Shown here piece by piece: positions 1 to 64,000 of a stretch of 64,000 bases of DNA. The translations under genes were made by a program, and so were the position numbers. The notes under the pieces are model-generated. The model did not search any database and had not been told where the DNA came from. It was given only the letters and a program-made list of their open reading frames with translations. Where the stretch lies: the NCBI RefSeq assembly GCF_037198315.1, contig NZ_CP144913.1, positions 1,364,001-1,428,000 on the forward strand. Direction: 5' to 3'. Numbering within the stretch: the stretch's first letter is position 1; each line of letters starts with the position of its first letter. The DNA comes from Janibacter sp. A1S7. GTDB lineage: Bacteria > Actinomycetota > Actinomycetes > Actinomycetales > Dermatophilaceae.

Positions 1-1
1 C

Positions 2-1036
2 CGCGAGCACGTCGCCGGCGGCTGGGCCGACTACCGGGACGAGTCGGCCTTCGGCACGGCGATCGCCGACGACGAGCTGGCCGGACAGCCGGACCTGCTC
101 GGCGGGCTGGCGGGCAAGGACGTGCTGGTGGTCTTCGTCGAGAGCTACGGCGCAGCAGCGCTGACCGACCCCGACATCGCGAAGGGGGTCACCCCCGTCC
201 TCGACGCGGGCGAGGAGTCGTTGGGTCAGGTGGGCGTCGAGGCACGCAGCGGGTGGCTGACCTCGCCGACCGTCGGCGCCGGCTCGTGGCTGGCGCACGC
301 CACCCTGCAGTCCGGGCTGTGGGTCGACGACGACCGGCGGTACGAGCAGCTGCTGGCGGCGGACCGGCTGACGCTGACCCGGGCCTTCTCCGACGCGGGG
401 TGGCGCACGAGCTTCGTGCTGCCGGCGGTGGCGGAGCCCTGGCCGCAGGGGACGGAGTTCTACGGCTTCGACCGGTTGCACGCCGGCGACGACCTGGGCT
501 ACCGGGGACCCGAGCTCGGGTGGGGCGGCATCCCCGACCAGTACACGCTTGCGTGGGTGTGGCGCTCGCTGCTCGCCGGCACGGACGGCCCCGTCATGGC
601 CGAGATCGACCTCGTCTCCAGCCACAACCCGTGGCCGCAGCCGCCGCCCCTGCTGCCGTGGGGCGACGTCGGTGACGGGTCGACGTACACGTGCATGCCG
701 GGGTGCGCCGCGCAGGGGCCGCAGGACGTGCGCTCGCGGTACGCCGCGTCGGTCGGGTACTCGCTGGAGTCGGTGGTCTCCCTCGTCGAGGAGCACCCCG
801 ACCTCGTCGTGCTCGTCCTGGGAGACCACCAACCATGGGGGCAGGTCACCGGCGACGACCCCAGACACGACGTGCCGGTGACCCTCCTCGCCGGTGACGC
901 CGAGGTGATCGAGCGTGTCGACGGGTGGGGCTGGACCCCCGGTATGCAGCCCGCACCGGACTCGCCGGTGTGGCGGATGGACGCCTTCCGCGACCGATTC
1001 CTCGGGGCCTTCTCCCGGGGAGTGCACGAGCGATAG
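2..1036 (+). CDS. Sulfatase/LTA-synthase-like hydrolase, 3' part
   Basis: Only the last 344 residues are visible: the frame is open from base 2 and ends with TAG at 1034-1036, so the start lies upstream. VVFVESYG (fragment residues 43-50) is the metal-binding strand that opens the alkaline-phosphatase/sulfatase fold. The SPTVGAGSW stretch is the likely nucleophile region, and LGDHQPWG (273-280) carries the Asp-His metal ligands. Proteins of this type are usually membrane-anchored enzymes acting on envelope phosphate or sulfate esters. The anchor would be in the missing N-terminus, so location and substrate are inference. It converges on the acyl-CoA synthetase downstream. Confidence 0.75.
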   Translation, partial: REHVAGGWADYRDESAFGTAIADDELAGQPDLLGGLAGKDVLVVFVESYGAAALTDPDIAKGVTPVLDAGEESLGQVGVEARSGWLTSPTVGAGSWLAHATLQSGLWVDDDRRYEQLLAADRLTLTRAFSDAGWRTSFVLPAVAEPWPQGTEFYGFDRLHAGDDLGYRGPELGWGGIPDQYTLAWVWRSLLAGTDGPVMAEIDLVSSHNPWPQPPPLLPWGDVGDGSTYTCMPGCAAQGPQDVRSRYAASVGYSLESVVSLVEEHPDLVVLVLGDHQPWGQVTGDDPRHDVPVTLLAGDAEVIERVDGWGWTPGMQPAPDSPVWRMDAFRDRFLGAFSRGVHER

Positions 1037-1084
1037 GGCCAGTTACCGGCGCGACGTCATGAACGACGCCATGACGAGTTCAAC

Positions 1085-2626
1085 TCATGGCTGTTTCAGG
1101 GCCACCTTGCGGATCTTCCCCGCAGGGGTCATCGGCAGCGACTCGACTACTTCGATCCGGCTCGGGACCTTGTATGCCGCGAGAGTGCGCCGGCACAACT
1201 CAATCAACTCGGACGCATCCACGGTCTGGTCGGCGGCGGGCACGACGAATGCGAGGCCCGTCTCACCGAAGGTGTCATCCGGTGTGCCGATGACGGCGGA
1301 CATGGCGACCGAGGGGTGCGTGGCCAGGACGTTCTCGACTTCAGCGGGATAGACGTTGTAGCCACCGCGCACGTACATCTCCTTCTTTCGCGCGACGAGC
1401 ATGACGTGGCCGTCCTCGGTCATCGAGCCGACATCACCGGTACTCAGCCAGCCGTCCTCACCGAACGCGGACGCCGTTTCATCGGGCATCTCCCAGTAGC
1501 CAGCGGCGACGCAGCCGCCGCGAACCTGCAGCTCGCCGACCTCGCCCGGGGGGAGCGGCTCGTGCTCGTCATCGACGATACGGCCCTCGAAGTCCCCGAG
1601 CATCGTCCCGATCGAACGGCCGACCATCTCCACCGAATCCCCCGGGGGAGAGATCGCGCACGCGCCCGATGTCTCTGACAGTCCATAGAGGTTCGCCATG
1701 CGCGCGTTGTCGAACGTTGACGTCACCTGCTCGGCCAGCGCGGGCTCAAGATTGGAGCCTCCCACCACACAGAGACGGATGCCGTCGGCCCCCTCGGGAG
1801 CTCCCGAGGCGAGGACCATCCTGAACATCGTCGGGACGCCGACGAACATCGAAATCGGCGTCTCCTGCATGGCACGCCGGACCAGGTCGGGGTGGAACCG
1901 AGGCAGGAGGGAGAAACCTCCGCCGGCGACCAACGACGAGGTGAGGGTGCAGGTGAGTCCGCCCACGTGGTTGAAGGGAAGCACCCCGAGGATCACATCC
2001 GAGGGCGTTTGCTCGAGCCGCTCAACCTGCGCTGCGGCGGAGGCGAGCAGGCTGGCCTGGGTGAGCGTGGCGCCCTTGGGCACCCCGGTCGTGCCGGATG
2101 TGTAGAGGATGATGGCCGGGTCCGATGCCCTGACCTGCGCTTCGGCCTCCGGCAGGCCGACGTGTGTCGGATCGGTTGTGATCAGCGACTGCCACCCCAC
2201 CTCATCCCCGCCGAGGAAGATGACCTCCTCGACGGTCGGGATCTCGGGGCGCAGAGCATCCATGAATGCAGTGAACTGGAAGTCGCCGTCTTCGGCGTCG
2301 CACACCAGCAGTCGGGCCCCGGAGTGTCCGAGCATGTAGGTGAACTCACGCTCCCGGTACGCCACATTCAGGGTGACCAGCACAGCGCCGATCTTCGCCG
2401 TGGCCAGGTAGAGGAGCAACCACTTCGGTGAGTTCGTTGCGGCGATGGCGACCCGGTCGCCACGGGTGATGCCCCACGCCAGAAGTCCGGCCGCCACCTG
2501 ATCGGACTGGTGGTCTGCCCCCACGTAGGTGAGCGTCTCACCCTCGAAGTACACGAAGACAGCATCGGGAGTTGACGCAGCGCGCTGGCGCAGAACGGCA
2601 GGAATGGTGGGGGCAGCCTCGGACAT
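1085..2626 (-). CDS. Acyl-CoA synthetase (AMP-binding, FadD-like)
   Basis: A 513-aa member of the ANL adenylating superfamily. The AMP-binding P-loop YTSGTTGVPKG lies at residues 175-185, a YGLSETSG motif follows in the core, and TPAGKIRK with the catalytic Lys (about K504) closes the C-terminal domain, so both domains are complete. It would activate a carboxylic acid with ATP and load it on CoA. Acid chain length cannot be read from sequence. The ATG at 2626 follows AAAGGA at 5-nt spacing. A CoA-transferase on the same strand starts about 130 bp upstream of it in transcription order, consistent with an organic-acid module. Confidence 0.85.
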   Translation of the reverse strand: MSEAAPTIPAVLRQRAASTPDAVFVYFEGETLTYVGADHQSDQVAAGLLAWGITRGDRVAIAATNSPKWLLLYLATAKIGAVLVTLNVAYREREFTYMLGHSGARLLVCDAEDGDFQFTAFMDALRPEIPTVEEVIFLGGDEVGWQSLITTDPTHVGLPEAEAQVRASDPAIILYTSGTTGVPKGATLTQASLLASAAAQVERLEQTPSDVILGVLPFNHVGGLTCTLTSSLVAGGGFSLLPRFHPDLVRRAMQETPISMFVGVPTMFRMVLASGAPEGADGIRLCVVGGSNLEPALAEQVTSTFDNARMANLYGLSETSGACAISPPGDSVEMVGRSIGTMLGDFEGRIVDDEHEPLPPGEVGELQVRGGCVAAGYWEMPDETASAFGEDGWLSTGDVGSMTEDGHVMLVARKKEMYVRGGYNVYPAEVENVLATHPSVAMSAVIGTPDDTFGETGLAFVVPAADQTVDASELIELCRRTLAAYKVPSRIEVVESLPMTPAGKIRKVALKQP

Positions 2627-2757
2627 GGACTTCCTTTGCTCGTGGTGCCGGGAAAACTATGCCGTGGGCGATGAGGGGTCAACAGGTGTCCACCGTCGAG
2701 GCCGGACCCCACGACGATCTGCTCCACCCAGCGCCGTGCCGGGAGACCCGGCCCGTG

Positions 2758-4263
2758 TCACATGCTGCCGGTCTCCAGCAACCGCTGGTGCCAGCTGAGG
2801 GCCTCGTCGAGCAGGTGCGGCGTGTGCACCGCCTGCGGGCGGGCCGCCTGCGCCCGCTCGAAGTAGTCGAGCAGCGCGGGGCGGAAGGACGGGTCGGCGC
2901 AGTTGGTGATGATCCGCAGCGCCCGGGCGCGCGGCGAGAGGCCGCGCAGGTCGGCCAGACCGTGCTCGCTGACGATGATCTGCACGTCGTGCTCGGTGTG
3001 GTCGACGTGGCTGACCATGGGCACGAAGGCCGAGACCGCGCCCCCCTTCGCCGTGGAGGGGGTGAGGAAGAAGTTGAGGAAGGCGTTGCGGGTGAAGTCG
3101 CCGCTGCCGCCGATACCGTTCATGATCGCGCTACCGGCGATGTGGGTGGAGTTGACGTTGCCGTAGATGTCGGCCTCGATCATGCCGTTCATCGCGATCA
3201 CGCCGAGGCGCCGCACGAGCTCGGGGTGGTTGGAGATCTCCTCGCTGCGCAGGAGGATCCGGCCCTTGTAGCTGCTGATGTTGTCGCGGAAGCGCTCCAC
3301 GCCGACGTCGGAGAGCCCGAACGAGGTGGCGGACACGGCGCGCACCGTCCCGCTGTCGAGCAAATCGAGCAGGCCGTCCTGGAGGACCTCGGTGAAGGCC
3401 ACGAGATCGGTGAAGTCGCTGCCGTCCAGGCCCGCGAGGACGGCATTGGCCACATTGCCGACACCCGACTGCAGCGGCAGCAGCGACGGGGGGATCCGCC
3501 CGGCGGCGACCTCGGCGCTCAGGAAGTCCAGGACGTGGCCGGCGATGGCGTGCGAGGTGGCGTCGGGAGGGCTGAAGGGCGAGTTGCGGTCCGGTCGGTC
3601 CGTCTCGACCACGGCCACCACCTTGGCCGGGTCGACGCGCAGGTACGGGTCACCGATCCGCTCCATCGGGTCGGTGAGCTGGATGGGGCGACGGCCGGGC
3701 GGCAGGGCCGCGCCGTAGTACACGTCGTGGAACCCCTCGAACTCCCGTGGCTGCCAGTGGTTGACCTCCAGGACCACCCGGTCGGCCTGCTCGAGCCAGG
3801 TCTTGTTGTTGCCCACGGAGCTGCCCGGGACGAGCAGCCCGTTGGGCAGGATGGCGGCGACTTCGACGACCGCGACGTCGAGGTTGCCGTAGAAGCCGAA
3901 CCACATGTGCTGCGCGGAGTGGCTGAGGTGGGCGTCGACGTAGTCGACCTCGCCGCGGTTGATCAGATCGCGCATCGTCGGGTCGGAGTTGTACGGCAGC
4001 CGACTCGAGACGCCCCCGGCCTCGGCCAGCACACCGTCGGCGTCGGGCGCGGTCGAGGCCCCGGTCCACAGGCCGATGCGGAAGTCCTCGCCGCGGCTGT
4101 GCGCGGCGACGATCCGGTCGTGCAGGGCCGTCGGGATCGCCTTGGGGTAGCCCGCGCCGGTGAAGCCACTCATCCCGACGTTGTCGCCGGGCCCGATCTG
4201 CTCGACCGCCACCTCGGCGGTGGTGACACGCGTGGTCAGGACCGGGCAGGTGATGCGGCTCAT
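2758..4263 (-). CDS. Acetyl-CoA hydrolase / succinyl-CoA:acetate CoA-transferase family
   Basis: A 501-aa protein, full length for the Cat1/AarC class I CoA-transferases that move CoA between succinyl-CoA and acetate or propionate. FTEVLQDG contains the Glu (about residue 292) that forms the glutamyl-CoA intermediate. A glycine-rich GIGGSGDFTRNAF segment and ISEH-like SEHGLADLRG near the C-terminus are family hallmarks. The start at 4263 has no convincing Shine-Dalgarno sequence. Substrate pair is inferred; hydrolase activity is the alternative annotation. Confidence 0.85.
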   Translation of the reverse strand: MSRITCPVLTTRVTTAEVAVEQIGPGDNVGMSGFTGAGYPKAIPTALHDRIVAAHSRGEDFRIGLWTGASTAPDADGVLAEAGGVSSRLPYNSDPTMRDLINRGEVDYVDAHLSHSAQHMWFGFYGNLDVAVVEVAAILPNGLLVPGSSVGNNKTWLEQADRVVLEVNHWQPREFEGFHDVYYGAALPPGRRPIQLTDPMERIGDPYLRVDPAKVVAVVETDRPDRNSPFSPPDATSHAIAGHVLDFLSAEVAAGRIPPSLLPLQSGVGNVANAVLAGLDGSDFTDLVAFTEVLQDGLLDLLDSGTVRAVSATSFGLSDVGVERFRDNISSYKGRILLRSEEISNHPELVRRLGVIAMNGMIEADIYGNVNSTHIAGSAIMNGIGGSGDFTRNAFLNFFLTPSTAKGGAVSAFVPMVSHVDHTEHDVQIIVSEHGLADLRGLSPRARALRIITNCADPSFRPALLDYFERAQAARPQAVHTPHLLDEALSWHQRLLETGSM

Positions 4264-4323
4264 GCGGGCATCGTGTCAGCACCGTGCCGACGGCGAAGGG
4301 GGAGGTCCGCCCGCGTGCCGACC

Positions 4324-5100
4324 TCAGGACCCCGCCGGCCAGTCGTCGGCCACCGGCACGCCGCCCTCGACGACCGGCTCGTCGGCGGGCGCCTCGTCCG
4401 CCCAGGAGTCCTGCGGCCGGTACCCGAGCTCGAGGAGGCTGTTGGTCATCGACCAGCGGCGGTTGGGGTTGTCGGAGATGGCGTAGTAGATGCCGAAGTC
4501 GACGTCGGTCTCGATGGCGCGGCGCACGATCCGAGCCGCGTCCGCCTCGCTGAGCCACATCGCGTGCAGCACGTCGGCGTCCTTGGTCGTGGGGTCGCCG
4601 GCGACCCAGCCGATACGCAGCGCGATGACGGACAGCCCGTACTCGTCGTGGTAGAAGCGGCACAGGGTCTCACCGAAGGCCTTGGAGACACCGTAGAAGG
4701 AGTCCGGGCGCGGGGGAGTGTCCGGGTAGACCGGCCACTGCTCGTAGCGGTCGTACATGCCCATCACGTGGTTGGACGAGGCGTAGACGACCCGTCGTAC
4801 GCCCGCGTCACGCGCCGCCTCCAGCACGTTGCGGGTGCCGATGATGTTCGCGTCGAGCACCGCCTCCCACGACGCCTCCGGGGACGCGGCTCCGGCCAGG
4901 TGGACGACCGTGTCGATTCCGTCCATCAGGCCGCGCACGGCGTCGTAGTCGGCGAGGTCCGCGCCGAGAACCACGGGGTCCGCGTCCGGTTGCGCGGTCA
5001 GGTCGTGGCCGGTGATGGCGTACTCGTGCGTCAGGCGCTGCGTGAGAACCGATCCCACGCCGCCCGTCGAACCGGTGATGAGGATGCGTCGGGTGCTCAT
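4324..5100 (-). CDS. NAD(P)-dependent epimerase/dehydratase, uronate-dehydrogenase-like
   Basis: A 258-aa extended SDR. The N-terminal Rossmann motif is GSTGGVG, the active site is YGVSK, and the SSNHVMGMY segment resembles uronate dehydrogenases, which oxidise glucuronate or galacturonate with NAD. Ser-Tyr-Lys catalytic residues are present. The ATG at 5100 starts MSTRRILIT. A GTG at 5109, only 4 nt from an AGGAG, would add three residues and is a real alternative. No other uronate genes are nearby, so substrate assignment is tentative. Confidence 0.75.
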   Translation of the reverse strand: MSTRRILITGSTGGVGSVLTQRLTHEYAITGHDLTAQPDADPVVLGADLADYDAVRGLMDGIDTVVHLAGAASPEASWEAVLDANIIGTRNVLEAARDAGVRRVVYASSNHVMGMYDRYEQWPVYPDTPPRPDSFYGVSKAFGETLCRFYHDEYGLSVIALRIGWVAGDPTTKDADVLHAMWLSEADAARIVRRAIETDVDFGIYYAISDNPNRRWSMTNSLLELGYRPQDSWADEAPADEPVVEGGVPVADDWPAGS

Positions 5101-5170
5101 GCCACCCACTCTGCTCCTGCAGGCCGCACCCGCGGAAGGGGACCCCGTCGTCCCGCACCGGGGTCGGACC

Positions 5171-6256
5171 TCAGTCCTCCTCGTCGAGATCGATCACCCG
5201 GACGGCGTCCGCGATGTCGGGGTGGTCGCCGGTGCCCAGTGGCCGCAGCTCACGGGCGACCCCGTGCTGCTCGAGGACGTACTCGGTGGAGGCATCGGTG
5301 AGCACCTGCAGCGCGTCGGCCTCCGCCCAGCGCACGCCCTCGAGGGTCTCCCGGGTGAACCGGGCCGCCATGAGTGCCTCCGGCTCCCGGTCCCCGTACG
5401 CGTCGGCGGCGGTCCTGCGGACGGCGACCACGCTCGCCTCCCGGATCGAGGGAGCCGTGGCCAGGACCTCCTTGGCCGTGACGACGACGTACCCGGCGAC
5501 CATGAGGGAGTAGAGGGCATTCCACTGCGTCTTCGTCGCCGTGCGCAGCGAGAGGTTGCCGGCGTCGGTGGTGCCGGGGATCCGCTCGGGGAGCGTCTCG
5601 GCGTCGGGCACCCGGACGACCACGGACGCGATGTCCCCCTCGACCCCCACCGGTGCCGACTCGGCGTCGTTGTCCTCGAGCGCCCGGGCCAGAGCCGGGA
5701 GCACGGCGTCCGGGTCGTTGTCCAGCAACCGGCACCAGTGGGCGTCCAGGAGCTGCTGGTCCTCCTCCAGCCGGACGTCCGCCGACCGCACCAGCGCCGC
5801 GTGCTCGGCGATCGCTGCGGCCCGGGCGCGAGTGCGGGCCGCTCGACGCGTGCGGACGGCGAAGAAGCAGTGCTCGGAGGCTGCTGCCCTCTGCCGACGC
5901 CTGATCAGGTCGTGCAGCGGCAGGACCTCCCATCGCTCGGCCAGGGGAGGCTGGGCCGGAGGGAAGCGCGGACGGTGCAGCTGCAGGATGGCGTCGATGG
6001 CCGCGGCGATCTGCTCCGCTCGCTCGGCCTTGGTCGCCGCCGCGAGGGACCGGCTGCGCTGCCCCGTCGAGCCGCGTCGCCGCGACCGCGACCCGTGCAG
6101 ACCGTGGTAGTGGCTGACCGGCCCGGCACCGGTGGAGACCCCGGGCCCACCCGCACCGACGTGCAGGCGCGCCGCCCGCGGCCCGATGCTGGTGCGCACC
6201 CCACGGCCGGTCAGGCGCACCCGGACCCCGGGTGCGACCCTGAAGTAGAAGCCCAT
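5171..6256 (-). CDS. DUF4236 domain protein
   Basis: A 361-aa protein. The first 50 residues (MGFYFRVAPGVRVRL and a following glycine-rich stretch) match the DUF4236 pattern that opens with MGFYFRK; this fixes the ATG at 6256 although the frame is open further upstream. The rest is charged and Arg/Ala-rich, with a likely helical middle (about residues 60-180) and no transmembrane segment or catalytic motif I recognise. Function unknown; DUF4236 commonly sits at the N-terminus of proteins with variable tails. Confidence 0.65.
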   Translation of the reverse strand: MGFYFRVAPGVRVRLTGRGVRTSIGPRAARLHVGAGGPGVSTGAGPVSHYHGLHGSRSRRRGSTGQRSRSLAAATKAERAEQIAAAIDAILQLHRPRFPPAQPPLAERWEVLPLHDLIRRRQRAAASEHCFFAVRTRRAARTRARAAAIAEHAALVRSADVRLEEDQQLLDAHWCRLLDNDPDAVLPALARALEDNDAESAPVGVEGDIASVVVRVPDAETLPERIPGTTDAGNLSLRTATKTQWNALYSLMVAGYVVVTAKEVLATAPSIREASVVAVRRTAADAYGDREPEALMAARFTRETLEGVRWAEADALQVLTDASTEYVLEQHGVARELRPLGTGDHPDIADAVRVIDLDEED

Positions 6257-6368
6257 GACGGCACCGTACGTCCGGGGGCCGGCGGCGTTGTGCGCACCCG
6301 GCCCACGGTATCTCGTCGGCCGGGCGTGCATGTCGACGTCAGGCGGCGCGAAGGGGGCGACCCCCGTC

Positions 6369-7592
6369 TCAGTCGACCGGGGGAGGTGCCTCGCCCCGGT
6401 CGAGCAGGATGTCGACGACGTGCTCGGCGATCGCCAGCGAGGACGTGGCCGCCGGCGAGGGGGCGTTGCGCAGGGCGAGGATCGGACCACGACGGGTGAT
6501 GCGGAAGTCGTCGACGAGGGAGCCGTCGACCCCCAGGGCCTGCGCACGTACGCCGCGCGGCCCCGGGACCACGTCGTCGGTGGTCAGCTCGGGCACGTAG
6601 CGGCGGGCCGCGTCGACGAAGCGCTGCGTGCTCAGCGAACCCAGCATCTCCAGCACCCCGGTGCGCCAGTGCCGGACCGCGAAGCGCCGGAAACCGGGCC
6701 AGGTGACGACGTCGCGCAGGTCGGTCGCGGAGGCACGGGACCAGCCGTACCCCTCACGGGCCAGGGCCAGGACGGCGTTCGGCCCGACCATCACCTCCCC
6801 GTCGACGCGGGGTGTCAGGTGCACGCCGAGGAAGGGATAGCGCGGATCGGGGACCGGGTAGACCAGACCACGCACGAGGTCACGTCGCTGCGGCCGCAGC
6901 AGGTGGTACTCGCCGCGGAAGGGGACGATGCGCGGGTCGTCCCCGCCCCCGGCCAGTGCCGCGACCCGGTCGGCCTGCAGCCCGGCGCAGAGCACGACCT
7001 GCTCGGCGCGCACCTGCTGCCCCTCGGCTCCGGTCAGCACGGTCCGGTCACCATCCGGACGGATACCGGTGACCTCGACGGAGGTGCGCACGATCCCGCC
7101 CGCCGCGGTGATCTCCTGCGCCATCGCACGGGTGACCGCGGCGTAGTCGACGATCGCGGTGTGCGGGGAGTGCAGCGCAGCCACGCCGGTGACGTGTGGT
7201 TCGATCTCGCGCAGCTCGTCCGGACCGATCTCACGCACGCCCGGCACGCCGTTGGCGCGCGCCCGGTCGGTGATGTCGGACAGTCGGCCCCGCTCGGTCT
7301 CGTCGAGTGCCACGACGACCTTGCCGCACTCGTCGTAGGCCAGCGAGTGCTCGGTGCAGAACTCCTGCAGCAACCGGACCCCCCGGCGGCACAGCCGTGC
7401 CTTCAACGAACCCGGCTCGTAGTACAGGCCGGCGTGCACCACGCCGCTGTTGTGACCGGTCTGGTGGGCGGCCAGGGCCGGCTCCTTCTCGAGCACGGTG
7501 ACCTCGGCGCCCGGCTGCAGCTGCAGGATCCGGCGGGCGATGGCCACGCCGAGGATCCCTCCACCGACGACCGCGTAGCTGGTGGGACTCAT
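6369..7592 (-). CDS. lhgO: L-2-hydroxyglutarate oxidase
   Basis: A 407-aa FAD-dependent oxidoreductase of the DAO family. The N-terminal dinucleotide motif is VGGGILGVAIARR, followed by HNSGVVHAGLYYEPGS, the diagnostic block of LhgO/L2HGDH. It oxidises L-2-hydroxyglutarate to 2-oxoglutarate, passing electrons to quinone or oxygen. The ATG at 7592 overlaps the tetR stop as ATGA, so the two genes are translationally coupled. With gcdH transcribed divergently, the module points to glutarate/lysine catabolism. No csiD-type glutarate hydroxylase is in the window. Confidence 0.85.
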   Translation of the reverse strand: MSPTSYAVVGGGILGVAIARRILQLQPGAEVTVLEKEPALAAHQTGHNSGVVHAGLYYEPGSLKARLCRRGVRLLQEFCTEHSLAYDECGKVVVALDETERGRLSDITDRARANGVPGVREIGPDELREIEPHVTGVAALHSPHTAIVDYAAVTRAMAQEITAAGGIVRTSVEVTGIRPDGDRTVLTGAEGQQVRAEQVVLCAGLQADRVAALAGGGDDPRIVPFRGEYHLLRPQRRDLVRGLVYPVPDPRYPFLGVHLTPRVDGEVMVGPNAVLALAREGYGWSRASATDLRDVVTWPGFRRFAVRHWRTGVLEMLGSLSTQRFVDAARRYVPELTTDDVVPGPRGVRAQALGVDGSLVDDFRITRRGPILALRNAPSPAATSSLAIAEHVVDILLDRGEAPPPVD

Positions 7593-8239
7593 GCCCGCTC
7601 CCGGTTGAGGTCGCCGACCAGATCGACGTAGCGCGCGGCCAGCCCGTCCAGCAGGCAGGCCAGGCCGAGCTCGAAGCTCTCCGCGTCGATCTCCTCGGCG
7701 AGCTCGGGCAGTCGGTGCGCCTGCGCCAGCGCCGGGTAACGCTCGAGGTAGACCGTGGCGTCGTCGGCGAAACCACTGGCGAAGGGGGTCGACGCCGCCC
7801 CGACGACGAGGTACTTCACCGAGCCGGCGATCTCGGTCGCGTAGCGGGCCGGCCAGCCGGCCGACAACAGCCCGGCGTGCACCCGCTCCGACATGGCGAG
7901 GAAGTCCTCGCGCCGGCCGGCGCCCGAGGCGACGAGCGGCACGGCATTGGGGTGGGCCGCCAACGACGCGCGGTACGAGCGGGCCCAGGTCTCCACCCCC
8001 CTTCGCCACCGGCCGTCGACGAAGCCGCTCGTGTCGACCTGCCGGGTGAGCAGGTTGGCGACCGCGTCGAGCACCTCGTCGCGGTTGGCGTAGTGGCTGT
8101 AGAGGGAGGGAGCCTGCACACCGAGGGCACGCGCGAGCCCGCGCATGGAGAACTGGGCGAGGCCCTGGTCGTCGATGAGCTGCAGGGCGGCGTCGCGGAT
8201 GCGTTCGCGACTCAGGAGCGGGGTGGTGGGACGAACCAC
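7589..8239 (-). CDS. TetR-family repressor of the lhgO/gcdH region
   Basis: A 216-aa regulator with a canonical N-terminal helix-turn-helix (about residues 10-55; MRGLARALGV and SLYSHYANRDE form the recognition region) and a TetR_C_1-like ligand domain. It starts with GTG at 8239. It is followed by lhgO with an ATGA overlap and faces gcdH across an intergenic region with two AACCTAAC-containing sites. The likely job, inferred from context, is to repress both directions until a dicarboxylate or its CoA ester binds. Confidence 0.85.
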   Translation of the reverse strand: MVRPTTPLLSRERIRDAALQLIDDQGLAQFSMRGLARALGVQAPSLYSHYANRDEVLDAVANLLTRQVDTSGFVDGRWRRGVETWARSYRASLAAHPNAVPLVASGAGRREDFLAMSERVHAGLLSAGWPARYATEIAGSVKYLVVGAASTPFASGFADDATVYLERYPALAQAHRLPELAEEIDAESFELGLACLLDGLAARYVDLVGDLNRERA

Positions 8240-8261
8240 GGAGTGGGCCTTTCGCCATCGG

Positions 8262-8310
8262 AACCTAACGGTATAAGGTTACCGCACAGCACAAACCTAA
8301 CACCGTTTGG
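8262..8310. promoter_or_regulatory. Candidate TetR operators between tetR and gcdH
   Basis: Two related sites: AACCTAACGGTATAAGGTT at 8262-8280 (arms AACCT/AGGTT) and AAACCTAACACCGTTTGG at 8293-8310. Both contain AACCTAAC. The first overlaps TATAAG (8272-8277), a plausible -10 for gcdH, so binding there would block transcription. Confidence 0.6.
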
Positions 8311-8326
8311 ACACCTGGAGATGACG

Positions 8327-9514
8327 ATGAGCGCACCGCAGACCACTGCCTCCCTGTTCGGGATCGACACCCTGCTGTCGGAGGAGGAGCGCGACATGCA
8401 GGCGACCGTGGCCCGCTACTGCACCGACCGACTTCGGCCGAACCTCGCCGACTGGTACGAGGCGGGGGACCTGCCTGCACGGGAGTTGGCCACGGAGCTC
8501 GGTGACCTCGGCGTGCTCGGGATGCACCTGGAGGGCTACGGTTGCGCCGGCACGAGTGCCACGGCGTACGGCCTGGCGTGCCTGGAGCTGGAGGCTGCGG
8601 ACTCGGGTCTGCGCAGCCTGGTGTCGGTGCAGGGGTCGCTGGCGATGTTTGCCATCCACCGCTGGGGGAGCGAGGAGCACAAGCAGGAATGGCTGCCGCG
8701 GATGGCCGCGGGCGAGGCCATCGGGTGCTTCGGCCTGACCGAGCCGGACTTCGGCTCCGACCCCGGTGGCATGCGCACCCGGGCCCGCCGGGACGGGGAC
8801 GACTGGGTCCTGGACGGCACGAAGATGTGGATCACCAACTCACCGATCGCCGACGTCGCCGTGGTGTGGGCCAACACCGACGAGGACGAGGGCTCTCGCG
8901 GCATCCGCGGGTTCGTCGTCCCGACCGACACCCCCGGCTTCTCCGCTCCCGAGATCACCAAGAAGCTCTCCCTGCGCGCCTCGGTCACCGGTGAGATCGT
9001 GCTGCAGGGCGTCCGGCTGCCCGCCTCGGCGATGCTGCCCGAGGCGGCCGGGCTCTCCGGGCCGCTGTCCTGTCTCAACGAGGCCCGCTTCGGGATCATC
9101 TTCGGTGCGGTCGGGGCGGCGCGTGACTGCCTCGAGGTGGCCCTGTCCTACGTCGGTGACCGCGAGATCTTCGGCAAGCCCCTGGCGGCCTACCAGCTCA
9201 CCCAGGCGAAGCTCGCCGACATGAGCCTCGAGCTCGGCAAGGCCATGCTGCTGGCAATCCAGCTCGGCCGGATCAAGGATGCCGGCACGATCCGCCCCGA
9301 GCAGATCAGCCTCGGCAAGCTGAACAACGTGCGCGAGGCCATCGCCATCGCGCGCGAGTGCCGAACCCTGCTCGGCGCCAACGGGATCACCCTCGAGTAC
9401 CCCGTCCTGCGCCACGCCAACAACCTCGAGTCCGTCCTGACCTACGAGGGCACCTCCGAGGTGCACCAGCTGACGATCGGCAAGGCCCTGACCGGGGTGG
9501 CGGCCTTCCGCTGA
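8327..9514 (+). CDS. gcdH: Glutaryl-CoA dehydrogenase
   Basis: A 395-aa acyl-CoA dehydrogenase. The blocks SLVSVQGSL, GCFGLTEPDFGSDP and GTKMWITNSP are those of glutaryl-CoA dehydrogenase rather than fatty-acyl enzymes, and YEGTSEVH carries the catalytic-base Glu (about residue 374). It oxidatively decarboxylates glutaryl-CoA to crotonyl-CoA, feeding electrons to ETF. The ATG at 8327 is preferred because GGAG lies 6 nt upstream; an ATG at 8321 abuts that GGAG. It is divergent from tetR-lhgO, and together they look like the end of lysine/glutarate degradation. Confidence 0.87.
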   Translation: MSAPQTTASLFGIDTLLSEEERDMQATVARYCTDRLRPNLADWYEAGDLPARELATELGDLGVLGMHLEGYGCAGTSATAYGLACLELEAADSGLRSLVSVQGSLAMFAIHRWGSEEHKQEWLPRMAAGEAIGCFGLTEPDFGSDPGGMRTRARRDGDDWVLDGTKMWITNSPIADVAVVWANTDEDEGSRGIRGFVVPTDTPGFSAPEITKKLSLRASVTGEIVLQGVRLPASAMLPEAAGLSGPLSCLNEARFGIIFGAVGAARDCLEVALSYVGDREIFGKPLAAYQLTQAKLADMSLELGKAMLLAIQLGRIKDAGTIRPEQISLGKLNNVREAIAIARECRTLLGANGITLEYPVLRHANNLESVLTYEGTSEVHQLTIGKALTGVAAFR

Positions 9515-9649
9515 GCCGCGCTGGTCCCGATCCCGCCCGACCATCAAGACGTTGGGGAGGGAGACTCGCACCGCGGACGCTTACGTTGTAAAGTCCCGCT
9601 TACGATATGAGCGATGGTGCAGGGTGCGCCGGGTTGGAAGGGGTACGGG

Positions 9650-10144
9650 ATGAGCGACACGGGGACGACGGGAACGTCGACAGCCACCCGGGCGACGACG
9701 ATGACCGGGGGCGCCGGGCAGGAGACCGCGCCGACCGCGAGCACGGTGGATACGGCCACGATCAGCGGGGATGATGGGTCGACTTGGACCGAGGCGGAGG
9801 TGAGGCAGGTGCGAGCCGACCTCACCACCGAGGTCGAGCGGCTGTCCGAGGAGATCGCTGCGATCGAGGCCGAGCTCAGCGGGCCCGTGGCGCAGCAGGG
9901 GGGCGCCGAGGGTCGCGACGAGGCGGATGTCGGGGGCCGGCTCGTCGAGCAGGAGCACGAGATGACCCTGCTCGAGGGGGCCCGTGCGGGTCTGACGCAG
10001 AACCTGGCCGCCCTGGAGCGCCTCGACGCCGGCACCTACGGCACGTGTGAGTCCTGCGGGGAGCCGATCGGAAAGCTCCGGCTGCAGGCCTTCCAGCGCG
10101 CGACCCTGTGCGTGTCGTGCAAGAAGGTGCAGGAGCGGGCCTGA
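9650..10144 (+). CDS. TraR/DksA-family C4 zinc-finger protein
   Basis: A 164-aa protein. The N-terminal ~50 residues are Thr/Gly-rich and probably disordered, the middle is a charged coiled-coil-like helix, and the C-terminus has a C4 zinc finger CESC-N17-CVSC (CGEPIGKLRLQ, RATLCVSCK). Family members bind RNA polymerase through the secondary channel. The acidic coiled-coil tip needed for DksA activity cannot be confirmed by eye. The ATG at 9650 has GGAAGGGG 6 nt upstream. The upstream region has TTAC-N3-GTAA at 9581-9591, similar to a site before the next small ORF. Confidence 0.8.
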   Translation: MSDTGTTGTSTATRATTMTGGAGQETAPTASTVDTATISGDDGSTWTEAEVRQVRADLTTEVERLSEEIAAIEAELSGPVAQQGGAEGRDEADVGGRLVEQEHEMTLLEGARAGLTQNLAALERLDAGTYGTCESCGEPIGKLRLQAFQRATLCVSCKKVQERA

Positions 10145-10337
10145 CGCGTCCGTCCGTCCCCGTGCGAGATGGCCGGGCGTCCTCCCGCTCGTGGAACACT
10201 GTTGTCCCACGGGTGCTTCGCTTGTAAGTTTACGAAGTAATCAGTGCAGCGTGTACGGATGAGGTCCGACGACGAGCTCCCGGTCACACCACCCCCGGAG
10301 GGCGTCGACTGACCACGAGCACGATTCGGAGGCCAGC

Positions 10338-10514
10338 GTGAACCAGGCCCAGCCCGACGACGTGGCAGCGGTGGCGGATCCCTCCGTCGAGCGCTGCAAG
10401 GAGAACGCCCGCCGGCTGCAGATCCTGCGGGAGCGGCTCGCTGAGGGACGCAAGGACACCGCCCACCAGGCCGACGACAGCCCTCCCGGGACGCAGGGCG
10501 ACGCCCCGGACTGA
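10338..10514 (+). CDS. Small hypothetical protein, 58 aa
   Basis: A GTG start with GGAGG (10328-10332) 5 nt upstream and a TGA at 10512-10514. The product is highly charged, with a predicted amphipathic helix around CKENARRLQILRERLAEG and an acidic tail. No domain recognised. The strong ribosome binding site and GC-rich third positions favour a real gene. The 190 bp before it includes GTAA-N2-TTAC (10224-10233), comparable to the TTAC-N3-GTAA site before the DksA-like gene. Confidence 0.5.
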   Translation: MNQAQPDDVAAVADPSVERCKENARRLQILRERLAEGRKDTAHQADDSPPGTQGDAPD

Positions 10515-10710
10515 GGGGGCGGGTCAGGGCGGTCCGGACGAGGCATCACGGGTGACCACCGGAGCTTCCGGAATGGTCGGCGCCTTGGCGCCGTGCAGCG
10601 GTGGGTTTTGGGTATCTTTCGGTGCGGCGCAGGTACGGGTCGGATGCCCATCGAAGCGGCGCCCGTTGTCGTCTCTGCTGCGCTGGTTGGCGCACGAAGG
10701 GTGGTCTGCT

Positions 10711-12474
10711 GTGGTTGTTCGATCGGTGCGGCTTGCTGGTGTTGGTGCCTTGCTGGCCGGGCTGGTGCTCGGCGCCGGGGCGGTTCCGGCGCAGGCCGGC
10801 CCGGCCGCGTCGGGCGCCTCGGGCGCCTCGTGGGAGTTCTCCGGTTCGGGCTTCGGTCACGGGGTGGGGATGTCGCAGTACGGCGCGAAGGCGATGGCCG
10901 ATGACGGCAAGAGCGCCGCGCAGATCCTGAAGTACTACTACCGGGGCATCTCGGTCGACCGGGTGCGCGACGACCAGTTGGTGCACGTCAACGTCGGTGC
11001 GTCGCGTCCGTCGGTGACGCTGCGGACCTCCGCGACACAGTCGGGTGGCGGCTCGTTCACGGTCACGGTCGGCAGCAAGACCCTGAAGGCGTCGAAGAAC
11101 TCGACCGTGAAGGTGGCGCGTTCCGGCGCGAAGGTGAAGGTGTCGCACACGGCCGGCACGAAGACCGTGCACGCCACCGGCCCATCCGCGCAGGTGACCT
11201 TCGATGACGGGAAGACACTGCTGTCGATCGATGGCAAGAGCTACCAGTCGGGGTCGGCGCGGGTGGTGCCCGCCTCGGGCAGCGGGGTGCATGCGGTGAT
11301 GAAGGTGCGCCTGCACGATCAGTACCTGGACAACGTGCGTGAGATGCCGTGGTCGTGGCCGGCGGCATCGCTGCAGGCGCAGGCGGCAGCAGCCCGCGGG
11401 TACGCGCTGCGCAAGGTCGACCGCGGCATCCGCTCAGCCTGCGAGTGCCACGTCTACGACAACACCAGCGACCAGGTGTTCGGCACCTACCCGGGCGCCG
11501 GCGCATCCGGGTGGGACCGGTGGAAGGCTGCGGTACGGGCCGGCGGTACGGGCACCGCGGGGATGGTTCCGCGGTACCACGGTGCCCTGATCGAGGCGGT
11601 GTACTCCTCCAGCAGCGGTGGCCGTACCCAGAACAACGAGGACGTGTTCGGCGGCTCCCCGGTTGCCTATCTGCGCTCGGTCAACGATCCGTACTCGATG
11701 CGCGCGGAGAACCCGCGCCGGTCCTGGACCATCACGGTCTCGGGGACGAAGGTCGACTCGGCGTTCGGGCTGGCGGACGTGGTGGCGGTGGATGTCGCCC
11801 GTCGTACCACTGGTGGTGGGGTCGCCGAGGTGGTCGCCACGTCCAGCACGGGCAAGCGGGCGTCGATGACGGGTGAGCAGATGCGGCGTGGGCTCGGCCT
11901 GCCGAGCACGTACGTGGTCTCGCCGATCAAGGGGACGGGGCCGTTCCCGGACGTGACTGCGGCGACGACCGACTTCACCAAGGAGATCGGTTGGCTGAAG
12001 GACGAGCGGATCACGACGGGTTACGCCGACGGGACCTTCGGGCCGAAGGACGACATCTCGCGTGAGGCGATGGCGGCGTTCTTGTACCGGGCGGCGGGCA
12101 GGCCCGCGGTGGAGAGTGCGCCCGACTTCACGGACGTCGACTCGTCGAGCGCGTTCGCCAGGGAGATCGCCTGGCTCCAGGACGAGCGCATCACCACGGG
12201 CTATGCGGACGGTACGTTCGGTCCCAAGAAGCGGATCTCGCGTGAGGCGATGGCGGCCTTCATGACCAGGTTCCTGCTCGAGGGGAGAGTGCCCGACGCC
12301 ACTGCGCCCTACGAGTTCAGTGACATCGCCGGGACCCAGTTCGAGGACCACATCGCCTGGATCGCGGATCAGGGTCTGACCACGGGCCATGCCGACGGGA
12401 CCTTCCGCCCGAAGAGCACAATCACCCGCGAGGCCATGGCGGCCTTCCTGTACCGCTCGCGGGACATGCTGTAA
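10711..12474 (+). CDS. Secreted SpoIID/LytB-domain protein with three SLH repeats
   Basis: A 587-aa secreted protein. The GTG at 10711 (GAAGGG upstream) gives a signal peptide ending near VPAQAG. The SpoIID domain carries GFGHGVGMSQYGAKAMA and SLQAQAAAARGYALRK, the conserved blocks of SpoIID and amidase enhancers, and EAVYSSSSGG. The C-terminus has three S-layer-homology repeats, each with ITTGYADGTFGPK- and REAMAAF-type motifs. SpoIID proteins are lytic transglycosylases or amidase stimulators; the SLH repeats would anchor it to the wall. The role in a non-sporulating actinobacterium is inferred to be wall remodelling. Confidence 0.82.
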   Translation: MVVRSVRLAGVGALLAGLVLGAGAVPAQAGPAASGASGASWEFSGSGFGHGVGMSQYGAKAMADDGKSAAQILKYYYRGISVDRVRDDQLVHVNVGASRPSVTLRTSATQSGGGSFTVTVGSKTLKASKNSTVKVARSGAKVKVSHTAGTKTVHATGPSAQVTFDDGKTLLSIDGKSYQSGSARVVPASGSGVHAVMKVRLHDQYLDNVREMPWSWPAASLQAQAAAARGYALRKVDRGIRSACECHVYDNTSDQVFGTYPGAGASGWDRWKAAVRAGGTGTAGMVPRYHGALIEAVYSSSSGGRTQNNEDVFGGSPVAYLRSVNDPYSMRAENPRRSWTITVSGTKVDSAFGLADVVAVDVARRTTGGGVAEVVATSSTGKRASMTGEQMRRGLGLPSTYVVSPIKGTGPFPDVTAATTDFTKEIGWLKDERITTGYADGTFGPKDDISREAMAAFLYRAAGRPAVESAPDFTDVDSSSAFAREIAWLQDERITTGYADGTFGPKKRISREAMAAFMTRFLLEGRVPDATAPYEFSDIAGTQFEDHIAWIADQGLTTGHADGTFRPKSTITREAMAAFLYRSRDML

Positions 12475-12543
12475 CGGACCGGCCTACGGCTCGGCGCTCT
12501 CGGCCACCCTCTGCGGTCGGCATGGACGTGACGGGCAGGGCAT

Positions 12544-12586
12544 GACGAAGGGCGGGACCTCCTTGGTGGAAGTCCCGCCCTTCGTC
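12544..12586. terminator. Hairpin terminator between slh gene and glnA
   Basis: A perfect 15-bp stem (GACGAAGGGCGGGAC at 12544-12558, complement at 12572-12586) with a 13-nt loop, followed by GTTT. It lies between convergent genes and can serve both. Confidence 0.8.
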
Positions 12587-12680
12587 GTTTCGAGACGGTC
12601 GCGGGGCGACCTCCTCAAGCAGCGTGGTACCGCTCAGATGCCGCTGTGCTGTTGTTCGACATTTGGCCTCGTTCCTCGGC

Positions 12681-14105
12681 TCAAATATCGAAGTACATCT
12701 CGAATTCGTGCGGGTGCGGACGCATCTGCAGTGGGATGACCTCGTTCTCCCACTTCCACGCGATCCAGGTCTCGATCAGGTCGGCGGTGAAGACGTCCCC
12801 CTCGAGCAGGAACTCGTGGTCCTCCTCGAGCGCCTTCAGCACCTCCGGCAGGGTCGTGGGGACCTGCTCGATGGCCTCGTGCTCGTCCGGCGGCAGCTCG
12901 TAGAGGTCCTTGTCGATCGGCTCCGGGGGCTCGATGCGGTTCTTGATGCCGTCGATCCCGGCCATCAGCTGCGCGGCGAAGCACAGGTACGGGTTGCTCG
13001 AGGGATCCGGGATGCGGAACTCGACGCGCTTGGCCTTGGGGGAGTTGCCCGCGATCGGGATGCGGATGCACGCCGAGCGGTTGCGGGCGGAGTAGACCAG
13101 GTTGATCGGCGCCTCGAAGCCGGGTACCAGGCGACGGTAGCTGTTGGCCGTGGGGTTGGTGAAGGCGAGCAGCGCCGGGGCGTGCTTGAGCAGGCCACCG
13201 ATGTACCAGCGGGCGATGTCGGACAGGCCGCCGTACCCCTTCTCGTCGTAGAAGAGCGGCTCGCCGTCCTTCCACAGACTCTGGTGGGTGTGCATCCCCG
13301 AGCCGTTGTCACCGTAGATCGGCTTCGGCATGAAGGTCGCCGTGCGCCCGTCGTCCCAGACGGTGCTCTTGACGACGTACTTGAACTTCATGATGTCGTC
13401 GCCGGACTGCTGGAGCGTGTTGAACTTGTAGTTGATCTCCTGCTGCCCGGCGGTGCCGACCTCGTGGTGGCTGCGCTCGACCTCGAGGCCGACGGACTTC
13501 ATGTTCAGGCAGATCCTGTCGCGCAGGTCGGCGAAGTGGTCGACCGGCGGGACGGGGAAGTACCCACCCTTGAAGGCCGTCTTGTAGCCCTGGTTGCCGC
13601 CCTCCTCCGTGCGACCGGAGTTCCACGCGGCCTCGATCGAGTCGAGGTGGTAGTAGCTCCCCTGCGGCTGGGTGTCGAAGCGCACGTCGTCGAAGACGTA
13701 GAACTCCGCCTCGGCGCCGAAGAAGGCGGTGTCGGCGATGCCCGTGGACGTCAGGTAGGCCTCCGCCTTCGCCGCGACGTTGCGCGGGTCGCGGCTATAC
13801 TGCTCACCGGTGAAGGGGTCGACGATGGAGAAGTTGAGGATCAGCGTCTTCTCCGCGCGGAAGGGGTCCACGAAGGCGGTGCCGATGTCCGGCACGAGTT
13901 TCATGTCGGACTCGTGGATGGCCTGGAAGCCGCGGATCGAGGACCCGTCGAACATCTGGCCCTCGGTGAAGAAGTCCTCGTCGACGCTCTCGGCAGGCAC
14001 GTTGAAGTGCTGCATGATGCCGGGCAGGTCGCAGAAACGGATGTCGACGAACTTGACGTCCTCGGCCTTGATGAAGTCGAGAACCTCGTCAGGGGAGCTG
14101 AACAA
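12681..14105 (-). CDS. glnA: Glutamine synthetase type I
   Basis: A 474-aa GSI that condenses glutamate and ammonia with ATP. Evidence includes the N-terminal VRFCDLPG-like [13 protein letters not shown], the NRSACIRIP active-site block, and DLYELPPDE with the adenylylation Tyr (about residue 400), so it is likely the GlnE-regulated GlnA1. Homologues begin MFQNADE; the matching MFSSPDE here starts at a TTG (14105) 5 nt after GGAGG, and the nearby ATG at 14110 is out of frame. A GlnR-type box and a TAGTGT -10 lie upstream, so expression should follow nitrogen supply. Confidence 0.93.
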
Positions 14106-14166
14106 ACCATCCTCCTGGGGTGGGGCGGCAGCCCACGGTGACCTGCCGCAACTGGTGTCGGCTTCG

Positions 14167-14172
14167 ACACTA
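14167..14172 (-). promoter_or_regulatory. glnA -10 box
   Basis: TAGTGT on the minus strand. It would give an RNA start near 14160 and a leader of about 55 nt containing the GGAGG used by glnA. Confidence 0.5.
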
Positions 14173-14182
14173 GGGATGGGCG

Positions 14183-14220
14183 GTTACCCGACCATGACCC
14201 CGATGTTTCACCGGCGTTAC
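14183..14220 (-). promoter_or_regulatory. GlnR box upstream of glnA
   Basis: Read on the minus strand: GTAAC-N6-GAAAC-N6-GTCAT-N6-GTAAC. The first pair (14205-14220) is a perfect match to the actinobacterial GlnR consensus gTnAC-n6-GaAAC and the second pair is a weaker repeat in the right phase. It sits immediately upstream of the -10, the position of an activator site. Confidence 0.75.
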
Positions 14221-14303
14221 ACGCGTCCTCGGACACGTCTGCTGCGTCACAACATTACCGAGTGGGGGTGGCAGGCGGTGGGAGCGGCCACGATCGGGAC
14301 GCA

Positions 14304-14309
14304 TAGGCT
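14304..14309 (+). promoter_or_regulatory. -10 box, leaderless promoter of RDD gene
   Basis: TAGGCT ends 6 nt before the GTG at 14316, and no Shine-Dalgarno sequence is present, as expected for leaderless mRNA. Confidence 0.5.
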
Positions 14310-14315
14310 GCTCGG

Positions 14316-14723
14316 GTGAGCAACACAGGGCACCACCGCGGACCGACCCCGGGCGAAGGGGGGAACCACGCCTCCTTCGGGCGTCGCCTCCTCGCCCTGG
14401 TCGTCGACTGGGCCGCCTGCCTGGTGATCGCCAACGCTCTGTTCGCCACCGTCATCGACCGCAGCCCGGCCGCTGTCTCCTTCCTCCCGCTCGGACTGCT
14501 CTTCCTCGTCCACCTGATCGGCGTCACCCTCGGCGGCGCCTCCTTCGGTCACCGCCTCCTGGGCCTACGGGTGGTGCCGGTGCACGGGGGGTGGGTCACC
14601 CCCCTTCGCTCGGCCGCGCGTGCTGCCCTGCTGTGCCTGGTGATCCCGCCGATCATCGTCATCTCCGACGACGGGCGTGGCCTGCACGACCGCGTCGCCG
14701 GTAGCCGGATCGTGCACGTCTGA
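14316..14723 (+). CDS. RDD-family membrane protein
   Basis: A 135-aa protein with three hydrophobic segments (about residues 27-47, 55-75 and 100-118). The RDD signature appears as RRLLALVVDW near the start, SFGHRLLGLRVV in the middle and DRVAGSRIV at the end. The position opposite glnA matches M. tuberculosis Rv2219A beside glnA1. Function of the family is unclear (ion or solute transport suggested). The stop is 8 bp from the GDSL hydrolase start, so the two are likely co-transcribed. Confidence 0.8.
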   Translation: MSNTGHHRGPTPGEGGNHASFGRRLLALVVDWAACLVIANALFATVIDRSPAAVSFLPLGLLFLVHLIGVTLGGASFGHRLLGLRVVPVHGGWVTPLRSAARAALLCLVIPPIIVISDDGRGLHDRVAGSRIVHV

Positions 14724-14731
14724 GGAGCAGC

Positions 14732-15517
14732 ATGCGGACCCTGCGTTACGTCGCGATCGGCGACAGCCTCTCCGAGGGCGTGGGCGACCTCTCGTGGCCG
14801 GACGGCACGCCGCGCGGCTGGACCGACCGACTGGCCGAGCTGTTGGCCGCCCACCACGGCACGCTCGACTACGCCAACCTCGCCATCCGCGGGTACCGGA
14901 CCGTGGAGGTCCTCCAGACCCAGGTGCAGCCCGCCCTCGCCCTCGACCCCGACGTCGTCACCCTCACTGCGGGCATGAACGACATCCTGCGTCCGCGGCT
15001 GGACGTGGCGGCGCTGCGGCACCGGCTGGTGGAGATCGTCGCCCCCTTCACCGCGAAGGGGGTCCGCGTCGCCGTCGTCCCGATCCCCGACCTGCGTGGC
15101 GTCACCCCGGCCGGGCGGATGCTGCAGCGTCGACGGTTGGTGCTCAACGAGCTCTACCGCCGACTGGCGCAGGAGCACGGGATGATCCCGCCGACGGAGA
15201 CGAGCGGCACCGTCTTCGAGGACCGGCGCGCCTGGGCCGAGGACCGGCTGCACCTCTCCGAGCTCGGGCACACCCGCCTGGCGGTCGCCGCGGCCGAGCT
15301 CCTGGGGACGCCGGCGACGATCGACTGGGCCGGCCTGCCCGAGGGACCGGCGCCGCGCCGGACCCTGCGCACCGAGGTGACCTGGGCCCGCAGGTACGTC
15401 GGGCCCTGGACCTGGCGGCGCCTGCGGGGACGGTCCACCGGGGACGGGCGCACGGCCAAGCATCCCGACCTCGTGCGGCTGACCGCCGAGCGCTGGGAGA
15501 CCGCCGGGAGGAGATGA
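14732..15517 (+). CDS. SGNH/GDSL-type esterase
   Basis: A 261-aa hydrolase. Block I is AIGDSLSEGVGD with the nucleophile Ser, block III is TAGMNDILR, and the C-terminal LHLSELGHTRLA supplies the Asp/His pair, so the catalytic set is complete. There is no signal peptide, so it is probably cytoplasmic. GAGGAG precedes the ATG and overlaps the end of the RDD gene. Substrate unknown; lipase, thioesterase or acetylesterase are all possible. Confidence 0.82.
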   Translation: MRTLRYVAIGDSLSEGVGDLSWPDGTPRGWTDRLAELLAAHHGTLDYANLAIRGYRTVEVLQTQVQPALALDPDVVTLTAGMNDILRPRLDVAALRHRLVEIVAPFTAKGVRVAVVPIPDLRGVTPAGRMLQRRRLVLNELYRRLAQEHGMIPPTETSGTVFEDRRAWAEDRLHLSELGHTRLAVAAAELLGTPATIDWAGLPEGPAPRRTLRTEVTWARRYVGPWTWRRLRGRSTGDGRTAKHPDLVRLTAERWETAGRR

Positions 15518-15555
15518 GGGCGTGGGCTGCGCAGGCCAGGACGACGGGGGTCGGT

Positions 15556-16830
15556 TCAGCCGCGGAAGAAGGTGCGCGCCACCCGCGTCAGGTCGAGCAG
15601 GTCACTCGTACCGGCGAGCTCGCGCGCGGAGTGCATCGACAGGATCGGGATGCCCACGTCGACGGTGCGGATCCCCAGCCGGGTCGCGGTGATCGGGCCG
15701 ATCGTCGACCCGCAGGGCACCGTGTTGTTGGAGACGAAGTCCTGGCTGGTCACCCCGGCAGCGTCGCACCACCCGTGCCAGGCGGCGGAGCCGGTGCCGT
15801 CGCTGGCATAGCGCTGGTTGGCGTTGAGCTTGAGGATCGGCCCGGAGCCGAGCAGCGGGCGCACGTGGGGGTCGTGCTTCTCGGGGAAGTTCGGGTGCAC
15901 CGAGTGGCCGACGTCGCTGGAGACGCACCACGATGACGCGAGGGCGCGCATCCGATCGGCCCGGTCGCCACCGAGCGCCAGCCCGACGCGCTCGAGCACG
16001 TCCTGCAGGAACGGCCCGGCCGCGCCCGATCGGGTCGCGGAGCCGACCTCCTCGTGGTCGAAGACGGCCAGCATCGGGATGTGATCGGTCGCGAGGTCGT
16101 CGCCGACCTCGGTCAGGGCGACGGTCCCGGCGTGCACGCTGGCGAGGTCGTCGAGACGACCGGCCGCGAAGAACGCGTCCTCCCGCCCGAAGACGACCCC
16201 ACGGGCGCTGTCGGCGGTGACGAGGTCGTACCCGCGGATGCGCGAGGTCTCCACCCCGGCGGAGGCGGCCAGCTCGGCGAGCAGGTCGGCGGAGTCGGTG
16301 GCGCCCACGCCCCAGACGGGCTGCGTGTGCGCCTGCTTGTCGAGGGCGAGGCGCTCGTTGGCCTCACGGTCGAGGTGGATCGCCAGCTGCGGCAGCCGCA
16401 GCAACGGGCCCGAGTCGGCCAAGGCCTCGGTCCCGTCGTCGAGGACCAGTCGGCCGGCCAGGCGCAACTCGCGGTCGAGCCAGGAGTTCAGCAGCGGGCC
16501 GCCGTAGACCTCGACACCCGCCTGCAGCCAGCCGTGCCTGCCGGTACTCGGCTGCGGCTTGAGCTTGAAGCCGGGGGAGTCGCTGTGCGCGCCGAAGATG
16601 CGCACGGGCGTCGTGGCGGTCGCCGAGGCCGGCACCACCCACGCGAGGAGGGCTCCGTCACGCACGACCAGGTACGTGCCCGGCGTGTGCGGCCAGGCAC
16701 TCGGCTCGGCCAGGGCCGTGAAACCGGCGGCCTGCAACCGGCGGGCCACCTCGGCCGCGGCGTGGTAGCTGGACGGGGACGCGTCGACGAAGTCGGCGAG
16801 GTCCTCGGCGTGGTCGGTCGGTGCCGGCAC
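15556..16830 (-). CDS. apeB: M18 aspartyl aminopeptidase
   Basis: A 424-aa zinc aminopeptidase of family M18 that removes N-terminal acidic residues. Metal-binding motifs are GAHSDSPGFKLKP (about residue 90), DHEEVGSAT, and SSDVGHSVHPN; the C-terminal GIPILSMHSARE block supplies the final metal-binding His. Length fits the bacterial family. It converges with the GDSL gene and stands apart from the DUF4191 gene upstream. Confidence 0.88.
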   Translation of the reverse strand: MPAPTDHAEDLADFVDASPSSYHAAAEVARRLQAAGFTALAEPSAWPHTPGTYLVVRDGALLAWVVPASATATTPVRIFGAHSDSPGFKLKPQPSTGRHGWLQAGVEVYGGPLLNSWLDRELRLAGRLVLDDGTEALADSGPLLRLPQLAIHLDREANERLALDKQAHTQPVWGVGATDSADLLAELAASAGVETSRIRGYDLVTADSARGVVFGREDAFFAAGRLDDLASVHAGTVALTEVGDDLATDHIPMLAVFDHEEVGSATRSGAAGPFLQDVLERVGLALGGDRADRMRALASSWCVSSDVGHSVHPNFPEKHDPHVRPLLGSGPILKLNANQRYASDGTGSAAWHGWCDAAGVTSQDFVSNNTVPCGSTIGPITATRLGIRTVDVGIPILSMHSARELAGTSDLLDLTRVARTFFRG

Positions 16831-16878
16831 GGGTGCTCTCCTGGAGGGTCTTGACGGGTGCGGTCGTGCCCGGCCGGG

Positions 16879-17601
16879 TCAGCGTCCGCGCAGGGCCTTG
16901 CGGTCCATGCGGGCCTTGTTCGGGTCGACGCCGGCGGGCACGCCCTGCCGCAGGCCCGGGAGGGACTTCAGCCGCTTGTTGACGACCGACATCTCCTCCT
17001 TCGACAGCTGCGGCTTCAGTCGGATCAGCGTGGTGCGGATCTTGCGGGCGGGCAGCTCGCCGTCCCCGGTGCCGACGATGTAGGTGTGGACCGGCACGCC
17101 CGGGGCGACGCGGTTGACCTTCTTGGTCTCCTTGACGAAGAGCTTGTCCACACGGTGCTTCGGTCCCTCGCCCAGCAGCACGACACCCGGACGGCCCAGG
17201 GCACGGAAGACCATGGCGGCGGTCTGGATGTCCCCCGGCTTCGTCGCGTCCGCGGCGACCGGCTCCTGGTCGTAGTACCAGCCGCGCTTGACCGCGGACA
17301 GACCACCGATGGCGGCCCCGCGCTGGCCGTCCATCTGGTTGAACGCGGCCCGCTCACCGCGTCGGGAGAGCACGATCATGGCGGCGAGCAGCCCGATCGG
17401 CAGGGCGATGAAGAAGGAGGACCAGAAGTGGCCCAACAGCAGACCGATGACGGCGCCCACGGCGAGCACGCCGACGAAGGCAAGCAGCATCCACAGGTTC
17501 ACCTGCGGGTCGATCTGCTTGATCGTCTTGTAGACGGACCAGAACCTCTTGAACGGGTTCTCGCGCTTCGGCTTTGCGGGCTTGTCGGACTTTCTGGCCA
17601 T
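16879..17601 (-). CDS. DUF4191 membrane protein
   Basis: A 240-aa protein beginning MARKSDKPAKPKRENPFKR, a basic N-terminus followed by two transmembrane helices (about residues 37-57 and 60-82) and a soluble basic C-terminal domain. This matches DUF4191 (M. tuberculosis Rv2219), which is always near lipA and glnA. It is on the same strand and 38 bp downstream of lipA. Its own TAGACT box sits 8 nt before the ATG. Function unknown. Confidence 0.8.
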   Translation of the reverse strand: MARKSDKPAKPKRENPFKRFWSVYKTIKQIDPQVNLWMLLAFVGVLAVGAVIGLLLGHFWSSFFIALPIGLLAAMIVLSRRGERAAFNQMDGQRGAAIGGLSAVKRGWYYDQEPVAADATKPGDIQTAAMVFRALGRPGVVLLGEGPKHRVDKLFVKETKKVNRVAPGVPVHTYIVGTGDGELPARKIRTTLIRLKPQLSKEEMSVVNKRLKSLPGLRQGVPAGVDPNKARMDRKALRGR

Positions 17602-17609
17602 GGCGGGTG

Positions 17610-17615
17610 AGTCTA
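17610..17615 (-). promoter_or_regulatory. -10 box, leaderless promoter of DUF4191 gene
   Basis: TAGACT ends 8 nt before the ATG at 17601, in the gap after lipA; no Shine-Dalgarno is seen. Confidence 0.4.
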
Positions 17616-17638
17616 GTTCCTTCCCGGGGGTGCCCCGG

Positions 17639-18679
17639 TCAACCGTCCGTGCCGGTGGCCTGCTGCGCGGCGGCCTTCGCCACGAGCGTCGAGGCCTCCT
17701 GCCGGGCGGGCTCGTCGATCGCGTCGGCGAGGTGGGAGAGGTGCTCGGGGATCGCCCGGCCCCACTTGCGCATGGCCGTGGCGTAGAGGCGACCGGCACG
17801 GTAGCTCGACCGCACGAGCGGACCGGCCATGACGCCCTTGAAGCCGATCTCCTTCGCCAGGTCGCTCCAGTGGACGAACTCCTCGGGCTTGGCCCAGCGG
17901 TCGATCGGGTGGTGCAGCTTCGAGGGGCGCAGGTACTGGGTGATCGTGAGGATGTCGCAGCCGGCGTCGTGCAGGTCGCGGATGGCCTCCTCGATCTCGG
18001 CCTCCTCCTCGCCCATCCCGAGGATGAGGTTGGACTTGGTCACCAGCCCGTCGTCGCGGGCCATGGACAGCACCTTCAGGGACTTCTCGTAGGTGAAGGC
18101 GGGACGGATCGTGCGGAAGATCCGCGGCACCGTCTCGAGGTTGTGCGCGAAGACCTCCGGGCGGGCGTCGAAGACCTGCTGCACCAGCTCCGGCTTGGCC
18201 CCGAAGTCGGGCGGGAGGATCTCGACGCCGGTGTTGGGGTTGAGCGCGTGGATCTGGCGGATCGTCTCCGCGTACAGGCTGGCGGCCCCGTCGGGCTGGT
18301 CGTCACGGGCGACGCCGGTGACGGTGGAGTAGCGCAGACCCATCTCCTGCACCGACTCGGCGACACGCCGCGGCTCGTCCATGTCCAGGCTGGTCGGGCG
18401 ACCGGTGGCGATGTCGCAGAAGTCGCAGCGACGGGTGCACACGTCACCACCGATGAGGAAGGTCGCCTCGCGGTCCTCCCAGCACTCGAAGATGTTGGGG
18501 CAGCCGGCCTCCTCGCACACGGTGTGCAGGCCCGCTCCGCTGACACGGCCCTTCATCGCGTTGAACTCGGGGCCCATCTTGGCAGTGGTCCGGATCCACT
18601 CCGGCTTGCGCTCGATGGGGGTCTCGGCATTGCGCGCCTCGACGCGCAGCAGACGACGTCCTTCGGGTGCGACGGTCAC
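17639..18679 (-). CDS. lipA: Lipoyl synthase
   Basis: A 346-aa radical-SAM enzyme that inserts two sulfurs into octanoyl groups on lipoyl domains. The auxiliary [4Fe-4S] cluster Cys are C55, C60 and C66 ([12 protein letters not shown]) and the SAM cluster is CTRRCDFC (C81, C85, C88); the C-terminal [10 protein letters not shown] motif is present. The GTG at 18679 is chosen because AGGAGAG lies 4 nt upstream; the frame is open further up. lipB lies 2.3 kb upstream on the same strand, split from lipA by an acyltransferase gene. Confidence 0.95.
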
Positions 18680-18772
18680 GCAACTCTCCTGGCACTGATC
18701 GACGGCCCGGGAGGTGGCCGGGCTCACTCCCAGCCTACGCCGCGGTCCCCCGGGGGGACGAACGGGTGGTCG

Positions 18773-20908
18773 TCAGCGCCCCTTCTGCAGGGCCTTCTCG
18801 ATCGGCTTCGCCATGTACGGAGCCATCGTCCGCACGTACGTCGCCGACAGGTGGGACGAGTCGTAGTAGGTGATCACCCCACCGGTGACTCCGCGGCACC
18901 GGTCGGAGTCGCAGACCAGGTCGTCGAAGGTGACGTGGTCGACGCCCTCGCGATCGACGTTCTGCACCGCCTCGATCAACGGGTCCGGCTGGATCTTCCA
19001 GTCCTCGGGGGAGCCGGAGCACTCCTGGACGTCGTCCGGGTTCTCCGCCACGCACTCGGGTACGTCGATGCCCGGGTGGGTCGGGTCCTTGATGGCGAGC
19101 ACGTCGGTGCCGGCGTCCGCCCAGGTGCGCAGGTAGCTCTCGTAGCCCTTGACGGCGGGCGGCCCGCTGTCGGCCTTGCTGTACCCCTCGATGGCAGCCG
19201 ACTGGCGCTCGGAGGTGATCACGAGGTCGTACGCGTCGCCCTTCGTCTCGTCCAGGGCCCACTGGCCCCAGTCGTGGCAGTCCGAGGTCATCGTGTCGGT
19301 GTCGAACTCCTGCTTCGCGTCGGTCGCCGTGCACCGGGAGATGAGGTAGGTGTCGATCGTCCATCCCCTCTCCTTGCCCAGCTCACGCAACGCAGGCAGC
19401 CAGTGCCGGGCGTGGGAGTTGCCGACGAGGGCGATCCGGGTCTCCCCGGACCCGAAGGAGCAGGACAGTCGCTGGTCGTAGCTGCCCTGCGGGAAGCACT
19501 TCTTCTCGTCGATGTCGGCCTTGTCGTTCTTGGCCAGCTCCGGGCTCGGGACGATCTCCGCATCGGCGTCCACGTCACAGCTGTCGGCCCCCTTCGCCAG
19601 CGCGGCGGCTCCCAGGCACGGCGTCTCCTCGTGCTCCACCGCGGCGAGCTCCTCCTTGGCCGCCTCCTTGCGCACTCCCGTCTCGGTCCACTGCAGGGAG
19701 GCCAGGAGCACGACGGCGATCATCCCCACCGCGGAGAACTGGTAGCTGTACCGCACGGGTGCGTGCGAGGTGGCGAAGCGGAACCGGTCCTCGATGTGGA
19801 CCTTGCTCGCCCCGGCGAGCACGAGGGTGGCCGCCAGGATGGCGGACTTGTCCAGGATGCCGAGGTCACCTCCGCTGACGTAGGGCACCAGGGCGATCAG
19901 CGGCCAGTGCCACAGGTAGACCGAGTAGGACACGTCACCGAGCCACTGGACGGGGCCGTTCTTCAGCAGTGCGGTGGGGGAGAGGCGGTGATCGGTGTCG
20001 GCGATGATCACCGCGCCGGCGCCCAGCACAGGCAGTACTGCGGCGGCGCCGGGGAAGGGGGTGGCAGAGGTGTACAGGGAAGCGGCGGCGAGGATCGCCG
20101 CGATCCCGACCCACGCCACGACGGCCCCCGTGGCACCGCCGGGCCTGCGGCTGCCCATGCTTGCCACGGTGGCGATGAGTCCGCCCATGGCGAGCTCCCA
20201 CATGCGCGTGGGAGTGACGAAGTACGCGGCGGCCGGCTGGACGGCGGTGAACCACACGGAGAACGCGAAGGAGGAGAGGACCACGGCCGCGATCATGGTG
20301 CGGGTCAGGCGCATGCGGCGCTCGTCGTCGGTTCCACGGACGGCGTGGGCACCGAGGGAGCGCTGGCCGAGTCGCACGGCCACCCATGTGACGCCGAAGA
20401 CCAGCAGCGGCCACACCAGGTAGAACTGCTCCTCCACCGACAGTGACCAGAAGTGCTGGACCGGGCTGGCCATGGCCCCGGCGTCCATGTAGTTGACCGA
20501 GCTGGAGGCCAGCGACCAGTTCTGCACGTAGAGGGTCGAGGCGATGATCTGCCGGGAGATCTCCTCCCAGGCGGTGCTCGGCGCGACCAGACGGGTCGCG
20601 ACCGCGGTGGCCGCCAGCACCGTCAGTGCGGCCGGCAGCAGCCGGCGCAGCCGCCGTGCCCAGAACGCCCACAGGTCGTGGCCGGTGCGGGGCGGCTTCT
20701 TCAGCAGGTGGGTGGTGATGAGGTAGCCCGAGATCACCAGGAAGACGTCCACTCCCACGTACCCGCCGCTGACGGTCCCCGGCCAGAGGTGGAAGAGCAC
20801 GACCAGGGCAACGGCAAGGGCGCGCAGTCCCTGGATGTCCTTGCGCAGGCCTGCCGGCTGGGCCACCGGTGTCGTGGATCGTCGTGGGGCCGTGGTGGCG
20901 GCGGTCAT
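18773..20908 (-). CDS. OatA-like acyltransferase (AT3 + SGNH)
   Basis: A 711-aa two-domain membrane protein. Residues ~20-390 form an acyltransferase-3 domain with about ten membrane helices, starting with GLRALAVALVVLFHL and GYVGVDVFLVISGYLI. The extracytoplasmic C-terminal half is an SGNH domain with VGNSHARHWLPAL (Ser) and YYDSSHLSA (Asp-x-x-His). This architecture O-acetylates peptidoglycan or surface polysaccharides. It interrupts the otherwise conserved lipA-lipB neighbourhood, suggesting insertion. The upstream region is unusually A+T-rich (GTTATATATTTG near 20965). Confidence 0.85.
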   Translation of the reverse strand: MTAATTAPRRSTTPVAQPAGLRKDIQGLRALAVALVVLFHLWPGTVSGGYVGVDVFLVISGYLITTHLLKKPPRTGHDLWAFWARRLRRLLPAALTVLAATAVATRLVAPSTAWEEISRQIIASTLYVQNWSLASSSVNYMDAGAMASPVQHFWSLSVEEQFYLVWPLLVFGVTWVAVRLGQRSLGAHAVRGTDDERRMRLTRTMIAAVVLSSFAFSVWFTAVQPAAAYFVTPTRMWELAMGGLIATVASMGSRRPGGATGAVVAWVGIAAILAAASLYTSATPFPGAAAVLPVLGAGAVIIADTDHRLSPTALLKNGPVQWLGDVSYSVYLWHWPLIALVPYVSGGDLGILDKSAILAATLVLAGASKVHIEDRFRFATSHAPVRYSYQFSAVGMIAVVLLASLQWTETGVRKEAAKEELAAVEHEETPCLGAAALAKGADSCDVDADAEIVPSPELAKNDKADIDEKKCFPQGSYDQRLSCSFGSGETRIALVGNSHARHWLPALRELGKERGWTIDTYLISRCTATDAKQEFDTDTMTSDCHDWGQWALDETKGDAYDLVITSERQSAAIEGYSKADSGPPAVKGYESYLRTWADAGTDVLAIKDPTHPGIDVPECVAENPDDVQECSGSPEDWKIQPDPLIEAVQNVDREGVDHVTFDDLVCDSDRCRGVTGGVITYYDSSHLSATYVRTMAPYMAKPIEKALQKGR

Positions 20909-21018
20909 CCGCGGTGGTCCTTTGGTAGCGATCGGGGGCGGTCGGGCCTCGACGTTACCGTTTCGTTATATATTTGCCAGTCGGGTCCGTGTGACCCCAC
21001 CCACACGCGCGGCGGCGG

Positions 21019-21675
21019 TCAGGCCCCCTTCGTCAGGGGCAGATCCTGGGTCATGACCTCGGTCAGGTGCGCCTTGGCCGAAGGGAGGATGTCGGCCACG
21101 GTGATCCGGCGCCCGGTCTCCAGGGCGAGTGTCGAGACCTCGGCGTCGGGGATGCCGCACGGGACGATCGTCTGGGTCCAGGACAGGTCGCAGTCCACGT
21201 TGAGGCTGAAGCCGTGCATCGCGACGTCGCGGGAGACCCGGATGCCGATCTGGCCGAGCTTGCGGTCCTGGGCACCGTCGGTGCCGGGCACCCAGATACC
21301 GGAGCGACCCGGCACGCGCGTGACGGTGACACCGACGTCCGCGGCGACGCGGATCATCATCTCCTCGAGTCGGCGCACATGGGCGATGACGTCGCGCCGG
21401 CCGGGCAGGTGTGCGATCGGGTAGCCGACGAGCTGGCCGGGGCCGTGCCAGGTGATCTTGCCGCCCCGGTCGACGTCGATGACCGGAGTGCCGTCCATCG
21501 GACGCTCGTGCGGCTCGGTTCGCTTGCCCGCGGTGTAGACCGCGGTGTGCTCCAGCAGCAGGGTCGTGTCCTCGAGGTCACCGGCGACGACCGCGGCGTG
21601 CACCTGCTTCTGGTGCTCCCAGGCGGTCAGGTAGTCGACGGTGTCGGGGGCGAAGCCGAGCTCCTCGAAGCGCAT
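21019..21675 (-). CDS. lipB: Lipoyl(octanoyl) transferase
   Basis: A 218-aa enzyme that moves octanoate from acyl carrier protein to lipoyl domains, the step before LipA. The catalytic Lys is K139 (DRKLGQIGIR) and the Cys is C173 (TIVPCGIPD); GGKITWHGPGQLVGYP is the family signature. The start ATG at 21675 lies 7 nt after a TAGGCT -10 box, with no ribosome binding site, so the mRNA is probably leaderless. Confidence 0.95.
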   Translation of the reverse strand: MRFEELGFAPDTVDYLTAWEHQKQVHAAVVAGDLEDTTLLLEHTAVYTAGKRTEPHERPMDGTPVIDVDRGGKITWHGPGQLVGYPIAHLPGRRDVIAHVRRLEEMMIRVAADVGVTVTRVPGRSGIWVPGTDGAQDRKLGQIGIRVSRDVAMHGFSLNVDCDLSWTQTIVPCGIPDAEVSTLALETGRRITVADILPSAKAHLTEVMTQDLPLTKGA

Positions 21676-21682
21676 GGGCGTC

Positions 21683-21688
21683 AGCCTA
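21683..21688 (-). promoter_or_regulatory. -10 box, leaderless promoter of lipB
   Basis: TAGGCT on the minus strand, 7 nt before the lipB ATG. Confidence 0.5.
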
Positions 21689-21709
21689 CGCCGAGGCCCG
21701 CACCCCCTC

Positions 21710-21758
21710 GGGTGGAGGTGCACGTGATGACGGCCCACCCCGGCGCGCCCCTCCACCC
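21710..21758 (-). terminator. Hairpin after the S51 peptidase gene
   Basis: Perfect 9-bp arms GGGTGGAGG (21710-21718) and CCTCCACCC (21750-21758) 5 nt past the peptidase stop on the minus strand. The 31-nt loop is long and there is no T-run, so this is only a plausible terminator. Confidence 0.4.
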
Positions 21759-21763
21759 CGTGC

Positions 21764-22495
21764 TCAGCGGGGGAGCCGACGCGTGTCGAGGGGGGTCTCG
21801 ACGGCGCGACCGTCATCCCCCTTCGCCACGACGTAGGCGCGCTTGCCGTCCTGCTCGGTGACGGCCTCGACCAGCTCCGTGCCCCGGTAGACCAGACCCA
21901 CACCGTCGTCCGTGCAGTGCGTCTCGCCGAGCGTGCCGTCCTCGACGAGCGCGTGCACGGTCGGGCGGCGCCGTGCCTCGTTGTCGTAGTGCACGCCGCT
22001 GTCGTAGGGGAGCAGGGCGAGGCCGTTGGTGACCGCGCGCAGCTGTGGGCCGAAGGAGTCGGTCGTCCCTCCCCGGTACCAGCAGATCGAGCCGGCGCTG
22101 ACACCCGCGAGCACGACTCCAACCTGCCACACCCGGGCGAGGATCTCGTCCAGGCCGTGCACCCGCCACACGGCGAGCAGGTTGGCGACCGATCCGCCGT
22201 TGACCCAGACGACGTCCTGGTCGAGCAGGTGGGCCTCCATGTCCTCGACGCTTGGCATGGGGAAGAGGTTGAGGTGCGTGATCTCGTACCCGGCGACGGC
22301 GCCGGCCTCGCTGAAGGCGGCGTTGAAGGGCCGCGGGTCACCGCTGGCCGTGCCCACCTGGCAGATCCGCGGCCGCGAGGACGTCCCCGACAGCTCCACC
22401 GCATGGTGGACGAGCCCGGCGAAGGCCAGATCACCCCGCTCGGGTCGGGCGTAGCCGCCGGAGGTGGCGAGGATCGTGGGGGCGTCGGCAGGCAT
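21764..22495 (-). CDS. Peptidase E-like (family S51) protein
   Basis: A 243-aa class-I glutamine-amidotransferase-like fold. GVSAGSICWY carries the nucleophile Ser of the S51 (dipeptidase E / cyanophycinase) family, and WVNGGSVANLLAVW is the conserved glycine turn. PYDSGVHYDNE probably supplies the His. Expected activity is cleavage of Asp-X or similar dipeptides. It is preceded by TAGTCT 6 nt before the ATG and no ribosome binding site. Confidence 0.8.
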   Translation of the reverse strand: MPADAPTILATSGGYARPERGDLAFAGLVHHAVELSGTSSRPRICQVGTASGDPRPFNAAFSEAGAVAGYEITHLNLFPMPSVEDMEAHLLDQDVVWVNGGSVANLLAVWRVHGLDEILARVWQVGVVLAGVSAGSICWYRGGTTDSFGPQLRAVTNGLALLPYDSGVHYDNEARRRPTVHALVEDGTLGETHCTDDGVGLVYRGTELVEAVTEQDGKRAYVVAKGDDGRAVETPLDTRRLPR

Positions 22496-22501
22496 GTCCG
22501 C

Positions 22502-22507
22502 AGACTA
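22502..22507 (-). promoter_or_regulatory. -10 box, leaderless promoter of S51 peptidase
   Basis: TAGTCT on the minus strand, 6 nt before the ATG at 22495. Confidence 0.5.
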
Positions 22508-22582
22508 GGTGACGCGGGCCCCGTCGGCCGTTGCTGTGGAAAACTCCGCGGGCGGAATCGCGACCTGCGCCATCGTGGCTGC

Positions 22583-24202
22583 ATGGACGAGATCCCTCCC
22601 GAGCTCCCCGGCTACCGCCCGACCGCGCTCCTGGGCACCGGTGCGACGTCCCGGGTGTGGCGAGCGAGGCGGATCCTCGACGACGAGCTCGTGGCCGTGA
22701 AGATCCTGCCCGGCGAGGCCGACGACGCGGCGGTGCGCGAGTTCAGCCTGCTGCAGCAGGCGGCGGGCGAGCACGTGGTCACCGTCCACGAGACCCTCGC
22801 CATCGACGGGCGCGACGGACCGGCGACGGCGCTCGTGCTCGAGCTGCTCTCGGGGGGAAGCCTCGGCCAGGTCGTGGCCGCCCGCGGCCACCTCACCCCG
22901 GGGGAGACGGTGACGATCATCGCCCCGGTCGCCCGGGCCCTCAGTGGCCTGCACGACCTCGGCGTCGTCCACGGCGACCTGAGCCCCGGCAACGTCCTGC
23001 TCACCTCCACCGGGCGGCCCGCACTCAGCGACCTCGGGTTCTCGCGCCTGACCGGCGAACCTCCCGGAGAGGTCCACGGCACCGACGGCTACGTCGCGCC
23101 CGAGGTCATCGAGGGCGACGAGCCGACCCGGAGCAGCGATGTCCACGCGCTCGGTGCGCTCGCGTGGTTGTGCCTGACCGGGGCCCCGCCCGGGCACGTC
23201 GTCGAGCGCGCCGACCTGCAGGCGCACGTCCCCGACACCCCGGAGCTGGTCAGCATGATCCAGCGGTGCCTCGACACCGACCCGACGGCGCGGCCGGAGG
23301 CCGACGAGGTCGCGCGAGCCGTCTTCGACTCCGTACCCGCCGAGCCGATCCGCATGACCTCGCCCGGCGATGTCGCCAGCAGCCTGACGCGCCGGATCCG
23401 CGAGTCGGCGCGCGCGGGGTCCCTCGTGGTGCCGGAGTGGCAACGGGAGCTGACGTCGCCGGTGGCGAGCACGCGTCGACGACGCTGGTGGCAGCGCCGA
23501 CCGCGGGCGAAGGGGGTGTCCGCCCCTCCCCGGACGGCTCGCCACGCCTCGCCGAAGCCGGTCACGTCACCGGCCGCCCTTGGGTCTGTCCCGTCACCGG
23601 CGCGGACCCCGCTGAGTCGACCCCGCGCGATCGCCCGCGACGCAGCAGAACGGTCGGGGCCGGGACGGGTGCCGCTCCTCGTCGTCATCGGCGTCGGTCT
23701 CGTCCTCGCGGTGATCGTGCCCTGGCAGCTGGCCGGTGCCGGCGACGCCCAGGGGGAGTCCACCCCGCGGGCCGCGGTGTCCAGCGCCACCGAGGAGCAG
23801 GACACCGGCGTCGTGACCGACCGGTCGGCCCCGAGGACGTCACCGAATCAGCTGGCCCGTGAGCTGACCGGGATGCGCGAGCAGATGGTCCTCGACCTCG
23901 ACCCCGACGTGCTGGAGCGGCTCGACGAGCCCGGTTCCCCGGCGGCCGAACGGGATCGGGGGCTCATCGAGATGCTCTCGGGCAGCGAGTCGCACTACCG
24001 CGGTGTCGACCTGGCTGTGCGGTCGGCCCACCTCGAGCGCTCCGCGGGACGGGTCGCGGTCCTGGGTGTGACCAGCGATGCCGACGCCTACACGGTCGTC
24101 GGACCGGAGGGGGAGGAGCAGCGACCGGCCACACACGGTCAGCAGGTCGAGCTCGTCCTCGTCTGGCACGAGGGGGCGTGGCGGGTGCGGGAGGTGCGCT
24201 GA
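22583..24202 (+). CDS. Membrane Ser/Thr protein kinase
   Basis: A 539-aa kinase of the Hanks type. The Gly loop is LGTGATSRVW, the ATP Lys is in VAVKIL, the catalytic loop is HGDLSPGN (HRDLKPxN usually; the catalytic Asp and Asn are kept but the preceding Arg is Gly), and DFG reads DLG. A basic juxtamembrane linker follows the kinase domain, then one transmembrane helix (about residues 363-383), then a ~155-aa extracellular domain with no PASTA repeats that I recognise. The lack of the HRD Arg makes it a non-RD kinase, often not activated by loop phosphorylation. Confidence 0.82.
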   Translation: MDEIPPELPGYRPTALLGTGATSRVWRARRILDDELVAVKILPGEADDAAVREFSLLQQAAGEHVVTVHETLAIDGRDGPATALVLELLSGGSLGQVVAARGHLTPGETVTIIAPVARALSGLHDLGVVHGDLSPGNVLLTSTGRPALSDLGFSRLTGEPPGEVHGTDGYVAPEVIEGDEPTRSSDVHALGALAWLCLTGAPPGHVVERADLQAHVPDTPELVSMIQRCLDTDPTARPEADEVARAVFDSVPAEPIRMTSPGDVASSLTRRIRESARAGSLVVPEWQRELTSPVASTRRRRWWQRRPRAKGVSAPPRTARHASPKPVTSPAALGSVPSPARTPLSRPRAIARDAAERSGPGRVPLLVVIGVGLVLAVIVPWQLAGAGDAQGESTPRAAVSSATEEQDTGVVTDRSAPRTSPNQLARELTGMREQMVLDLDPDVLERLDEPGSPAAERDRGLIEMLSGSESHYRGVDLAVRSAHLERSAGRVAVLGVTSDADAYTVVGPEGEEQRPATHGQQVELVLVWHEGAWRVREVR

Positions 24203-24205
24203 GGA

Positions 24206-25114
24206 TCAGTCGCGGGTGAAGAGCCAGTCCATCGCGTCCTCGAGTCGAGGGTGGGCGTGCTCGAAGCCGGCGCTCAGCAGGCGGTCGGGCAGGACCCGGG
24301 CGGAGGCCAGGGCCTCGTCCGCGAACTCGCCGAGGGCCAGGCGGATCGCCGCGCGCGGTGTCGGTACCACGGCCGGGCGGTGAAGCCGCGTGCCCAGGGC
24401 GCGGGCCAGGTCCCGCTGACGCACGGGATGGGGCGCGGTGACGTTGATCGGTCCGGTGATCGAGTCGTCCTCGATCAATCGGGTGTACGCGGCGACGACG
24501 TCTGCGAGGGTGATCCACGGCATCCACTGCCGACCCGAGCCGAGTGGACCGCCGAGGCCGAGCTTGCCGACACGAAGCATCGGAGTCAGGGCGCCGCCGG
24601 TCCGGGACAGGACGATGCCGGTGCGGGCGTGCGCCACGGGGATCCCTGCGTCCTTCGCCGGCGTCGTCGCGCCCTCCCAGTCACGGACGACGTCCGCCAG
24701 GAAGGTCGTGGCCGACGCGGATCGCTCGGTGAGGACCTCGTCGCCCCGGTCCCCGTAGATGCCGATCGCGGAGGCGGTGACCAGTCGGGTCGGCCCGGCA
24801 CCCTCGGCGACCACCCGGGAGACCAGGTCCGTGCCGTCGACGCGTGAGGCATGGATGGTGGTCTTGTACTCCGGCGTCCAGCGGTGATCGCCGACCCCGG
24901 CACCGGCGAGGTGCACGACCGTGTCGACGGTCGCGAGGTGCCCGGGGGTGAGGTGACCTGACTCCGGGTTCCACCGACGCTCGTGTGGTGCGCTCGGTTC
25001 CCGGCGCACCAGGTGGATGACGTCGTGGCCCCCGTCGCGCAAGGAACGCGACAGCGCGCCGCCGATCAGACCGGAGGATCCGGTGATGGCGACGCGCTGT
25101 CGGGGTGCGGACAT
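24206..25114 (-). CDS. TIGR01777-family epimerase (SDR39U1-like)
   Basis: A 302-aa SDR with the N-terminal GSSGLIGGALS motif, the internal VHLAGAGVGDHRW block and the C-terminal DUF1731 domain, all typical of TIGR01777. Function unknown; M. tuberculosis Rv2216 holds the same place beside sucB/dlaT and lipB. The ATG at 25114 is 1 nt past the sucB stop, so it is the distal gene of a sucB operon. Confidence 0.85.
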   Translation of the reverse strand: MSAPRQRVAITGSSGLIGGALSRSLRDGGHDVIHLVRREPSAPHERRWNPESGHLTPGHLATVDTVVHLAGAGVGDHRWTPEYKTTIHASRVDGTDLVSRVVAEGAGPTRLVTASAIGIYGDRGDEVLTERSASATTFLADVVRDWEGATTPAKDAGIPVAHARTGIVLSRTGGALTPMLRVGKLGLGGPLGSGRQWMPWITLADVVAAYTRLIEDDSITGPINVTAPHPVRQRDLARALGTRLHRPAVVPTPRAAIRLALGEFADEALASARVLPDRLLSAGFEHAHPRLEDAMDWLFTRD

Positions 25115-25115
25115 G

Positions 25116-26969
25116 TCAGGCCTCGAAGTTGCCCTCTTCAAGGCGGGCCTTGACGGTCCCGAGGAACCGGGCCGCGTCGGCGCCGTCGACGACCCGGTGG
25201 TCGTAGGACATCGCCAAGTACATCATCGAACGGATGGCGATGGTCTCGCCGCCGTCCTCCGAGTTGACGACGACCGGACGACGCACGATCGAGCCGGTGC
25301 CGAGCATGCCGACCTGCGGCTGGTTGAGGATCGGCGTGTCGAAGAGCGCCCCGCGGCTGCCGGTGTTGGTGATGGTGAAGGTGCCACCGGCCAGGTCGTC
25401 CGGCGTGATCTTCTTGCTGCGGGTGCGCTCGGCGACGTCCGCGATCGCGCGAGCGAGACCGGCGATGTTGAGGTCGCCGGCGTTCTTGACCACGGGGGTG
25501 ATCAGACCGCCCTCGGTGTCCACGGCGATCGAGAGGTTCTCGTCCTTGTGGTAGACGATCTCCTCGTCCTCGACGCTCGCGTTGACGCCCGGGTGCGCCT
25601 TGAGCGCCTCGGCCGTCGCCAGGGCGATGAAGGGCAGGAAGGACAACTTCGTGCCCTCGCGGCGCTGGAACTCCGCCTTGGCCGCGTCACGAACGCGCGA
25701 GACCTTGGTCATGTCGACCTCGACGACCGTGGTCAGTTGGGCGCTGACCTGCAGCGACTCGACCATCCGCTTGGCGATGACCTTGCGCAGGCGTGACATC
25801 GGCTCACGGGTGCCGCGCTTGGACTGCGGGACGTTGGACTCCAGGCCCGCCGGGACGCTGCCACCGGAGGGTGCGGCCGGCGCGGACGCGGTCGGCGTCT
25901 CCTGTGCGGCGGGAGCGGACTCCTGCGGCTGGTTCTTGGCCTTGGCGGCGTCGAGGACGTCCTGCTTGCGGATGCGACCGCCGATACCGGTGCCCTCGAC
26001 CTGCGCGAGGTCGATGTCGTTGTCCTTGGCCAGCTTGCGCACCAGCGGCGTGACGTAGGCGGCGGCGTCCGAGGACCCGCTGCTCGCCGGCGTGGACTCC
26101 TGCTTGGGGGCCTCCGCCTTCGGCTCGGGCGTGGACTCCTGCTTGGGGGCGTCGTCCTTCGGCTCGGGCGTGGACTCCTGCTTGGGGGCCTCCGCCTTCG
26201 GCTCGGGCGTGGACTCCTGCTTGGGGGCCTCCGCCTTCGGCTCGGGCGTGGACTCCTGCTTGGGGGCCGACCCGCCACCGGAACCACCGACGATCGCGAG
26301 GTCCGCGCCGACCTCGACGGTCTGGTCCTCCTCGGCGAGGATCGTGGTCAGGGTCCCGGCCACGGGGGAGGGGATCTCGGTGTCGACCTTGTCGGTGGAG
26401 ACCTCGAGCAGCGGCTCGTCGACCTCGACCTCGTCGCCCTCGGCCTTCAGCCAGCGCGAGATGGTGCCCTCGGTCACCGACTCACCGAGAGCGGGCATCG
26501 AGACGGTCGTCCCGTCGCCACCGTCACCGGAGGACTCCTCCGCGGCCGGTGCGGGCTTCGACTCGTCCGCCTCGGTGTCCGACTCCTCGGAGGACTCGGA
26601 CTGCGCCGGCTCCTCCTGGGCGTCGTCGGCGGGCTTCTCGGCGGGTGCCTCCTCGGACTCGGCCTCTGCGTCCTCGGACTCTGCGTCCTCGGACTCGCCG
26701 GCGGAGTCGTCACCCGACGAAGCCGGTGCGTCACCGTCGCCGATGACCGCGAGGTCGGCTCCGACCTCGATGGTGTCGTCCTCCTCGGCAAGGATCTCCT
26801 GGATCGTCCCCGCAACGGGCGAGGGGATCTCGGTGTCGACCTTGTCCGTGGAGACCTCGAGCAGAGGCTCATCCACCTCGACCGTGTCACCGACGTTCTT
26901 CAGCCATCGCGTCACGGTGCCCTCGGTCACGGACTCACCCAGCGCCGGCATGGTCACCCGCTCAGACAT
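25116..26969 (-). CDS. sucB: Dihydrolipoamide acyltransferase (E2), two lipoyl domains
   Basis: A 617-aa E2 subunit. Two N-terminal lipoyl domains (about residues 2-76 and 155-230) each carry the lipoylated Lys in [13 protein letters not shown]. Acidic and Pro/Lys-rich linkers separate them. A peripheral-subunit-binding domain ([15 protein letters not shown]) and the catalytic core ending [15 protein letters not shown] (His-Asp) follow. It moves acyl groups from E1 to CoA in 2-oxoglutarate and/or pyruvate dehydrogenase; M. tuberculosis DlaT (Rv2215) is syntenic and serves both. lpdA (E3) lies 220 bp upstream on the same strand and lipA/lipB are nearby. Confidence 0.9.
26090..26268 (-). repeat. 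39-bp coding tandem repeat in sucB linker
   Basis: Four full units and one partial unit of 39 bp encode [13 protein letters not shown] (one unit ends KDD). The units are nearly identical in DNA as well as protein, indicating recent expansion. The segment is the flexible swinging-arm linker between the second lipoyl domain and the E3-binding domain. Confidence 0.9.
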
Positions 26970-27111
26970 GCGCCTCTGCTCCTTCTATCGAGATGGGATA
27001 CGTCACAGACTCTCACGAGTCCTGGTCCAGATGGTTCACGGGCTCGCCATGTGTCGGCCCGGTCCCGGCGGCGTCGGAGGACGGGACGAACCGCGGCCCG
27101 ACGCATCCGCA

Positions 27112-27128
27112 CCCGGGCACTGCCCGGG
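27112..27128 (-). terminator. Small hairpin between lpdA and sucB
   Basis: Perfect 7-bp stem CCCGGGC/GCCCGGG with a 3-nt loop, about 60 nt past the lpdA stop. No T-run. It could terminate or attenuate read-through into sucB. The rest of the 220-bp gap (26970-27189) shows only the sucB ribosome binding site AAGGAG. Confidence 0.35.
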
Positions 27129-27189
27129 CCGGTGGAGCAGGTCTCGGTGCTCATGTCTCTCCGCGTCGCTCGTGGTGTTCCCGTACAGC

Positions 27190-28590
27190 CTATGCGTGCG
27201 CGTGCAGGGGATGCCCAGCAGCGAGCATGGCGGCTTCGCCGAGCGCCTCGCTCTGGGTGGGATGGGCGTGCACCATCGGGGCGATGTCCTCCGGGTGGGC
27301 CTCCCACCCGACGACCAGCTGGGCCTCGCTGATCAGCTCACTGGCGCCGAGGCCGATCATGTGCACACCGAGCACGGGGCCGTCCTTCTCACGCACCAGG
27401 GTGACCGATCCGCTGGTGCCCCGGATGAGGCTGCGGCCGTTGCCGCCGAGCGGGTAGGTGACGGTCTCGACCTCGTGGGCAGCCCCCTTGGCCTGGTCCG
27501 CAGTCAGCCCGACGGAGGCGATCTCCGGGTCGCAGTAGGTCACCTTGGGGATCGCCACGTCCTCGACCGGGGCGGGCTCGAGGCCGGCGATGTCCTCGGC
27601 CACGAAGATGCCGTGGGCGAAGCCGCGGTGCGCCAGCTGCACTCCCGGGACGAGGTCGCCGACCGCGCGCACGCCGTCGACGTTCGTGCGCAGTCGCTCG
27701 TCCGTGGGCACGAATCCACGATCGGTCTCGATCCCGGCATCCGCCAGGCCGATGCCCTCGCTGCGCGGGCCACGCCCGACGGCGACGAGCACGAGGTCGA
27801 CCTCCAGCGGGTCGCCCTCCTCCAGGTGGACGACGGCCCGCGAGTCGTCGGCCTCGACCGAGGCGACCCTGGTGGAGGCGAGCGTCTTGATCTTGCGCTT
27901 GGTGAACTCCCGGGTGAGTTGCTTGGAGACTGCCGGCTCCTCGGCCGCGACGATCCGGTCGAGCGCCTCGACGATCGTCACCTCGGCACCGAAGCTGCGC
28001 AGCATCGAGGCGAACTCCACCCCGATGACGCCGCCACCGAGGACCGCCACCCGCTGCGGGATCTCGGTGAGGCTCATCGCCTGGTCGCTCGTCATCACCC
28101 GCGGTCCGAGCTCGATGCCCGGGAGGGTCTTCGCGTAGGAGCCGGTGGCCAGCACGACGGTCGTCCCGATGACCTCACGGGTCCCCTCGGGGGTATCGAC
28201 GGAGACGGTGTGCGCATCCACGAGGTGTCCCCGGCCGGTGACGACCTCGATGTCGGCCTGCCCGATGAGTCCGGTCAGGCCCTTGTACAGCTGCCCGACG
28301 ATCTTGTCCTTGCGGGCGTGCATCGCCTCGGTGTCGATCCCCTCGAAGGTCGTGCGCACCCCGTGCGCGGCGCCGCTGCGTGCCCCGTCGGCGATCTCCG
28401 CCGCGTGCAGCAGCGCCTTGGTCGGGATGCACCCGCGGTGCAGGCAGGTCCCGCCGATCTTGTCCTCCTCGATGAGCGCGACCTTCAGGTCGAGCTGCGC
28501 GGCGCGCAGGGCGCAGGCGTAGCCACCGCTGCCGGCGCCGAGGATGACGAGGTCGAAGGGGGACGAGGTCGAGGTCGTGGGGTCGGCCAC
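27190..28590 (-). CDS. lpdA: Dihydrolipoamide dehydrogenase (E3)
   Basis: A 466-aa flavoprotein that reoxidises dihydrolipoyl groups. N-terminal FAD motif GAGSGGYACALRAAQ, redox disulfide GGTCLHRGC, NAD motif GGGVIGVEFAS, and the C-terminal HAHPTQSEALGEA with the catalytic His-Glu pair are all present. The GTG at 28590 is chosen because GGAG lies 6 nt upstream. It shares its strand with sucB. The structured element at 28674-28781 lies about 80 nt upstream and could be in its leader. Confidence 0.92.
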   Translation of the reverse strand: MADPTTSTSSPFDLVILGAGSGGYACALRAAQLDLKVALIEEDKIGGTCLHRGCIPTKALLHAAEIADGARSGAAHGVRTTFEGIDTEAMHARKDKIVGQLYKGLTGLIGQADIEVVTGRGHLVDAHTVSVDTPEGTREVIGTTVVLATGSYAKTLPGIELGPRVMTSDQAMSLTEIPQRVAVLGGGVIGVEFASMLRSFGAEVTIVEALDRIVAAEEPAVSKQLTREFTKRKIKTLASTRVASVEADDSRAVVHLEEGDPLEVDLVLVAVGRGPRSEGIGLADAGIETDRGFVPTDERLRTNVDGVRAVGDLVPGVQLAHRGFAHGIFVAEDIAGLEPAPVEDVAIPKVTYCDPEIASVGLTADQAKGAAHEVETVTYPLGGNGRSLIRGTSGSVTLVREKDGPVLGVHMIGLGASELISEAQLVVGWEAHPEDIAPMVHAHPTQSEALGEAAMLAAGHPLHAHA

Positions 28591-28673
28591 GGGGTGCTCC
28601 TTTGGATGGACTGTGTCCGGGGTCACGGACGACCCCTAGCGTAAGGGTCGGCGATGCCTGCGGACGAGCGCAC

Positions 28674-28781
28674 GCAGGGTGGGGGGTCGGCCTGGCTCAG
28701 GCCGAAGCCCGCACGGTGCACCCGGGTGAGGGATGCACACTGTCGTGCGGACTTCGCGCCAAGGGCCACCCCCGACCCTGC
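28674..28781 (-). ncRNA. Candidate structured RNA element, copy A
   Basis: Read on the minus strand: closing stem P1 (28781-28768 with 28687-28674, 13 of 14 paired), conserved CCCTTGGCGC (28765-28756), stem P2 of 11 bp (28755-28745 with 28714-28704, one G-U) enclosing a 30-nt loop, then P3 GGCCTG-AGC-CAGGCC (28703-28689). The P2 G-U is a C-A mismatch on the other strand, favouring minus-strand RNA. It begins 50 nt after the pepA stop and ends 83 nt before lpdA. A second copy at 48819-48928 has the same fold with compensatory changes. Confidence 0.55.
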
Positions 28782-28815
28782 GGGAGCGGAGGCTGCCGGA
28801 TGGCTGTGCCCCGGA

Positions 28816-30321
28816 TCAGGCCAGCGAAGCGAGGTGCTCCAGCAGGGTCCCGACGGCGACGCCGGTGCCGCCCTTGGGCACATGGCCCCACGGGCTGCCC
28901 TCGTTGAAGGAGGGCCCGGCGATGTCCAGGTGGGCCCAGGGGATGTTCTCCCCCTTCGCGTCCTTGGCGAACTCCTGCAGGAACAGGCCGGCGGTCAGGG
29001 CACCGCCCATGCGATCCCCCTTGTGGGCGATGTCGGCGACGGCGGAGTCGAGCGTGGCGCGCAGGTCGGTCGGCAGCGGCAGCGGCCAGCTCGGCTCGTC
29101 GGCACGCTCGGCGGCGCTGGTGATCGACTGCCGGACCGTGTCGTCGTTGCTCATGACGCCGAAGATCTTCGGGCCGAGCGCGACGACGCAGGCACCCGTG
29201 AGGGTGGCGACGTCGAGGATCTGGTCGGGACCGGACTCGGCCGCCAGGGCCATGCCGTCGGCGAGGACCATGCGGCCCTCGGCGTCGGTGTCCAGGATCT
29301 CCACGGTCGTGCCGTTGCGCATGGTGACGACGTCGCTGGGCCGCTGGGCGTTGGCGCCGGGCATGTTCTCCGCGAGGCAGAGGTAGCCGGTGACGGCGAC
29401 CGGCAGACCGAGCTCGGCAGCGGCGACGACGGTCGCGGCGACGGCGGCGGCGCCGGCCATGTCGGACTTCATCGTCAGCATGCCCGCGGAGGGCTTGAGG
29501 CACACGCCGCCGGTGTCGAAGGTGATGCCCTTGCCGACCAGCGCGACGTGCGGGGCCTTCTTCGAACGGGGCGTGTAGCTCAGGGTGACGATCCGCGGCG
29601 GACGCGTGCTGCCCTGACCGACACCGGTGATGCCGCCGAAGCCGCCCTCGGCCAGTGCCTTCTCGTCGAGCACCTTGACCGTGAGCTTGCCCGGGGAGGC
29701 CTTCGCGACATGCTGCACGGTCTCGGTGAAGGACTGCGGGTAGAGCAGGTTCGGTGCGGTGTTGACCAGGTCCCGGGCCCAGGAGACGTTGCGCGCGACG
29801 GTGGTCGCGTGCTCGATGACGTCCTTCGGGGAGGACTTGCGGTCGAGGTCGGAGAAGACCGTGATCTCGCGCTCGGCACTCTCGTCGTCGGCGGACTTGT
29901 GCGCGGTGAAGCTGTAGGCGCCCGAGGCGGCGCCCTCGGCGATCGCGGCCAGCCCTGCCGCGTCGTCGTGGGGCAGGGCGAGCGCGACGGATCCCTTGCC
30001 GGCACTGCGGACGGCGGCACCGGCAGCGCGACGAAGGGCGTCGGTACCGATGACCCCGTCGGTTGCGTCGGTCGGACCGAGGCCGACGAGCACGACCTTG
30101 TCCGCCTTGAGGCCGGGGACGGCCGGGACGATCGTCGTGGTGGCGACCTTGGCGTCGAGGTCGAGTGAGGGCAGGACGGCGTCCAGGTGCTTCGCAGCGG
30201 TCTTCGGCACGGCGGACGAGGCGCGCACGGCCACCTCGTCCCCGGAGCCGACGACGCCGATCACCAGGGATCGCCCGGACCAGGCGGAGTAGGAGCGGGT
30301 GCCGAGCATCAACGAGGTCAC
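28816..30321 (-). CDS. pepA: Leucyl aminopeptidase (M17)
   Basis: A 501-aa cytosolic aminopeptidase. The two-metal site motifs GKGITFDTGGVCLK and DTDAEGRMVLADG are intact, as is the MKSDMAGAAAV block. The GTG at 30321 with AAAGG about 9 nt upstream is preferred; the frame continues upstream but into the gcvT promoter. It corresponds to M. tuberculosis PepB (Rv2213). PepA-type proteins of enterics also bind DNA, but nothing here shows this. Divergent from gcvT. Confidence 0.92.
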   Translation of the reverse strand: MTSLMLGTRSYSAWSGRSLVIGVVGSGDEVAVRASSAVPKTAAKHLDAVLPSLDLDAKVATTTIVPAVPGLKADKVVLVGLGPTDATDGVIGTDALRRAAGAAVRSAGKGSVALALPHDDAAGLAAIAEGAASGAYSFTAHKSADDESAEREITVFSDLDRKSSPKDVIEHATTVARNVSWARDLVNTAPNLLYPQSFTETVQHVAKASPGKLTVKVLDEKALAEGGFGGITGVGQGSTRPPRIVTLSYTPRSKKAPHVALVGKGITFDTGGVCLKPSAGMLTMKSDMAGAAAVAATVVAAAELGLPVAVTGYLCLAENMPGANAQRPSDVVTMRNGTTVEILDTDAEGRMVLADGMALAAESGPDQILDVATLTGACVVALGPKIFGVMSNDDTVRQSITSAAERADEPSWPLPLPTDLRATLDSAVADIAHKGDRMGGALTAGLFLQEFAKDAKGENIPWAHLDIAGPSFNEGSPWGHVPKGGTGVAVGTLLEHLASLA

Positions 30322-30388
30322 GTCGAGGGAACCTTTCGGTCGGGTCGTGGTGGTTGTACCGGCAAGGCTATCCCGTAGCGCGAGACGG

Positions 30389-30394
30389 TAGCGT
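30389..30394 (+). promoter_or_regulatory. -10 box, leaderless promoter of gcvT
   Basis: TAGCGT ends 7 nt before the gcvT ATG at 30402; no Shine-Dalgarno. I see no glycine riboswitch in the short gap. Confidence 0.5.
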
Positions 30395-30401
30395 TCGTCA
30401 C

Positions 30402-31511
30402 ATGAGCGAAACCTCCGCACTGCGCACGTCACCGATCCATGACCGGCACGTCGCCCTCACGGCCAAGATGGCGGACTTCGGCGGCTGGGAGATGCCGATC
30501 GAGTACCCCGGTGGCGGCGTCGTCGCCGAGCACGCGGCCGTCCGTGAGCGGGTCGGCCTCTTCGACGTCAGCCACCTGGGCAAGGTCTTCATCCGGGGCG
30601 AGGGCGCGGCCGAGCTGGTCAACACGACGCTGACGAACGACCTCACCCGGATCGGTCCCGGGCAGGCGCAGTACACGATGTGCTGCGACGAGTCGGGCGG
30701 TGTCATCGACGACCTCATCATCTACCTGCGCGGTGTCGGCGACCTCTTCCTCATGCCCAATGCGGCGAACTCCGCCACGGTCGTCGACAAGCTGCGCGCC
30801 GAAGCCCCCGAGGGCGTCGAGGTCGAGGACCATCACGACGACTTCGCCGTCCTCGCCGTCCAGGGACCCAGGAGCGACGAGGTCCTCACGGCGCTCGACC
30901 TGCCCATCGACCACGACTTCATGTCCTACGACACCGCCCGGTGGCGCGACCACGAGCTGACGGTCTGCCGCACCGGCTACACGGGGGAGCGAGGCTACGA
31001 GCTCGTCGCACCCGCCGCTGCCGGCCTCGAGCTGTGGGACGCGCTCGTCGAGGCGATGGCCCCGTACGAGGGCCTGCCCTGCGGTCTCGGCGCGCGCGAC
31101 ACGCTGCGCACCGAGATGGGCTACCCGCTGCACGGCAACGACCTCAGCCCGCAGATCACCCCCGTCATGGCCCGCGCCGCGTGGGCGGTCGGCTGGGACA
31201 AGGAGCGCTTCTGGGGCAAGGACGCGCTCGTCAGCCAGCGCGTGGCCAAGTCTTCACGCCTGTTGCGTGGCGCCACGGTGACCGGTCGCGGCATCCCGCG
31301 CCCCGGGTGTGCCGTTCGCGACAGCGAGGGCACCGAGGTCGGGGTGGTCACCTCCGGCACCTTCAGCCCGACGCTCAAGCAGGGCATCGCGCTGATCCTG
31401 GTCGACCGGGTCGTCACCTGGGGCGACGCGATCGTCATCGACGTGCGCGGTCGCGACGTCGCTGCCACGGTGACCAAGCCCCCCTTCGTCGAGGTGCAGG
31501 CGACGTCATGA
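30402..31511 (+). CDS. gcvT: Glycine-cleavage aminomethyltransferase (T protein)
   Basis: A 369-aa tetrahydrofolate-dependent T protein. It has the N-terminal MADFGGWEMP and FDVSHLGKV blocks, the NDLTRIGPGQAQYTM folate-site region, and the C-terminal GVVTSGTFSP barrel motif. It releases ammonia and 5,10-methylene-THF from the aminomethyl group on the lipoylated H protein. gcvH and gcvP are not in this window, matching the separated gcvT of M. tuberculosis (Rv2211c). The stop overlaps the next ORF as ATGA. Confidence 0.93.
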   Translation: MSETSALRTSPIHDRHVALTAKMADFGGWEMPIEYPGGGVVAEHAAVRERVGLFDVSHLGKVFIRGEGAAELVNTTLTNDLTRIGPGQAQYTMCCDESGGVIDDLIIYLRGVGDLFLMPNAANSATVVDKLRAEAPEGVEVEDHHDDFAVLAVQGPRSDEVLTALDLPIDHDFMSYDTARWRDHELTVCRTGYTGERGYELVAPAAAGLELWDALVEAMAPYEGLPCGLGARDTLRTEMGYPLHGNDLSPQITPVMARAAWAVGWDKERFWGKDALVSQRVAKSSRLLRGATVTGRGIPRPGCAVRDSEGTEVGVVTSGTFSPTLKQGIALILVDRVVTWGDAIVIDVRGRDVAATVTKPPFVEVQATS

Positions 31512-31720
31512 CCGACGCATTCCGCTGGCGACTCGAGGACGCCACGGGCCAGACGCTGGCCGATCGTCCCGAGCACTCCGTGCCCTTCCCGACCCAGGCG
31601 GACGCCGAGGCGTGGTTCGCCGAGTCGTGGGAGGACCTGGCCGAGGCCGGTGTCGCCCAGGTGAGCCTGCTGCGTGAGGCCGAGCTCGTCTACGGGCCGA
31701 TGCCCCTGTCCGCCGAGTAG
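31508..31720 (+). CDS. Small conserved hypothetical protein, 70 aa
   Basis: Starts at ATG 31508, overlapping the gcvT stop by 4 nt (ATGA), so it is translationally coupled. The acidic product has a helix-rich centre (QADAEAWFAESWEDLAEAG) and a final ELVYGPMPL. It has no Cys or known motif. A strong palindromic terminator follows at once, making it the last gene of the gcvT operon. Function unknown. Confidence 0.75.
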   Translation: MTDAFRWRLEDATGQTLADRPEHSVPFPTQADAEAWFAESWEDLAEAGVAQVSLLREAELVYGPMPLSAE

Positions 31721-31727
31721 CGCCGCT

Positions 31728-31773
31728 CGCACGAAGGGCCGCACCTGCTCGAGCAGGTGCGGCCCTTCGTGCG
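31728..31773. terminator. 46-bp perfect palindrome, bidirectional terminator
   Basis: A perfect inverted repeat centred at 31750/31751 (half CGCACGAAGGGCCGCACC...). It lies between the convergent gcvT operon and the DUF3043 gene, so the same hairpin can end transcription both ways. Confidence 0.85.
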
Positions 31774-31789
31774 TGCGGGGTCGGTCCGG

Positions 31790-32362
31790 TCAGACCTTCG
31801 CGCCCCGCTCGACCTTCGGCTTGGGTAGGCGGGTACGGCGCATCTGGAAGGCGCGCATCGCCTGGTACATCCCGACGCCACGCAGCTCGGTGTCCTCACC
31901 GAACCGCGCGAGGATCTTGGGCTTGGTGCGGCGCCACAGGAGCCAGACGTCGATGATTGCGATGATGATCAGCACGTAGACGGCGAGGAAGACGAATGTC
32001 GCCCACTCGCCGGCGAAGAGGCTGAGGACGAGGACCGCGAGCATCAGCGGCAGCAGCAGCTCCCCCAGGCTCCAGCGCGCGTCGACGACGTCGCGGGCAT
32101 AGCGGCGGACGGGTCCCTTGTCGCGTGGGGGCAGGTGCCGGTCGTCGCCGGTGACCATCGCCTGGCGCACCTTCTGGCCCTGGGCGCGACGGGCCTCCCG
32201 GTCGGCGGCCTTGGCGGCCTTGCGGTCGTTCTGCACGAGGGGTCGCTTGCGGGCCGCCTCCTGGTCCTTGCGCTTGGGAGTCGGTCGGTTCTTCGCCCCC
32301 TCGCGGTGCTGGTGGTCCTGCTCCGGGGCGGCGGCCTTGTCATCCTTCTTGCGTCCGAACAC
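31790..32362 (-). CDS. DUF3043 membrane protein
   Basis: A 190-aa protein starting MFGRKKDDK, the usual start of DUF3043, with a long basic segment (RPTPKRKDQEAARKRP) and two adjacent transmembrane helices (about residues 100-120 and 124-144). The GTG at 32362 is preferred over GTG 32371 because TAGAGT lies 7 nt upstream of it and homologues begin at this residue. Function unknown; the family is found in actinobacteria near this locus. Confidence 0.8.
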   Translation of the reverse strand: MFGRKKDDKAAAPEQDHQHREGAKNRPTPKRKDQEAARKRPLVQNDRKAAKAADREARRAQGQKVRQAMVTGDDRHLPPRDKGPVRRYARDVVDARWSLGELLLPLMLAVLVLSLFAGEWATFVFLAVYVLIIIAIIDVWLLWRRTKPKILARFGEDTELRGVGMYQAMRAFQMRRTRLPKPKVERGAKV

Positions 32363-32369
32363 GAGGTGC

Positions 32370-32375
32370 ACTCTA
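32370..32375 (-). promoter_or_regulatory. -10 box, leaderless promoter of DUF3043 gene
   Basis: TAGAGT on the minus strand, 7 nt before the GTG at 32362; it also settles the start codon. Confidence 0.5.
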
Positions 32376-32414
32376 GGCGCACGGCCTGCGGCAGTGGTCG
32401 TCGGCCGTACGCGA

Positions 32415-32420
32415 TAGCGT
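32415..32420 (+). promoter_or_regulatory. -10 box, leaderless promoter of dipeptidase
   Basis: TAGCGT ends 7 nt before the GTG at 32428. Confidence 0.5.
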
Positions 32421-32427
32421 CGGAGCC

Positions 32428-33792
32428 GTGACCGACACCACTCTCACCGCAGACCAGATCGAGACCCTGCGCGGCCGCGTCCGCGAGCTGATGCCGCAGG
32501 TGCGCGCCGACCTCGAGGACCTCACCCGGATCCCGAGTGTCAGCCTCGACTCCTTCGACCAGGCCACCGTGCAGGCCTCCGCCGAGCGCACCGCGCAGCT
32601 GTTGCGCGCGGAGGGCCTCGACGTCGAGATCGTCAGCGAAGGGGGACGCCCCGCCGTGATCGGGCACATCAACGGCCCGGAGGGCGCGCCCACCGTCCTG
32701 CTCTACGCGCACCACGACGTCCAGCCGCCCGGCAACCGCGAGGACTGGGACACCGACCCCTTCGAGCCGACCGAGGTCGACGGGCGCCTCTACGGCCGCG
32801 GCGCGGCAGACGACAAGGCCGGGGTCATGGCGCACATCGCCGCCCTGCGCGCCCACTCGGGCGAGCTGCCCGTGGGTGTCACGGTCTTCGTCGAGGGCGA
32901 GGAGGAGATCGCCAGCGAGTCACTGCCGCGGATCCTGCAGCGCCACGGCGACAAGCTGACCTCGGACGCGATCGTCCTCGCGGACTCGCTCAACTGGGCC
33001 ATCGGGACGCCCGCGCTGACGACCACGCTGCGCGGCTCCCTTCGTGCCGTCGTCACCGTGCGCACCCTGGACCACGGCGTGCACTCGGGCATGTTCGGCG
33101 GGGCCTGCCCCGACGCGATCACCGCACTGTGCCGCCTGATGGCCACGCTCCACGACGACCAGGGTGACGTCGCGATCGAGGGGCTCGTGCACACCGACGC
33201 TCCGGAGATCGACTACGACGAGGCCCGGTTGCGTGAGGAGTCCGGCCTGCTGGAGGGCACCGAGCTGATCGGCACCGGCTCGATCCCCTCGCGGTTGTGG
33301 ACCAAGCCGGCCGCCGTCGTCATCGGCATCGACGCCCCGAGCGTCGACGAGGCGGGCAACGTGCTCAACGCCGGTGCGAGCGCCAAGATCAACCTGCGCC
33401 TCAACCCGACCCAGGACCCGCAGCAGGCGTGGGCGCTGCTGCAGAAGCACCTGCAGGAGCACGCTCCGTGGGGCGCCACCGTCGAGGTCGAGCTCGACGA
33501 GCAGGGCTGGGGCTTCGCCGCCGACGCCGAGGGTCCGATCTACGACCAGGCTCGCGCCGCCTTCGCCGACGCGTGGGGCACCGACCCGGTCGACGTGGGC
33601 ATCGGCGGCTCGATCCCCTTCGTGCAGGCCTTCGCGGAGAAGTTCCCCGACGCGGCGATCCTCGTCACCGGCGTCGAGGACCCGGACACCCGCGCCCACG
33701 GTGCCAACGAGTCACTGCACCTGGGGGAGTTCGAGAAGGTCTGCACAGCCGAGGCGTTGCTGCTCGCCCGTCTGGGCGCCATGCGTGCCTGA
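32428..33792 (+). CDS. M20-family dipeptidase
   Basis: A 454-aa metallopeptidase. Metal ligands lie in LLYAHHDVQPP (His-Asp), GRGAADDKAG (Asp) and EGEEEIAS (catalytic Glu plus Glu); a dimerisation lid domain (about residues 200-320) and a C-terminal GANESLHLGEF His complete it. Family members cleave dipeptides or related N-acyl amino acids in the cytoplasm. The 108 bp after the stop (33793-33900) carry no gene that I recognise. Confidence 0.87.
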   Translation: MTDTTLTADQIETLRGRVRELMPQVRADLEDLTRIPSVSLDSFDQATVQASAERTAQLLRAEGLDVEIVSEGGRPAVIGHINGPEGAPTVLLYAHHDVQPPGNREDWDTDPFEPTEVDGRLYGRGAADDKAGVMAHIAALRAHSGELPVGVTVFVEGEEEIASESLPRILQRHGDKLTSDAIVLADSLNWAIGTPALTTTLRGSLRAVVTVRTLDHGVHSGMFGGACPDAITALCRLMATLHDDQGDVAIEGLVHTDAPEIDYDEARLREESGLLEGTELIGTGSIPSRLWTKPAAVVIGIDAPSVDEAGNVLNAGASAKINLRLNPTQDPQQAWALLQKHLQEHAPWGATVEVELDEQGWGFAADAEGPIYDQARAAFADAWGTDPVDVGIGGSIPFVQAFAEKFPDAAILVTGVEDPDTRAHGANESLHLGEFEKVCTAEALLLARLGAMRA

Positions 33793-33900
33793 GGACTGAG
33801 CGCTGCCGCAGAGCGCCGAGTGGATCGACGAGCTGCACCGCAGCCGGACCGACGAGCCGGGCCGGTCCCGCCTGGGGTGGCTGACGAGCCGACGCGAGCA

Positions 33901-34776
33901 TCAGGGGGCGATGGCGTCGAGCTCGGCGACGTCCTGTTCCGTGAGGGAGATGCTGGCGCCGGTGACGTTCTCGCGCAGGTGCGCGACCTTCGAGGTTCCG
34001 GGGATGAGGAGGATGTTCTCCGAGCGCTGCAGCAACCAGGCAAGGGCGACAGCCGTTGGGGTCGCCTCCAGCCGGGTTGCCACAGCGCTGAGGGCACCGG
34101 CGTGGAGCCCGGTGAACCCGCCGAGGGGGAGGTAGGGGACGTAGGCGATGGTGTCGGCGGCGAGGTCATCGATCAGCTGGTCGTCCCACCGGCTGGCGAG
34201 GTTGTACAGGTTCTGCACGCAGACGATCGGTGTCACCGCGCGGGCCCGGGCAACCTGCTCCGCGGCGACGTTGCTGACTCCGAGCTGGCCGATCAGTCCC
34301 TCCTGCTGGAGTCCGGCGAGGGTCTCCATGGCCTCGACGATCGCGCCCGACCGGGGGTCGTTGTCGTCGCCCATGCGCATGTTCACCAGGTCGAGGCGTT
34401 CGGCGCCCAGGGACTCGAGGTTCTCGTGCACCTGCTGGCGCAGATCAGCGGGGGTGCACGCGGTCGGCCAGCCTCCCGTGGCGTCGCGGTTCACGCCGAC
34501 CTTGGTCGCGATCAGCACCGACTCCGGATAGGGGTGCAGCGCCTCACGGATCACCTCGTTGGTGACCCGTGGACCGTAGGCGTGGCTGGTATCGATGTGC
34601 GTGACACCCTGTGCGACCGCCTCGCGCAGCACCGCGATCGCGCCGTCATGGTCCGCTGGCGGCCCCATCGCCCCGGGCCCCGCGAGCCGCATCGCCCCGT
34701 AGCCGAAGCGGGTGACGGTCCGGTCACCGAGGTTCCAGGTGCCGCCGGGGGGCGTGGTCGACCCAGTGGTCATCAT
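33901..34776 (-). CDS. Aldo/keto reductase
   Basis: A 291-aa TIM-barrel oxidoreductase. DTSHAYG has the catalytic Asp and Tyr and IATKVGV the Lys. Where most AKRs have His after the next strand (LHRVD type), this one reads LDLVNMRMG, so the fourth catalytic residue is missing, as I recall for the YdbC-like subgroup (pyridoxal reductase-like). NADPH-binding IPGTSK is intact. ATGATG start with AGGAAGG 6 nt upstream. Substrate unknown. Confidence 0.85.
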   Translation of the reverse strand: MMTTGSTTPPGGTWNLGDRTVTRFGYGAMRLAGPGAMGPPADHDGAIAVLREAVAQGVTHIDTSHAYGPRVTNEVIREALHPYPESVLIATKVGVNRDATGGWPTACTPADLRQQVHENLESLGAERLDLVNMRMGDDNDPRSGAIVEAMETLAGLQQEGLIGQLGVSNVAAEQVARARAVTPIVCVQNLYNLASRWDDQLIDDLAADTIAYVPYLPLGGFTGLHAGALSAVATRLEATPTAVALAWLLQRSENILLIPGTSKVAHLRENVTGASISLTEQDVAELDAIAP

Positions 34777-34865
34777 GTCGTGCCTTCCTGGGTGGGATCA
34801 GGGTCATCCCCTGCGCTCTCGGGGCGAGGCTACCGACGGCGTCGGAGAAGGGGGAGACTGACCGC

Positions 34866-35363
34866 ATGCCAGCGCTCACCGCCGTCCACGGGGACATCAC
34901 CACGCAGCAGGTTGACGCGATCGTCAACGCAGCGAACTCCGCAATGCGCGGAGGCGGGGGAGTGGACGGGGCGATCCACCGCGCCGGCGGGCCGGCAGTG
35001 CTGCAGGAGTGCATCGAGCGCTTTCCCGACGGCCTGCCCACCGGTGAGGCGGGCTGGACGACCGCCGGTGACCTCCCTTCGCGCTGGGTGATCCACACGG
35101 TCGGGCCGAACCACCGCGCCGGGCAGACCGACCGCTCGCTGCTGACCTCGTGCTACCGGCGCAGCCTCGAGGTCGCCGACGAGCTCGGGGCGCGCAGCGT
35201 TGCCTTCCCGCTCATCAGTGCCGGGATCTACGGCTGGCCCAAGGAGGACGCGATCGCTGCGGCGGTCGAGACGCTCGCCACGGCTGAGACGCAGGTGGCC
35301 GACGTGCGGATCGTGGCCTTCGACGAGGCGACCTTCGCGCAGGTCTCGCGGGGCCTGGGCTGA
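34866..35363 (+). CDS. Macrodomain ADP-ribose hydrolase
   Basis: A 165-aa single macrodomain of the MacroD/YmdB type. VNAANSAMRGGGGVDGAIHR is the ADP-ribose/catalytic loop and PLISAGIYGWP the second loop. It should deacetylate O-acetyl-ADP-ribose and may remove mono-ADP-ribose from Glu/Asp. GGGGGAG lies 9 nt before the ATG. It stands alone between an aldo-keto reductase and a quinone oxidoreductase; no ADP-ribosyltransferase partner is seen here. Confidence 0.88.
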   Translation: MPALTAVHGDITTQQVDAIVNAANSAMRGGGGVDGAIHRAGGPAVLQECIERFPDGLPTGEAGWTTAGDLPSRWVIHTVGPNHRAGQTDRSLLTSCYRRSLEVADELGARSVAFPLISAGIYGWPKEDAIAAAVETLATAETQVADVRIVAFDEATFAQVSRGLG

Positions 35364-35365
35364 CC

Positions 35366-36355
35366 TCAGGTGCTGGGCATGCGGACCACGACCGAGCCGA
35401 CCTTCCGCCCGGTGTCGACCCAGGCGTAGGCCTCCCGCAGATCAGCGAAGTCGTGGGTGCGGTCGACGACGGGCCGGTAGGCGCCCTGCGTCATCAGCTC
35501 GGCCACGTGGGCGGCCAGGGCCGCGTCGCCACTGGGGTAGGGGAAGCGCACGTGTCGGCGCCCCAGCCTGCGGGTGACCGGTCCGATCGCGGCGAGCCCG
35601 AGGTTCTGGCCCCCTCGGCCGAGCTCGGAGGAGCTGTAGCTGCCGCCGGGCCGCAGCAGGGGCCGGCCGGTGGCGAAGGGGAGGTGCCCGGTCGCGTCGA
35701 TGACCGCGTCGAACCCCCCGCCGGCGGAGCGCAGGTCGGTGCCCTCGGAGAGGTCGATGACGTGGGCTGCCCCGAGTTCCTCGAGGAGGTCCGGGTGCGC
35801 GGTGGGACGTCGGTCGCACACGGCCGTGACCTCGACGCCCTCGGCACGCAGCAGCTGGACGAGCGCGGTGCCGATGGTGCCGGTGGCGCCGTGCACGAGC
35901 GCGCGGTGGCCGCGGCCCAGACCGGTCACCCGCAGGAAGGCGTGCGCGTAGAAGGCCCCCTCCATCGCCGGTGCCGCGGCCTCCACCTCCATCCCGGCCG
36001 GTACGGGTGCGATGAGCCCGTCCGCGGCGACGACGAGCAGCTCGGCGTGCGCCCCCGGTCTCCCGTCGACGAAGCCGAAGACCCGTTCCCCCTCCGCCCA
36101 GCGGGTCACGCCCTTGCCGAGAGCGGCGACGGTGCCGGCGTACTCGGAGCCCAGGATCTGCACCCGCGGGCGCGGCCACCCGCAGACGACCCGGTTGATC
36201 CACGGCCGACCGGACCGGTACGCGCAGTCGGTGCGGTTGACGGTGGTCGCGTGCACGCGCACGAGGACCTCACCGGAGCCGGGGGAAGGAGTGGGCACGT
36301 CGCGGATCTCGACGACCTCGGGGCCGCCGTACCGGCGTCTTGTCGCTGCGCGCAC
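35366..36355 (-). CDS. Quinone oxidoreductase-like MDR protein
   Basis: A 329-aa zinc-independent medium-chain dehydrogenase. It has the GroES-like N-terminal domain (TTVNRTDCAYRSG, GSEYAGTV) and the nucleotide motif VHGATGTIGTALVQL; structural-zinc Cys are absent. Likely reduces quinones or enones with NADPH. The GTG at 36355 is chosen because the longer frame (TTG at 36436) would run through the divergent GST promoter. The stop is 2 bp from the end of the macrodomain gene (convergent). Confidence 0.8.
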   Translation of the reverse strand: MRAATRRRYGGPEVVEIRDVPTPSPGSGEVLVRVHATTVNRTDCAYRSGRPWINRVVCGWPRPRVQILGSEYAGTVAALGKGVTRWAEGERVFGFVDGRPGAHAELLVVAADGLIAPVPAGMEVEAAAPAMEGAFYAHAFLRVTGLGRGHRALVHGATGTIGTALVQLLRAEGVEVTAVCDRRPTAHPDLLEELGAAHVIDLSEGTDLRSAGGGFDAVIDATGHLPFATGRPLLRPGGSYSSSELGRGGQNLGLAAIGPVTRRLGRRHVRFPYPSGDAALAAHVAELMTQGAYRPVVDRTHDFADLREAYAWVDTGRKVGSVVVRMPST

Positions 36356-36426
36356 CCGAGCATCGTTGCAGGCGCGAGCGGCGCGGACCAGAGTCGCGTC
36401 ACGAGCACTGGGGGTGGATTTAAGTT

Positions 36427-36432
36427 TAGGTT
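36427..36432 (+). promoter_or_regulatory. -10 box of GST-like gene in an A+T-rich spot
   Basis: TAGGTT ends 6 nt before the ATG at 36439. The surrounding 36419-36440 is A+T-rich for this genome and contains AGTT-N8-AACT (36423-36438 region), a possible operator for the divergent gene pair. Confidence 0.4.
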
Positions 36433-36438
36433 TCAACT

Positions 36439-37491
36439 ATGATGGGCGGTATGGCACAGGGAACGTATGTCGAGAAGGAATTCACCCGGGACACGAGTTA
36501 CATCGAGGACCGGATCACCTCCGACGGGACGGGGGAGTGGCCCGTCGAGGTGGGGCGCTACCGACTCGTCGTCTCCCGCGCCTGTCCCTGGGCCAATCGC
36601 GCGATCATCGTGCGTCGTCTCCTCGGCCTCGAGGACGCCATCTCGATGGGGGTCACCGGCCCGACCCACGACGCCGACAGCTGGACCTTCGACCTCGACC
36701 CCGGCCACCTCGACCCGGTCCTGGGCATCCCGCGGATCAAGGACGCCTACCTCGCTCGCTTCCCCGACTACCCGAAGGGGATCACCGTCCCGGCGATCGT
36801 CGATGTCCCGTCCGGACAGCTCGTGACCAACAACTTCCCGCAGATCACGTTCGACCTCTCCACGCAGTGGCGTGAGCACCACCGCGAGGGCGCCCCGGAC
36901 CTGTGGCCCGCGGACCTGCGCGATGAGATGGAGGTCGTCAACAAGCGCGTCTACACCGAGATCAACAACGGCGTGTACCGCTGCGGCTTCTCCGGCGACC
37001 AGGCGGCGTACGAGACGGCCTACGACCGGCTGTGGACCGCGATGGACTGGCTCGAGGAGCGGCTGTCCACCCGTCGCTATCTCATGGGTGAGCACATCAC
37101 CGAGGCCGACGTGCGGCTCTTCACCACGCTCGCGCGCTTCGACGCCGTCTACCACGGGCACTTCAAGGCCAACCGCTCCAAGCTGAGCGAGATGCCGGTG
37201 CTGTGGGCCTACGCCCGCGACCTGTTCACCACGCCCGGGTTCGGCGACACCACCGACTTCACCCACATCAAGAGCCACTACTACGAGGTCCACCGGGACA
37301 TCAACCCCACGGGCATCGTCCCTGCCGGCCCGGACTATTCGAACTGGCTGGAGCCGCACGGTCGCGAGGCCCTGGGCGGGTCTCCCTTCGCCCCCGGTGC
37401 GACCCCGCCCGGCCCGCCGAGCGAGGAAGAGCGCGTGTCGGTGGCGCACAACCCGCTGCTCGACGAGACGGGCATGGTCCGCTCGGCCTGA
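36439..37491 (+). CDS. Glutathionyl-hydroquinone reductase-like GST (ECM4/YqjG family)
   Basis: A 350-aa Xi-class GST. SRACPWANRA contains the CPW catalytic Cys of glutathionyl-hydroquinone reductases; ITVPAIVD and NNFPQITFDL complete the thioredoxin-like domain, and YLMGEHITEADVRLFTTL is the helical-domain signature. Actinobacteria lack glutathione, so the physiological thiol is probably mycothiol (inference). Starts at 36439, 36442 and 36451 are all possible. Divergent from the quinone oxidoreductase, suggesting a joint quinone-stress role. Confidence 0.85.
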   Translation: MMGGMAQGTYVEKEFTRDTSYIEDRITSDGTGEWPVEVGRYRLVVSRACPWANRAIIVRRLLGLEDAISMGVTGPTHDADSWTFDLDPGHLDPVLGIPRIKDAYLARFPDYPKGITVPAIVDVPSGQLVTNNFPQITFDLSTQWREHHREGAPDLWPADLRDEMEVVNKRVYTEINNGVYRCGFSGDQAAYETAYDRLWTAMDWLEERLSTRRYLMGEHITEADVRLFTTLARFDAVYHGHFKANRSKLSEMPVLWAYARDLFTTPGFGDTTDFTHIKSHYYEVHRDINPTGIVPAGPDYSNWLEPHGREALGGSPFAPGATPPGPPSEEERVSVAHNPLLDETGMVRSA

Positions 37492-37500
37492 GCAACGCGC

Positions 37501-37594
37501 GGGTACGGCGACGCACCGGCGACCCCGGTACGGCCCGAGGCCCGCAGTCCCGGGGTTGCGGCCAGATCCTCGGGTCGACCGTGTCGTCGTACCC
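37501..37594. terminator. Branched 94-nt hairpin between convergent genes
   Basis: Outer stem 37501-37514 with 37581-37594 (12 Watson-Crick pairs plus 2 G-U read on plus). Inside are ACCGG/CCGGT (37515-37529), CCCGAGG/CCTCGGG (37534-37540 with 37568-37574) and CCGCA/TGCGG. It fills the gap after the GST gene and before the DinB-like gene's end, so termination in both directions is the simplest role. Confidence 0.5.
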
Positions 37595-37610
37595 GAGAGT
37601 CACCCACCGG

Positions 37611-38285
37611 TCAGGCGTCCAGCCGCTCGCGCACCGTCCCGGCGCCGTCGCCGGTCACCCGGTCCACGTAGGCGGGCCGGCCGGACAGCACCATGGCCAG
37701 CGCCTCGGCCGAACCGGTGACCACAGCCCCGTCGCCATGCGCCCAGTCCACGTCGGAGGCCACCCACCGCAGGCCGTCAAGCAGTCCCGGCACGGGGATG
37801 AAGGACTGCCGACCCCGTGGCGAGACGATGATCTCGAGCGCGGTGTGCCAGTCCTCGACCGGCGCGGTCACGTCCATACGCTGCGGTTCGGCGAGGTCTC
37901 GCAGGTGGATGCACGCGTCGGTGAATGGCCCGGCGTGGCCGATGTACCAGGGTTTCGAGCCGTCCGCGGCGCGCTCACGGATCTCCGCGGCGATCGCCGC
38001 CAGCGGTCGATCACCGAGTCGAGCGGCGTACACATCGCAGGCGCGGGCCATCGAGCGCATCCGCGCCGCGGTGAGGAGGAAACGCCACGACGGTACGTGG
38101 ACCGGCTGCAGCAGGTGACCGGCGAGGGTGCGCACGTCCCACCCTTCGCACAGCGTCGCATCGCCGGCGTGCTGCTCACCGAGCCGGTCGAGGGTGTCGG
38201 CGAAGCGGCTGCGGTTGGCGGCGGTCCGGGCGATCAGCTGGGCGTCATCCACCCGTACCAGCGTGCCACCGCCCGTGCTCTGCAT
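37611..38285 (-). CDS. Mycothiol-dependent maleylpyruvate isomerase-family protein
   Basis: A 224-aa DinB-like four-helix protein. LCEGWDVRTLAGHLL is the TIGR03083/MDMPI N-terminal signature, and the His there plus HAGPFTDACIHLRDL form the likely divalent-metal site. The C-terminal SCP2-like part (DVDWAHGDGAVVTGSAEALAMVLSGR) is typical of the long form. Proteins of this family use mycothiol for isomerisation or detoxification; the exact reaction is unknown. The leader carries an unusual inverted repeat directly before the ATG. Confidence 0.8.
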   Translation of the reverse strand: MQSTGGGTLVRVDDAQLIARTAANRSRFADTLDRLGEQHAGDATLCEGWDVRTLAGHLLQPVHVPSWRFLLTAARMRSMARACDVYAARLGDRPLAAIAAEIRERAADGSKPWYIGHAGPFTDACIHLRDLAEPQRMDVTAPVEDWHTALEIIVSPRGRQSFIPVPGLLDGLRWVASDVDWAHGDGAVVTGSAEALAMVLSGRPAYVDRVTGDGAGTVRERLDA

Positions 38286-38348
38286 GAGTTTCCCCGGCTG
38301 TGCAGGAGTAGGAAACTCGGGCGAAGCAGGGGATTATCGGGTGACCCG
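38286..38348 (-). promoter_or_regulatory. Promoter and start-codon hairpin of the DinB-like gene
   Basis: On the minus strand a GATAAT -10 overlaps the inverted repeat TCGGGT-C-ACCCGA (38348-38336). Downstream, GAGTTTCC (38318-38311) and GGAAACTC (38293-38286) form a perfect 8-bp stem whose 3' arm contains the GGGGAAA ribosome binding site and abuts the ATG. Confidence 0.45.
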
Positions 38349-38391
38349 AGAAACCAGGGACGGGTGAGGCGCCCCCGAGGCGACAGGCCCC

Positions 38392-39603
38392 TCAGTCGGT
38401 GGATCGTTCCCCCGGCAGGGCGAGCATCCGGTCCAGCGCTGTCCTGGCCTGCTCGGCGACGGTCTCGTCGACGACGATCGGATTGACCACGCGACCCTCC
38501 ACGAGCGACTCGAGCGCCCAGACGAGGTGTGGCAAGTCGATCCGGTTCATCGTCGAGCAGTAGCAGACGTTCTTCTCGAGGAAGCTGATCTGCTGCTCCG
38601 GGTGCTCCTTCGCCAGGCGCTGCACGAGGTTGAGCTCGGTACCGACGACCCACTTCGTACCCGCGGGGGCGGAGGAGACGGCCCTGATGATCTTCTCCGT
38701 CGAGCCGACCTCGTCGGCGAGCGCGACGACCTCGTTGCGGCACTCCGGGTGCACGATCACGCGGACGCCGGGGATCTCCCGTCGCGCCGTCTCGACGGCC
38801 TCGGGGGTGAAGCGTCCGTGGACCGAGCAGTGGCCTCGCCACAGGATCATCCGCGCGTCGCGGATCTCCTCGAGCGTCAGGCCACCCATCGGCAGGTGCG
38901 GGTTCCACACGACGCAGTCCTCGAGGTCGCGTCCGAGGTCGCGCGCCCACGTGTTGCGGCCCAGGTGCTGGTCGGGCAGGAAGAGGACCTTGCCCTCGCC
39001 CTCGACTCCACCCACCTGGTCGAAGGCCCAGGTGAGGGCGCGCTCGGCGTTGGAGCTGGTGCACACGGTGCCGCCGTTGCGGCCGGTGAAGGCCTTGATG
39101 GCCGCGGAGGAGTTCATGTACGTCACCGGGATCGTCGACTCCGCGACCCCGGCCTCGACGAGGTCGTCCCAGCAGTCCTCGACCTGGTGCAGGGCGGCCA
39201 TGTCCGCCATGGAGCAGCCCGCTGCCAGGTCCGGCAGCACGACCGTCTGCTCGTCGCTGGTGAGGACGTCGGCGGACTCGGCCATGAAGTGCACGCCGCA
39301 GAAGACGATGTACGGCGCGTCCGGTCGGGCCGCGGCCTCCTTGGCCAGCTTGAAGGAGTCGCCGGTGGTGTCCGTGAACTCGATGACCTCGTCGCGCTGG
39401 TAGTGGTGTCCGAGCACGAAGACGCGGTCGCCCAGTGCCTCCTTCGCGGCACGTGCACGCGCGACCAGGCCGGGGTCGGAGGGCTCCGGCAGGTCTCCCG
39501 GGCACTCGACACCTCGCTCCGAGTGCGGGTCGCTGTCCTGACCGAGGACGAGCAGCGACAGGGGGGCCGGGCTGGTCTGGGTCGTCTGGCTCACGGCAGG
39601 CAT
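38392..39603 (-). CDS. nadA: Quinolinate synthase A
   Basis: A 403-aa [4Fe-4S] enzyme that condenses iminoaspartate with dihydroxyacetone phosphate for NAD synthesis. GHHYQRDEV is the N-terminal signature; cluster Cys are in VFCGVHFMAES, GGTVCTSSNA and HPECRNEV; a further ENVCYCST motif follows. The ATG at 39603 has GAGGG upstream; GTG 39594 is an alternative. nadB and nadC are not in the window. It is divergent from glycerate kinase and close to erpA, whose product delivers Fe-S clusters. Confidence 0.92.
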   Translation of the reverse strand: MPAVSQTTQTSPAPLSLLVLGQDSDPHSERGVECPGDLPEPSDPGLVARARAAKEALGDRVFVLGHHYQRDEVIEFTDTTGDSFKLAKEAAARPDAPYIVFCGVHFMAESADVLTSDEQTVVLPDLAAGCSMADMAALHQVEDCWDDLVEAGVAESTIPVTYMNSSAAIKAFTGRNGGTVCTSSNAERALTWAFDQVGGVEGEGKVLFLPDQHLGRNTWARDLGRDLEDCVVWNPHLPMGGLTLEEIRDARMILWRGHCSVHGRFTPEAVETARREIPGVRVIVHPECRNEVVALADEVGSTEKIIRAVSSAPAGTKWVVGTELNLVQRLAKEHPEQQISFLEKNVCYCSTMNRIDLPHLVWALESLVEGRVVNPIVVDETVAEQARTALDRMLALPGERSTD

Positions 39604-39631
39604 GCTGCCACACCCTCCACGGCGTCCTCGG

Positions 39632-39637
39632 TAGAGT
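39632..39637 (+). promoter_or_regulatory. -10 box, leaderless promoter of glycerate kinase
   Basis: TAGAGT ends 6 nt before the GTG at 39644. Confidence 0.5.
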
Positions 39638-39643
39638 CCATGC

Positions 39644-40810
39644 GTGCACGTGCTCATCGCGCCGGACCGCTTCACCGGCACCCTCACAGCGACCCAGGCG
39701 GCGGAGGCGATCGCGGCCGGGTGGCGCCGCAAGGCACCCGATGACCTGCTGACCCTCGTCCCGCTCAGCGACGGCGGCCCCGGATTCATCGATGTCCTCA
39801 CCGCGTCGCGCCCCGGCGACTCCTCGGTCGTCACCGTGACCGGCCCCCGCGGTGGAGCCGTCCCGGCGGCCGTGCACGTCACCACGGACGAAGGGGGGCG
39901 ACGCACCGCGTGGGTGGAGTCGGCCCAGGCGATCGGCCTGCATCTGCTCGATGCATCCGCACGCGACCCCGGAGTGACCTCCACGTGGGGCCTGGGCGAG
40001 TTGCTGTCGGCGGCACTTGAGCAGGACGTGGAGCGGATCGTCGTCGGCCTCGGTGGGTCGGGGACCAACGACGCCGGTGCCGGCATGCTCGCCGCCGTGG
40101 GCGCAGGACCGCGTGAGGTCCTCGGTGGTGGGGGCGCCGGCCTGATCGCCGCCAGGGAGGGTGACCTGGCCGGACTGGCGGCCACCCGGGCGCGCTTTGC
40201 CGGGGTGGAGCTGGTCGCTGCGACGGACGTCGCCTCGCCGCTGCTGGGGCTGAAGGGTGCCAGCGCCGTCTTCTCCGAGCAGAAGGGCGCCACGCCCGAG
40301 CAGTCCCAGCTCCTCGAAGGAGCCCTGGGGCACTTCGCGGACCAGGTCCGTCGGGTCATGCCCGCGGGGGCGGACCTGCTCACGGGCCAGGAGCGTCGAC
40401 TCGACCGGGAGCCGGGCGCCGGTGCCGCTGGTGGCGTGGGCTACGGGCTGATGCTCCTGGGTGCCCGGCGCACGAGCGGGGTCGAGACCGTCCTCGACGC
40501 GGTGGGGCTGGGCCCGCTCCTGGCGGCCGCCGACGTCGTCATCACCGGCGAGGGCTGTTTGGACCACGAGAGCATGCAGGGCAAGGTGGTCGCCGGGGTC
40601 GCTGAGCTCGCCGCGACGCATGCGACGCCAACGGTGGCGCTGTGCGGCCGGGTACTCATCGGCCGGCGTGAGGCCATGTCGCTCGGTCTCAGCGGGAGCT
40701 ACGCCGTGGCCGACCGGTACGAGGACGTCGAGCGCTCGATCGCCGACCCGGTCGGCACCCTCACCGACCGCGCGGCGCGGGTCGCGACGACATGGTCACC
40801 CCGCCATTGA
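39644..40810 (+). CDS. glxK: Glycerate kinase
   Basis: A 388-aa kinase of the GckA/GlxK class that phosphorylates D-glycerate. LIAPDRFTGTLTATQAAEAI is the N-terminal block, GLGGSGTNDAGAGML the central glycine-rich site, and TGEGCLDHESMQGK the C-terminal active-site block. M. tuberculosis has the same gene beside erpA (Rv2205c). Its stop codon overlaps the TTGACA of the erpA promoter. The glyoxylate/serine genes that would define the pathway are not here. Confidence 0.88.
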   Translation: MHVLIAPDRFTGTLTATQAAEAIAAGWRRKAPDDLLTLVPLSDGGPGFIDVLTASRPGDSSVVTVTGPRGGAVPAAVHVTTDEGGRRTAWVESAQAIGLHLLDASARDPGVTSTWGLGELLSAALEQDVERIVVGLGGSGTNDAGAGMLAAVGAGPREVLGGGGAGLIAAREGDLAGLAATRARFAGVELVAATDVASPLLGLKGASAVFSEQKGATPEQSQLLEGALGHFADQVRRVMPAGADLLTGQERRLDREPGAGAAGGVGYGLMLLGARRTSGVETVLDAVGLGPLLAAADVVITGEGCLDHESMQGKVVAGVAELAATHATPTVALCGRVLIGRREAMSLGLSGSYAVADRYEDVERSIADPVGTLTDRAARVATTWSPRH

Positions 40811-40833
40811 CACCACCACAACTGGCGTAGGGT
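40807..40833 (+). promoter_or_regulatory. Promoter of the uORF-erpA unit
   Basis: Consensus -35 TTGACA (40807-40812, overlapping the glxK stop) and -10 TAGGGT (40828-40833), spaced 15 nt. The -10 ends 6 nt before an ATG at 40840, so the mRNA should be leaderless for the 29-aa ORF. Confidence 0.6.
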
Positions 40834-40839
40834 GAGCGC

Positions 40840-40929
40840 ATGGGAACAACCGGCGTCACCGTCGCGTTCGACCCGATGTGGCGGGACTCCGCCACTGCCA
40901 CACCCCCGAGCCACGAGGACATCGCATGA
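40840..40929 (+). CDS. 29-aa leader ORF coupled to erpA
   Basis: ATG at 40840, 6 nt after TAGGGT; 29 codons then TGA at 40927-40929, which overlaps the erpA ATG as ATGA. The product (MGTTGVTVAFDPMWRD then ATATPPSHEDIA) has no Cys or signal. The alternatives are that the true erpA frame starts only at 40926 with GAGG 8 nt upstream and this ORF is translated just to open that site, or that it is a real micropeptide. Confidence 0.5.
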   Translation: MGTTGVTVAFDPMWRDSATATPPSHEDIA

Positions 40930-41291
40930 GCGTCCAGGACACTTCTTCCGACGTTGCCACCGACAGCCACGAGGTCATCCTCACCGATGTCGCTGCGGGC
41001 AAGGTCAAGTCGCTGCTCGAGCAGGAGGGGCGGGACGACCTCCGACTGCGCATCGGCGTCCAGCCCGGCGGCTGCTCCGGGCTGATCTACCAGCTCTACT
41101 TCGACGAGCGTTCCCTCGACGGTGACCTCGTCAAGGACTTCGACGGTGTCGCCGTCGTCGTCGACCGGATGAGTGCCCCCTACCTCTCGGGCGCCACGAT
41201 CGACTTCGCCGACACGATCGAGAAGCAGGGCTTCACCATCGACAACCCCAACGCGGGCAGCTCCTGTGCCTGCGGCGACAGCTTCGGCTGA
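40926..41291 (+). CDS. erpA: Fe-S cluster insertion protein (A-type)
   Basis: A 121-aa A-type carrier. The three cluster ligands are in GGCSGLIYQ and SSCACGDSF; EVILTDVAAGKVKSLLEQE is the usual N-terminus. It receives clusters from the SUF system and passes them to apo-enzymes; NadA and LipA in this window are plausible clients (inference). Clear hairpin terminator downstream. Confidence 0.92.
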   Translation: MSVQDTSSDVATDSHEVILTDVAAGKVKSLLEQEGRDDLRLRIGVQPGGCSGLIYQLYFDERSLDGDLVKDFDGVAVVVDRMSAPYLSGATIDFADTIEKQGFTIDNPNAGSSCACGDSFG

Positions 41292-41310
41292 GCCGAGCCG
41301 GCAGCCTGAC

Positions 41311-41342
41311 GGGCCTCCTCACCACACCCGGTGAGGAGGCCC
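41311..41342 (+). terminator. erpA terminator
   Basis: Perfect 13-bp stem GGGCCTCCTCACC (41311-41323) / complement (41330-41342) with a 6-nt loop, 20 nt after the erpA stop. Confidence 0.8.
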
Positions 41343-41365
41343 TCCGCACTCCCGGGGCGCGTCTG

Positions 41366-41371
41366 TAGGGT
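41366..41371 (+). promoter_or_regulatory. -10 box, leaderless promoter of adoK
   Basis: TAGGGT ends 7 nt before the GTG at 41379. Confidence 0.5.
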
Positions 41372-41378
41372 TGCGGGC

Positions 41379-42368
41379 GTGCCCATCGCCATCGCCGGAT
41401 CCATCGCCACCGACCACCTGATGTCCTTCTCGGGTCGCTTCGCCGACTCACTGGTCGCCGACCAGCTGGACAAGATCTCCGTGAGCTTTCTGGCCCACAA
41501 GCTGGACATCCGGCGCGGGGGAGTCGCGGCCAACATCTGCTTCGGTATGGGCAATCTCGGTCAGCGACCGGTGCTCGTCGGCGCCGTCGGCCGGGACTTC
41601 GCCGACTACCGCAGCTGGCTGGAGCGCCACGGTGTCGACTGCGACTCGGTCAGGACCTCCGAGGTCCAGCACACCGCGCGCTTCGTGTGCACGACCGACG
41701 ACGACATGGCCCAGATCGCGACCTTCTACGCCGGCGCGATGAGCGAGGCACGCGAGATCGAGCTCGCCCCGATCGCGGAGCGCGTCGGCGGCCTCGACCT
41801 GGTCCTCGTCGGCCCGGACGACCCGGACGCCATGCGCCGGCACACCCAGGAGTGCCGCGACAGGGGCATTCCCTTCGTGGCAGACCCGAGCCAGCAGCTG
41901 GCCTTCGGTGACGGTGACCTGGTCCGTGATCTCGTCGACGGCGCCGAGTACCTCGTCACCAACGAGTACGAGAGCCACCTGACCGCACAGCGCACGGGCT
42001 GGACCCAGGACGAGATCGACTCCCGGGTCGGCTACCGCGTGACCACCCTCGGCAAGGACGGGGTGCGCATCACCGGCCGGGACCTCGACGAGCCCATCCA
42101 CGTCTCGGCCGCCCGCGAGGTCACCAAGGCCGATCCCACCGGGGTCGGCGACGCCTTCCGCGCCGGCTTCCTCACCGGCATCGCCGAGGGACTGCCCCTG
42201 CGTGAGTCGGCGGAGCTGGGCTCGATGCTCGCCACGTACGTCATCGAGACGGTGGGCACCCAGGAGTACGAGGTGGGCACGACCCGCTTCGTGGAGCGAC
42301 TCACCGAGGCCTACGGTGCCGAGAGCGCCGGGCTGATCGCCGGCCACATCCGCTGCCGACGTCCCTGA
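41379..42368 (+). CDS. adoK: Adenosine kinase (PfkB family)
   Basis: A 329-aa sugar kinase-fold protein whose N-terminus (AGSIATDHLMSFSGRF) and HTARFVCTTDDDMAQIATF block closely match M. tuberculosis AdoK (Rv2202c), which phosphorylates adenosine. RRGGVAANICF is PfkB signature 1 and DPTGVGDAFRAGF holds the catalytic Asp. Starts at GTG 41379. aat follows 16 bp downstream, probably as one transcript. Confidence 0.9.
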   Translation: MPIAIAGSIATDHLMSFSGRFADSLVADQLDKISVSFLAHKLDIRRGGVAANICFGMGNLGQRPVLVGAVGRDFADYRSWLERHGVDCDSVRTSEVQHTARFVCTTDDDMAQIATFYAGAMSEAREIELAPIAERVGGLDLVLVGPDDPDAMRRHTQECRDRGIPFVADPSQQLAFGDGDLVRDLVDGAEYLVTNEYESHLTAQRTGWTQDEIDSRVGYRVTTLGKDGVRITGRDLDEPIHVSAAREVTKADPTGVGDAFRAGFLTGIAEGLPLRESAELGSMLATYVIETVGTQEYEVGTTRFVERLTEAYGAESAGLIAGHIRCRRP

Positions 42369-42384
42369 GGGAGCCACACCCGGG

Positions 42385-43134
42385 ATGACCGCCCCCTTCC
42401 CCCCGATCGAGCCCCGCGGCGGATCCGCCCTGTGGGCGAACTACCTGCGTGCCGGGATCGGGGCCGCGGATGCCCACCCGGGCAGCGCCGGCGAGGTCGT
42501 GGGCGTCGGGGGGCGACTCGACCCGCTGTCGGTGCTCACCGCCTACCGTCTGGGTGTCTTCCCGATGGGTCTGGGCGAAGGGGGTGGCCCCCCGATGGGG
42601 TGGTGGTCCCCCCGGTGGCGCGGTGTCCTCCTGCCCGGAAGGGCGCACGTCTCCCGGTCCCTGCGGCGGTCGCTGCGCAGGTTCACCGTGACGGTGGACC
42701 AGTCCTTCCGCGAGGTGGTCGCCGCCTGCGCCGACCCCGGCCGGGAGGGGGCGTGGATCAGTGCTGCGGTGGCCGAGGCCTACGCCGAGCTGCACGACCT
42801 CGGCTGGGCCCACAGTGTCGAGGTGCGCGAGGCCGGGGGCGCGCTCGTCGGTGGTCTCTACGGTCTGGGCGTGGGCGGCCTCTTCGCGGGGGAGTCGATG
42901 TTCCACCACGCGACGGATGCCTCCAAGGTCGCTCTGGTCCACCTGGACCGGATCATCGCTGCCGACGGTGACGAGCGCCGGATCATCGACGTGCAGTGGC
43001 GCACCCCGCACCTGGGCACGCTGGGGATCGAGGAGGTGCACCGCCGTGAGTACCTGACCAGGCTGTCAGCGGCGCTGGAGGCCCCGTCGATCGATTTCGG
43101 CCGGGCCGCGCCCGGGGAGCCGCCCCGGACCTAG
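42385..43134 (+). CDS. aat: Leucyl/phenylalanyl-tRNA-protein transferase
   Basis: A 249-aa N-end-rule enzyme that adds Leu or Phe to proteins with basic N-termini, tagging them for ClpS/ClpAP. AYRLGVFPMG, WWSPRWRGVLLPG, EAWISAAV-like GAWISAAVAEAY, GLFAGESMFH and DVQWRTPHLGTLG are all conserved in the family. Its TAG shares 3 bp with the stop of the convergent aminotransferase gene. GAGGGAG lies 11 nt upstream of the ATG. Confidence 0.92.
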   Translation: MTAPFPPIEPRGGSALWANYLRAGIGAADAHPGSAGEVVGVGGRLDPLSVLTAYRLGVFPMGLGEGGGPPMGWWSPRWRGVLLPGRAHVSRSLRRSLRRFTVTVDQSFREVVAACADPGREGAWISAAVAEAYAELHDLGWAHSVEVREAGGALVGGLYGLGVGGLFAGESMFHHATDASKVALVHLDRIIAADGDERRIIDVQWRTPHLGTLGIEEVHRREYLTRLSAALEAPSIDFGRAAPGEPPRT

Positions 43135-44324
43135 AGATCGGTGATCCCCAGGCGCCCGCGGGCCTCGCGCACGACCCCCGGAAGAACTGTGCACAGCCGC
43201 TCGACGTCGTCCGCGCGGCCGGGGGAGACGGCCCCCAGGGGAAGGACGATGCGCACGTTGCCCTGGGTGAGGGCGCCCATCGCCGCGAGCACGTGGCTGG
43301 GTTCCACCGTGTCGGACGTGCACGCGGACCCCGAGCCGACGGCCAGGCCGTGCCGGGCCAGCTCGTCGACGATGGTCTCGCCGTCGACGTAGAGCACGGA
43401 GAAGGTGCACACGTGCGGCAACCGATCCCTGGGATTGCCGACGACATCCACCGCCGCCACTGCACCTGCTGCGGTCCGGATCCTGTCGACCAGCTCGCCC
43501 GCCTGACGGGACTCCTCCGCCCGGTCGGCAGCGACCTGCCGCCATGACTCCGCCGCCGCCAGCGCAGTGGGGACGTCCACCGGATCCAGGGCGAAGCCGG
43601 CCTCGTGGGGGCTCGGTGGATCCTGGGGCGAGAAGCGGATTCCGGTGCGCACGACGAGCACACCCAGCCGGGGCCCGCCCCACGAGGCCGCATCCGCCAC
43701 CAGGACGTCGAAGTCGCTCGGCACCGCGTCCCGGCCCACGGAGGCCCGGGCATCGACGAGGAGCGGGACGCCCGCCGCCGACGTGACCGACCGGGCCTCG
43801 GCGAGGGGTTGACGGGTCCCGACCTCCTGGTTGGCGGCCTGCAGGACGGCGAAGGGGGTCTCCGCCGTGACCGCGACACGCCAAGCCGTCAGGTCGAGCG
43901 CCCCTGTGGGGGTGACGGCCACCTCGACGGGGCCCACCGTGCCCGACCGCATCCACCGCACCAGGCCGGAGTGCTCCACGGAGGAGGCCACGGGAGGTCC
44001 GCTGCGGCGTCGCCGCCCTCTGGCCAGCCCCTGGAGTGCAGTGCGGGCCGCCTGGTCACCACTGGCGTGCAGCGTGACCTCGTCCGGTCGCACGCCCAGA
44101 CCCTCCGCGATGACGGCGCGGGCGGTGTCGAGCAGGGCTCGGCTCCGACGGCCCGCCGCGTGTCGCGCGGTGGGGTCCGCCCACGCCAGGTCGCGAGCAG
44201 CACGCCACGTCTCGAGTGCGGTCGGGTGAAGGGGCCCGGGGGAGGCGTCAAGGAGCCCCGAGACCCCCTCTGCGGGAGTGGTTCCGCGAGTGTTCGGTGG
44301 GGTCGAATCGGTCTGTGGCGCCAC
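43131..44324 (-). CDS. Cysteine desulfurase-like protein lacking the PLP lysine
   Basis: A 397-aa fold-type-I aminotransferase (class V) protein. SVEHSGLVRW (H118) stacks on PLP, LLVDARASVGRDAV (D191) binds the pyridine N, and GSGSACTSD (C335) is the sulfur-accepting Cys loop. Actinobacterial homologues carry the Schiff-base Lys in a SARKWGGP-type block; here it reads DAASWGGP, so position 214 is Ser. The rest is intact, which argues against random decay. It may be a non-catalytic partner or bind PLP without a covalent link. Divergent from ctaC. Confidence 0.75.
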   Translation of the reverse strand: MAPQTDSTPPNTRGTTPAEGVSGLLDASPGPLHPTALETWRAARDLAWADPTARHAAGRRSRALLDTARAVIAEGLGVRPDEVTLHASGDQAARTALQGLARGRRRRSGPPVASSVEHSGLVRWMRSGTVGPVEVAVTPTGALDLTAWRVAVTAETPFAVLQAANQEVGTRQPLAEARSVTSAAGVPLLVDARASVGRDAVPSDFDVLVADAASWGGPRLGVLVVRTGIRFSPQDPPSPHEAGFALDPVDVPTALAAAESWRQVAADRAEESRQAGELVDRIRTAAGAVAAVDVVGNPRDRLPHVCTFSVLYVDGETIVDELARHGLAVGSGSACTSDTVEPSHVLAAMGALTQGNVRIVLPLGAVSPGRADDVERLCTVLPGVVREARGRLGITDL

Positions 44325-44372
44325 GCATGCAGGCTAGTGCCACCCTTCGTCGATGTGGCCATCCTCCTGCGG

Positions 44373-44378
44373 TAATGT
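44373..44378 (+). promoter_or_regulatory. Possible -10 of the ctaCDF operon
   Basis: TAATGT is the best -10 in the gap between the desulfurase-like gene and ctaC. It implies a leader of about 36-40 nt. No clear -35. Confidence 0.3.
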
Positions 44379-44420
44379 GAGCACCGTCTTCTGAAAACTT
44401 CGGCCAGTAGTAGGTGCCCC

Positions 44421-45329
44421 TTGCCTGTGTCTTCGAGCACAACGTCCCCGCGCGTGCGTCGCGGGATCGGTGCGATCGGACTCGTCGCCGCCCTGTCGGT
44501 CGTCTCGGCGTGTAGTGCGGTCGGCGTCCACACCGACCCCAAGAACGGGTACCTGCCCGAGGGGGTCACCGAGGAGTCCGTGCTCGTCGAGAACCTCTGG
44601 ATCTGGTCGTGGGTCGCGGCCCTCGCCGTGGGTGTGCTCGTCTGGGGCCTGATGCTGTGGTGCATCGTGGCCTACCGCAAGCGCAAGGACGACGACGGTT
44701 CGTTGCCGGTGCAGCTGCAGTACAACGTGCCGCTGGAGATCCTCTACACCGTCGTGCCGATGTTCATGGTGGGTGCGCTCTTCTTCTACACCGAGCAGGC
44801 GCAGTCGCAGCTGATCGACGTCTCCCAGGAGCCCGACGTCACGGTCAACGTCGTGGGCAAGCAGTGGAGCTGGGACTTCAACTACGTCGAGGCGGACGTC
44901 CACGAGGCCGGGCACATGGCCCCGCTGGACGGCGAGGCGGGCCACGAGAAGAACCTGCCGACCCTGTACCTCCCGAAGGGCGAGCGGGTCGAGTTCATCC
45001 TCACCTCGCGTGACGTCATCCACTCCTTCTGGGTCCCGGCGTTCCTCGAGAAGATGGATGTCAACCCCGGCATCGTCAACCGCTTCCAGGTGGTCCCGTC
45101 GCAGACGGGGACCTTCCAGGGCAAGTGCGCGGAGCTGTGCGGGGCCTACCACGCGCAGATGCTCTTCAACGTCAAGATCGTCGAGCCGGCCGAGTACGAG
45201 GCGCACATGCAGGAGCTGCGGGACAAGGGCCAGACCGGCCTCCTGGGCAATGACCTCAACCGTGAGGACATCAACCAGCGGGATCGTGACCTCGTGCCCG
45301 ATCTCACCGATGACGAGGAGACGAACTGA
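44421..45329 (+). CDS. ctaC: Cytochrome c oxidase subunit II
   Basis: A 302-aa subunit with a lipoprotein-type signal (VVSAC lipobox), two transmembrane helices (about residues 60-82 and 105-125) and an extracytoplasmic CuA cupredoxin domain ([22 protein letters not shown]). It takes electrons from the bc1 complex to subunit I. TTG at 44421, 6 nt after TAGG, is the better-spaced start; GTG 44427 is an alternative. The stop overlaps the ctaD start (TGATG). Confidence 0.93.
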
Positions 45330-47053
45330 TGTCGACGATCTCCGGTGCACTGAGCCGGAACACGAGTGAGGCAGAGGTCTCCGAGAAGACCCTCGCCCGC
45401 CGTGAGAGGGCCGGAAGCCAGTTCTTCCGCATGATCACCTCGACCGACCACAAGGTCATCGGCAACCTCTACATGGTGACCAGCTTCGTGTGGTTCCTGC
45501 TCGGCGGACTGATGGCGCTGGTCATCCGGCTCGAGCTGTGGGCACCCGGGCTGCAGGTGGTGGACAACCCCGAGCAGTTCAACGAGATGTTCACGATGCA
45601 CGGCACGATCATGCTGCTGCTGTTCGCGACCCCGGCCTTCGCCGGCTTCGCCAACGCGTTGATGCCGTTGCAGATCGGGGCGCCGGACGTCTCCTTCCCC
45701 CGGCTGAACATGTTCGCCTACTGGCTCTACCTCTTCGGCGGCATCATCGCCGCAGCCGGACTGATCACCCCCGGTGGTGCGGCGGCCTTCGGCTGGACCG
45801 CCTACGCGCCGCTGTCCGACCCGACCTACAGCCCCGGCGTCGGTGGCGACCTGTGGGTCTGGGGTCTGGCCCTGGCCGGATTCGGCACCATCCTCGGTGC
45901 GGTCAACTTCATCACCACGATCATCACCATGCGGGCACCCGGCATGACGATGTTCCGCATGCCGGTCTTCACCTGGACCGTGCTGATCACCTCGGTGCTG
46001 ATCCTGATGGCCTTCCCGGTCCTGGCCTCGGCCCTCATCGGCCTCGGAGTGGACCGCCGCTTCGGTGGGCAGATCTTTGCCGCCGACAGCGGGGGCGCGC
46101 TGCTGTGGCAGCACCTCTTCTGGTTCTTCGGCCACCCGGAGGTCTACATCCTCGCCCTGCCGTTCTTCGGCGTGATCTCCGAGATCCTCCCCGTCTTCTC
46201 CCGCAAGCCGATCTTCGGGTACAAGACGCTCGTCTTCGCCACGATCGCCATCGCGGCCCTGTCGGTCTCCGTCTGGGCCCACCACATGTACGGCACCGGT
46301 CAGGTCTTCCTGCCCTTCTTCGCGGTCATGACGATGGCGATCTCCGTCCCGACAGGCGTGAAGTTCTTCAACTGGATCGGCACGATGTGGGGCGGCAAGC
46401 TCTCCTTCGACACACCGTTGATCTGGGCTTTGGGCTTCCTGTCGACCTTCCTCTTCGGTGGTCTGACCGGCATCATCATGGCCAGCCCGGCGATGGACTT
46501 CCACATCACCGACACGTACTTCATCGTCGCCCACTTCCACTACGTGCTCTTCGGCACGATCGTCTTCTCCTTCTTCGGAGGGATGTACTTCTGGTGGCCG
46601 AAGTGGACCGGCAAGATGCTGGGCGAGTTCCTGGGCAAGGTCCACTTCTGGTTGCTGTTCGTCGGCTTCCACATGACCTTCCTGATCCAGCACTGGCTGG
46701 GGGTGGAGGGCATGCCGCGCCGGTACGCGGACTACATGCCCGAGGACAACTTCCAGCTGGCGAACCAGGTCTCCACGGTCGGCTCGCTGATCCTGGCGGT
46801 CAGCTTCCTGCCCTTCTTCTACAACGTGTGGAAGACCCAGGTGAGCGCACCGCTGGTCGAGGTCGACGACCCGTGGGGCTACGGCGGAAGCCTCGAGTGG
46901 GCGACCTCCTGCCCGCCGCCGCGGCACAACTTCACGTCGATCCCGCCGATCCGCTCCGAGCGCCCGACCTTCGACATGAACCACCCCGAGTACGCACCCA
47001 AGGCGCTGCGGGCACGCTCCACCGCCGCCACCAAGGAAGAGGTCACCCGATGA
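45329..47053 (+). CDS. ctaD: Cytochrome c oxidase subunit I
   Basis: A 574-aa, 12-helix core subunit holding heme a and the heme a3-CuB site. [11 protein letters not shown] carries the His-Tyr crosslink pair, [11 protein letters not shown] the CuB His pair and HFHYVLFGT the heme ligands. It reduces O2 to water and pumps protons. The ATG overlaps the ctaC stop and the TGA overlaps the ctaF ATG, a tightly coupled operon. Confidence 0.97.
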
Positions 47054-47451
47054 AGACCGAAATCGGATTCTTTGCCGGCATCGGCGTCTTCTTCGTCGCA
47101 GTCGGGGTGCTCTACGGCTTCTGGAGCGGCTGGGTCGAGCCGGTGGGCTGGGTCGCGTTGAACCTCTGCGGCGGCCTCGGCTTCATGATCGCCTTCTTCC
47201 TCTGGGCAGTCGGCCGGAAGCTACCCGCTCGTCCCGAGGACAACGAGCACGGCGAGATCGAGGAGCAGGCAGGTGCCTACGGCGCCTTCTCGCCGTACTC
47301 CTGGTGGCCGCTGTGGCTGGCCCTGGCCGGCAGCTTGGTCTTCCTCGGCGTCGCGGTGGCGTACTGGATCGCTGCGATGGGGATGATCATGGGGGTGTGG
47401 GCCGTGTGCGGCTGGACCTTCGAGTACTTCAAGGGAGACTTTGCCCACTGA
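47050..47451 (+). CDS. ctaF: Cytochrome c oxidase subunit IV
   Basis: A 133-aa membrane subunit specific to actinobacterial oxidases. It begins [15 protein letters not shown] and has four hydrophobic helices; [14 protein letters not shown] is the family's conserved block. It starts in the ctaD stop (ATGA) and completes the ctaCDF operon. ctaE lies 7 kb away on the other strand with qcrCAB, the usual actinobacterial split. Confidence 0.9.
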
Positions 47452-47583
47452 GCGGGGCGTACACTCGCGGAGGGGTCCTGCGAATGCCGAACAGGTCCGG
47501 GGCCCTTCCGACGTCTTGCCAGGGTGCGTCATCGCTGCAGTGCGGCATGGCGCACCAGTGTTTCCACGGGGGTACGTGAATTG

Positions 47584-48786
47584 GTGAAGGGAACGACACC
47601 CGCAGCCACGGTCGTGGGCCTGCTCGTGACGGCCGCACTCGTCCTGACCGGCTGCTCCAGCGGCTCGGGCTCGCCGGACCCGAACGCCTCCTCGGGGGCA
47701 TCCACATCCACGTCCACGACACCTCCCCCGGCCGAGATCGAGGTCGATCCGGCCGGTGGCTCCGGCGACGTCATGCCCGACGAGAAGATCACGGTGCACG
47801 TCGTACGAGGGGACCTCGACGACGTCACCGTCGTCGGGTCCGGAGGGGACGAGATCGAGGGGACGGTCCAGGGACAGACGTGGACCTCCGGTTCCCGGAT
47901 GAAGCCCTCGACCGAGTACACGGTCACGACCACCGCAGAGGGTCCCGAGGGCGGCGCCACGACCGACAAGACCACGTTCACCACACACGACCCGGATGTG
48001 ACCGCCACCTACGGGATCGTCTACAACGGGCACACCGTCGGCGTCGGGATGCCGGTGAGCATCCAGTTCGACTCCGCCGTCACCGACGAGAAGTACCGTC
48101 GAGCCATCGAGCAGGCCGTCTCGGTCGAGACCAGTCCGAGAACCGAGGGGTCGTGGGGTTGGTTGGACAACCGGCAGCTGATGTGGCGACCCAAGGACTT
48201 CTGGACGCCGGGCACGAGCGTGACGATCAATGCCCCGATCACCGGCTACCAGACCGGTGAGGACAAGTGGGTGGCCGAGGACGCCAGTGGCTCGATGACG
48301 ATCGGACGCCGCCAGATGGCCACCGTCGACATCGCCACGCACGAGATGACCGTCTCCCGGGGCGGCCAGACGATCAAGAGCTTCCCCGTCAGCAGTGGCA
48401 AGCCGGGCAAGGAGACCGAGACCCGGTCGGGGATGAAGGTCGTCATCGGCAAGCAGCGCGAGATGACGATGGACTCCTCGACGATCGGGATCGACAAGGG
48501 CGAGAAGGGCTACTACAAGGTCGATACCGACTACAACGTGCGGGTGACCTGGACCGGGGAGTTCGTCCACTCCGCGCCCTGGTCCGTGGGTGCCCAGGGC
48601 AGTACCAACGTCTCACACGGATGCGTGAACATGGCCCCCCAGAACGCCAAGTGGTTCTACAAGCACTCGCTGGCCGGCGACCCGGTCAACTTCACGGGCT
48701 CGGACCGCGAGTTCAAGCCCACCGAGGGGATCGGGGTCTGGCAGTTCTCGTGGGCGCAGTGGCAGCAGCAGAGCGCTCTTGCCTGA
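47584..48786 (+). CDS. L,D-transpeptidase with Ig-like domains
   Basis: A 400-aa secreted lipoprotein (lipobox VLTGC near residue 20). After a Ser/Thr/Pro linker come two Ig-like domains (about residues 50-250) and a YkuD catalytic domain with VSHGCVNMAP holding the nucleophile Cys. It makes 3-3 peptidoglycan crosslinks, like mycobacterial LdtMt2. GTG at 47584 or TTG at 47581 (GGGGG 8 nt upstream) may start it. It follows the ctaCDF operon by 132 bp. Confidence 0.88.
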   Translation: MKGTTPAATVVGLLVTAALVLTGCSSGSGSPDPNASSGASTSTSTTPPPAEIEVDPAGGSGDVMPDEKITVHVVRGDLDDVTVVGSGGDEIEGTVQGQTWTSGSRMKPSTEYTVTTTAEGPEGGATTDKTTFTTHDPDVTATYGIVYNGHTVGVGMPVSIQFDSAVTDEKYRRAIEQAVSVETSPRTEGSWGWLDNRQLMWRPKDFWTPGTSVTINAPITGYQTGEDKWVAEDASGSMTIGRRQMATVDIATHEMTVSRGGQTIKSFPVSSGKPGKETETRSGMKVVIGKQREMTMDSSTIGIDKGEKGYYKVDTDYNVRVTWTGEFVHSAPWSVGAQGSTNVSHGCVNMAPQNAKWFYKHSLAGDPVNFTGSDREFKPTEGIGVWQFSWAQWQQQSALA

Positions 48787-48818
48787 CTCGCTTGACTCCC
48801 GGTCGGCGTGTCGTCCGA

Positions 48819-48928
48819 GCGAAGGGATGTCGCCTGCCCTTGGCGCCCAGTCCGCACTGGTGACCCTTCATCACACCCAGGTGCACGGTGCGGACTGGGG
48901 CCCGAGTCGGGCCGACAACATCCTTCGC
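48819..48928 (+). ncRNA. Candidate structured RNA element, copy B
   Basis: Closing stem P1 GCGAAGG-g-ATGT (48819-48830) with ACAT-CCTTCGC (48918-48928); conserved CCCTTGGCGC (48837-48846); P2 of 11 bp (48847-48857 with 48888-48898) around a 30-nt loop; P3 GGCCCG-AGT-CGGGCC (48899-48913). Against copy A, P2 and P3 lengths, loop lengths and spacing are identical, and three alignable pairs changed on both sides. It lies in the 222-bp gap between convergent genes; its conserved box starts 50 nt after the transpeptidase stop. Confidence 0.55.
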
Positions 48929-49008
48929 CCTCTCACCTCGTCGCCCACATGGGCCGAGTGCATCCCCTTCGGCCGATCTCGAGCGGCACCTCGGGTACCT
49001 CCCCCGGG

Positions 49009-49389
49009 TCAGGCCCAGCCGAGGTCGTGGAGGCGCTGCTCGTCGATGCCGACGTGGTGACCTGCCTCGTGGACGATCGTGATGGTGATCTCCTCACGCA
49101 GCTCATCGATGTCGGCGCACATGCGTGACAGGGGGCCTCGGAAGAGCACGATCCTGTCCGGGAGGGCGCCCGCGGCCCAGCCGCCGTCGCGGTCGGTCAG
49201 GGGTGTTCCGACGTAGATCCCCAGGAGCTCGGCGTTCTCCTCGGTGGAGAAGGCCGGATCGGCGTACTCGGGACCGGGTTCGTCCTCGACGAAGAACGCC
49301 ACGTTGTCGAGCATGTCGAGCAACTCGGACGGGACCTCGTCGAGGGCCGCACGAACCGCCGACTCGAAGTCCTCTTCACTGATCTGCAT
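49009..49389 (-). CDS. Small zinc metallopeptidase (zincin-like, DUF1025)
   Basis: A 126-aa protein with HEAGHHVGID, the HExxH zinc site of minimal zincins, near the C-terminus and a preceding LYVGTPL-like IYVGTPLT block. The ATG at 49389 lies 2 nt past the MFS stop, and its GGAGG ribosome binding site is inside the MFS 3' end, so the two are co-translated. Substrate unknown; no signal peptide. Confidence 0.82.
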   Translation of the reverse strand: MQISEEDFESAVRAALDEVPSELLDMLDNVAFFVEDEPGPEYADPAFSTEENAELLGIYVGTPLTDRDGGWAAGALPDRIVLFRGPLSRMCADIDELREEITITIVHEAGHHVGIDEQRLHDLGWA

Positions 49390-49391
49390 CG

Positions 49392-50657
49392 TCAGGACAC
49401 CTCCGGCTGACACGTATGGGTGCGGGACCCCCTGCGCACCCCGGCACGATGGAGGTGGAAGAGGGCGATCCCCAGAACCAGCAGTGCCAGGCTCGTCGCG
49501 GCCAGACGCCCGAGCGATGATGCGGCAACCGGGGCGATGACGCTCGCCAGCACGGCATTGAGGATGAGCATGGCGAAGGTGGAGACCGAGGCGGCCGTCC
49601 CGCGCGCGTGGGGGACCGCGTCCAGCAGGGTCAGCTGGTAGACCGGCAGGGCGATACCGGTCCCGAAGGCGATGGCCGTCGGGCCCACCACCGCCCACGG
49701 CAGCGTGGCCGCACCCGGACCGAAGGCAAAGAACATGCCGGCCACGGCACCGGTGATGGCAACGCACTGCCCACCCGTGATGAGCACATGACCGCTGATT
49801 CGTCCGGCAAGCCGGGCATTGGTGAAGGATCCGAGCACCATGCCCCCGACCATCGGGACGAAGAAGACCCAGAAGTCCTGCGGGCCCTTGCCCAGCAGCG
49901 AGACCACGAAGATGGGCGCTGCTGCGATGTAGAGGAACTGCCCCGCGAAGGAGAAGGCCTGGGCGGCGGCGAGCACCTGGAAGCTGCGCACGCGGCTGAC
50001 GTCGACGACGCTGGAGAGGATGGAACGAACCCGCAGGGGAGTGCGGTTCTCGGGCGGGTGGCTCTCGGGCAGAAGGGCGAGCACCGCGATCGCGATGACG
50101 GCACCGAAGAGGGTGAGGAACCAGAAGATCAGCGGCCACGGACCGAGGAGCAACAACCAGCCGCCCATGATCGGGGCGATCGCCGGGCCGAGGGCGAAGA
50201 TCATGGCGACCACGCTCATCAGCTGCTGGGCCCGCGCTCCCTCGAACAGGTCCCGGACCACGGTGCGGGAGACGATCGTCCCCGCACCGGCGGACATGCC
50301 CTGCAGGACCCGGAAGACCAGGAGTACCTCCAGTGAGGTCGAGAGGGCGCATCCGATCGACGCGAGTGCGTAGATCGCGGCGCCGATGACCATCACCGGT
50401 TTGCGCCCCACCGCGTCGCTGATCGGACCGTGGAAGAGGCACATGGCGGCGAACGAGGCCAAGTAGGCGCTCACGACCAGCTGCATCGCCGCGTCGGACA
50501 CCCCGAACTGCTCACCCATGGCCGCGAACGCGGGAAAGGGGGTGTCGATGGAGAAGGGGCCGAACATGCCAAGGAGCGCCAGGAGGACCGTCGTCACGGC
50601 CAGGGAGGCAGGACGAACCGTCCCAGCCGGGCGTCGGGAAGCGGAAGGAGACGTCAT
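49392..50657 (-). CDS. MFS exporter, Bcr/CflA family
   Basis: A 421-aa, 12-helix transporter. FSIDTPFPAFAAMGEQFGVS opens the first helix pair as in Bcr/CflA drug exporters; GPISDAVGRKPVMVIGA is the loop 2-3 motif A and GPAIAPIMGGWLL the motif C of proton antiporters. The ATG at 50657 is used although the frame is open further upstream. Drug specificity cannot be read. Confidence 0.87.
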   Translation of the reverse strand: MTSPSASRRPAGTVRPASLAVTTVLLALLGMFGPFSIDTPFPAFAAMGEQFGVSDAAMQLVVSAYLASFAAMCLFHGPISDAVGRKPVMVIGAAIYALASIGCALSTSLEVLLVFRVLQGMSAGAGTIVSRTVVRDLFEGARAQQLMSVVAMIFALGPAIAPIMGGWLLLLGPWPLIFWFLTLFGAVIAIAVLALLPESHPPENRTPLRVRSILSSVVDVSRVRSFQVLAAAQAFSFAGQFLYIAAAPIFVVSLLGKGPQDFWVFFVPMVGGMVLGSFTNARLAGRISGHVLITGGQCVAITGAVAGMFFAFGPGAATLPWAVVGPTAIAFGTGIALPVYQLTLLDAVPHARGTAASVSTFAMLILNAVLASVIAPVAASSLGRLAATSLALLVLGIALFHLHRAGVRRGSRTHTCQPEVS

Positions 50658-50725
50658 TCTCGGACATCCTCGCACCGTCGCGCCTGACGCGACCGTCGGG
50701 TGGGTCGCACCGACCTCGAGTACGA

Positions 50726-50765
50726 CGAGGCGGGCCCCGGAGGAACTCATCCGGGGCCCGCCTCG
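50726..50765 (-). terminator. qcr operon terminator
   Basis: Perfect 16-bp stem CGAGGCGGGCCCCGGA (50726-50741) and its complement (50750-50765) with an 8-nt loop, 14 nt after the qcrB stop. Confidence 0.8.
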
Positions 50766-50779
50766 ATTGCCGACCGCGG

Positions 50780-52492
50780 TCAGTGGGCGGAGACCCTGTC
50801 GTCCTCGCTTGCCTCGATCTGCTCGTGACCGTGTTCGTGGTGTGCGCCCTCGAGCTCCGCCGGGGTGGCCGGCTCGACTGCCCCACCGAAGTAGAAGTCA
50901 TGCAGCTTGGCACGCAACTTGTTCTTGCGGGCACCCTTCTTGTTCTCGACGCCGTTCTCGTCGACGGCCGGCTCGAGCTCCAGCGGGGGAGTGCCCTCGT
51001 GCTGGACGAGCGTCCACCGCGTGTACGGGTCGAGCGGCTCGTGGACCTCGTGGAACTCGCCGTCGGCGCTTCGCTCGATCCGACCGGTCTCGCGGCCGTG
51101 GAGGACCAGGTCCTTCTCGTGGCGCTGCAGGCTCAGGCACAGGCGGCGGGTCGCCCAGAAGGCGATGACCGGCCCGAGGAAGGTCAGCACGCGAAGCGTC
51201 CAGGTGATGTCGTTGATCGACATCCCGAACTTGATTGCCATGATGTCGTTGCTCGCGGCGAACATGAGGACGCCGTAGAGCGTCAGTGCGGCCATGCCCA
51301 GACCGGTACGGGTCGGGGCATTGCGCGGGCGGTCGAGCAGGTGGTGCTCGCGCTTGTCACCGGTGACCCAGGCCTCGATGAACGGGTAGGCGATCATGCC
51401 ACCGTAGAAGGCCGGGATGACCAGCAGGGCCCCGATGATGACCGGGAAGGCCCAGGTGAACCCGAAGGTCTCGAACTCGAGGAAGCCCGGCAGCAGGCGC
51501 AGGGCCCCGTCGGGGAAGCCCATGTACCAGTCGGGCTGGGCGCCGGCGGTCGTGGCGTTGGGCACGTACGGGCCGTGCACCCAGACCGCGTTGATCTGGA
51601 TCAGCGAGGAGATCAGCGCGATGCCGCCGAAGACGATGAAGAAGAATCCACCGGCCTTGGCTGCGTACACCGGCATGACGGGGAAGCCGACGACGTTGTC
51701 GTTCGTCTTGCCCGGGCCGGGGTACTGGGTGTGCTTCTGCAGGGCCACGAGAACGATGTGCACCGTGAACAGCCCGATGAGCAGGGCCGGCAGCAGCAGG
51801 ATGTGGATCGAGTACAACCGCGGGATGATGTCCAGGCCCGGGAAGGTACCGCCGAACAGCGCGTAACTGAGGTAGCTGCCGATGACGGGCGCAGCCACCA
51901 TGAAGCCCTGCGCGGCGCGCAGACCCGTACCCGAGAGGAGGTCGTCCGGAAGGGAGTAGCCGGCAAAGCCCTCCACGAGAGCCAGCAGGGAGAGCACGCA
52001 GCCGATGACCCAGTTGATCTCACGCGGCTTGCGGAAGGCACCGGTGAAGAACACGCGGAGCATGTGCACCGACAGCGCGACGATGAACAGCAGCGCCGAC
52101 CAGTGGTGGATCTGGCGGATGAGCAGGCCACCCTTGACGTCGAACGAGATGTTCAGCGTCGAGGCGTAGGCCCGCGACATCTCCACGCCCTGCATCGGGA
52201 CGTAACTGCCCTCGTAGGTGGTGTGGACCATCGACGGGTCGAACCAGAAGGTCAGGAAGACGCCGGTGAGCAGGCACACGATCATCGAGTACATGGCGAT
52301 CTCACCGAGCATGAAGGACCAGTGGTCCGGGAAGACCTTCTTCATCAGGTACCCGACGCCCTTGGCGGCGCCGGTCCGGTCATCGATCCACCCGGCGACG
52401 CCGCCGACCTTCTTCATCCCGGCCGAGGTGGGCGCCGGGGCCGGTGCGTCATCCGCACGCAGGCCGTCGGCGGGACGAGCAGTGCTGGTCAT
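50780..52492 (-). CDS. qcrB: Cytochrome bc1 cytochrome b subunit
   Basis: A 570-aa cytochrome b. Heme ligands lie in IHHWSALLF and SIHILLLPALL; the Qo-site motif appears as GFPD (in WYMGFPDGALR) rather than PEWY, as in other actinobacterial QcrB. A ~90-residue charged C-terminal tail is usual for this clade. ATG 52492 is 2 nt past the qcrA stop. It oxidises menaquinol within the bc1-aa3 supercomplex. Confidence 0.95.
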   Translation of the reverse strand: MTSTARPADGLRADDAPAPAPTSAGMKKVGGVAGWIDDRTGAAKGVGYLMKKVFPDHWSFMLGEIAMYSMIVCLLTGVFLTFWFDPSMVHTTYEGSYVPMQGVEMSRAYASTLNISFDVKGGLLIRQIHHWSALLFIVALSVHMLRVFFTGAFRKPREINWVIGCVLSLLALVEGFAGYSLPDDLLSGTGLRAAQGFMVAAPVIGSYLSYALFGGTFPGLDIIPRLYSIHILLLPALLIGLFTVHIVLVALQKHTQYPGPGKTNDNVVGFPVMPVYAAKAGGFFFIVFGGIALISSLIQINAVWVHGPYVPNATTAGAQPDWYMGFPDGALRLLPGFLEFETFGFTWAFPVIIGALLVIPAFYGGMIAYPFIEAWVTGDKREHHLLDRPRNAPTRTGLGMAALTLYGVLMFAASNDIMAIKFGMSINDITWTLRVLTFLGPVIAFWATRRLCLSLQRHEKDLVLHGRETGRIERSADGEFHEVHEPLDPYTRWTLVQHEGTPPLELEPAVDENGVENKKGARKNKLRAKLHDFYFGGAVEPATPAELEGAHHEHGHEQIEASEDDRVSAH

Positions 52493-52494
52493 GA

Positions 52495-53607
52495 TCAACC
52501 ACGCTCCCAGAAGCTCGGGCCGACCGGTTCCTGGAAGGGCTGGTCAGCGATGAGGTAACCCTGGCTGTCTACGGTGATCTTCAGCTGGGGCAGTGGGTGC
52601 CCGGCCGGGCCGAAGATGATCTCGCAGTCGTTGGTGACGTCGAAGGTGGACTGGTGACACGGGCAGAGCAGGTGGTGCGTCGTCTGCTCGTAGAGGCCGA
52701 CGGGGCAGCCGACGTGGGTGCACACCTTGGAGTAGGCGACGATTCCCTCGTGACCCCAGGATCGGGCCTTCTGCCCCTCCTCGGTCTCCTGGAAGTCGTT
52801 CGGGTTCAGGCGCATCAGGAGCACGGAGGCCTTGCTCATCTGCTCCAGCTTGCCCTCGTGCAGATCCAGCAGACCCTCCGGCTGGATGTGGAAGACCGAG
52901 CCGATCGTGACATCGGAGGGCTTGATCGGGGTGTTCTCCGGATCGCGCATCAGACGCAGCTGGTTGGACCTGCCGTTCTCGCTCTTGTCCCAGTACGTGA
53001 CGGAGAGGTCGTTGCGGGGAAGCGGCCCCAGGGAGCCGACGAGCTGGACGAGCAGCGGCAGGGCGAACAGGCCCATGGCGCCGCCGAAGGTCGCCTTGAG
53101 CAGCGGGCGACGGGTCAGCTGCGAGGACTCACCGCCCTCGAGCATCGTGTCGACGAAGTCCTGACGGTCATCGTCCTTCGACCGCATCGGGTGACGCATC
53201 TCGACGACCTCGGTGTCGGGCATGAGCGTCTTGGCCCAGTGGACCGCACCCAGACCGATACCCAGCAGGCTCAGCGAGAGACCGAGACCCAGCAGGAGGT
53301 TGGACAGGCTCATCTCGTTGGTGATCGGCACCCAGACCTGGGTTCCGGTGTCGACGAGAAGGTAGGCGACGATGAACAGCACCGTCCCGAGGATGGACAC
53401 GAGGAAGAGCAGCGCCACCTGACGCTCGGCGCGCTTGGCGGCCTTCTCGTCGAGGTCGGCGTTGCGCAGCACGTGCGGAGGGAGGCCGGGGTTGCTGAAC
53501 TGCTCCGGGACACCACCGGTGCCCTGCACGTGGCCCTGGTCGAGGCGCACTGGCTCGGAGCCGCTGGGCTCCTCCGGCTGCGCCCCTGTCGGGGTGTGCT
53601 CACTCAT
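52495..53607 (-). CDS. qcrA: Cytochrome bc1 Rieske iron-sulfur subunit
   Basis: A 370-aa Rieske protein with three N-terminal transmembrane helices, an actinobacterial feature. The 2Fe-2S ligands are in CTHVGCPVG and CPCHQSTFD. A disordered, Pro/Gly-rich N-terminus precedes the helices. It links menaquinol oxidation to QcrC. Sits between qcrC and qcrB in a compact operon. Confidence 0.95.
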   Translation of the reverse strand: MSEHTPTGAQPEEPSGSEPVRLDQGHVQGTGGVPEQFSNPGLPPHVLRNADLDEKAAKRAERQVALLFLVSILGTVLFIVAYLLVDTGTQVWVPITNEMSLSNLLLGLGLSLSLLGIGLGAVHWAKTLMPDTEVVEMRHPMRSKDDDRQDFVDTMLEGGESSQLTRRPLLKATFGGAMGLFALPLLVQLVGSLGPLPRNDLSVTYWDKSENGRSNQLRLMRDPENTPIKPSDVTIGSVFHIQPEGLLDLHEGKLEQMSKASVLLMRLNPNDFQETEEGQKARSWGHEGIVAYSKVCTHVGCPVGLYEQTTHHLLCPCHQSTFDVTNDCEIIFGPAGHPLPQLKITVDSQGYLIADQPFQEPVGPSFWERG

Positions 53608-53646
53608 CTGTCGTGGATCCTGTCTGTGTGGCGAGTTGTCAGGGGG

Positions 53647-54429
53647 TCAGGCGGACTTCTGGCCGAGCCAGACGGCTGCGGCGACCAGGAGGCCGAGACC
53701 GATGGTCCAGGCGAAGAGTCCCTCGGGGACGGGGCCGTAGCCGCCGAGGGGGTTGCCTCCGGGGCTGCCGGCGTCCTCCATGGCCTCGATGTAGGCGATC
53801 ACGTCGCGCTTGTCCTCGGGGTCGAGGTTCGTGTCGTTGAAGACCGGCATGCTCTGCGGCCCGGTGACCATCGCCTCGTAGATGTGCTTGCCGGAGACAC
53901 CGATGACCGGCGGCGCATCCTTGCCGCGGGTCAGCGCACCGCCGACGCCGGCGCTGGAGTGGCACATGGCGCAGTTGACGCGGAAGATCTCGCCACCCTT
54001 GCCCGGGTCCCCCTTCGCGCCGTCGGTGTACTCCTCCGGCGGAACGGCCGGGCCGGCACCGAGGGTGGCCACGTAGGCGCCGATGTCAGCGATCTCCTCG
54101 TCGGAGAACTTCACCCGGATGTTGCCCGGGGCCTGCACGTCCGGAGCGGCCATCGGCATGCGGCCGGTGCCCATCTGGAAGTCGACCGAGGCAGCGCCGA
54201 CACCGGCCAGGCTCGGGCCGGCGCCCTCGATGCCCAGACCGTTGGTGCCGTGGCAGTTGGCGCAGTTGGCGGTGAAGAGCTTCTTGCCCTGCTCGACGTT
54301 GTCGGCCGCGGCCACGCTGGCCCCGGCGTCCTTCGGGGCGACGGCCGAGTAGGCCGTGCCGGTGACCAGGAGGCCCAGCATGAGCAGCAGGGCGATCGCC
54401 GCAGGGTGACGGCGAGAGAGCTTCGGCAT
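53647..54429 (-). CDS. qcrC: Diheme cytochrome c of the bc1 complex
   Basis: A 260-aa membrane-anchored cytochrome with an N-terminal signal anchor and a C-terminal helix. Two heme sites: CANCH (residues 56-60) and CAMCH (153-157). The fused diheme c replaces a soluble cytochrome c and hands electrons straight to CuA of CtaC. Second gene of ctaE-qcrCAB. Confidence 0.95.
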   Translation of the reverse strand: MPKLSRRHPAAIALLLMLGLLVTGTAYSAVAPKDAGASVAAADNVEQGKKLFTANCANCHGTNGLGIEGAGPSLAGVGAASVDFQMGTGRMPMAAPDVQAPGNIRVKFSDEEIADIGAYVATLGAGPAVPPEEYTDGAKGDPGKGGEIFRVNCAMCHSSAGVGGALTRGKDAPPVIGVSGKHIYEAMVTGPQSMPVFNDTNLDPEDKRDVIAYIEAMEDAGSPGGNPLGGYGPVPEGLFAWTIGLGLLVAAAVWLGQKSA

Positions 54430-54485
54430 GGACAGTCCTGTCGTGCGGTGTCGGCGGGTGCTGGGCGTGCGGCGGCGCATCCGGA

Positions 54486-55160
54486 TCAGGCTCCGAGGAG
54501 GTAGATGGCGGCGAAGAGTGCGATCCACACGACGTCGACGAAGTGCCAGTAGTAGGAGGTGACGATGGCGCCGGTCTGCTGCGCCTGGCTGTAGCCGCGG
54601 GTGGTGTACGTGCGGCCGATGATCAGCAGGAAGGCGATGAGCCCGCCGGTGACGTGGATGCCGTGCAGACCCGTGGTCAGGAAGAAGATCGACGCCCAGG
54701 CGTCGGTGGCGATGTTGACGCCCTCGGACACGAGGGTGGCGTACTCCATGATCTGGCCGGAGACGAAGACGGCGCCGAAGATGTAGGTGAGGACGTAGAA
54801 CTCACGCATGCCCCAGCCGGCGACGTTGAGCAGGGACCCGGTGCGCGACTTCTGGCCGTGCTCGGCCTTGAGGACACCCAACTGGCACCACACCGAGGAG
54901 ATCACGAGGATCAGGGTGTTGGCCGCGGCGTAGGGCACGTCGAGGATCGCGATGTTGTGCTCCCACAGGTCGGGTCGCATCGACCGGACCGTGAAGAAGA
55001 TGGCGAACAGCCCGGCGAAGAACATCAGCTCGCTGGAGAGCCAGACGATCGTGCCGACGGAAGCCATGTTCGGTCGGCTCACGGGGCCCATGAGTGGGTC
55101 CGTGATCTGGTGCCCGGACGTGTCTGAAGGCAGAGAAGTTGCAGTGGCCACGCGCCCCAT
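54486..55160 (-). CDS. ctaE: Cytochrome c oxidase subunit III
   Basis: A 224-aa subunit with five helices. RPNMASVGTIVWLSSELMFF is the conserved start of actinobacterial CtaE, and GLHGIHVTGG and SYYWHFVDVVWIALF are subunit III signatures. The ATG at 55160 has AAGGGGG 5 nt upstream; a GTG at 55151 is an alternative. First gene of the ctaE-qcrCAB operon. Confidence 0.95.
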   Translation of the reverse strand: MGRVATATSLPSDTSGHQITDPLMGPVSRPNMASVGTIVWLSSELMFFAGLFAIFFTVRSMRPDLWEHNIAILDVPYAAANTLILVISSVWCQLGVLKAEHGQKSRTGSLLNVAGWGMREFYVLTYIFGAVFVSGQIMEYATLVSEGVNIATDAWASIFFLTTGLHGIHVTGGLIAFLLIIGRTYTTRGYSQAQQTGAIVTSYYWHFVDVVWIALFAAIYLLGA

Positions 55161-55226
55161 TATGTCCCCCTTGTCCACCGGATGTGCGCCACCCCCCTCC
55201 GCGAGTCCCGTCACCCCTGCAAACGC

Positions 55227-55232
55227 TAGGAT
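55227..55232 (+). promoter_or_regulatory. -10 box, leaderless promoter of receiver-like gene
   Basis: TAGGAT ends 6 nt before the ATG at 55239. Confidence 0.5.
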
Positions 55233-55238
55233 CCGGAC

Positions 55239-55703
55239 ATGACCGGTACCCCTCAGTCGACCAGTTCCCGGCCCGCGGCGGGCGTCAGCCCCGAGGCTTC
55301 GAAGGTCGCCCCGACCGCCGTGCGAGTCCTGCTGTACAGCGACAACATCACCACGCGTGACGCCGTGCGTGCAGCCGTGGGTCGTCGCCCCGCCCGCGAC
55401 GTCGAGGTGGAGTCGTGGCTCGAGTGCGCGACCGCCGCCGCCGTCTTCTCCGCCGTGGAGGAGGGGGGCGTCGATCTCCTCGTCCTCGACGGCGAGGCTG
55501 CCAAGGTCGGCGGGCTCGGCCTGTGCCGCCAGCTGAAGCTCGAGGTCTACAACAGCCCTCCGGTGCTCGTGCTCACCGGTCGCCCACAGGACGGGTGGCT
55601 GGCGACGTGGTCGATGGCCGAGGGGTCGGTCCCGCACCCGCTGGACCCGATCGCGGTCGCCGACGCGGTGGCCGACCTCGCGCGGGGCGTGGCCCGGCGA
55701 TGA
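55239..55703 (+). CDS. Receiver-like protein without output domain
   Basis: A 154-aa protein. After a 25-residue disordered start it has a CheY-like pattern: VLLYSDN (first strand, one acidic residue), VDLLVLDGEA (possible phospho-Asp), VLVLTGRP (Thr) and SVPHPLDPIAV, where the conserved Lys-Pro is His-Pro. It has no DNA-binding domain. The changed switch residues suggest phosphorylation-independent signalling. Its stop overlaps the trpD start (ATGA). Confidence 0.6.
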   Translation: MTGTPQSTSSRPAAGVSPEASKVAPTAVRVLLYSDNITTRDAVRAAVGRRPARDVEVESWLECATAAAVFSAVEEGGVDLLVLDGEAAKVGGLGLCRQLKLEVYNSPPVLVLTGRPQDGWLATWSMAEGSVPHPLDPIAVADAVADLARGVARR

Positions 55704-56764
55704 CCGAGGCGGCCACCCACACCTGGCCCCACCTGCTCACCAGCCTCCTCTCCGGGGGAGATCTCAGCGCCGCCGAGACCTCCTGGGCGATGCGGCAGAT
55801 CATGTCCGGCGATGCCGCCCCCACCCAGATCGCCGGCTTCCTCGTCGCGCTGCGGGCGAAGGGGGAGACCGTCACCGAGCTGCGTGCGCTGGCCGATGTC
55901 ATGCTCGAGCACGCGAGGCCGATCACGGTGTCCGGGCCGACGCTCGACATCGTGGGCACGGGTGGTGACATGGCCGGTACGGTCAACATCTCGACGATGT
56001 CCTCGATCGCGATCGCCGCCACCGGGGTGCGTGTGGTCAAGCACGGCAACCGCGCGGCATCCTCGAAGTCGGGGTCGGCCGACGTCCTCGAGGCGCTCGG
56101 GGTCACGCTGTCGCTGCCGACGGAGTCCGTGGCCGGGATCGCGGAGCAGGCCGGCATCACGTTCTGCTTCGCGCAGGCCTTCCACCCCTCCTTCCGGCAC
56201 ACCGCCATCCCGCGGCGTGACCTCGGGATCGGCACGGCACTGAACGTCCTCGGCCCGATGACCAACCCGGCCCGCCCGACCTTCTCGGTCGTGGGCGTCG
56301 CCGACGAGCGGGTCGCGCCGCTCATGGCCGGCGTCTTCGCCCAGCGGGGGACGCACGCCCTCGTCTTCCGTGGCGACGACGGGCTCGACGAGCTCACGGT
56401 CGCTGATGGCTCACACGTGTGGTGGGTGGCCGACGGTGCGGTCACCGAGGTGCACATCACCCCCGAGCAGCTGGGCCTGGCCCGCAGCCCGTTGCACTCC
56501 CTACGGGGCGGCGATGCCCAGCAGAACGCCGAGGTCGCCCGCCGACTCCTCGCCGGGGAGCGGGGGCCGGTGCGTGACGCCGTCGTGCTCAACGCCGGCG
56601 CTGCCGTGGCCCTGGCCCAGGCCGGCCCGGGTGTCCCCGCCGACCCGATCGCCGCGATCCGGACGGGCATGGACACGATCGAGACGGTCCTCGACTCCGG
56701 CCGCGCCGCAGACCTACTGGCCCGCTGGGTGGCAGCCACCGCCCAGGACCAGGCGACCGACTAG
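55700..56764 (+). CDS. trpD: Anthranilate phosphoribosyltransferase
   Basis: A 354-aa enzyme that joins anthranilate to PRPP in tryptophan synthesis. DIVGTGGDMAGTVNIST (PRPP loop), VVKHGNRAASSKSGSAD and NVLGPMTNPARP (anthranilate/Mg sites) are intact. Separate from other trp genes but beside ctaE, as in M. tuberculosis (Rv2192c). Translationally coupled to the receiver-like gene. Confidence 0.94.
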   Translation: MTEAATHTWPHLLTSLLSGGDLSAAETSWAMRQIMSGDAAPTQIAGFLVALRAKGETVTELRALADVMLEHARPITVSGPTLDIVGTGGDMAGTVNISTMSSIAIAATGVRVVKHGNRAASSKSGSADVLEALGVTLSLPTESVAGIAEQAGITFCFAQAFHPSFRHTAIPRRDLGIGTALNVLGPMTNPARPTFSVVGVADERVAPLMAGVFAQRGTHALVFRGDDGLDELTVADGSHVWWVADGAVTEVHITPEQLGLARSPLHSLRGGDAQQNAEVARRLLAGERGPVRDAVVLNAGAAVALAQAGPGVPADPIAAIRTGMDTIETVLDSGRAADLLARWVAATAQDQATD

Positions 56765-56844
56765 CGGTCGTCAGGACCTCACTCACGCGCGGGGCCGGGG
56801 TTGGGGCCGCCCCCGGGCCACCAGACTCCGTCGCCCGCTGGAGG

Positions 56845-57123
56845 TCACTCCAGGCCGATGTTGAAAGCTGCGTCGAGATCGTGGTGGCTGTAGGCGCGGA
56901 AGGCGATGTGCGTCGAGGTGTCGACGATGCCCTCGACCTTGTTCAGCCGGCCGGCGATGACCTCGTTGAGGTCCTCGTGGCGGGTGACCCTGACCATGGC
57001 GATCAGGTCGGCGTCCCCGGCGACCGAGTAGACCTCGCTGACACCTTCGAGATCAGCGATGGTCTGGGCGACCTCGGGGATGCGGTCGACCTCTGCATGG
57101 ATGAGCACGATTGCGGTGATCAC
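56845..57123 (-). CDS. Stand-alone AsnC/Lrp ligand-binding domain
   Basis: A 92-aa RAM domain without helix-turn-helix: ITAIVLIHAEV, GVSEVYSVAGDADLIAMVRV and ITAFRAYS-like HIAFRAYS are Lrp C-terminal motifs. The GTG at 57123 overlaps the TGA of the exonuclease gene (GTGA), so they are co-translated. Stand-alone RAM domains sense amino acids and can modulate full-length Lrp proteins. Confidence 0.8.
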   Translation of the reverse strand: MITAIVLIHAEVDRIPEVAQTIADLEGVSEVYSVAGDADLIAMVRVTRHEDLNEVIAGRLNKVEGIVDTSTHIAFRAYSHHDLDAAFNIGLE

Positions 57124-58811
57124 GAGGCCCACCCTAGAGCAGGGGCGAGCTGCTGGTGGGCAGCGGCGGCGCCCCCGACGGGGCACGTCCACTCGCCGTC
57201 GATGTGCACCAGGCGGGTGCCCTCGGTCTCGAGCCAACGCAGGACGAGCTCGGTCTCGGCCGGCAGCGCGCTGGTCCCCGGGCCCGTGGGCGCCGGGACG
57301 ACCTCGGCGCTGGCCTGCAGGGCGGCGACGTAGGGCATCGGGTCGGCTCCCGTGGGCGAGTGGGTGCTGCCGGCCAGGCGGCCGTGCCGCACGCACACCA
57401 GGTCCCAGCCACCGCGCGGAGCGCGCCGTGCGGCGACGATCTCGACCGCCTCGCGCACGGGGGCCGCGCGCTGGGTGCGGGAGGTGGCCCGCACGAGCGA
57501 GGCGAGCCGGTCGCGCAGGGCGGCGGCCTCCTCGAATCGCTCGCCCTCGGACAGCAGTCGCATCCGCTGACGCACCGCGGTGACAGCGGCCCGGGAGTCT
57601 CCGACGAGCACCCGGGCCGCGTCGGCGACGGTCTCGGCGTACTCGTCCACGGTCACGGCGCCGGTGCACGGCGCCGCGCAGCGCCCCATCTCCGCCAGGA
57701 CGCAGGCGGATGTCGGTCGACGCGGGGAGATCCTGGTCAGGCACTGGCGCAGCGGCACGGCGTCGTGCAGGGCGGCCGCCGCCTCCTCGGCGCTGCCCCT
57801 GGACCCGAAGGGGCCGGCGTAGGCGAGGTCGTCCGCGCCCACCGAGCGCACGATCGACACCCGGGGGAAGGGCTCGTCGGTGAGCTTGAGCCACCAGGCC
57901 CGCTCGGGATGACGCGAGCGGCGGTTGTAGCGCGGCTTGTGCTCGGCGATCAGCCGCAGCTCGCGTACCTGCGCCTCGAGGGTGGTCGCGCACACGATCG
58001 GGGTCACCCGGACGGCCAGCCGGACCATCTCGCCCATCCGACGGCGCTGCTCCGAGGCGGTGAAGTAGCTGCGCACCCGCGTGCGGATGTCCACGGAGGT
58101 TCCCACGTAGAGGGGCTCACCGCGCTCGTCGACGAAGACGTAGACCCCCGGGGCCTGCGGCAGGCCGTCGGCGAGGTGGCGCTTGCGGCGTTGGGCGTCG
58201 CTGACCTTCGAGGAGTACGACCCCAGCTCCTCCAGGGTGTCCACGCCGACCGAGCCGAGGCGACCGATGAGCCCGTGCAGGACGTCGACGGTGGCCCTGG
58301 CGTCGTGCAGGGCACGGTGGTCGGGTGTGGTCGCGGCCCCGAAGTGGCGGGCAAGGGTGCCCAGCTTGTGGTTGGCCACCTCGTCGCGGCTGACGACCTG
58401 ACGGGCGAGCCGAACCGTGTCGACCACCTGTGGTCCGGGCCAGCGCAGGTCGTGGGCGGCGCACGCCGCCTTGAGGAAGCCGATGTCGAAGCCGGCGTTG
58501 TGCGCCACCAGCACCGCCCCCTTCGCGAACTCGAGGAAGCCGGCCACGGCCGTCCCGGTGCGCGGGGCATCTCGGACCATGGCATCGGTGATGCCGGTCA
58601 GCGACTGGATGAAGGCAGGGATCGGCTCGCCGGGGTTGACGAAGGTCTGCAGCTCGCCGAGGACCTCGCCGCCGCGCACCTTGACCGCGCCGATCTCGGT
58701 GATGCCGCAGTCCCGCACCGACCCACCCGTGGTCTCGAGGTCGACGACGACGAAGGTGACCTCGGCCAACGGGGTGCCGAGATCGTCCAACCTGTCCTGC
58801 ACGACCGCCAT
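57120..58811 (-). CDS. DEDDh exonuclease fused to UvrC-like GIY-YIG nuclease
   Basis: A 563-aa two-nuclease fusion. N-terminal DnaQ-type exonuclease: VVVDLETTGG (ExoI), AHNAGFDIGFL (ExoII) and HRALHDARATVDVL (ExoIII). It is followed by a GIY-YIG domain (PGVYVFVDERGEPLYVGTS, EHKPRYNRR) and a UvrB-binding-like helix pair (RFEEAAALRDRLASL). No UvrC C-terminal endonuclease, so it resembles Cho plus a proofreading domain; M. tuberculosis Rv2191 is similar. Probable role in DNA repair. Confidence 0.88.
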   Translation of the reverse strand: MAVVQDRLDDLGTPLAEVTFVVVDLETTGGSVRDCGITEIGAVKVRGGEVLGELQTFVNPGEPIPAFIQSLTGITDAMVRDAPRTGTAVAGFLEFAKGAVLVAHNAGFDIGFLKAACAAHDLRWPGPQVVDTVRLARQVVSRDEVANHKLGTLARHFGAATTPDHRALHDARATVDVLHGLIGRLGSVGVDTLEELGSYSSKVSDAQRRKRHLADGLPQAPGVYVFVDERGEPLYVGTSVDIRTRVRSYFTASEQRRRMGEMVRLAVRVTPIVCATTLEAQVRELRLIAEHKPRYNRRSRHPERAWWLKLTDEPFPRVSIVRSVGADDLAYAGPFGSRGSAEEAAAALHDAVPLRQCLTRISPRRPTSACVLAEMGRCAAPCTGAVTVDEYAETVADAARVLVGDSRAAVTAVRQRMRLLSEGERFEEAAALRDRLASLVRATSRTQRAAPVREAVEIVAARRAPRGGWDLVCVRHGRLAGSTHSPTGADPMPYVAALQASAEVVPAPTGPGTSALPAETELVLRWLETEGTRLVHIDGEWTCPVGGAAAAHQQLAPALGWAS

Positions 58812-58818
58812 GGACCTG

Positions 58819-58824
58819 ACGGTA
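58819..58824 (-). promoter_or_regulatory. -10 box, leaderless promoter of exonuclease gene
   Basis: TACCGT on the minus strand, 7 nt before the ATG at 58811. Confidence 0.4.
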
Positions 58825-58878
58825 GGCGGGCGCACCGACAACGTCCGTCAGGCGCTCCGGCGTGACAGTCTGAGGCGC

Positions 58879-59916
58879 ATGCGCACGATGGACGAGCTCG
58901 GCGATGTCGCCGCCTTCTACGGCCACTTCGCCGACCACGAGGCGAAGGGGGAGTCGCCCACCTTCGTACGATGGGCCTGCGGGGTGGCGCAGGACCCCGA
59001 GGTGCTCGCCCTGCTGGGCGAGCTGCCGGTGGCCAAGCGTCAGCCCAACCTCGTCTTCGCCGCGGCGCGGTGGCACGGCGCGGCCACGCCCTCCCACTAC
59101 GAGGACGACGGCGGGTTGCGCGACATCCTGCTCGCGATGTGGCCCCGGGTCCGCGAGACGATCCTCACCCGCGCGACCCAGACGAACGAGGTCGGCCGCT
59201 CCGCGACGCTCCTGCCGGTCCTGGCCGGCCTGCCGGGACCGCTGGCCCTCGTCGAGGTCGGCGCGAGTGCGGGCCTGTGCCTCCACCCGGACCGGTGGTC
59301 CTACCGCTACCTGCACGACGGGGGAGGGGAGTCCGCCCGCATCGACCCGCCCGGGGGAGCGTCGCCGGTCGTCCTGGACTGCACGGTGACCGGGCCGGTG
59401 CCGATCCCCCCTTCGCTGCCCGAGGTGGTCCACCGCGGGGGCGTCGACCTCAACCCGCTCGACCTGTCGGTCGACGACACCGCCGCGTGGCTCGAGACGC
59501 TCGTGTGGCCGGAGCACGAGGACCGGCGGCAACGCCTGGCAGCGGCGTGCGACCAGGTCGCCGACGTGGCGGTCGACGTGATCGCCGGTGACCTGCTCAC
59601 CTCCCTCGACGAGGCGATCGAGCGGGCACGGGCCGCCGCTCCGGGAGCGACGGTCGTCGTCTTCCACACCGCGGTCATCGCCTACCTCGACGAAGGGGGA
59701 CGACAGGCGTGGCCGCAGGTGGTCACCGAGGCACTCGAGCGGGTACGCGCCGACGGAGGAGCGGCCCACTGGATCAGCAACGAGGGGATGGAGGTGCTGC
59801 CCGCGGTCAGCGGGACGGCGAGGTGCGAGCCGGTCGGCTCCGGTTTCTGCCTCGCCCTGGACGGGCAGGCGCTCGCCTGGGCGCACGGCCACGGACGGCG
59901 GCTCGACTGGTGCTGA
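58879..59916 (+). CDS. DUF2332 protein
   Basis: A 345-aa protein of the actinobacterial DUF2332 family: AQTNEVGRS-like ATQTNEVGRSATLLPVLA, LVEVGASAGLCLHPD and VVVFHTAVIAYL. The VEVGASAGL block and following acidic residues look like the SAM-binding motif I of class I methyltransferases, so a methyltransferase-like fold is possible (inference). Start at 58879 or 58888. Confidence 0.75.
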   Translation: MRTMDELGDVAAFYGHFADHEAKGESPTFVRWACGVAQDPEVLALLGELPVAKRQPNLVFAAARWHGAATPSHYEDDGGLRDILLAMWPRVRETILTRATQTNEVGRSATLLPVLAGLPGPLALVEVGASAGLCLHPDRWSYRYLHDGGGESARIDPPGGASPVVLDCTVTGPVPIPPSLPEVVHRGGVDLNPLDLSVDDTAAWLETLVWPEHEDRRQRLAAACDQVADVAVDVIAGDLLTSLDEAIERARAAAPGATVVVFHTAVIAYLDEGGRQAWPQVVTEALERVRADGGAAHWISNEGMEVLPAVSGTARCEPVGSGFCLALDGQALAWAHGHGRRLDWC

Positions 59917-59999
59917 GCCGTGCGCGGGGCGTTGTCGGTGGCCGCTCCTAGCGTTTCTCCTGCCGGGATCGACCCGGTGACCAGGAGGAGGTGACGGAC

Positions 60000-60281
60000 A
60001 TGAGCCGTCGAGCAGGAACGTCCCTGACGATCGACTGCGCCACGTGTCCGGTGCAGGACGTCGGGTGTGCCGAGTGCATGGTGAGCGCCCTGCGCTCGCC
60101 GGTGGCCCTCGAGGACCCGAGTGTGTCGGACCTGCCGCTGGACCGTCGTGAGCGTGAGGTCGTCTCGCGGCTCGTCGCCAGCGGACTGGTCAGTGCCGAG
60201 GACGCAACCAGGGCCCGCGCACGGCGCGAGCCCTGGTTGAGCTACGAGGAGGTGGGCGGGGCGGCCGACCGCGCGGGGTGA
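60000..60281 (+). CDS. Small Cys-rich protein, 93 aa
   Basis: ATG at 60000 with AGGAGGAG 9 nt upstream (the in-frame GTG at 59991 abuts that site). The N-terminus has CATCPVQDVGCAEC, a C-x2-C-x6-C-x2-C spacing suited to Zn or an Fe-S cluster; the rest is a charged helical tail (DRREREVVSRLVASG). I recall similar short proteins in other actinobacteria but no function. It converges on the fadD gene 15 bp away. Confidence 0.65.
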   Translation: MSRRAGTSLTIDCATCPVQDVGCAECMVSALRSPVALEDPSVSDLPLDRREREVVSRLVASGLVSAEDATRARARREPWLSYEEVGGAADRAG

Positions 60282-60296
60282 CCTGAGCGGCCCGGG

Positions 60297-62087
60297 TCAG
60301 CTGCCGTAGAGGCTGTCCACCGCTTCGACGTAGTCGCGCATGATGACGTTGCGCTTGAGCTTCATCGACGGGGTGAGGGTGCCGTTCTCCTCGGTGAAGT
60401 CCTCGTCGAGGACGGTGAACTTGCGGATCGACTCGGCCTTGGACACGGCCTTGTTCGCCTCGTCGACCGCGCCCTGGATCTCGGCGAGCACCGTCTCGTT
60501 GGTCCGTGCCTGCTCGACGGTGAGGGAACCCAGGCCGTGGTTGTCGGCCCAGCCGGGCAGCATCTCCTCGTCGAGGGTGACCAGCGCGGCGATGAACGGC
60601 TTGCCGTCACCGACGACGAGGCACTGGCTGATGATCGGGTGCGCCTTGAGCCGGTCCTCGAGCACGGCCGGAGCGACGTTCTTGCCGCCCGCGGTCACGA
60701 GGATCTCCTTCTTGCGTCCGGTGATCTTCAGGTAGCCGTCCTCGTCCAGCTCGCCCAGGTCTCCGGTGTGGAACCAGCCGTCCTTGAGCGCCTCGAGGGT
60801 GGCCTCCTCGTTGTCGTGATAGCCACGCAGGACGTTCAGACCCTTGATCATGATTTCGCCGTCGTCGGCGACCCGGATGGTCACGCCCGGCAGCGGTGGG
60901 CCGACGGTACCGATCTTGACCTTCTCCGGGATGTTGACCGTCGCCGGGGCAGTGGTCTCGGTCAGGCCGTAGCCCTCGAGGATCGTCACGCCGATGCCAC
61001 GGAAGAAGTGCCCCAGTCGGGTCCCGAGCGGCGCGCCACCGGAGACCGCGTACTCGACCTTGTTGCCCATCTTCGCGCGCAGCTTGCTGTAGACGAGCGT
61101 GTCGAAGACACGGTGCAGGACCTTGACCTTCAGCGGGACCGAGCCGCTGTCCTGACCCTCGGACCACGCGATGGCGGTCTCGGCGGCCTTGGCGAAGATC
61201 GTGCCCTTGCCGTCTGCGGTCGCCTGCTCGTTGGCCTTGTTGAAGATCTTCTCGAACACGCGCGGCACGGCGAGGATGAAGGTGGGCCTGAAGGACTGGA
61301 AGTCGTCGAGGATGTTGGCGATGTCGGCGCTGTGGCCCATGCGACGGTTCGCCGCAACGGCCAGCACCTCGATGAAGCGGGCGAAGACGTGGGCGAGCGG
61401 CAGGAAGAGCAGCGTGGACGCGTCGTCCTTGTTGAGCACGTCGCCGAGCTTGGCGATGGCGTTCTCCGCGAGGCCGAGGAAGTTGTCGTGCGTCAGCTCG
61501 CATCCCTTGGGGCGACCGGTCGTTCCGGAGGTGTAGATGATCGTCGCGACGGAGTCGCGCTGCCGTCCGGCGATCCGGGCCTCGAGGTCCTCGTCGCTGA
61601 TCGTCGAGCCGGCCTCGACGAGCTGGTCCAGGTCACCCTTGTCGATGACCCACAGCTCGTCGACGCCGTCGAGGTGGCCGCGCGCCTCCGCGGCCACGTC
61701 CTCGTGCTTGGCCGTCTCGACGACGATGAAGCGCGTGCCGGAGTCCTTGACGATCCACTCGACCTGCTCGACTGAGCTCGTCTCGTAGACCGGCACGGGA
61801 ACGCCACCGGCGGTCCACGTCGCGAAGTCCAGCAGGGTCCACTCGTAGCGGGTGCGGGCCATGATGGCCAGACGGTCGCCGGGCTCGAGCCCGGCGGCGA
61901 TCAGGCCCTTGGCGAGGCCGCGGACGTCATGGTTGAACTGTGCGGCGGTCACATCACGCCACGTACCCTGCTCCTTGATGGTGAAGGAAACCCGCTGCGG
62001 TTCCTTCGCCGCGTTCCGTCCCGGCAGGTCCGCCAAGGAGTCGGTGGGGTCGCCCTCGATGAGTCGAGGCATCGCGCTGTCGTTCAC
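60297..62087 (-). CDS. Long-chain fatty acid-CoA ligase (FadD15-like)
   Basis: A 596-aa ANL enzyme of the long-chain ACS type. IIYTSGTTGRPKGCELTH is the P-loop, GYGLTETTAPATV the core motif, WFHTGDLGELDEDGYLKITG the hinge, and TPSMKLKR the C-terminal Lys block. M. tuberculosis FadD15 (Rv2187) occupies the same place. The GTG at 62087 (GGAGA 6 nt upstream) is preferred to the upstream in-frame ATG. Makes acyl-CoA for lipid use. Confidence 0.9.
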   Translation of the reverse strand: MNDSAMPRLIEGDPTDSLADLPGRNAAKEPQRVSFTIKEQGTWRDVTAAQFNHDVRGLAKGLIAAGLEPGDRLAIMARTRYEWTLLDFATWTAGGVPVPVYETSSVEQVEWIVKDSGTRFIVVETAKHEDVAAEARGHLDGVDELWVIDKGDLDQLVEAGSTISDEDLEARIAGRQRDSVATIIYTSGTTGRPKGCELTHDNFLGLAENAIAKLGDVLNKDDASTLLFLPLAHVFARFIEVLAVAANRRMGHSADIANILDDFQSFRPTFILAVPRVFEKIFNKANEQATADGKGTIFAKAAETAIAWSEGQDSGSVPLKVKVLHRVFDTLVYSKLRAKMGNKVEYAVSGGAPLGTRLGHFFRGIGVTILEGYGLTETTAPATVNIPEKVKIGTVGPPLPGVTIRVADDGEIMIKGLNVLRGYHDNEEATLEALKDGWFHTGDLGELDEDGYLKITGRKKEILVTAGGKNVAPAVLEDRLKAHPIISQCLVVGDGKPFIAALVTLDEEMLPGWADNHGLGSLTVEQARTNETVLAEIQGAVDEANKAVSKAESIRKFTVLDEDFTEENGTLTPSMKLKRNVIMRDYVEAVDSLYGS

Positions 62088-62276
62088 GAGTTCTCCTTCG
62101 TTCGCCGTCCGGGCCAACCGTGCCCAGGGTTGTTCGGGATCGTGAGCGAGCCTACCGCCGCGCCGAGCACCGGCTCGGGGGCGCTGGCGGTGACGAGGGC
62201 CATATGTGGCTGTCGTCCGCGCGGCCCGTCACACTGGTCGGTGCCCATCGGTCACCCACCAGACGAAGGAGCTGCC

Positions 62277-62633
62277 GTGCGCGTCAGGAGCACTCCGGTC
62301 GTCGACGTCGTCGACGAGACCTTCGTGCGCGCCGAGCCGCTGACGGTCCGGGCGGAACTGGAGGAGCCGGGCGTGCTCGACCGGCTCTGGCCGGGTCTGC
62401 GGCTCGAGGTCGCGCAGGACCGGGGTGCGAAGGGGGTGCGCTGGTGGACCCGCGGCGAGGTCGCCGGGCGGGCGGAGATCTGGTTGGAGGAGGTGCCGGG
62501 CGGCACGATCGTCCACCACTTCGTCCACGGGGAGCGGCAGTCCGCGTCCCGTCGGTGGGAGGCGCGCCACCGTCGTCGGTGGAAGAGTGGGATCCACGGG
62601 ATCAAGGACCGGCTCGAGGGTCGTACGCGATAG
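62277..62633 (+). CDS. Polyketide cyclase/SRPBCC-like small protein
   Basis: A 118-aa protein: VRVRSTPVVDVVDETFVRA, then a beta-rich middle (RGEVAGRAEIWLEE) and a basic helix at the C-terminus. It matches the position and size of M. tuberculosis Rv2186c. It probably has a truncated helix-grip fold. GTG at 62277 with GAAGGAG 5 nt upstream. The TAG stop doubles as the start of the next promoter's TAGTCT. Confidence 0.65.
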   Translation: MRVRSTPVVDVVDETFVRAEPLTVRAELEEPGVLDRLWPGLRLEVAQDRGAKGVRWWTRGEVAGRAEIWLEEVPGGTIVHHFVHGERQSASRRWEARHRRRWKSGIHGIKDRLEGRTR

Positions 62634-62636
62634 TCT
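62631..62636 (+). promoter_or_regulatory. -10 box, leaderless promoter of SRPBCC gene
   Basis: TAGTCT overlaps the previous gene's TAG stop and ends 7 nt before the ATG at 62644. Confidence 0.5.
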
Positions 62637-62643
62637 TCCCGCC

Positions 62644-63090
62644 ATGGCCGACAGCACCCGCTCCAGCATCGTCGTCGACGCAGCCGCAGGAGACGTCCTC
62701 GACATCATCGCCGACCTCGAGGCCTACCCGGAGTGGATCACGGAGTTCACGGCCGTGGAGATCCTCACCGAGGACGGTGACGGGTGGCCCGACCAGGCGC
62801 AGTTCACCCTCGACGCCGGCCCCATCAAGGACACCTACACCCTCAAGTACCTCTGGGACGTCGAGGAGGACGGCCAGGGTGAGGTCTCGTGGAGTCTGAT
62901 CGAGGCCTCCGTGCTCAAGGCGATGGACGGTTCCTACACCCTCACCTCCACTCCGGACGGTGGGACGGAGGTCGTCTACGACCTGACCGTCGACATCAAG
63001 GTGCCGATGCTGGGCATGCTCAAGCGCAAGGCGGAGAAGGTCATCGTGGACTCCGCCCTGCGCGACCTCAAGAAGCGCGCCGAGGTCTGA
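62644..63090 (+). CDS. SRPBCC (START-like) family protein
   Basis: A 148-aa helix-grip protein: SSIVVDAAAGDVLDIIADLE AYPEW at the N-terminus is the polyketide-cyclase/dehydrase opening, and the final helix is LKRKAEKVIVDSALRDLKKR. It matches M. tuberculosis TB16.3 (Rv2185c). It binds a hydrophobic ligand in a deep cavity; ligand unknown. The ArsA-like gene starts 8 bp later. Confidence 0.82.
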   Translation: MADSTRSSIVVDAAAGDVLDIIADLEAYPEWITEFTAVEILTEDGDGWPDQAQFTLDAGPIKDTYTLKYLWDVEEDGQGEVSWSLIEASVLKAMDGSYTLTSTPDGGTEVVYDLTVDIKVPMLGMLKRKAEKVIVDSALRDLKKRAEV

Positions 63091-63097
63091 TCGGCCC

Positions 63098-64000
63098 GTG
63101 CGTGCACATCTCGTCGTCGGTGGGGGCGAGCATGCCGCCACGGTGACGGACCGCGTCGCCGCAAGCATCCCCCTTCGCCCGGCCGTCCGCAGCCACCGGG
63201 CCGCCGCAGAGGGCTCCGACCCCGTGCTCGAGGCCATCGCGCACTACCTGGACCGCCTGCTCGCCGCTCTGGACCTGCCTGCGCCCGTCGTCGCCGACCT
63301 CGTCGGCCGGTTGCTGCCCGCGGAGCTGGCGACGCTCCTGCGTCTGGCGCGCTCGCTCGACCAGGCCGAGGTCGACGACCACGGGATCGTCGCCACGGTC
63401 GACATCGAGGTGGCCCGCCTGCTCGACCTGCCGCAGCGGGTGGCCCGTGCCTTCGCGGCCTTCGTACCGGTCGTCGCCCGCTGGGAGGTACTCGTCGCGC
63501 CAGAGGGCGTGGGCAACCTGCCCGCACCGGAGCCACCCGTCCTCACTGCCCTGCGCGAGGGCGCGGATTTGCTGGAGCGCCTCGATGCCGCGCTCGCCGA
63601 CCCCGAGGTGACCGCCGTGCACCTCGCGCCGCCGGACGGGCCCGTCGGGGCGGCCCGCCGCGCCGACGCAGAGGTACTGCTGGCGCTCATGGGCCGCACG
63701 CTCACCGCCGTCCACCCCGGCGGTGGCTCCGGCGTGGAGCACCTCCCGGCATCACCGACCGAGGATCTCCCGTCCCTCGAGCGGCGCGGCGAGGAGTGGT
63801 TGCTGCACATCGGCCTGCCGGGAGTGCGGGCCGCCGACCTCGACCTGGTGCGCCACGACGACGAACTCGTCCTCGGCTGTGCCGGACGCACGCGTCGGGT
63901 GCTGTTGCCGTCGGTTCTACGCCGGTGCGACATCGGTCGCGCCGGTGTGGCCGCGGGCGTGCTCACGCTCACCATGACTCCTGATGAGAGGGTGTGGCCC
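63098..64000 (+). CDS. ArsA-like protein without P-loop, 5' part
   Basis: A frame open from GTG 63098 to the window edge (301 codons, no stop). The C-terminal portion LHIGLPGVRAADLDLVRH, then ELVLGCAGRTRRVLLPSVLRR looks like the HSP20-like domain that ends actinobacterial ArsA-family ATPases, and synteny with Rv2184c agrees. The expected N-terminal Walker A (GKGGVGKTT type) is absent; MRAHLVVGGGEHAATV stands in its place, and the region before the HSP20-like part is too short for a full ATPase. Probably a degenerate, non-ATP-binding member; stop lies outside. Confidence 0.55.
   Translation, partial: MRAHLVVGGGEHAATVTDRVAASIPLRPAVRSHRAAAEGSDPVLEAIAHYLDRLLAALDLPAPVVADLVGRLLPAELATLLRLARSLDQAEVDDHGIVATVDIEVARLLDLPQRVARAFAAFVPVVARWEVLVAPEGVGNLPAPEPPVLTALREGADLLERLDAALADPEVTAVHLAPPDGPVGAARRADAEVLLALMGRTLTAVHPGGGSGVEHLPASPTEDLPSLERRGEEWLLHIGLPGVRAADLDLVRHDDELVLGCAGRTRRVLLPSVLRRCDIGRAGVAAGVLTLTMTPDERVWP

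Follow-up and report, generated by a model that had tools for sequence, protein, structure and literature searches.

A dispersed palindromic hairpin repeat of the genus Janibacter, located at gene 3' ends and possibly serving as a terminator-like hairpin

The enterobacterial 127-bp repeats known as ERIC, IRU or RU-1 are dispersed intergenic sequences that form a single long stem-loop and, where they lie behind genes, can alter mRNA decay (PMC2267715, PMC2229807, PMC10969869). Correia or NEMIS elements and other prokaryotic MITEs are small, dispersed and bounded by inverted repeats. They are normally found between genes, one of them is described as residing mainly in 3' untranslated regions, and Correia elements are reported to invert (PMC10969869). 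REP and BIME sequences are intergenic palindromes that sometimes occur in inverted pairs. Template switching between the arms of inverted repeats has been reported to homogenise the arms and to invert the spacers (PMC8604942). Here, we describe a hairpin family of Janibacter that shares features with each of these systems; it is real and genus-wide, and we found no earlier description of it in the open-licence PMC literature.

The stretch under study (hereafter the window) comprises 64,000 nucleotides of Janibacter sp. A1S7 (contig NZ_CP144913.1, positions 1,364,001 to 1,428,000). A preliminary description, made from the sequence alone, had noticed two copies of a structured element, copy A on the minus strand (28781-28674, box at 28765) and copy B on the plus strand (box at 48837). 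Both lie at these places and align without gaps over 77 nt with exactly 53 identities, and what had been said of their stems P1 and P2 and of the paired changes is correct for the two copies themselves. The pattern of box plus P2 has two occurrences in the window, where shuffled sequences would lead one to expect 0.02, and both copies fold more stably than dinucleotide-shuffled sequences (z of -7.33 for A and -4.54 for B), so that they are not due to chance. Four other copies of the same genome gave z-scores that were clear in two cases (-5.29, -5.85) and weak in two (-1.79, -2.68). The limits of copy A given below follow the commonest reach of similarity across loci, which extends 24 nt ahead of the CTT box and 26 nt past TGAGYC.

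28668..28787 (approximate), minus strand: copy A of the element, matched by the covariance model; the 28674-28781 of the preliminary description plus a few bases per side
28763..28787, minus strand: 5' outer arm of copy A, ending in the 5-bp stem strand GGCCC (28767-28763), from folds, consensus structure and covariation
28756..28762, minus strand: 5' side of the internal loop of copy A (TT), followed by GGC and GC up to the inner stem
28745..28755, minus strand: 5' strand of the inner stem of copy A, from folds, consensus and covariation
28715..28744, minus strand: terminal loop region of copy A, 30 nt
28704..28714, minus strand: 3' strand of the inner stem of copy A, from folds, consensus and covariation
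28694..28699, minus strand: 3' side of the internal loop of copy A, TGAGCC (TGAGYC in the family)
28668..28693, minus strand: 3' outer arm of copy A, starting with AGGCC, which pairs with GGCCC except for one C-A mismatch
48815..48934 (approximate), plus strand: copy B of the element, box at 48837-48846
28816..30321, minus strand: pepA-like gene (Peptidase_M17; Pfam PF00883 and PF02789), its stop codon just upstream of copy A
28612..28643, minus strand: promoter-like conserved sequence TACGCT...GACCCCGGACACA separating copy A from lpdA, with a putative promoter role
27190..28590, minus strand: lpdA-like gene (Pyr_redox_2 with dimerisation domain)
47614..48786, plus strand: L,D-transpeptidase (YkuD) gene upstream of copy B
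49009..49389, minus strand: Zincin_1 gene downstream of copy B, convergent

Minimum-energy folds and the consensus structure predict a single long hairpin for the unit of about 125 nt. It runs from an outer stem through a 5-bp stem (GGNCC/GGNCC), an internal loop, GGC/GCC, a bulged G and an inner stem to a loop of about 30 nt. The three-way junction that had been proposed gives way to this fold, its third stem P3 being supported neither by energy nor by covariation. Six out of six copies lose 4.4 to 11.2 kcal/mol of stability when five P3 pairs are forced, and the four GGCC pairs of P3 are formed in 187 of 296 cells against a shuffled mean of 191 (sd 4.5); the two inner pairs of P3 hardly vary and are uninformative. 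The internal loop is asymmetric, with CTT or CTN on the 5' side and mostly TGAGYC on the 3' side. Among 74 distinct sequences, obtained from the 91 of 96 copies that could be parsed (five were skipped by the anchors), 46 carry CTT, with CTA or CTG in most others, and 66 carry TGAGYC, frequencies that are partly due to construction as the two boxes doubled as parsing anchors. In a second subfamily, a similar loop is flanked by GGGAAAAGTCCGGAC-like inner stems.

Paired changes strongly support the long hairpin, and not P3. The 5-bp stem is paired in 345 of 370 cells, while 2000 shuffles yielded 281 (sd 4.8, maximum 296). Across 59 copies of subfamily 1, 92.0% of the cells of the long hairpin are paired, double changes occur in 24 of 31 pairs, and 288 cells show a double change compared to 86.6 after shuffling. 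The covariation score of the long hairpin reaches 0.415 against 0.025-0.066 for slid versions. The 59-copy alignment was fitted to the structure, a fitting of which the shuffle test on the 5-bp stem is free.

The paired changes had been taken as marks of selection on RNA structure. The changes themselves are borne out, yet they alone are no proof of RNA selection, because A.C mismatches outnumber G.T pairs on the proposed strand (147 and 38 cells in 93 distinct copies, with a scoring that treats both alike) and because template switching offers an alternative. An RNA under selection on that strand should show the reverse, G.T in excess of A.C; the counts would agree better with a reading on the opposite strand, which turns them into 147 G.U and 38 A.C, or with upkeep of the palindrome as DNA. 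When each locus, position and type is counted once, the outer arms hold 25 G.T and 99 A.C and the inner stem 11 and 19, part of the A.C excess being located in a poorly paired junction. Fifteen orthologue pairs point the same way, with 13 changes from Watson-Crick to G.T and 30 to A.C (p = 0.014, counted in both directions and with cells that are not independent). The ordinary 3' hairpins of the genus (61 hairpins; 27 G.T, 18 A.C) are without the A.C excess of the element.

Comparison of close orthologues bears on how the arms may be kept complementary. Over 470 base pairs compared in 14 pairs, there were 30 single changes and three Watson-Crick double changes, which speaks against frequent correction of one arm by the other in one step. 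The rate of change at stem sites is about half that at unpaired ones (40 of approximately 940 against 76 of 884). The retention of the internal loop suggests selection, since template switching would tend to erase it. Covariation, the usual hallmark of RNA selection, stands here beside signs of a palindrome that may be maintained, at least in part, as DNA, these signs being the excess of A.C over G.T mismatches and one well supported inversion in place. The latter concerns L001 and L090, whose inner identity of 97% is the best of 104 cross pairs; at four other loci with opposite orientations, identity is not decisive.

The element is not confined to the two copies that had been noticed. Allowing up to three mismatches, the pattern marks nine places in the 3.36-Mb genome of Janibacter sp. 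A1S7, six of them true copies, and a covariance model built from these six (R1) finds eight clear copies (E <=1e-7), A and B being two of these. The remaining five R1 matches comprise two reverse self-matches and three weak ones, among the latter L021 and L022, which sit where other genomes carry a copy. A second model (R2), for which 90 aligned matches including two reverse self-matches were used, likewise finds eight copies in the source genome. In the same genome, the pattern of a solo 3' half-element has seven matches, some of them inside full copies, against three for a reversed control.

Homologues in related genomes, the search for which by covariance model had been suggested, were found throughout the genus. 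R1 (E <=0.01) matched 14 of 16 Janibacter genomes and none of 42 others, and R2 (E <=1e-4) 15 of 16 and none of 170 other genomes of the taxonomic family. In a draw of 396 genomes from the order, R2 matched three, all of the genus, and in a draw of 394 from the class, only the source genome; searches over 40 genomes ran with stricter filters, which weak relatives elsewhere could escape. In a genomic contig collection, the subfamily-2 pattern hit six stretches, all from Janibacter (anophelis, hoylei, terrae, indicus), and the subfamily-1 pattern, which catches 54 of 109 loci and neither window copy, hit none. One of the six stretches, L110 of J. anophelis, has its match at the contig position that L043 has in G012, which points to Janibacter as the genus. 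The listed R1 matches numbered 33 in genome G014, 31 in G007, 16 in G005 and 12 in G009. The earlier remark that no described family has this layout agrees with Rfam, which gave no match at gathering score in the 64-kb window, only three matches around copy A (all below gathering score, E 1.5-2.9), and none at E <=0.5 at five loci with other copies.

In order to relate the element to its neighbour genes, we used a sample of 96 copies at 41 loci. It is a subset of all copies, with 20 regions each from G014 and G007, 13 of 16 from G005 and seven of 12 from G009, and its genes were called by a simple codon-usage script. Taking one copy per locus (the first in a cluster), 28 lie between convergent genes, nine between same-direction genes in sense, none in antisense and one between divergent genes, with three lacking a setting call. 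The element therefore lies at a gene 3' end in 37 of the 38 loci with a call, that is, as a stable predicted hairpin shortly behind a stop codon, as expected of a terminator. Random picks of one copy per locus gave similar means (28.3 convergent, 7.5 sense, 1.2 antisense, 1.0 divergent). All copies together fall into 65 convergent, 19 sense, five antisense and four divergent, plus three without a call, so that antisense and divergent copies make up five and four of the 93 with a call. As a baseline, we took 196 gaps of 60 bp or more from 21 stretches, some chosen near elements, which gave 91 same-direction, 61 divergent and 44 convergent gaps; against it, convergent settings are enriched (p = 2.5e-9) and divergent ones depleted (p = 8e-5). 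The sense bias of nine to none has a p of 0.004. In 17 of the 28 convergent loci, the copy lies closer to the stop upstream of it than to the gene downstream, which is not a significant majority. Inverted adjacent pairs occur five times in the sample and form two locus groups (L053, L073 and L092; L126 and L027, both at the pepA locus).

At the pepA-lpdA locus, 14 gaps were read, with hairpins judged by eye and with G002 and G015 giving no usable match. A sense element is present in six of them (G000, G007, G014, G008, G012, G006), with an additional inverted copy in G008 and G006. The G004 gap holds an ordinary hairpin and an inverted element, and in seven gaps (G005, G011, G009, G010, G013, G003, G001) an ordinary hairpin stands behind the pepA stop with no element seen. 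Copy A had been tentatively assigned to the lpdA leader. The element follows the pepA stop codon and lies upstream of the block TACGCT...GACCCCGGACACA, which precedes lpdA in 13 of the 14 gaps, with or without an element (it is absent in G001), and separates the element from lpdA; on this arrangement, copy A is probably not part of the lpdA leader. Gaps of about 0.9-1.26 kb were seen in G005 (L118), G011 (L121) and G010 (L124), where what looks like an additional gene of roughly 1 kb separates the pepA hairpin from lpdA, the middle of the G005 and G011 gaps falling outside the sequence inspected. At the pepA locus of G014 (L119), the core resembles subfamily 2 while the flanking outer arms resemble those of G000, as if core and outer arms were exchangeable.

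At locus B, the element occurs in the source genome only (one of 15 genomes read), in a gap of 222 bp. The 14 other genomes have gaps of 6 to 137 bp with no element and, in most, no obvious ordinary hairpin. This is presence/absence without an exchanged terminator. At a third locus (L072), G007 carries the element, G014 and G000 carry an ordinary hairpin, and G005 carries an ordinary hairpin followed by a stretch resembling the 3' arm of the element. An ordinary hairpin hence takes the element's place in element-free relatives at two of three loci examined, which suggests that an ordinary terminator and the repeat may stand in for each other at one gene end between species.

The L072 locus also harbors a member of a second, smaller dispersed hairpin family of 34 nt (GGGGGCTCACGGTCGC TGG GCGACCTGCGCCCCC, with its own asymmetric internal loop; L179-L190, L149, L167, L098 and others), which occupies the place of the G007 element there and adjoins an element at L098. 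With up to three mismatches, it was found in six of 16 genomes of the genus and not in the source genome; G005 has 19 copies, five of them in tandem at 64-bp steps. Extra 3' half-copies follow an element at L080 and L162 of G007, those at L162 forming a tandem of about 62 bp. L062 and L063 of G014 are two identical stretches of 5133 bp with one element each, reflecting either a segmental duplication or an assembly effect.

Across 1491 ordered alignments of copies from different loci, similarity most often stops 23-25 nt ahead of the CTT box and 25-27 nt past TGAGYC, although many alignments are shorter. The outer arms thus travel with the core in many cases, and jumps of the core alone into existing terminator stems find no support as a general rule, as similarity between loci often spans the outer arms. 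We saw no very young copy: the closest identity between loci is 89.6% over 125 nt (G009 against G006), and the best within one genome, among the 25 best listed, is 83.1%. The Y1 transposase family (PF01797) was found in none of the 16 genomes of the genus, while five of 14 control genomes were positive; we rejected a REP/RAYT system for want of a RAYT-type Y1 transposase. The two element patterns had no match in a viral contig collection and copy A had none in phage and plasmid records, sources in which near records may be missing. The element resembles MITEs in being a short dispersed unit with terminal inverted repeats, the outer arms lying inside the repeated unit, and in having filled and empty sites (locus B). 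We do not file it as one because no target duplication is readable, the filled and empty gaps not being alignable base by base, and because no partner transposase is known.

The element is a discrete dispersed unit, a long hairpin with covarying stems that is located at gene 3' ends and is present or absent between species. We posit, with about even confidence, that it is a genus-specific dispersed palindromic repeat of approximately 125 nt, ERIC/MITE-like, that serves as or replaces the 3'-end (terminator) hairpin of a gene. To judge from position and exchange, this is the most likely role. The repeat would have spread by transposition or copying and lodged behind stop codons, where its hairpin may end or process transcripts. 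The arms would be kept complementary through selection on the hairpin, assisted to some degree by template switching, and a putative protein or enzyme might read the conserved internal loop. The gathering at 3' ends may merely reflect harmless insertion, which we count against a terminator role, and this role is further weakened by the conserved internal loop, which termination does not need, and by the relatives at locus B that have no obvious ordinary hairpin to be replaced. The non-significant distance asymmetry at convergent loci and the few antisense and divergent copies likewise count against it. A bolder version, which we think unlikely, is a mobile terminator recognized by its shape: arms free in sequence, the asymmetric internal loop kept, and a putative reader of the folded strand, either at the mRNA 3' end or as single-stranded DNA. 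If true, the genome would possess a movable, invertible 3'-end module that is defined by structure.

A purely selfish, non-autonomous MITE-like element could persist at 3' ends because insertion is least harmful there, its loop and arms acting as signals for a mobility enzyme. This is the weightiest of the alternatives, albeit somewhat improbable. It would account for the dispersed unit with inverted-repeat ends, the clear-cut filled or empty state of locus B (filled in 1 of 15 genomes), the inverted pairs and the up to 31-33 listed matches per genome, and known MITEs are described as intergenic, one mainly in 3' untranslated regions (PMC10969869). It sits less well with the sense bias of nine to none per locus, the long persistence at loci common to several species, the halved rate of change in stem sites (40/~940 vs 76/884), the lack of any very young copy (best inter-locus match 89.6%), and a partner transposase that is not known (Y1 family in 0 of 16).

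Strong covariation, the conserved internal loop and the sense location behind genes could also mark a structured RNA family with a function of its own, as a regulatory or small RNA, perhaps read from the other strand; we regard this as quite unlikely. The proposed strand shows fewer G.T than A.C (38 vs 147; 13 vs 30 in orthologues), whereas the 147 G.U and 38 A.C of the opposite strand would fit wobble tolerance. Part of the A.C excess lies in a poorly paired junction. An opposite-strand RNA would, however, be antisense to the upstream gene in the nine same-direction loci. Copies at one locus can take either orientation, and Rfam holds no match. Arms that are free in sequence yet complementary, conserved unpaired features, the orientation bias behind genes and one inversion in place recall integron attC sites, that is, a recombination or replication site recognized as folded single-stranded DNA. 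We consider this very improbable, as the element stands behind resident chromosomal genes such as pepA and not in a cassette array, and the Y1 family, the sole enzyme family sought, was found in 0 of 16 genomes. We next compare the element with its closest described counterparts.

The ordinary intrinsic-terminator hairpins of the genus resemble the element in their long, near-perfect stems (61 hairpins, mean stem 18.6 bp), in standing behind stops and in occupying the same place in relatives. They differ from the element in having a short loop and no conserved internal loop, and they fall outside the 125-nt family. REP and BIME share the intergenic palindromes and occasional inverted pairs, but the Janibacter element is much longer and all 16 genomes are devoid of a RAYT-type Y1 transposase. 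Correia, NEMIS and other MITEs share inverted-repeat ends, small size and dispersal, while a readable target duplication and a known partner transposase are lacking in Janibacter. ERIC is alike in length, in its single long stem-loop and in its intergenic, dispersed occurrence. It belongs to another lineage, the present element having been found in one actinobacterial genus only, and its TA termini were not seen in the Janibacter element, whose ends are approximate. As ERIC is described, the Janibacter element is further set apart from it by stems that vary freely while the pairing and the internal loop are kept. We regard the element as close in kind to ERIC and other small palindromic repeats.
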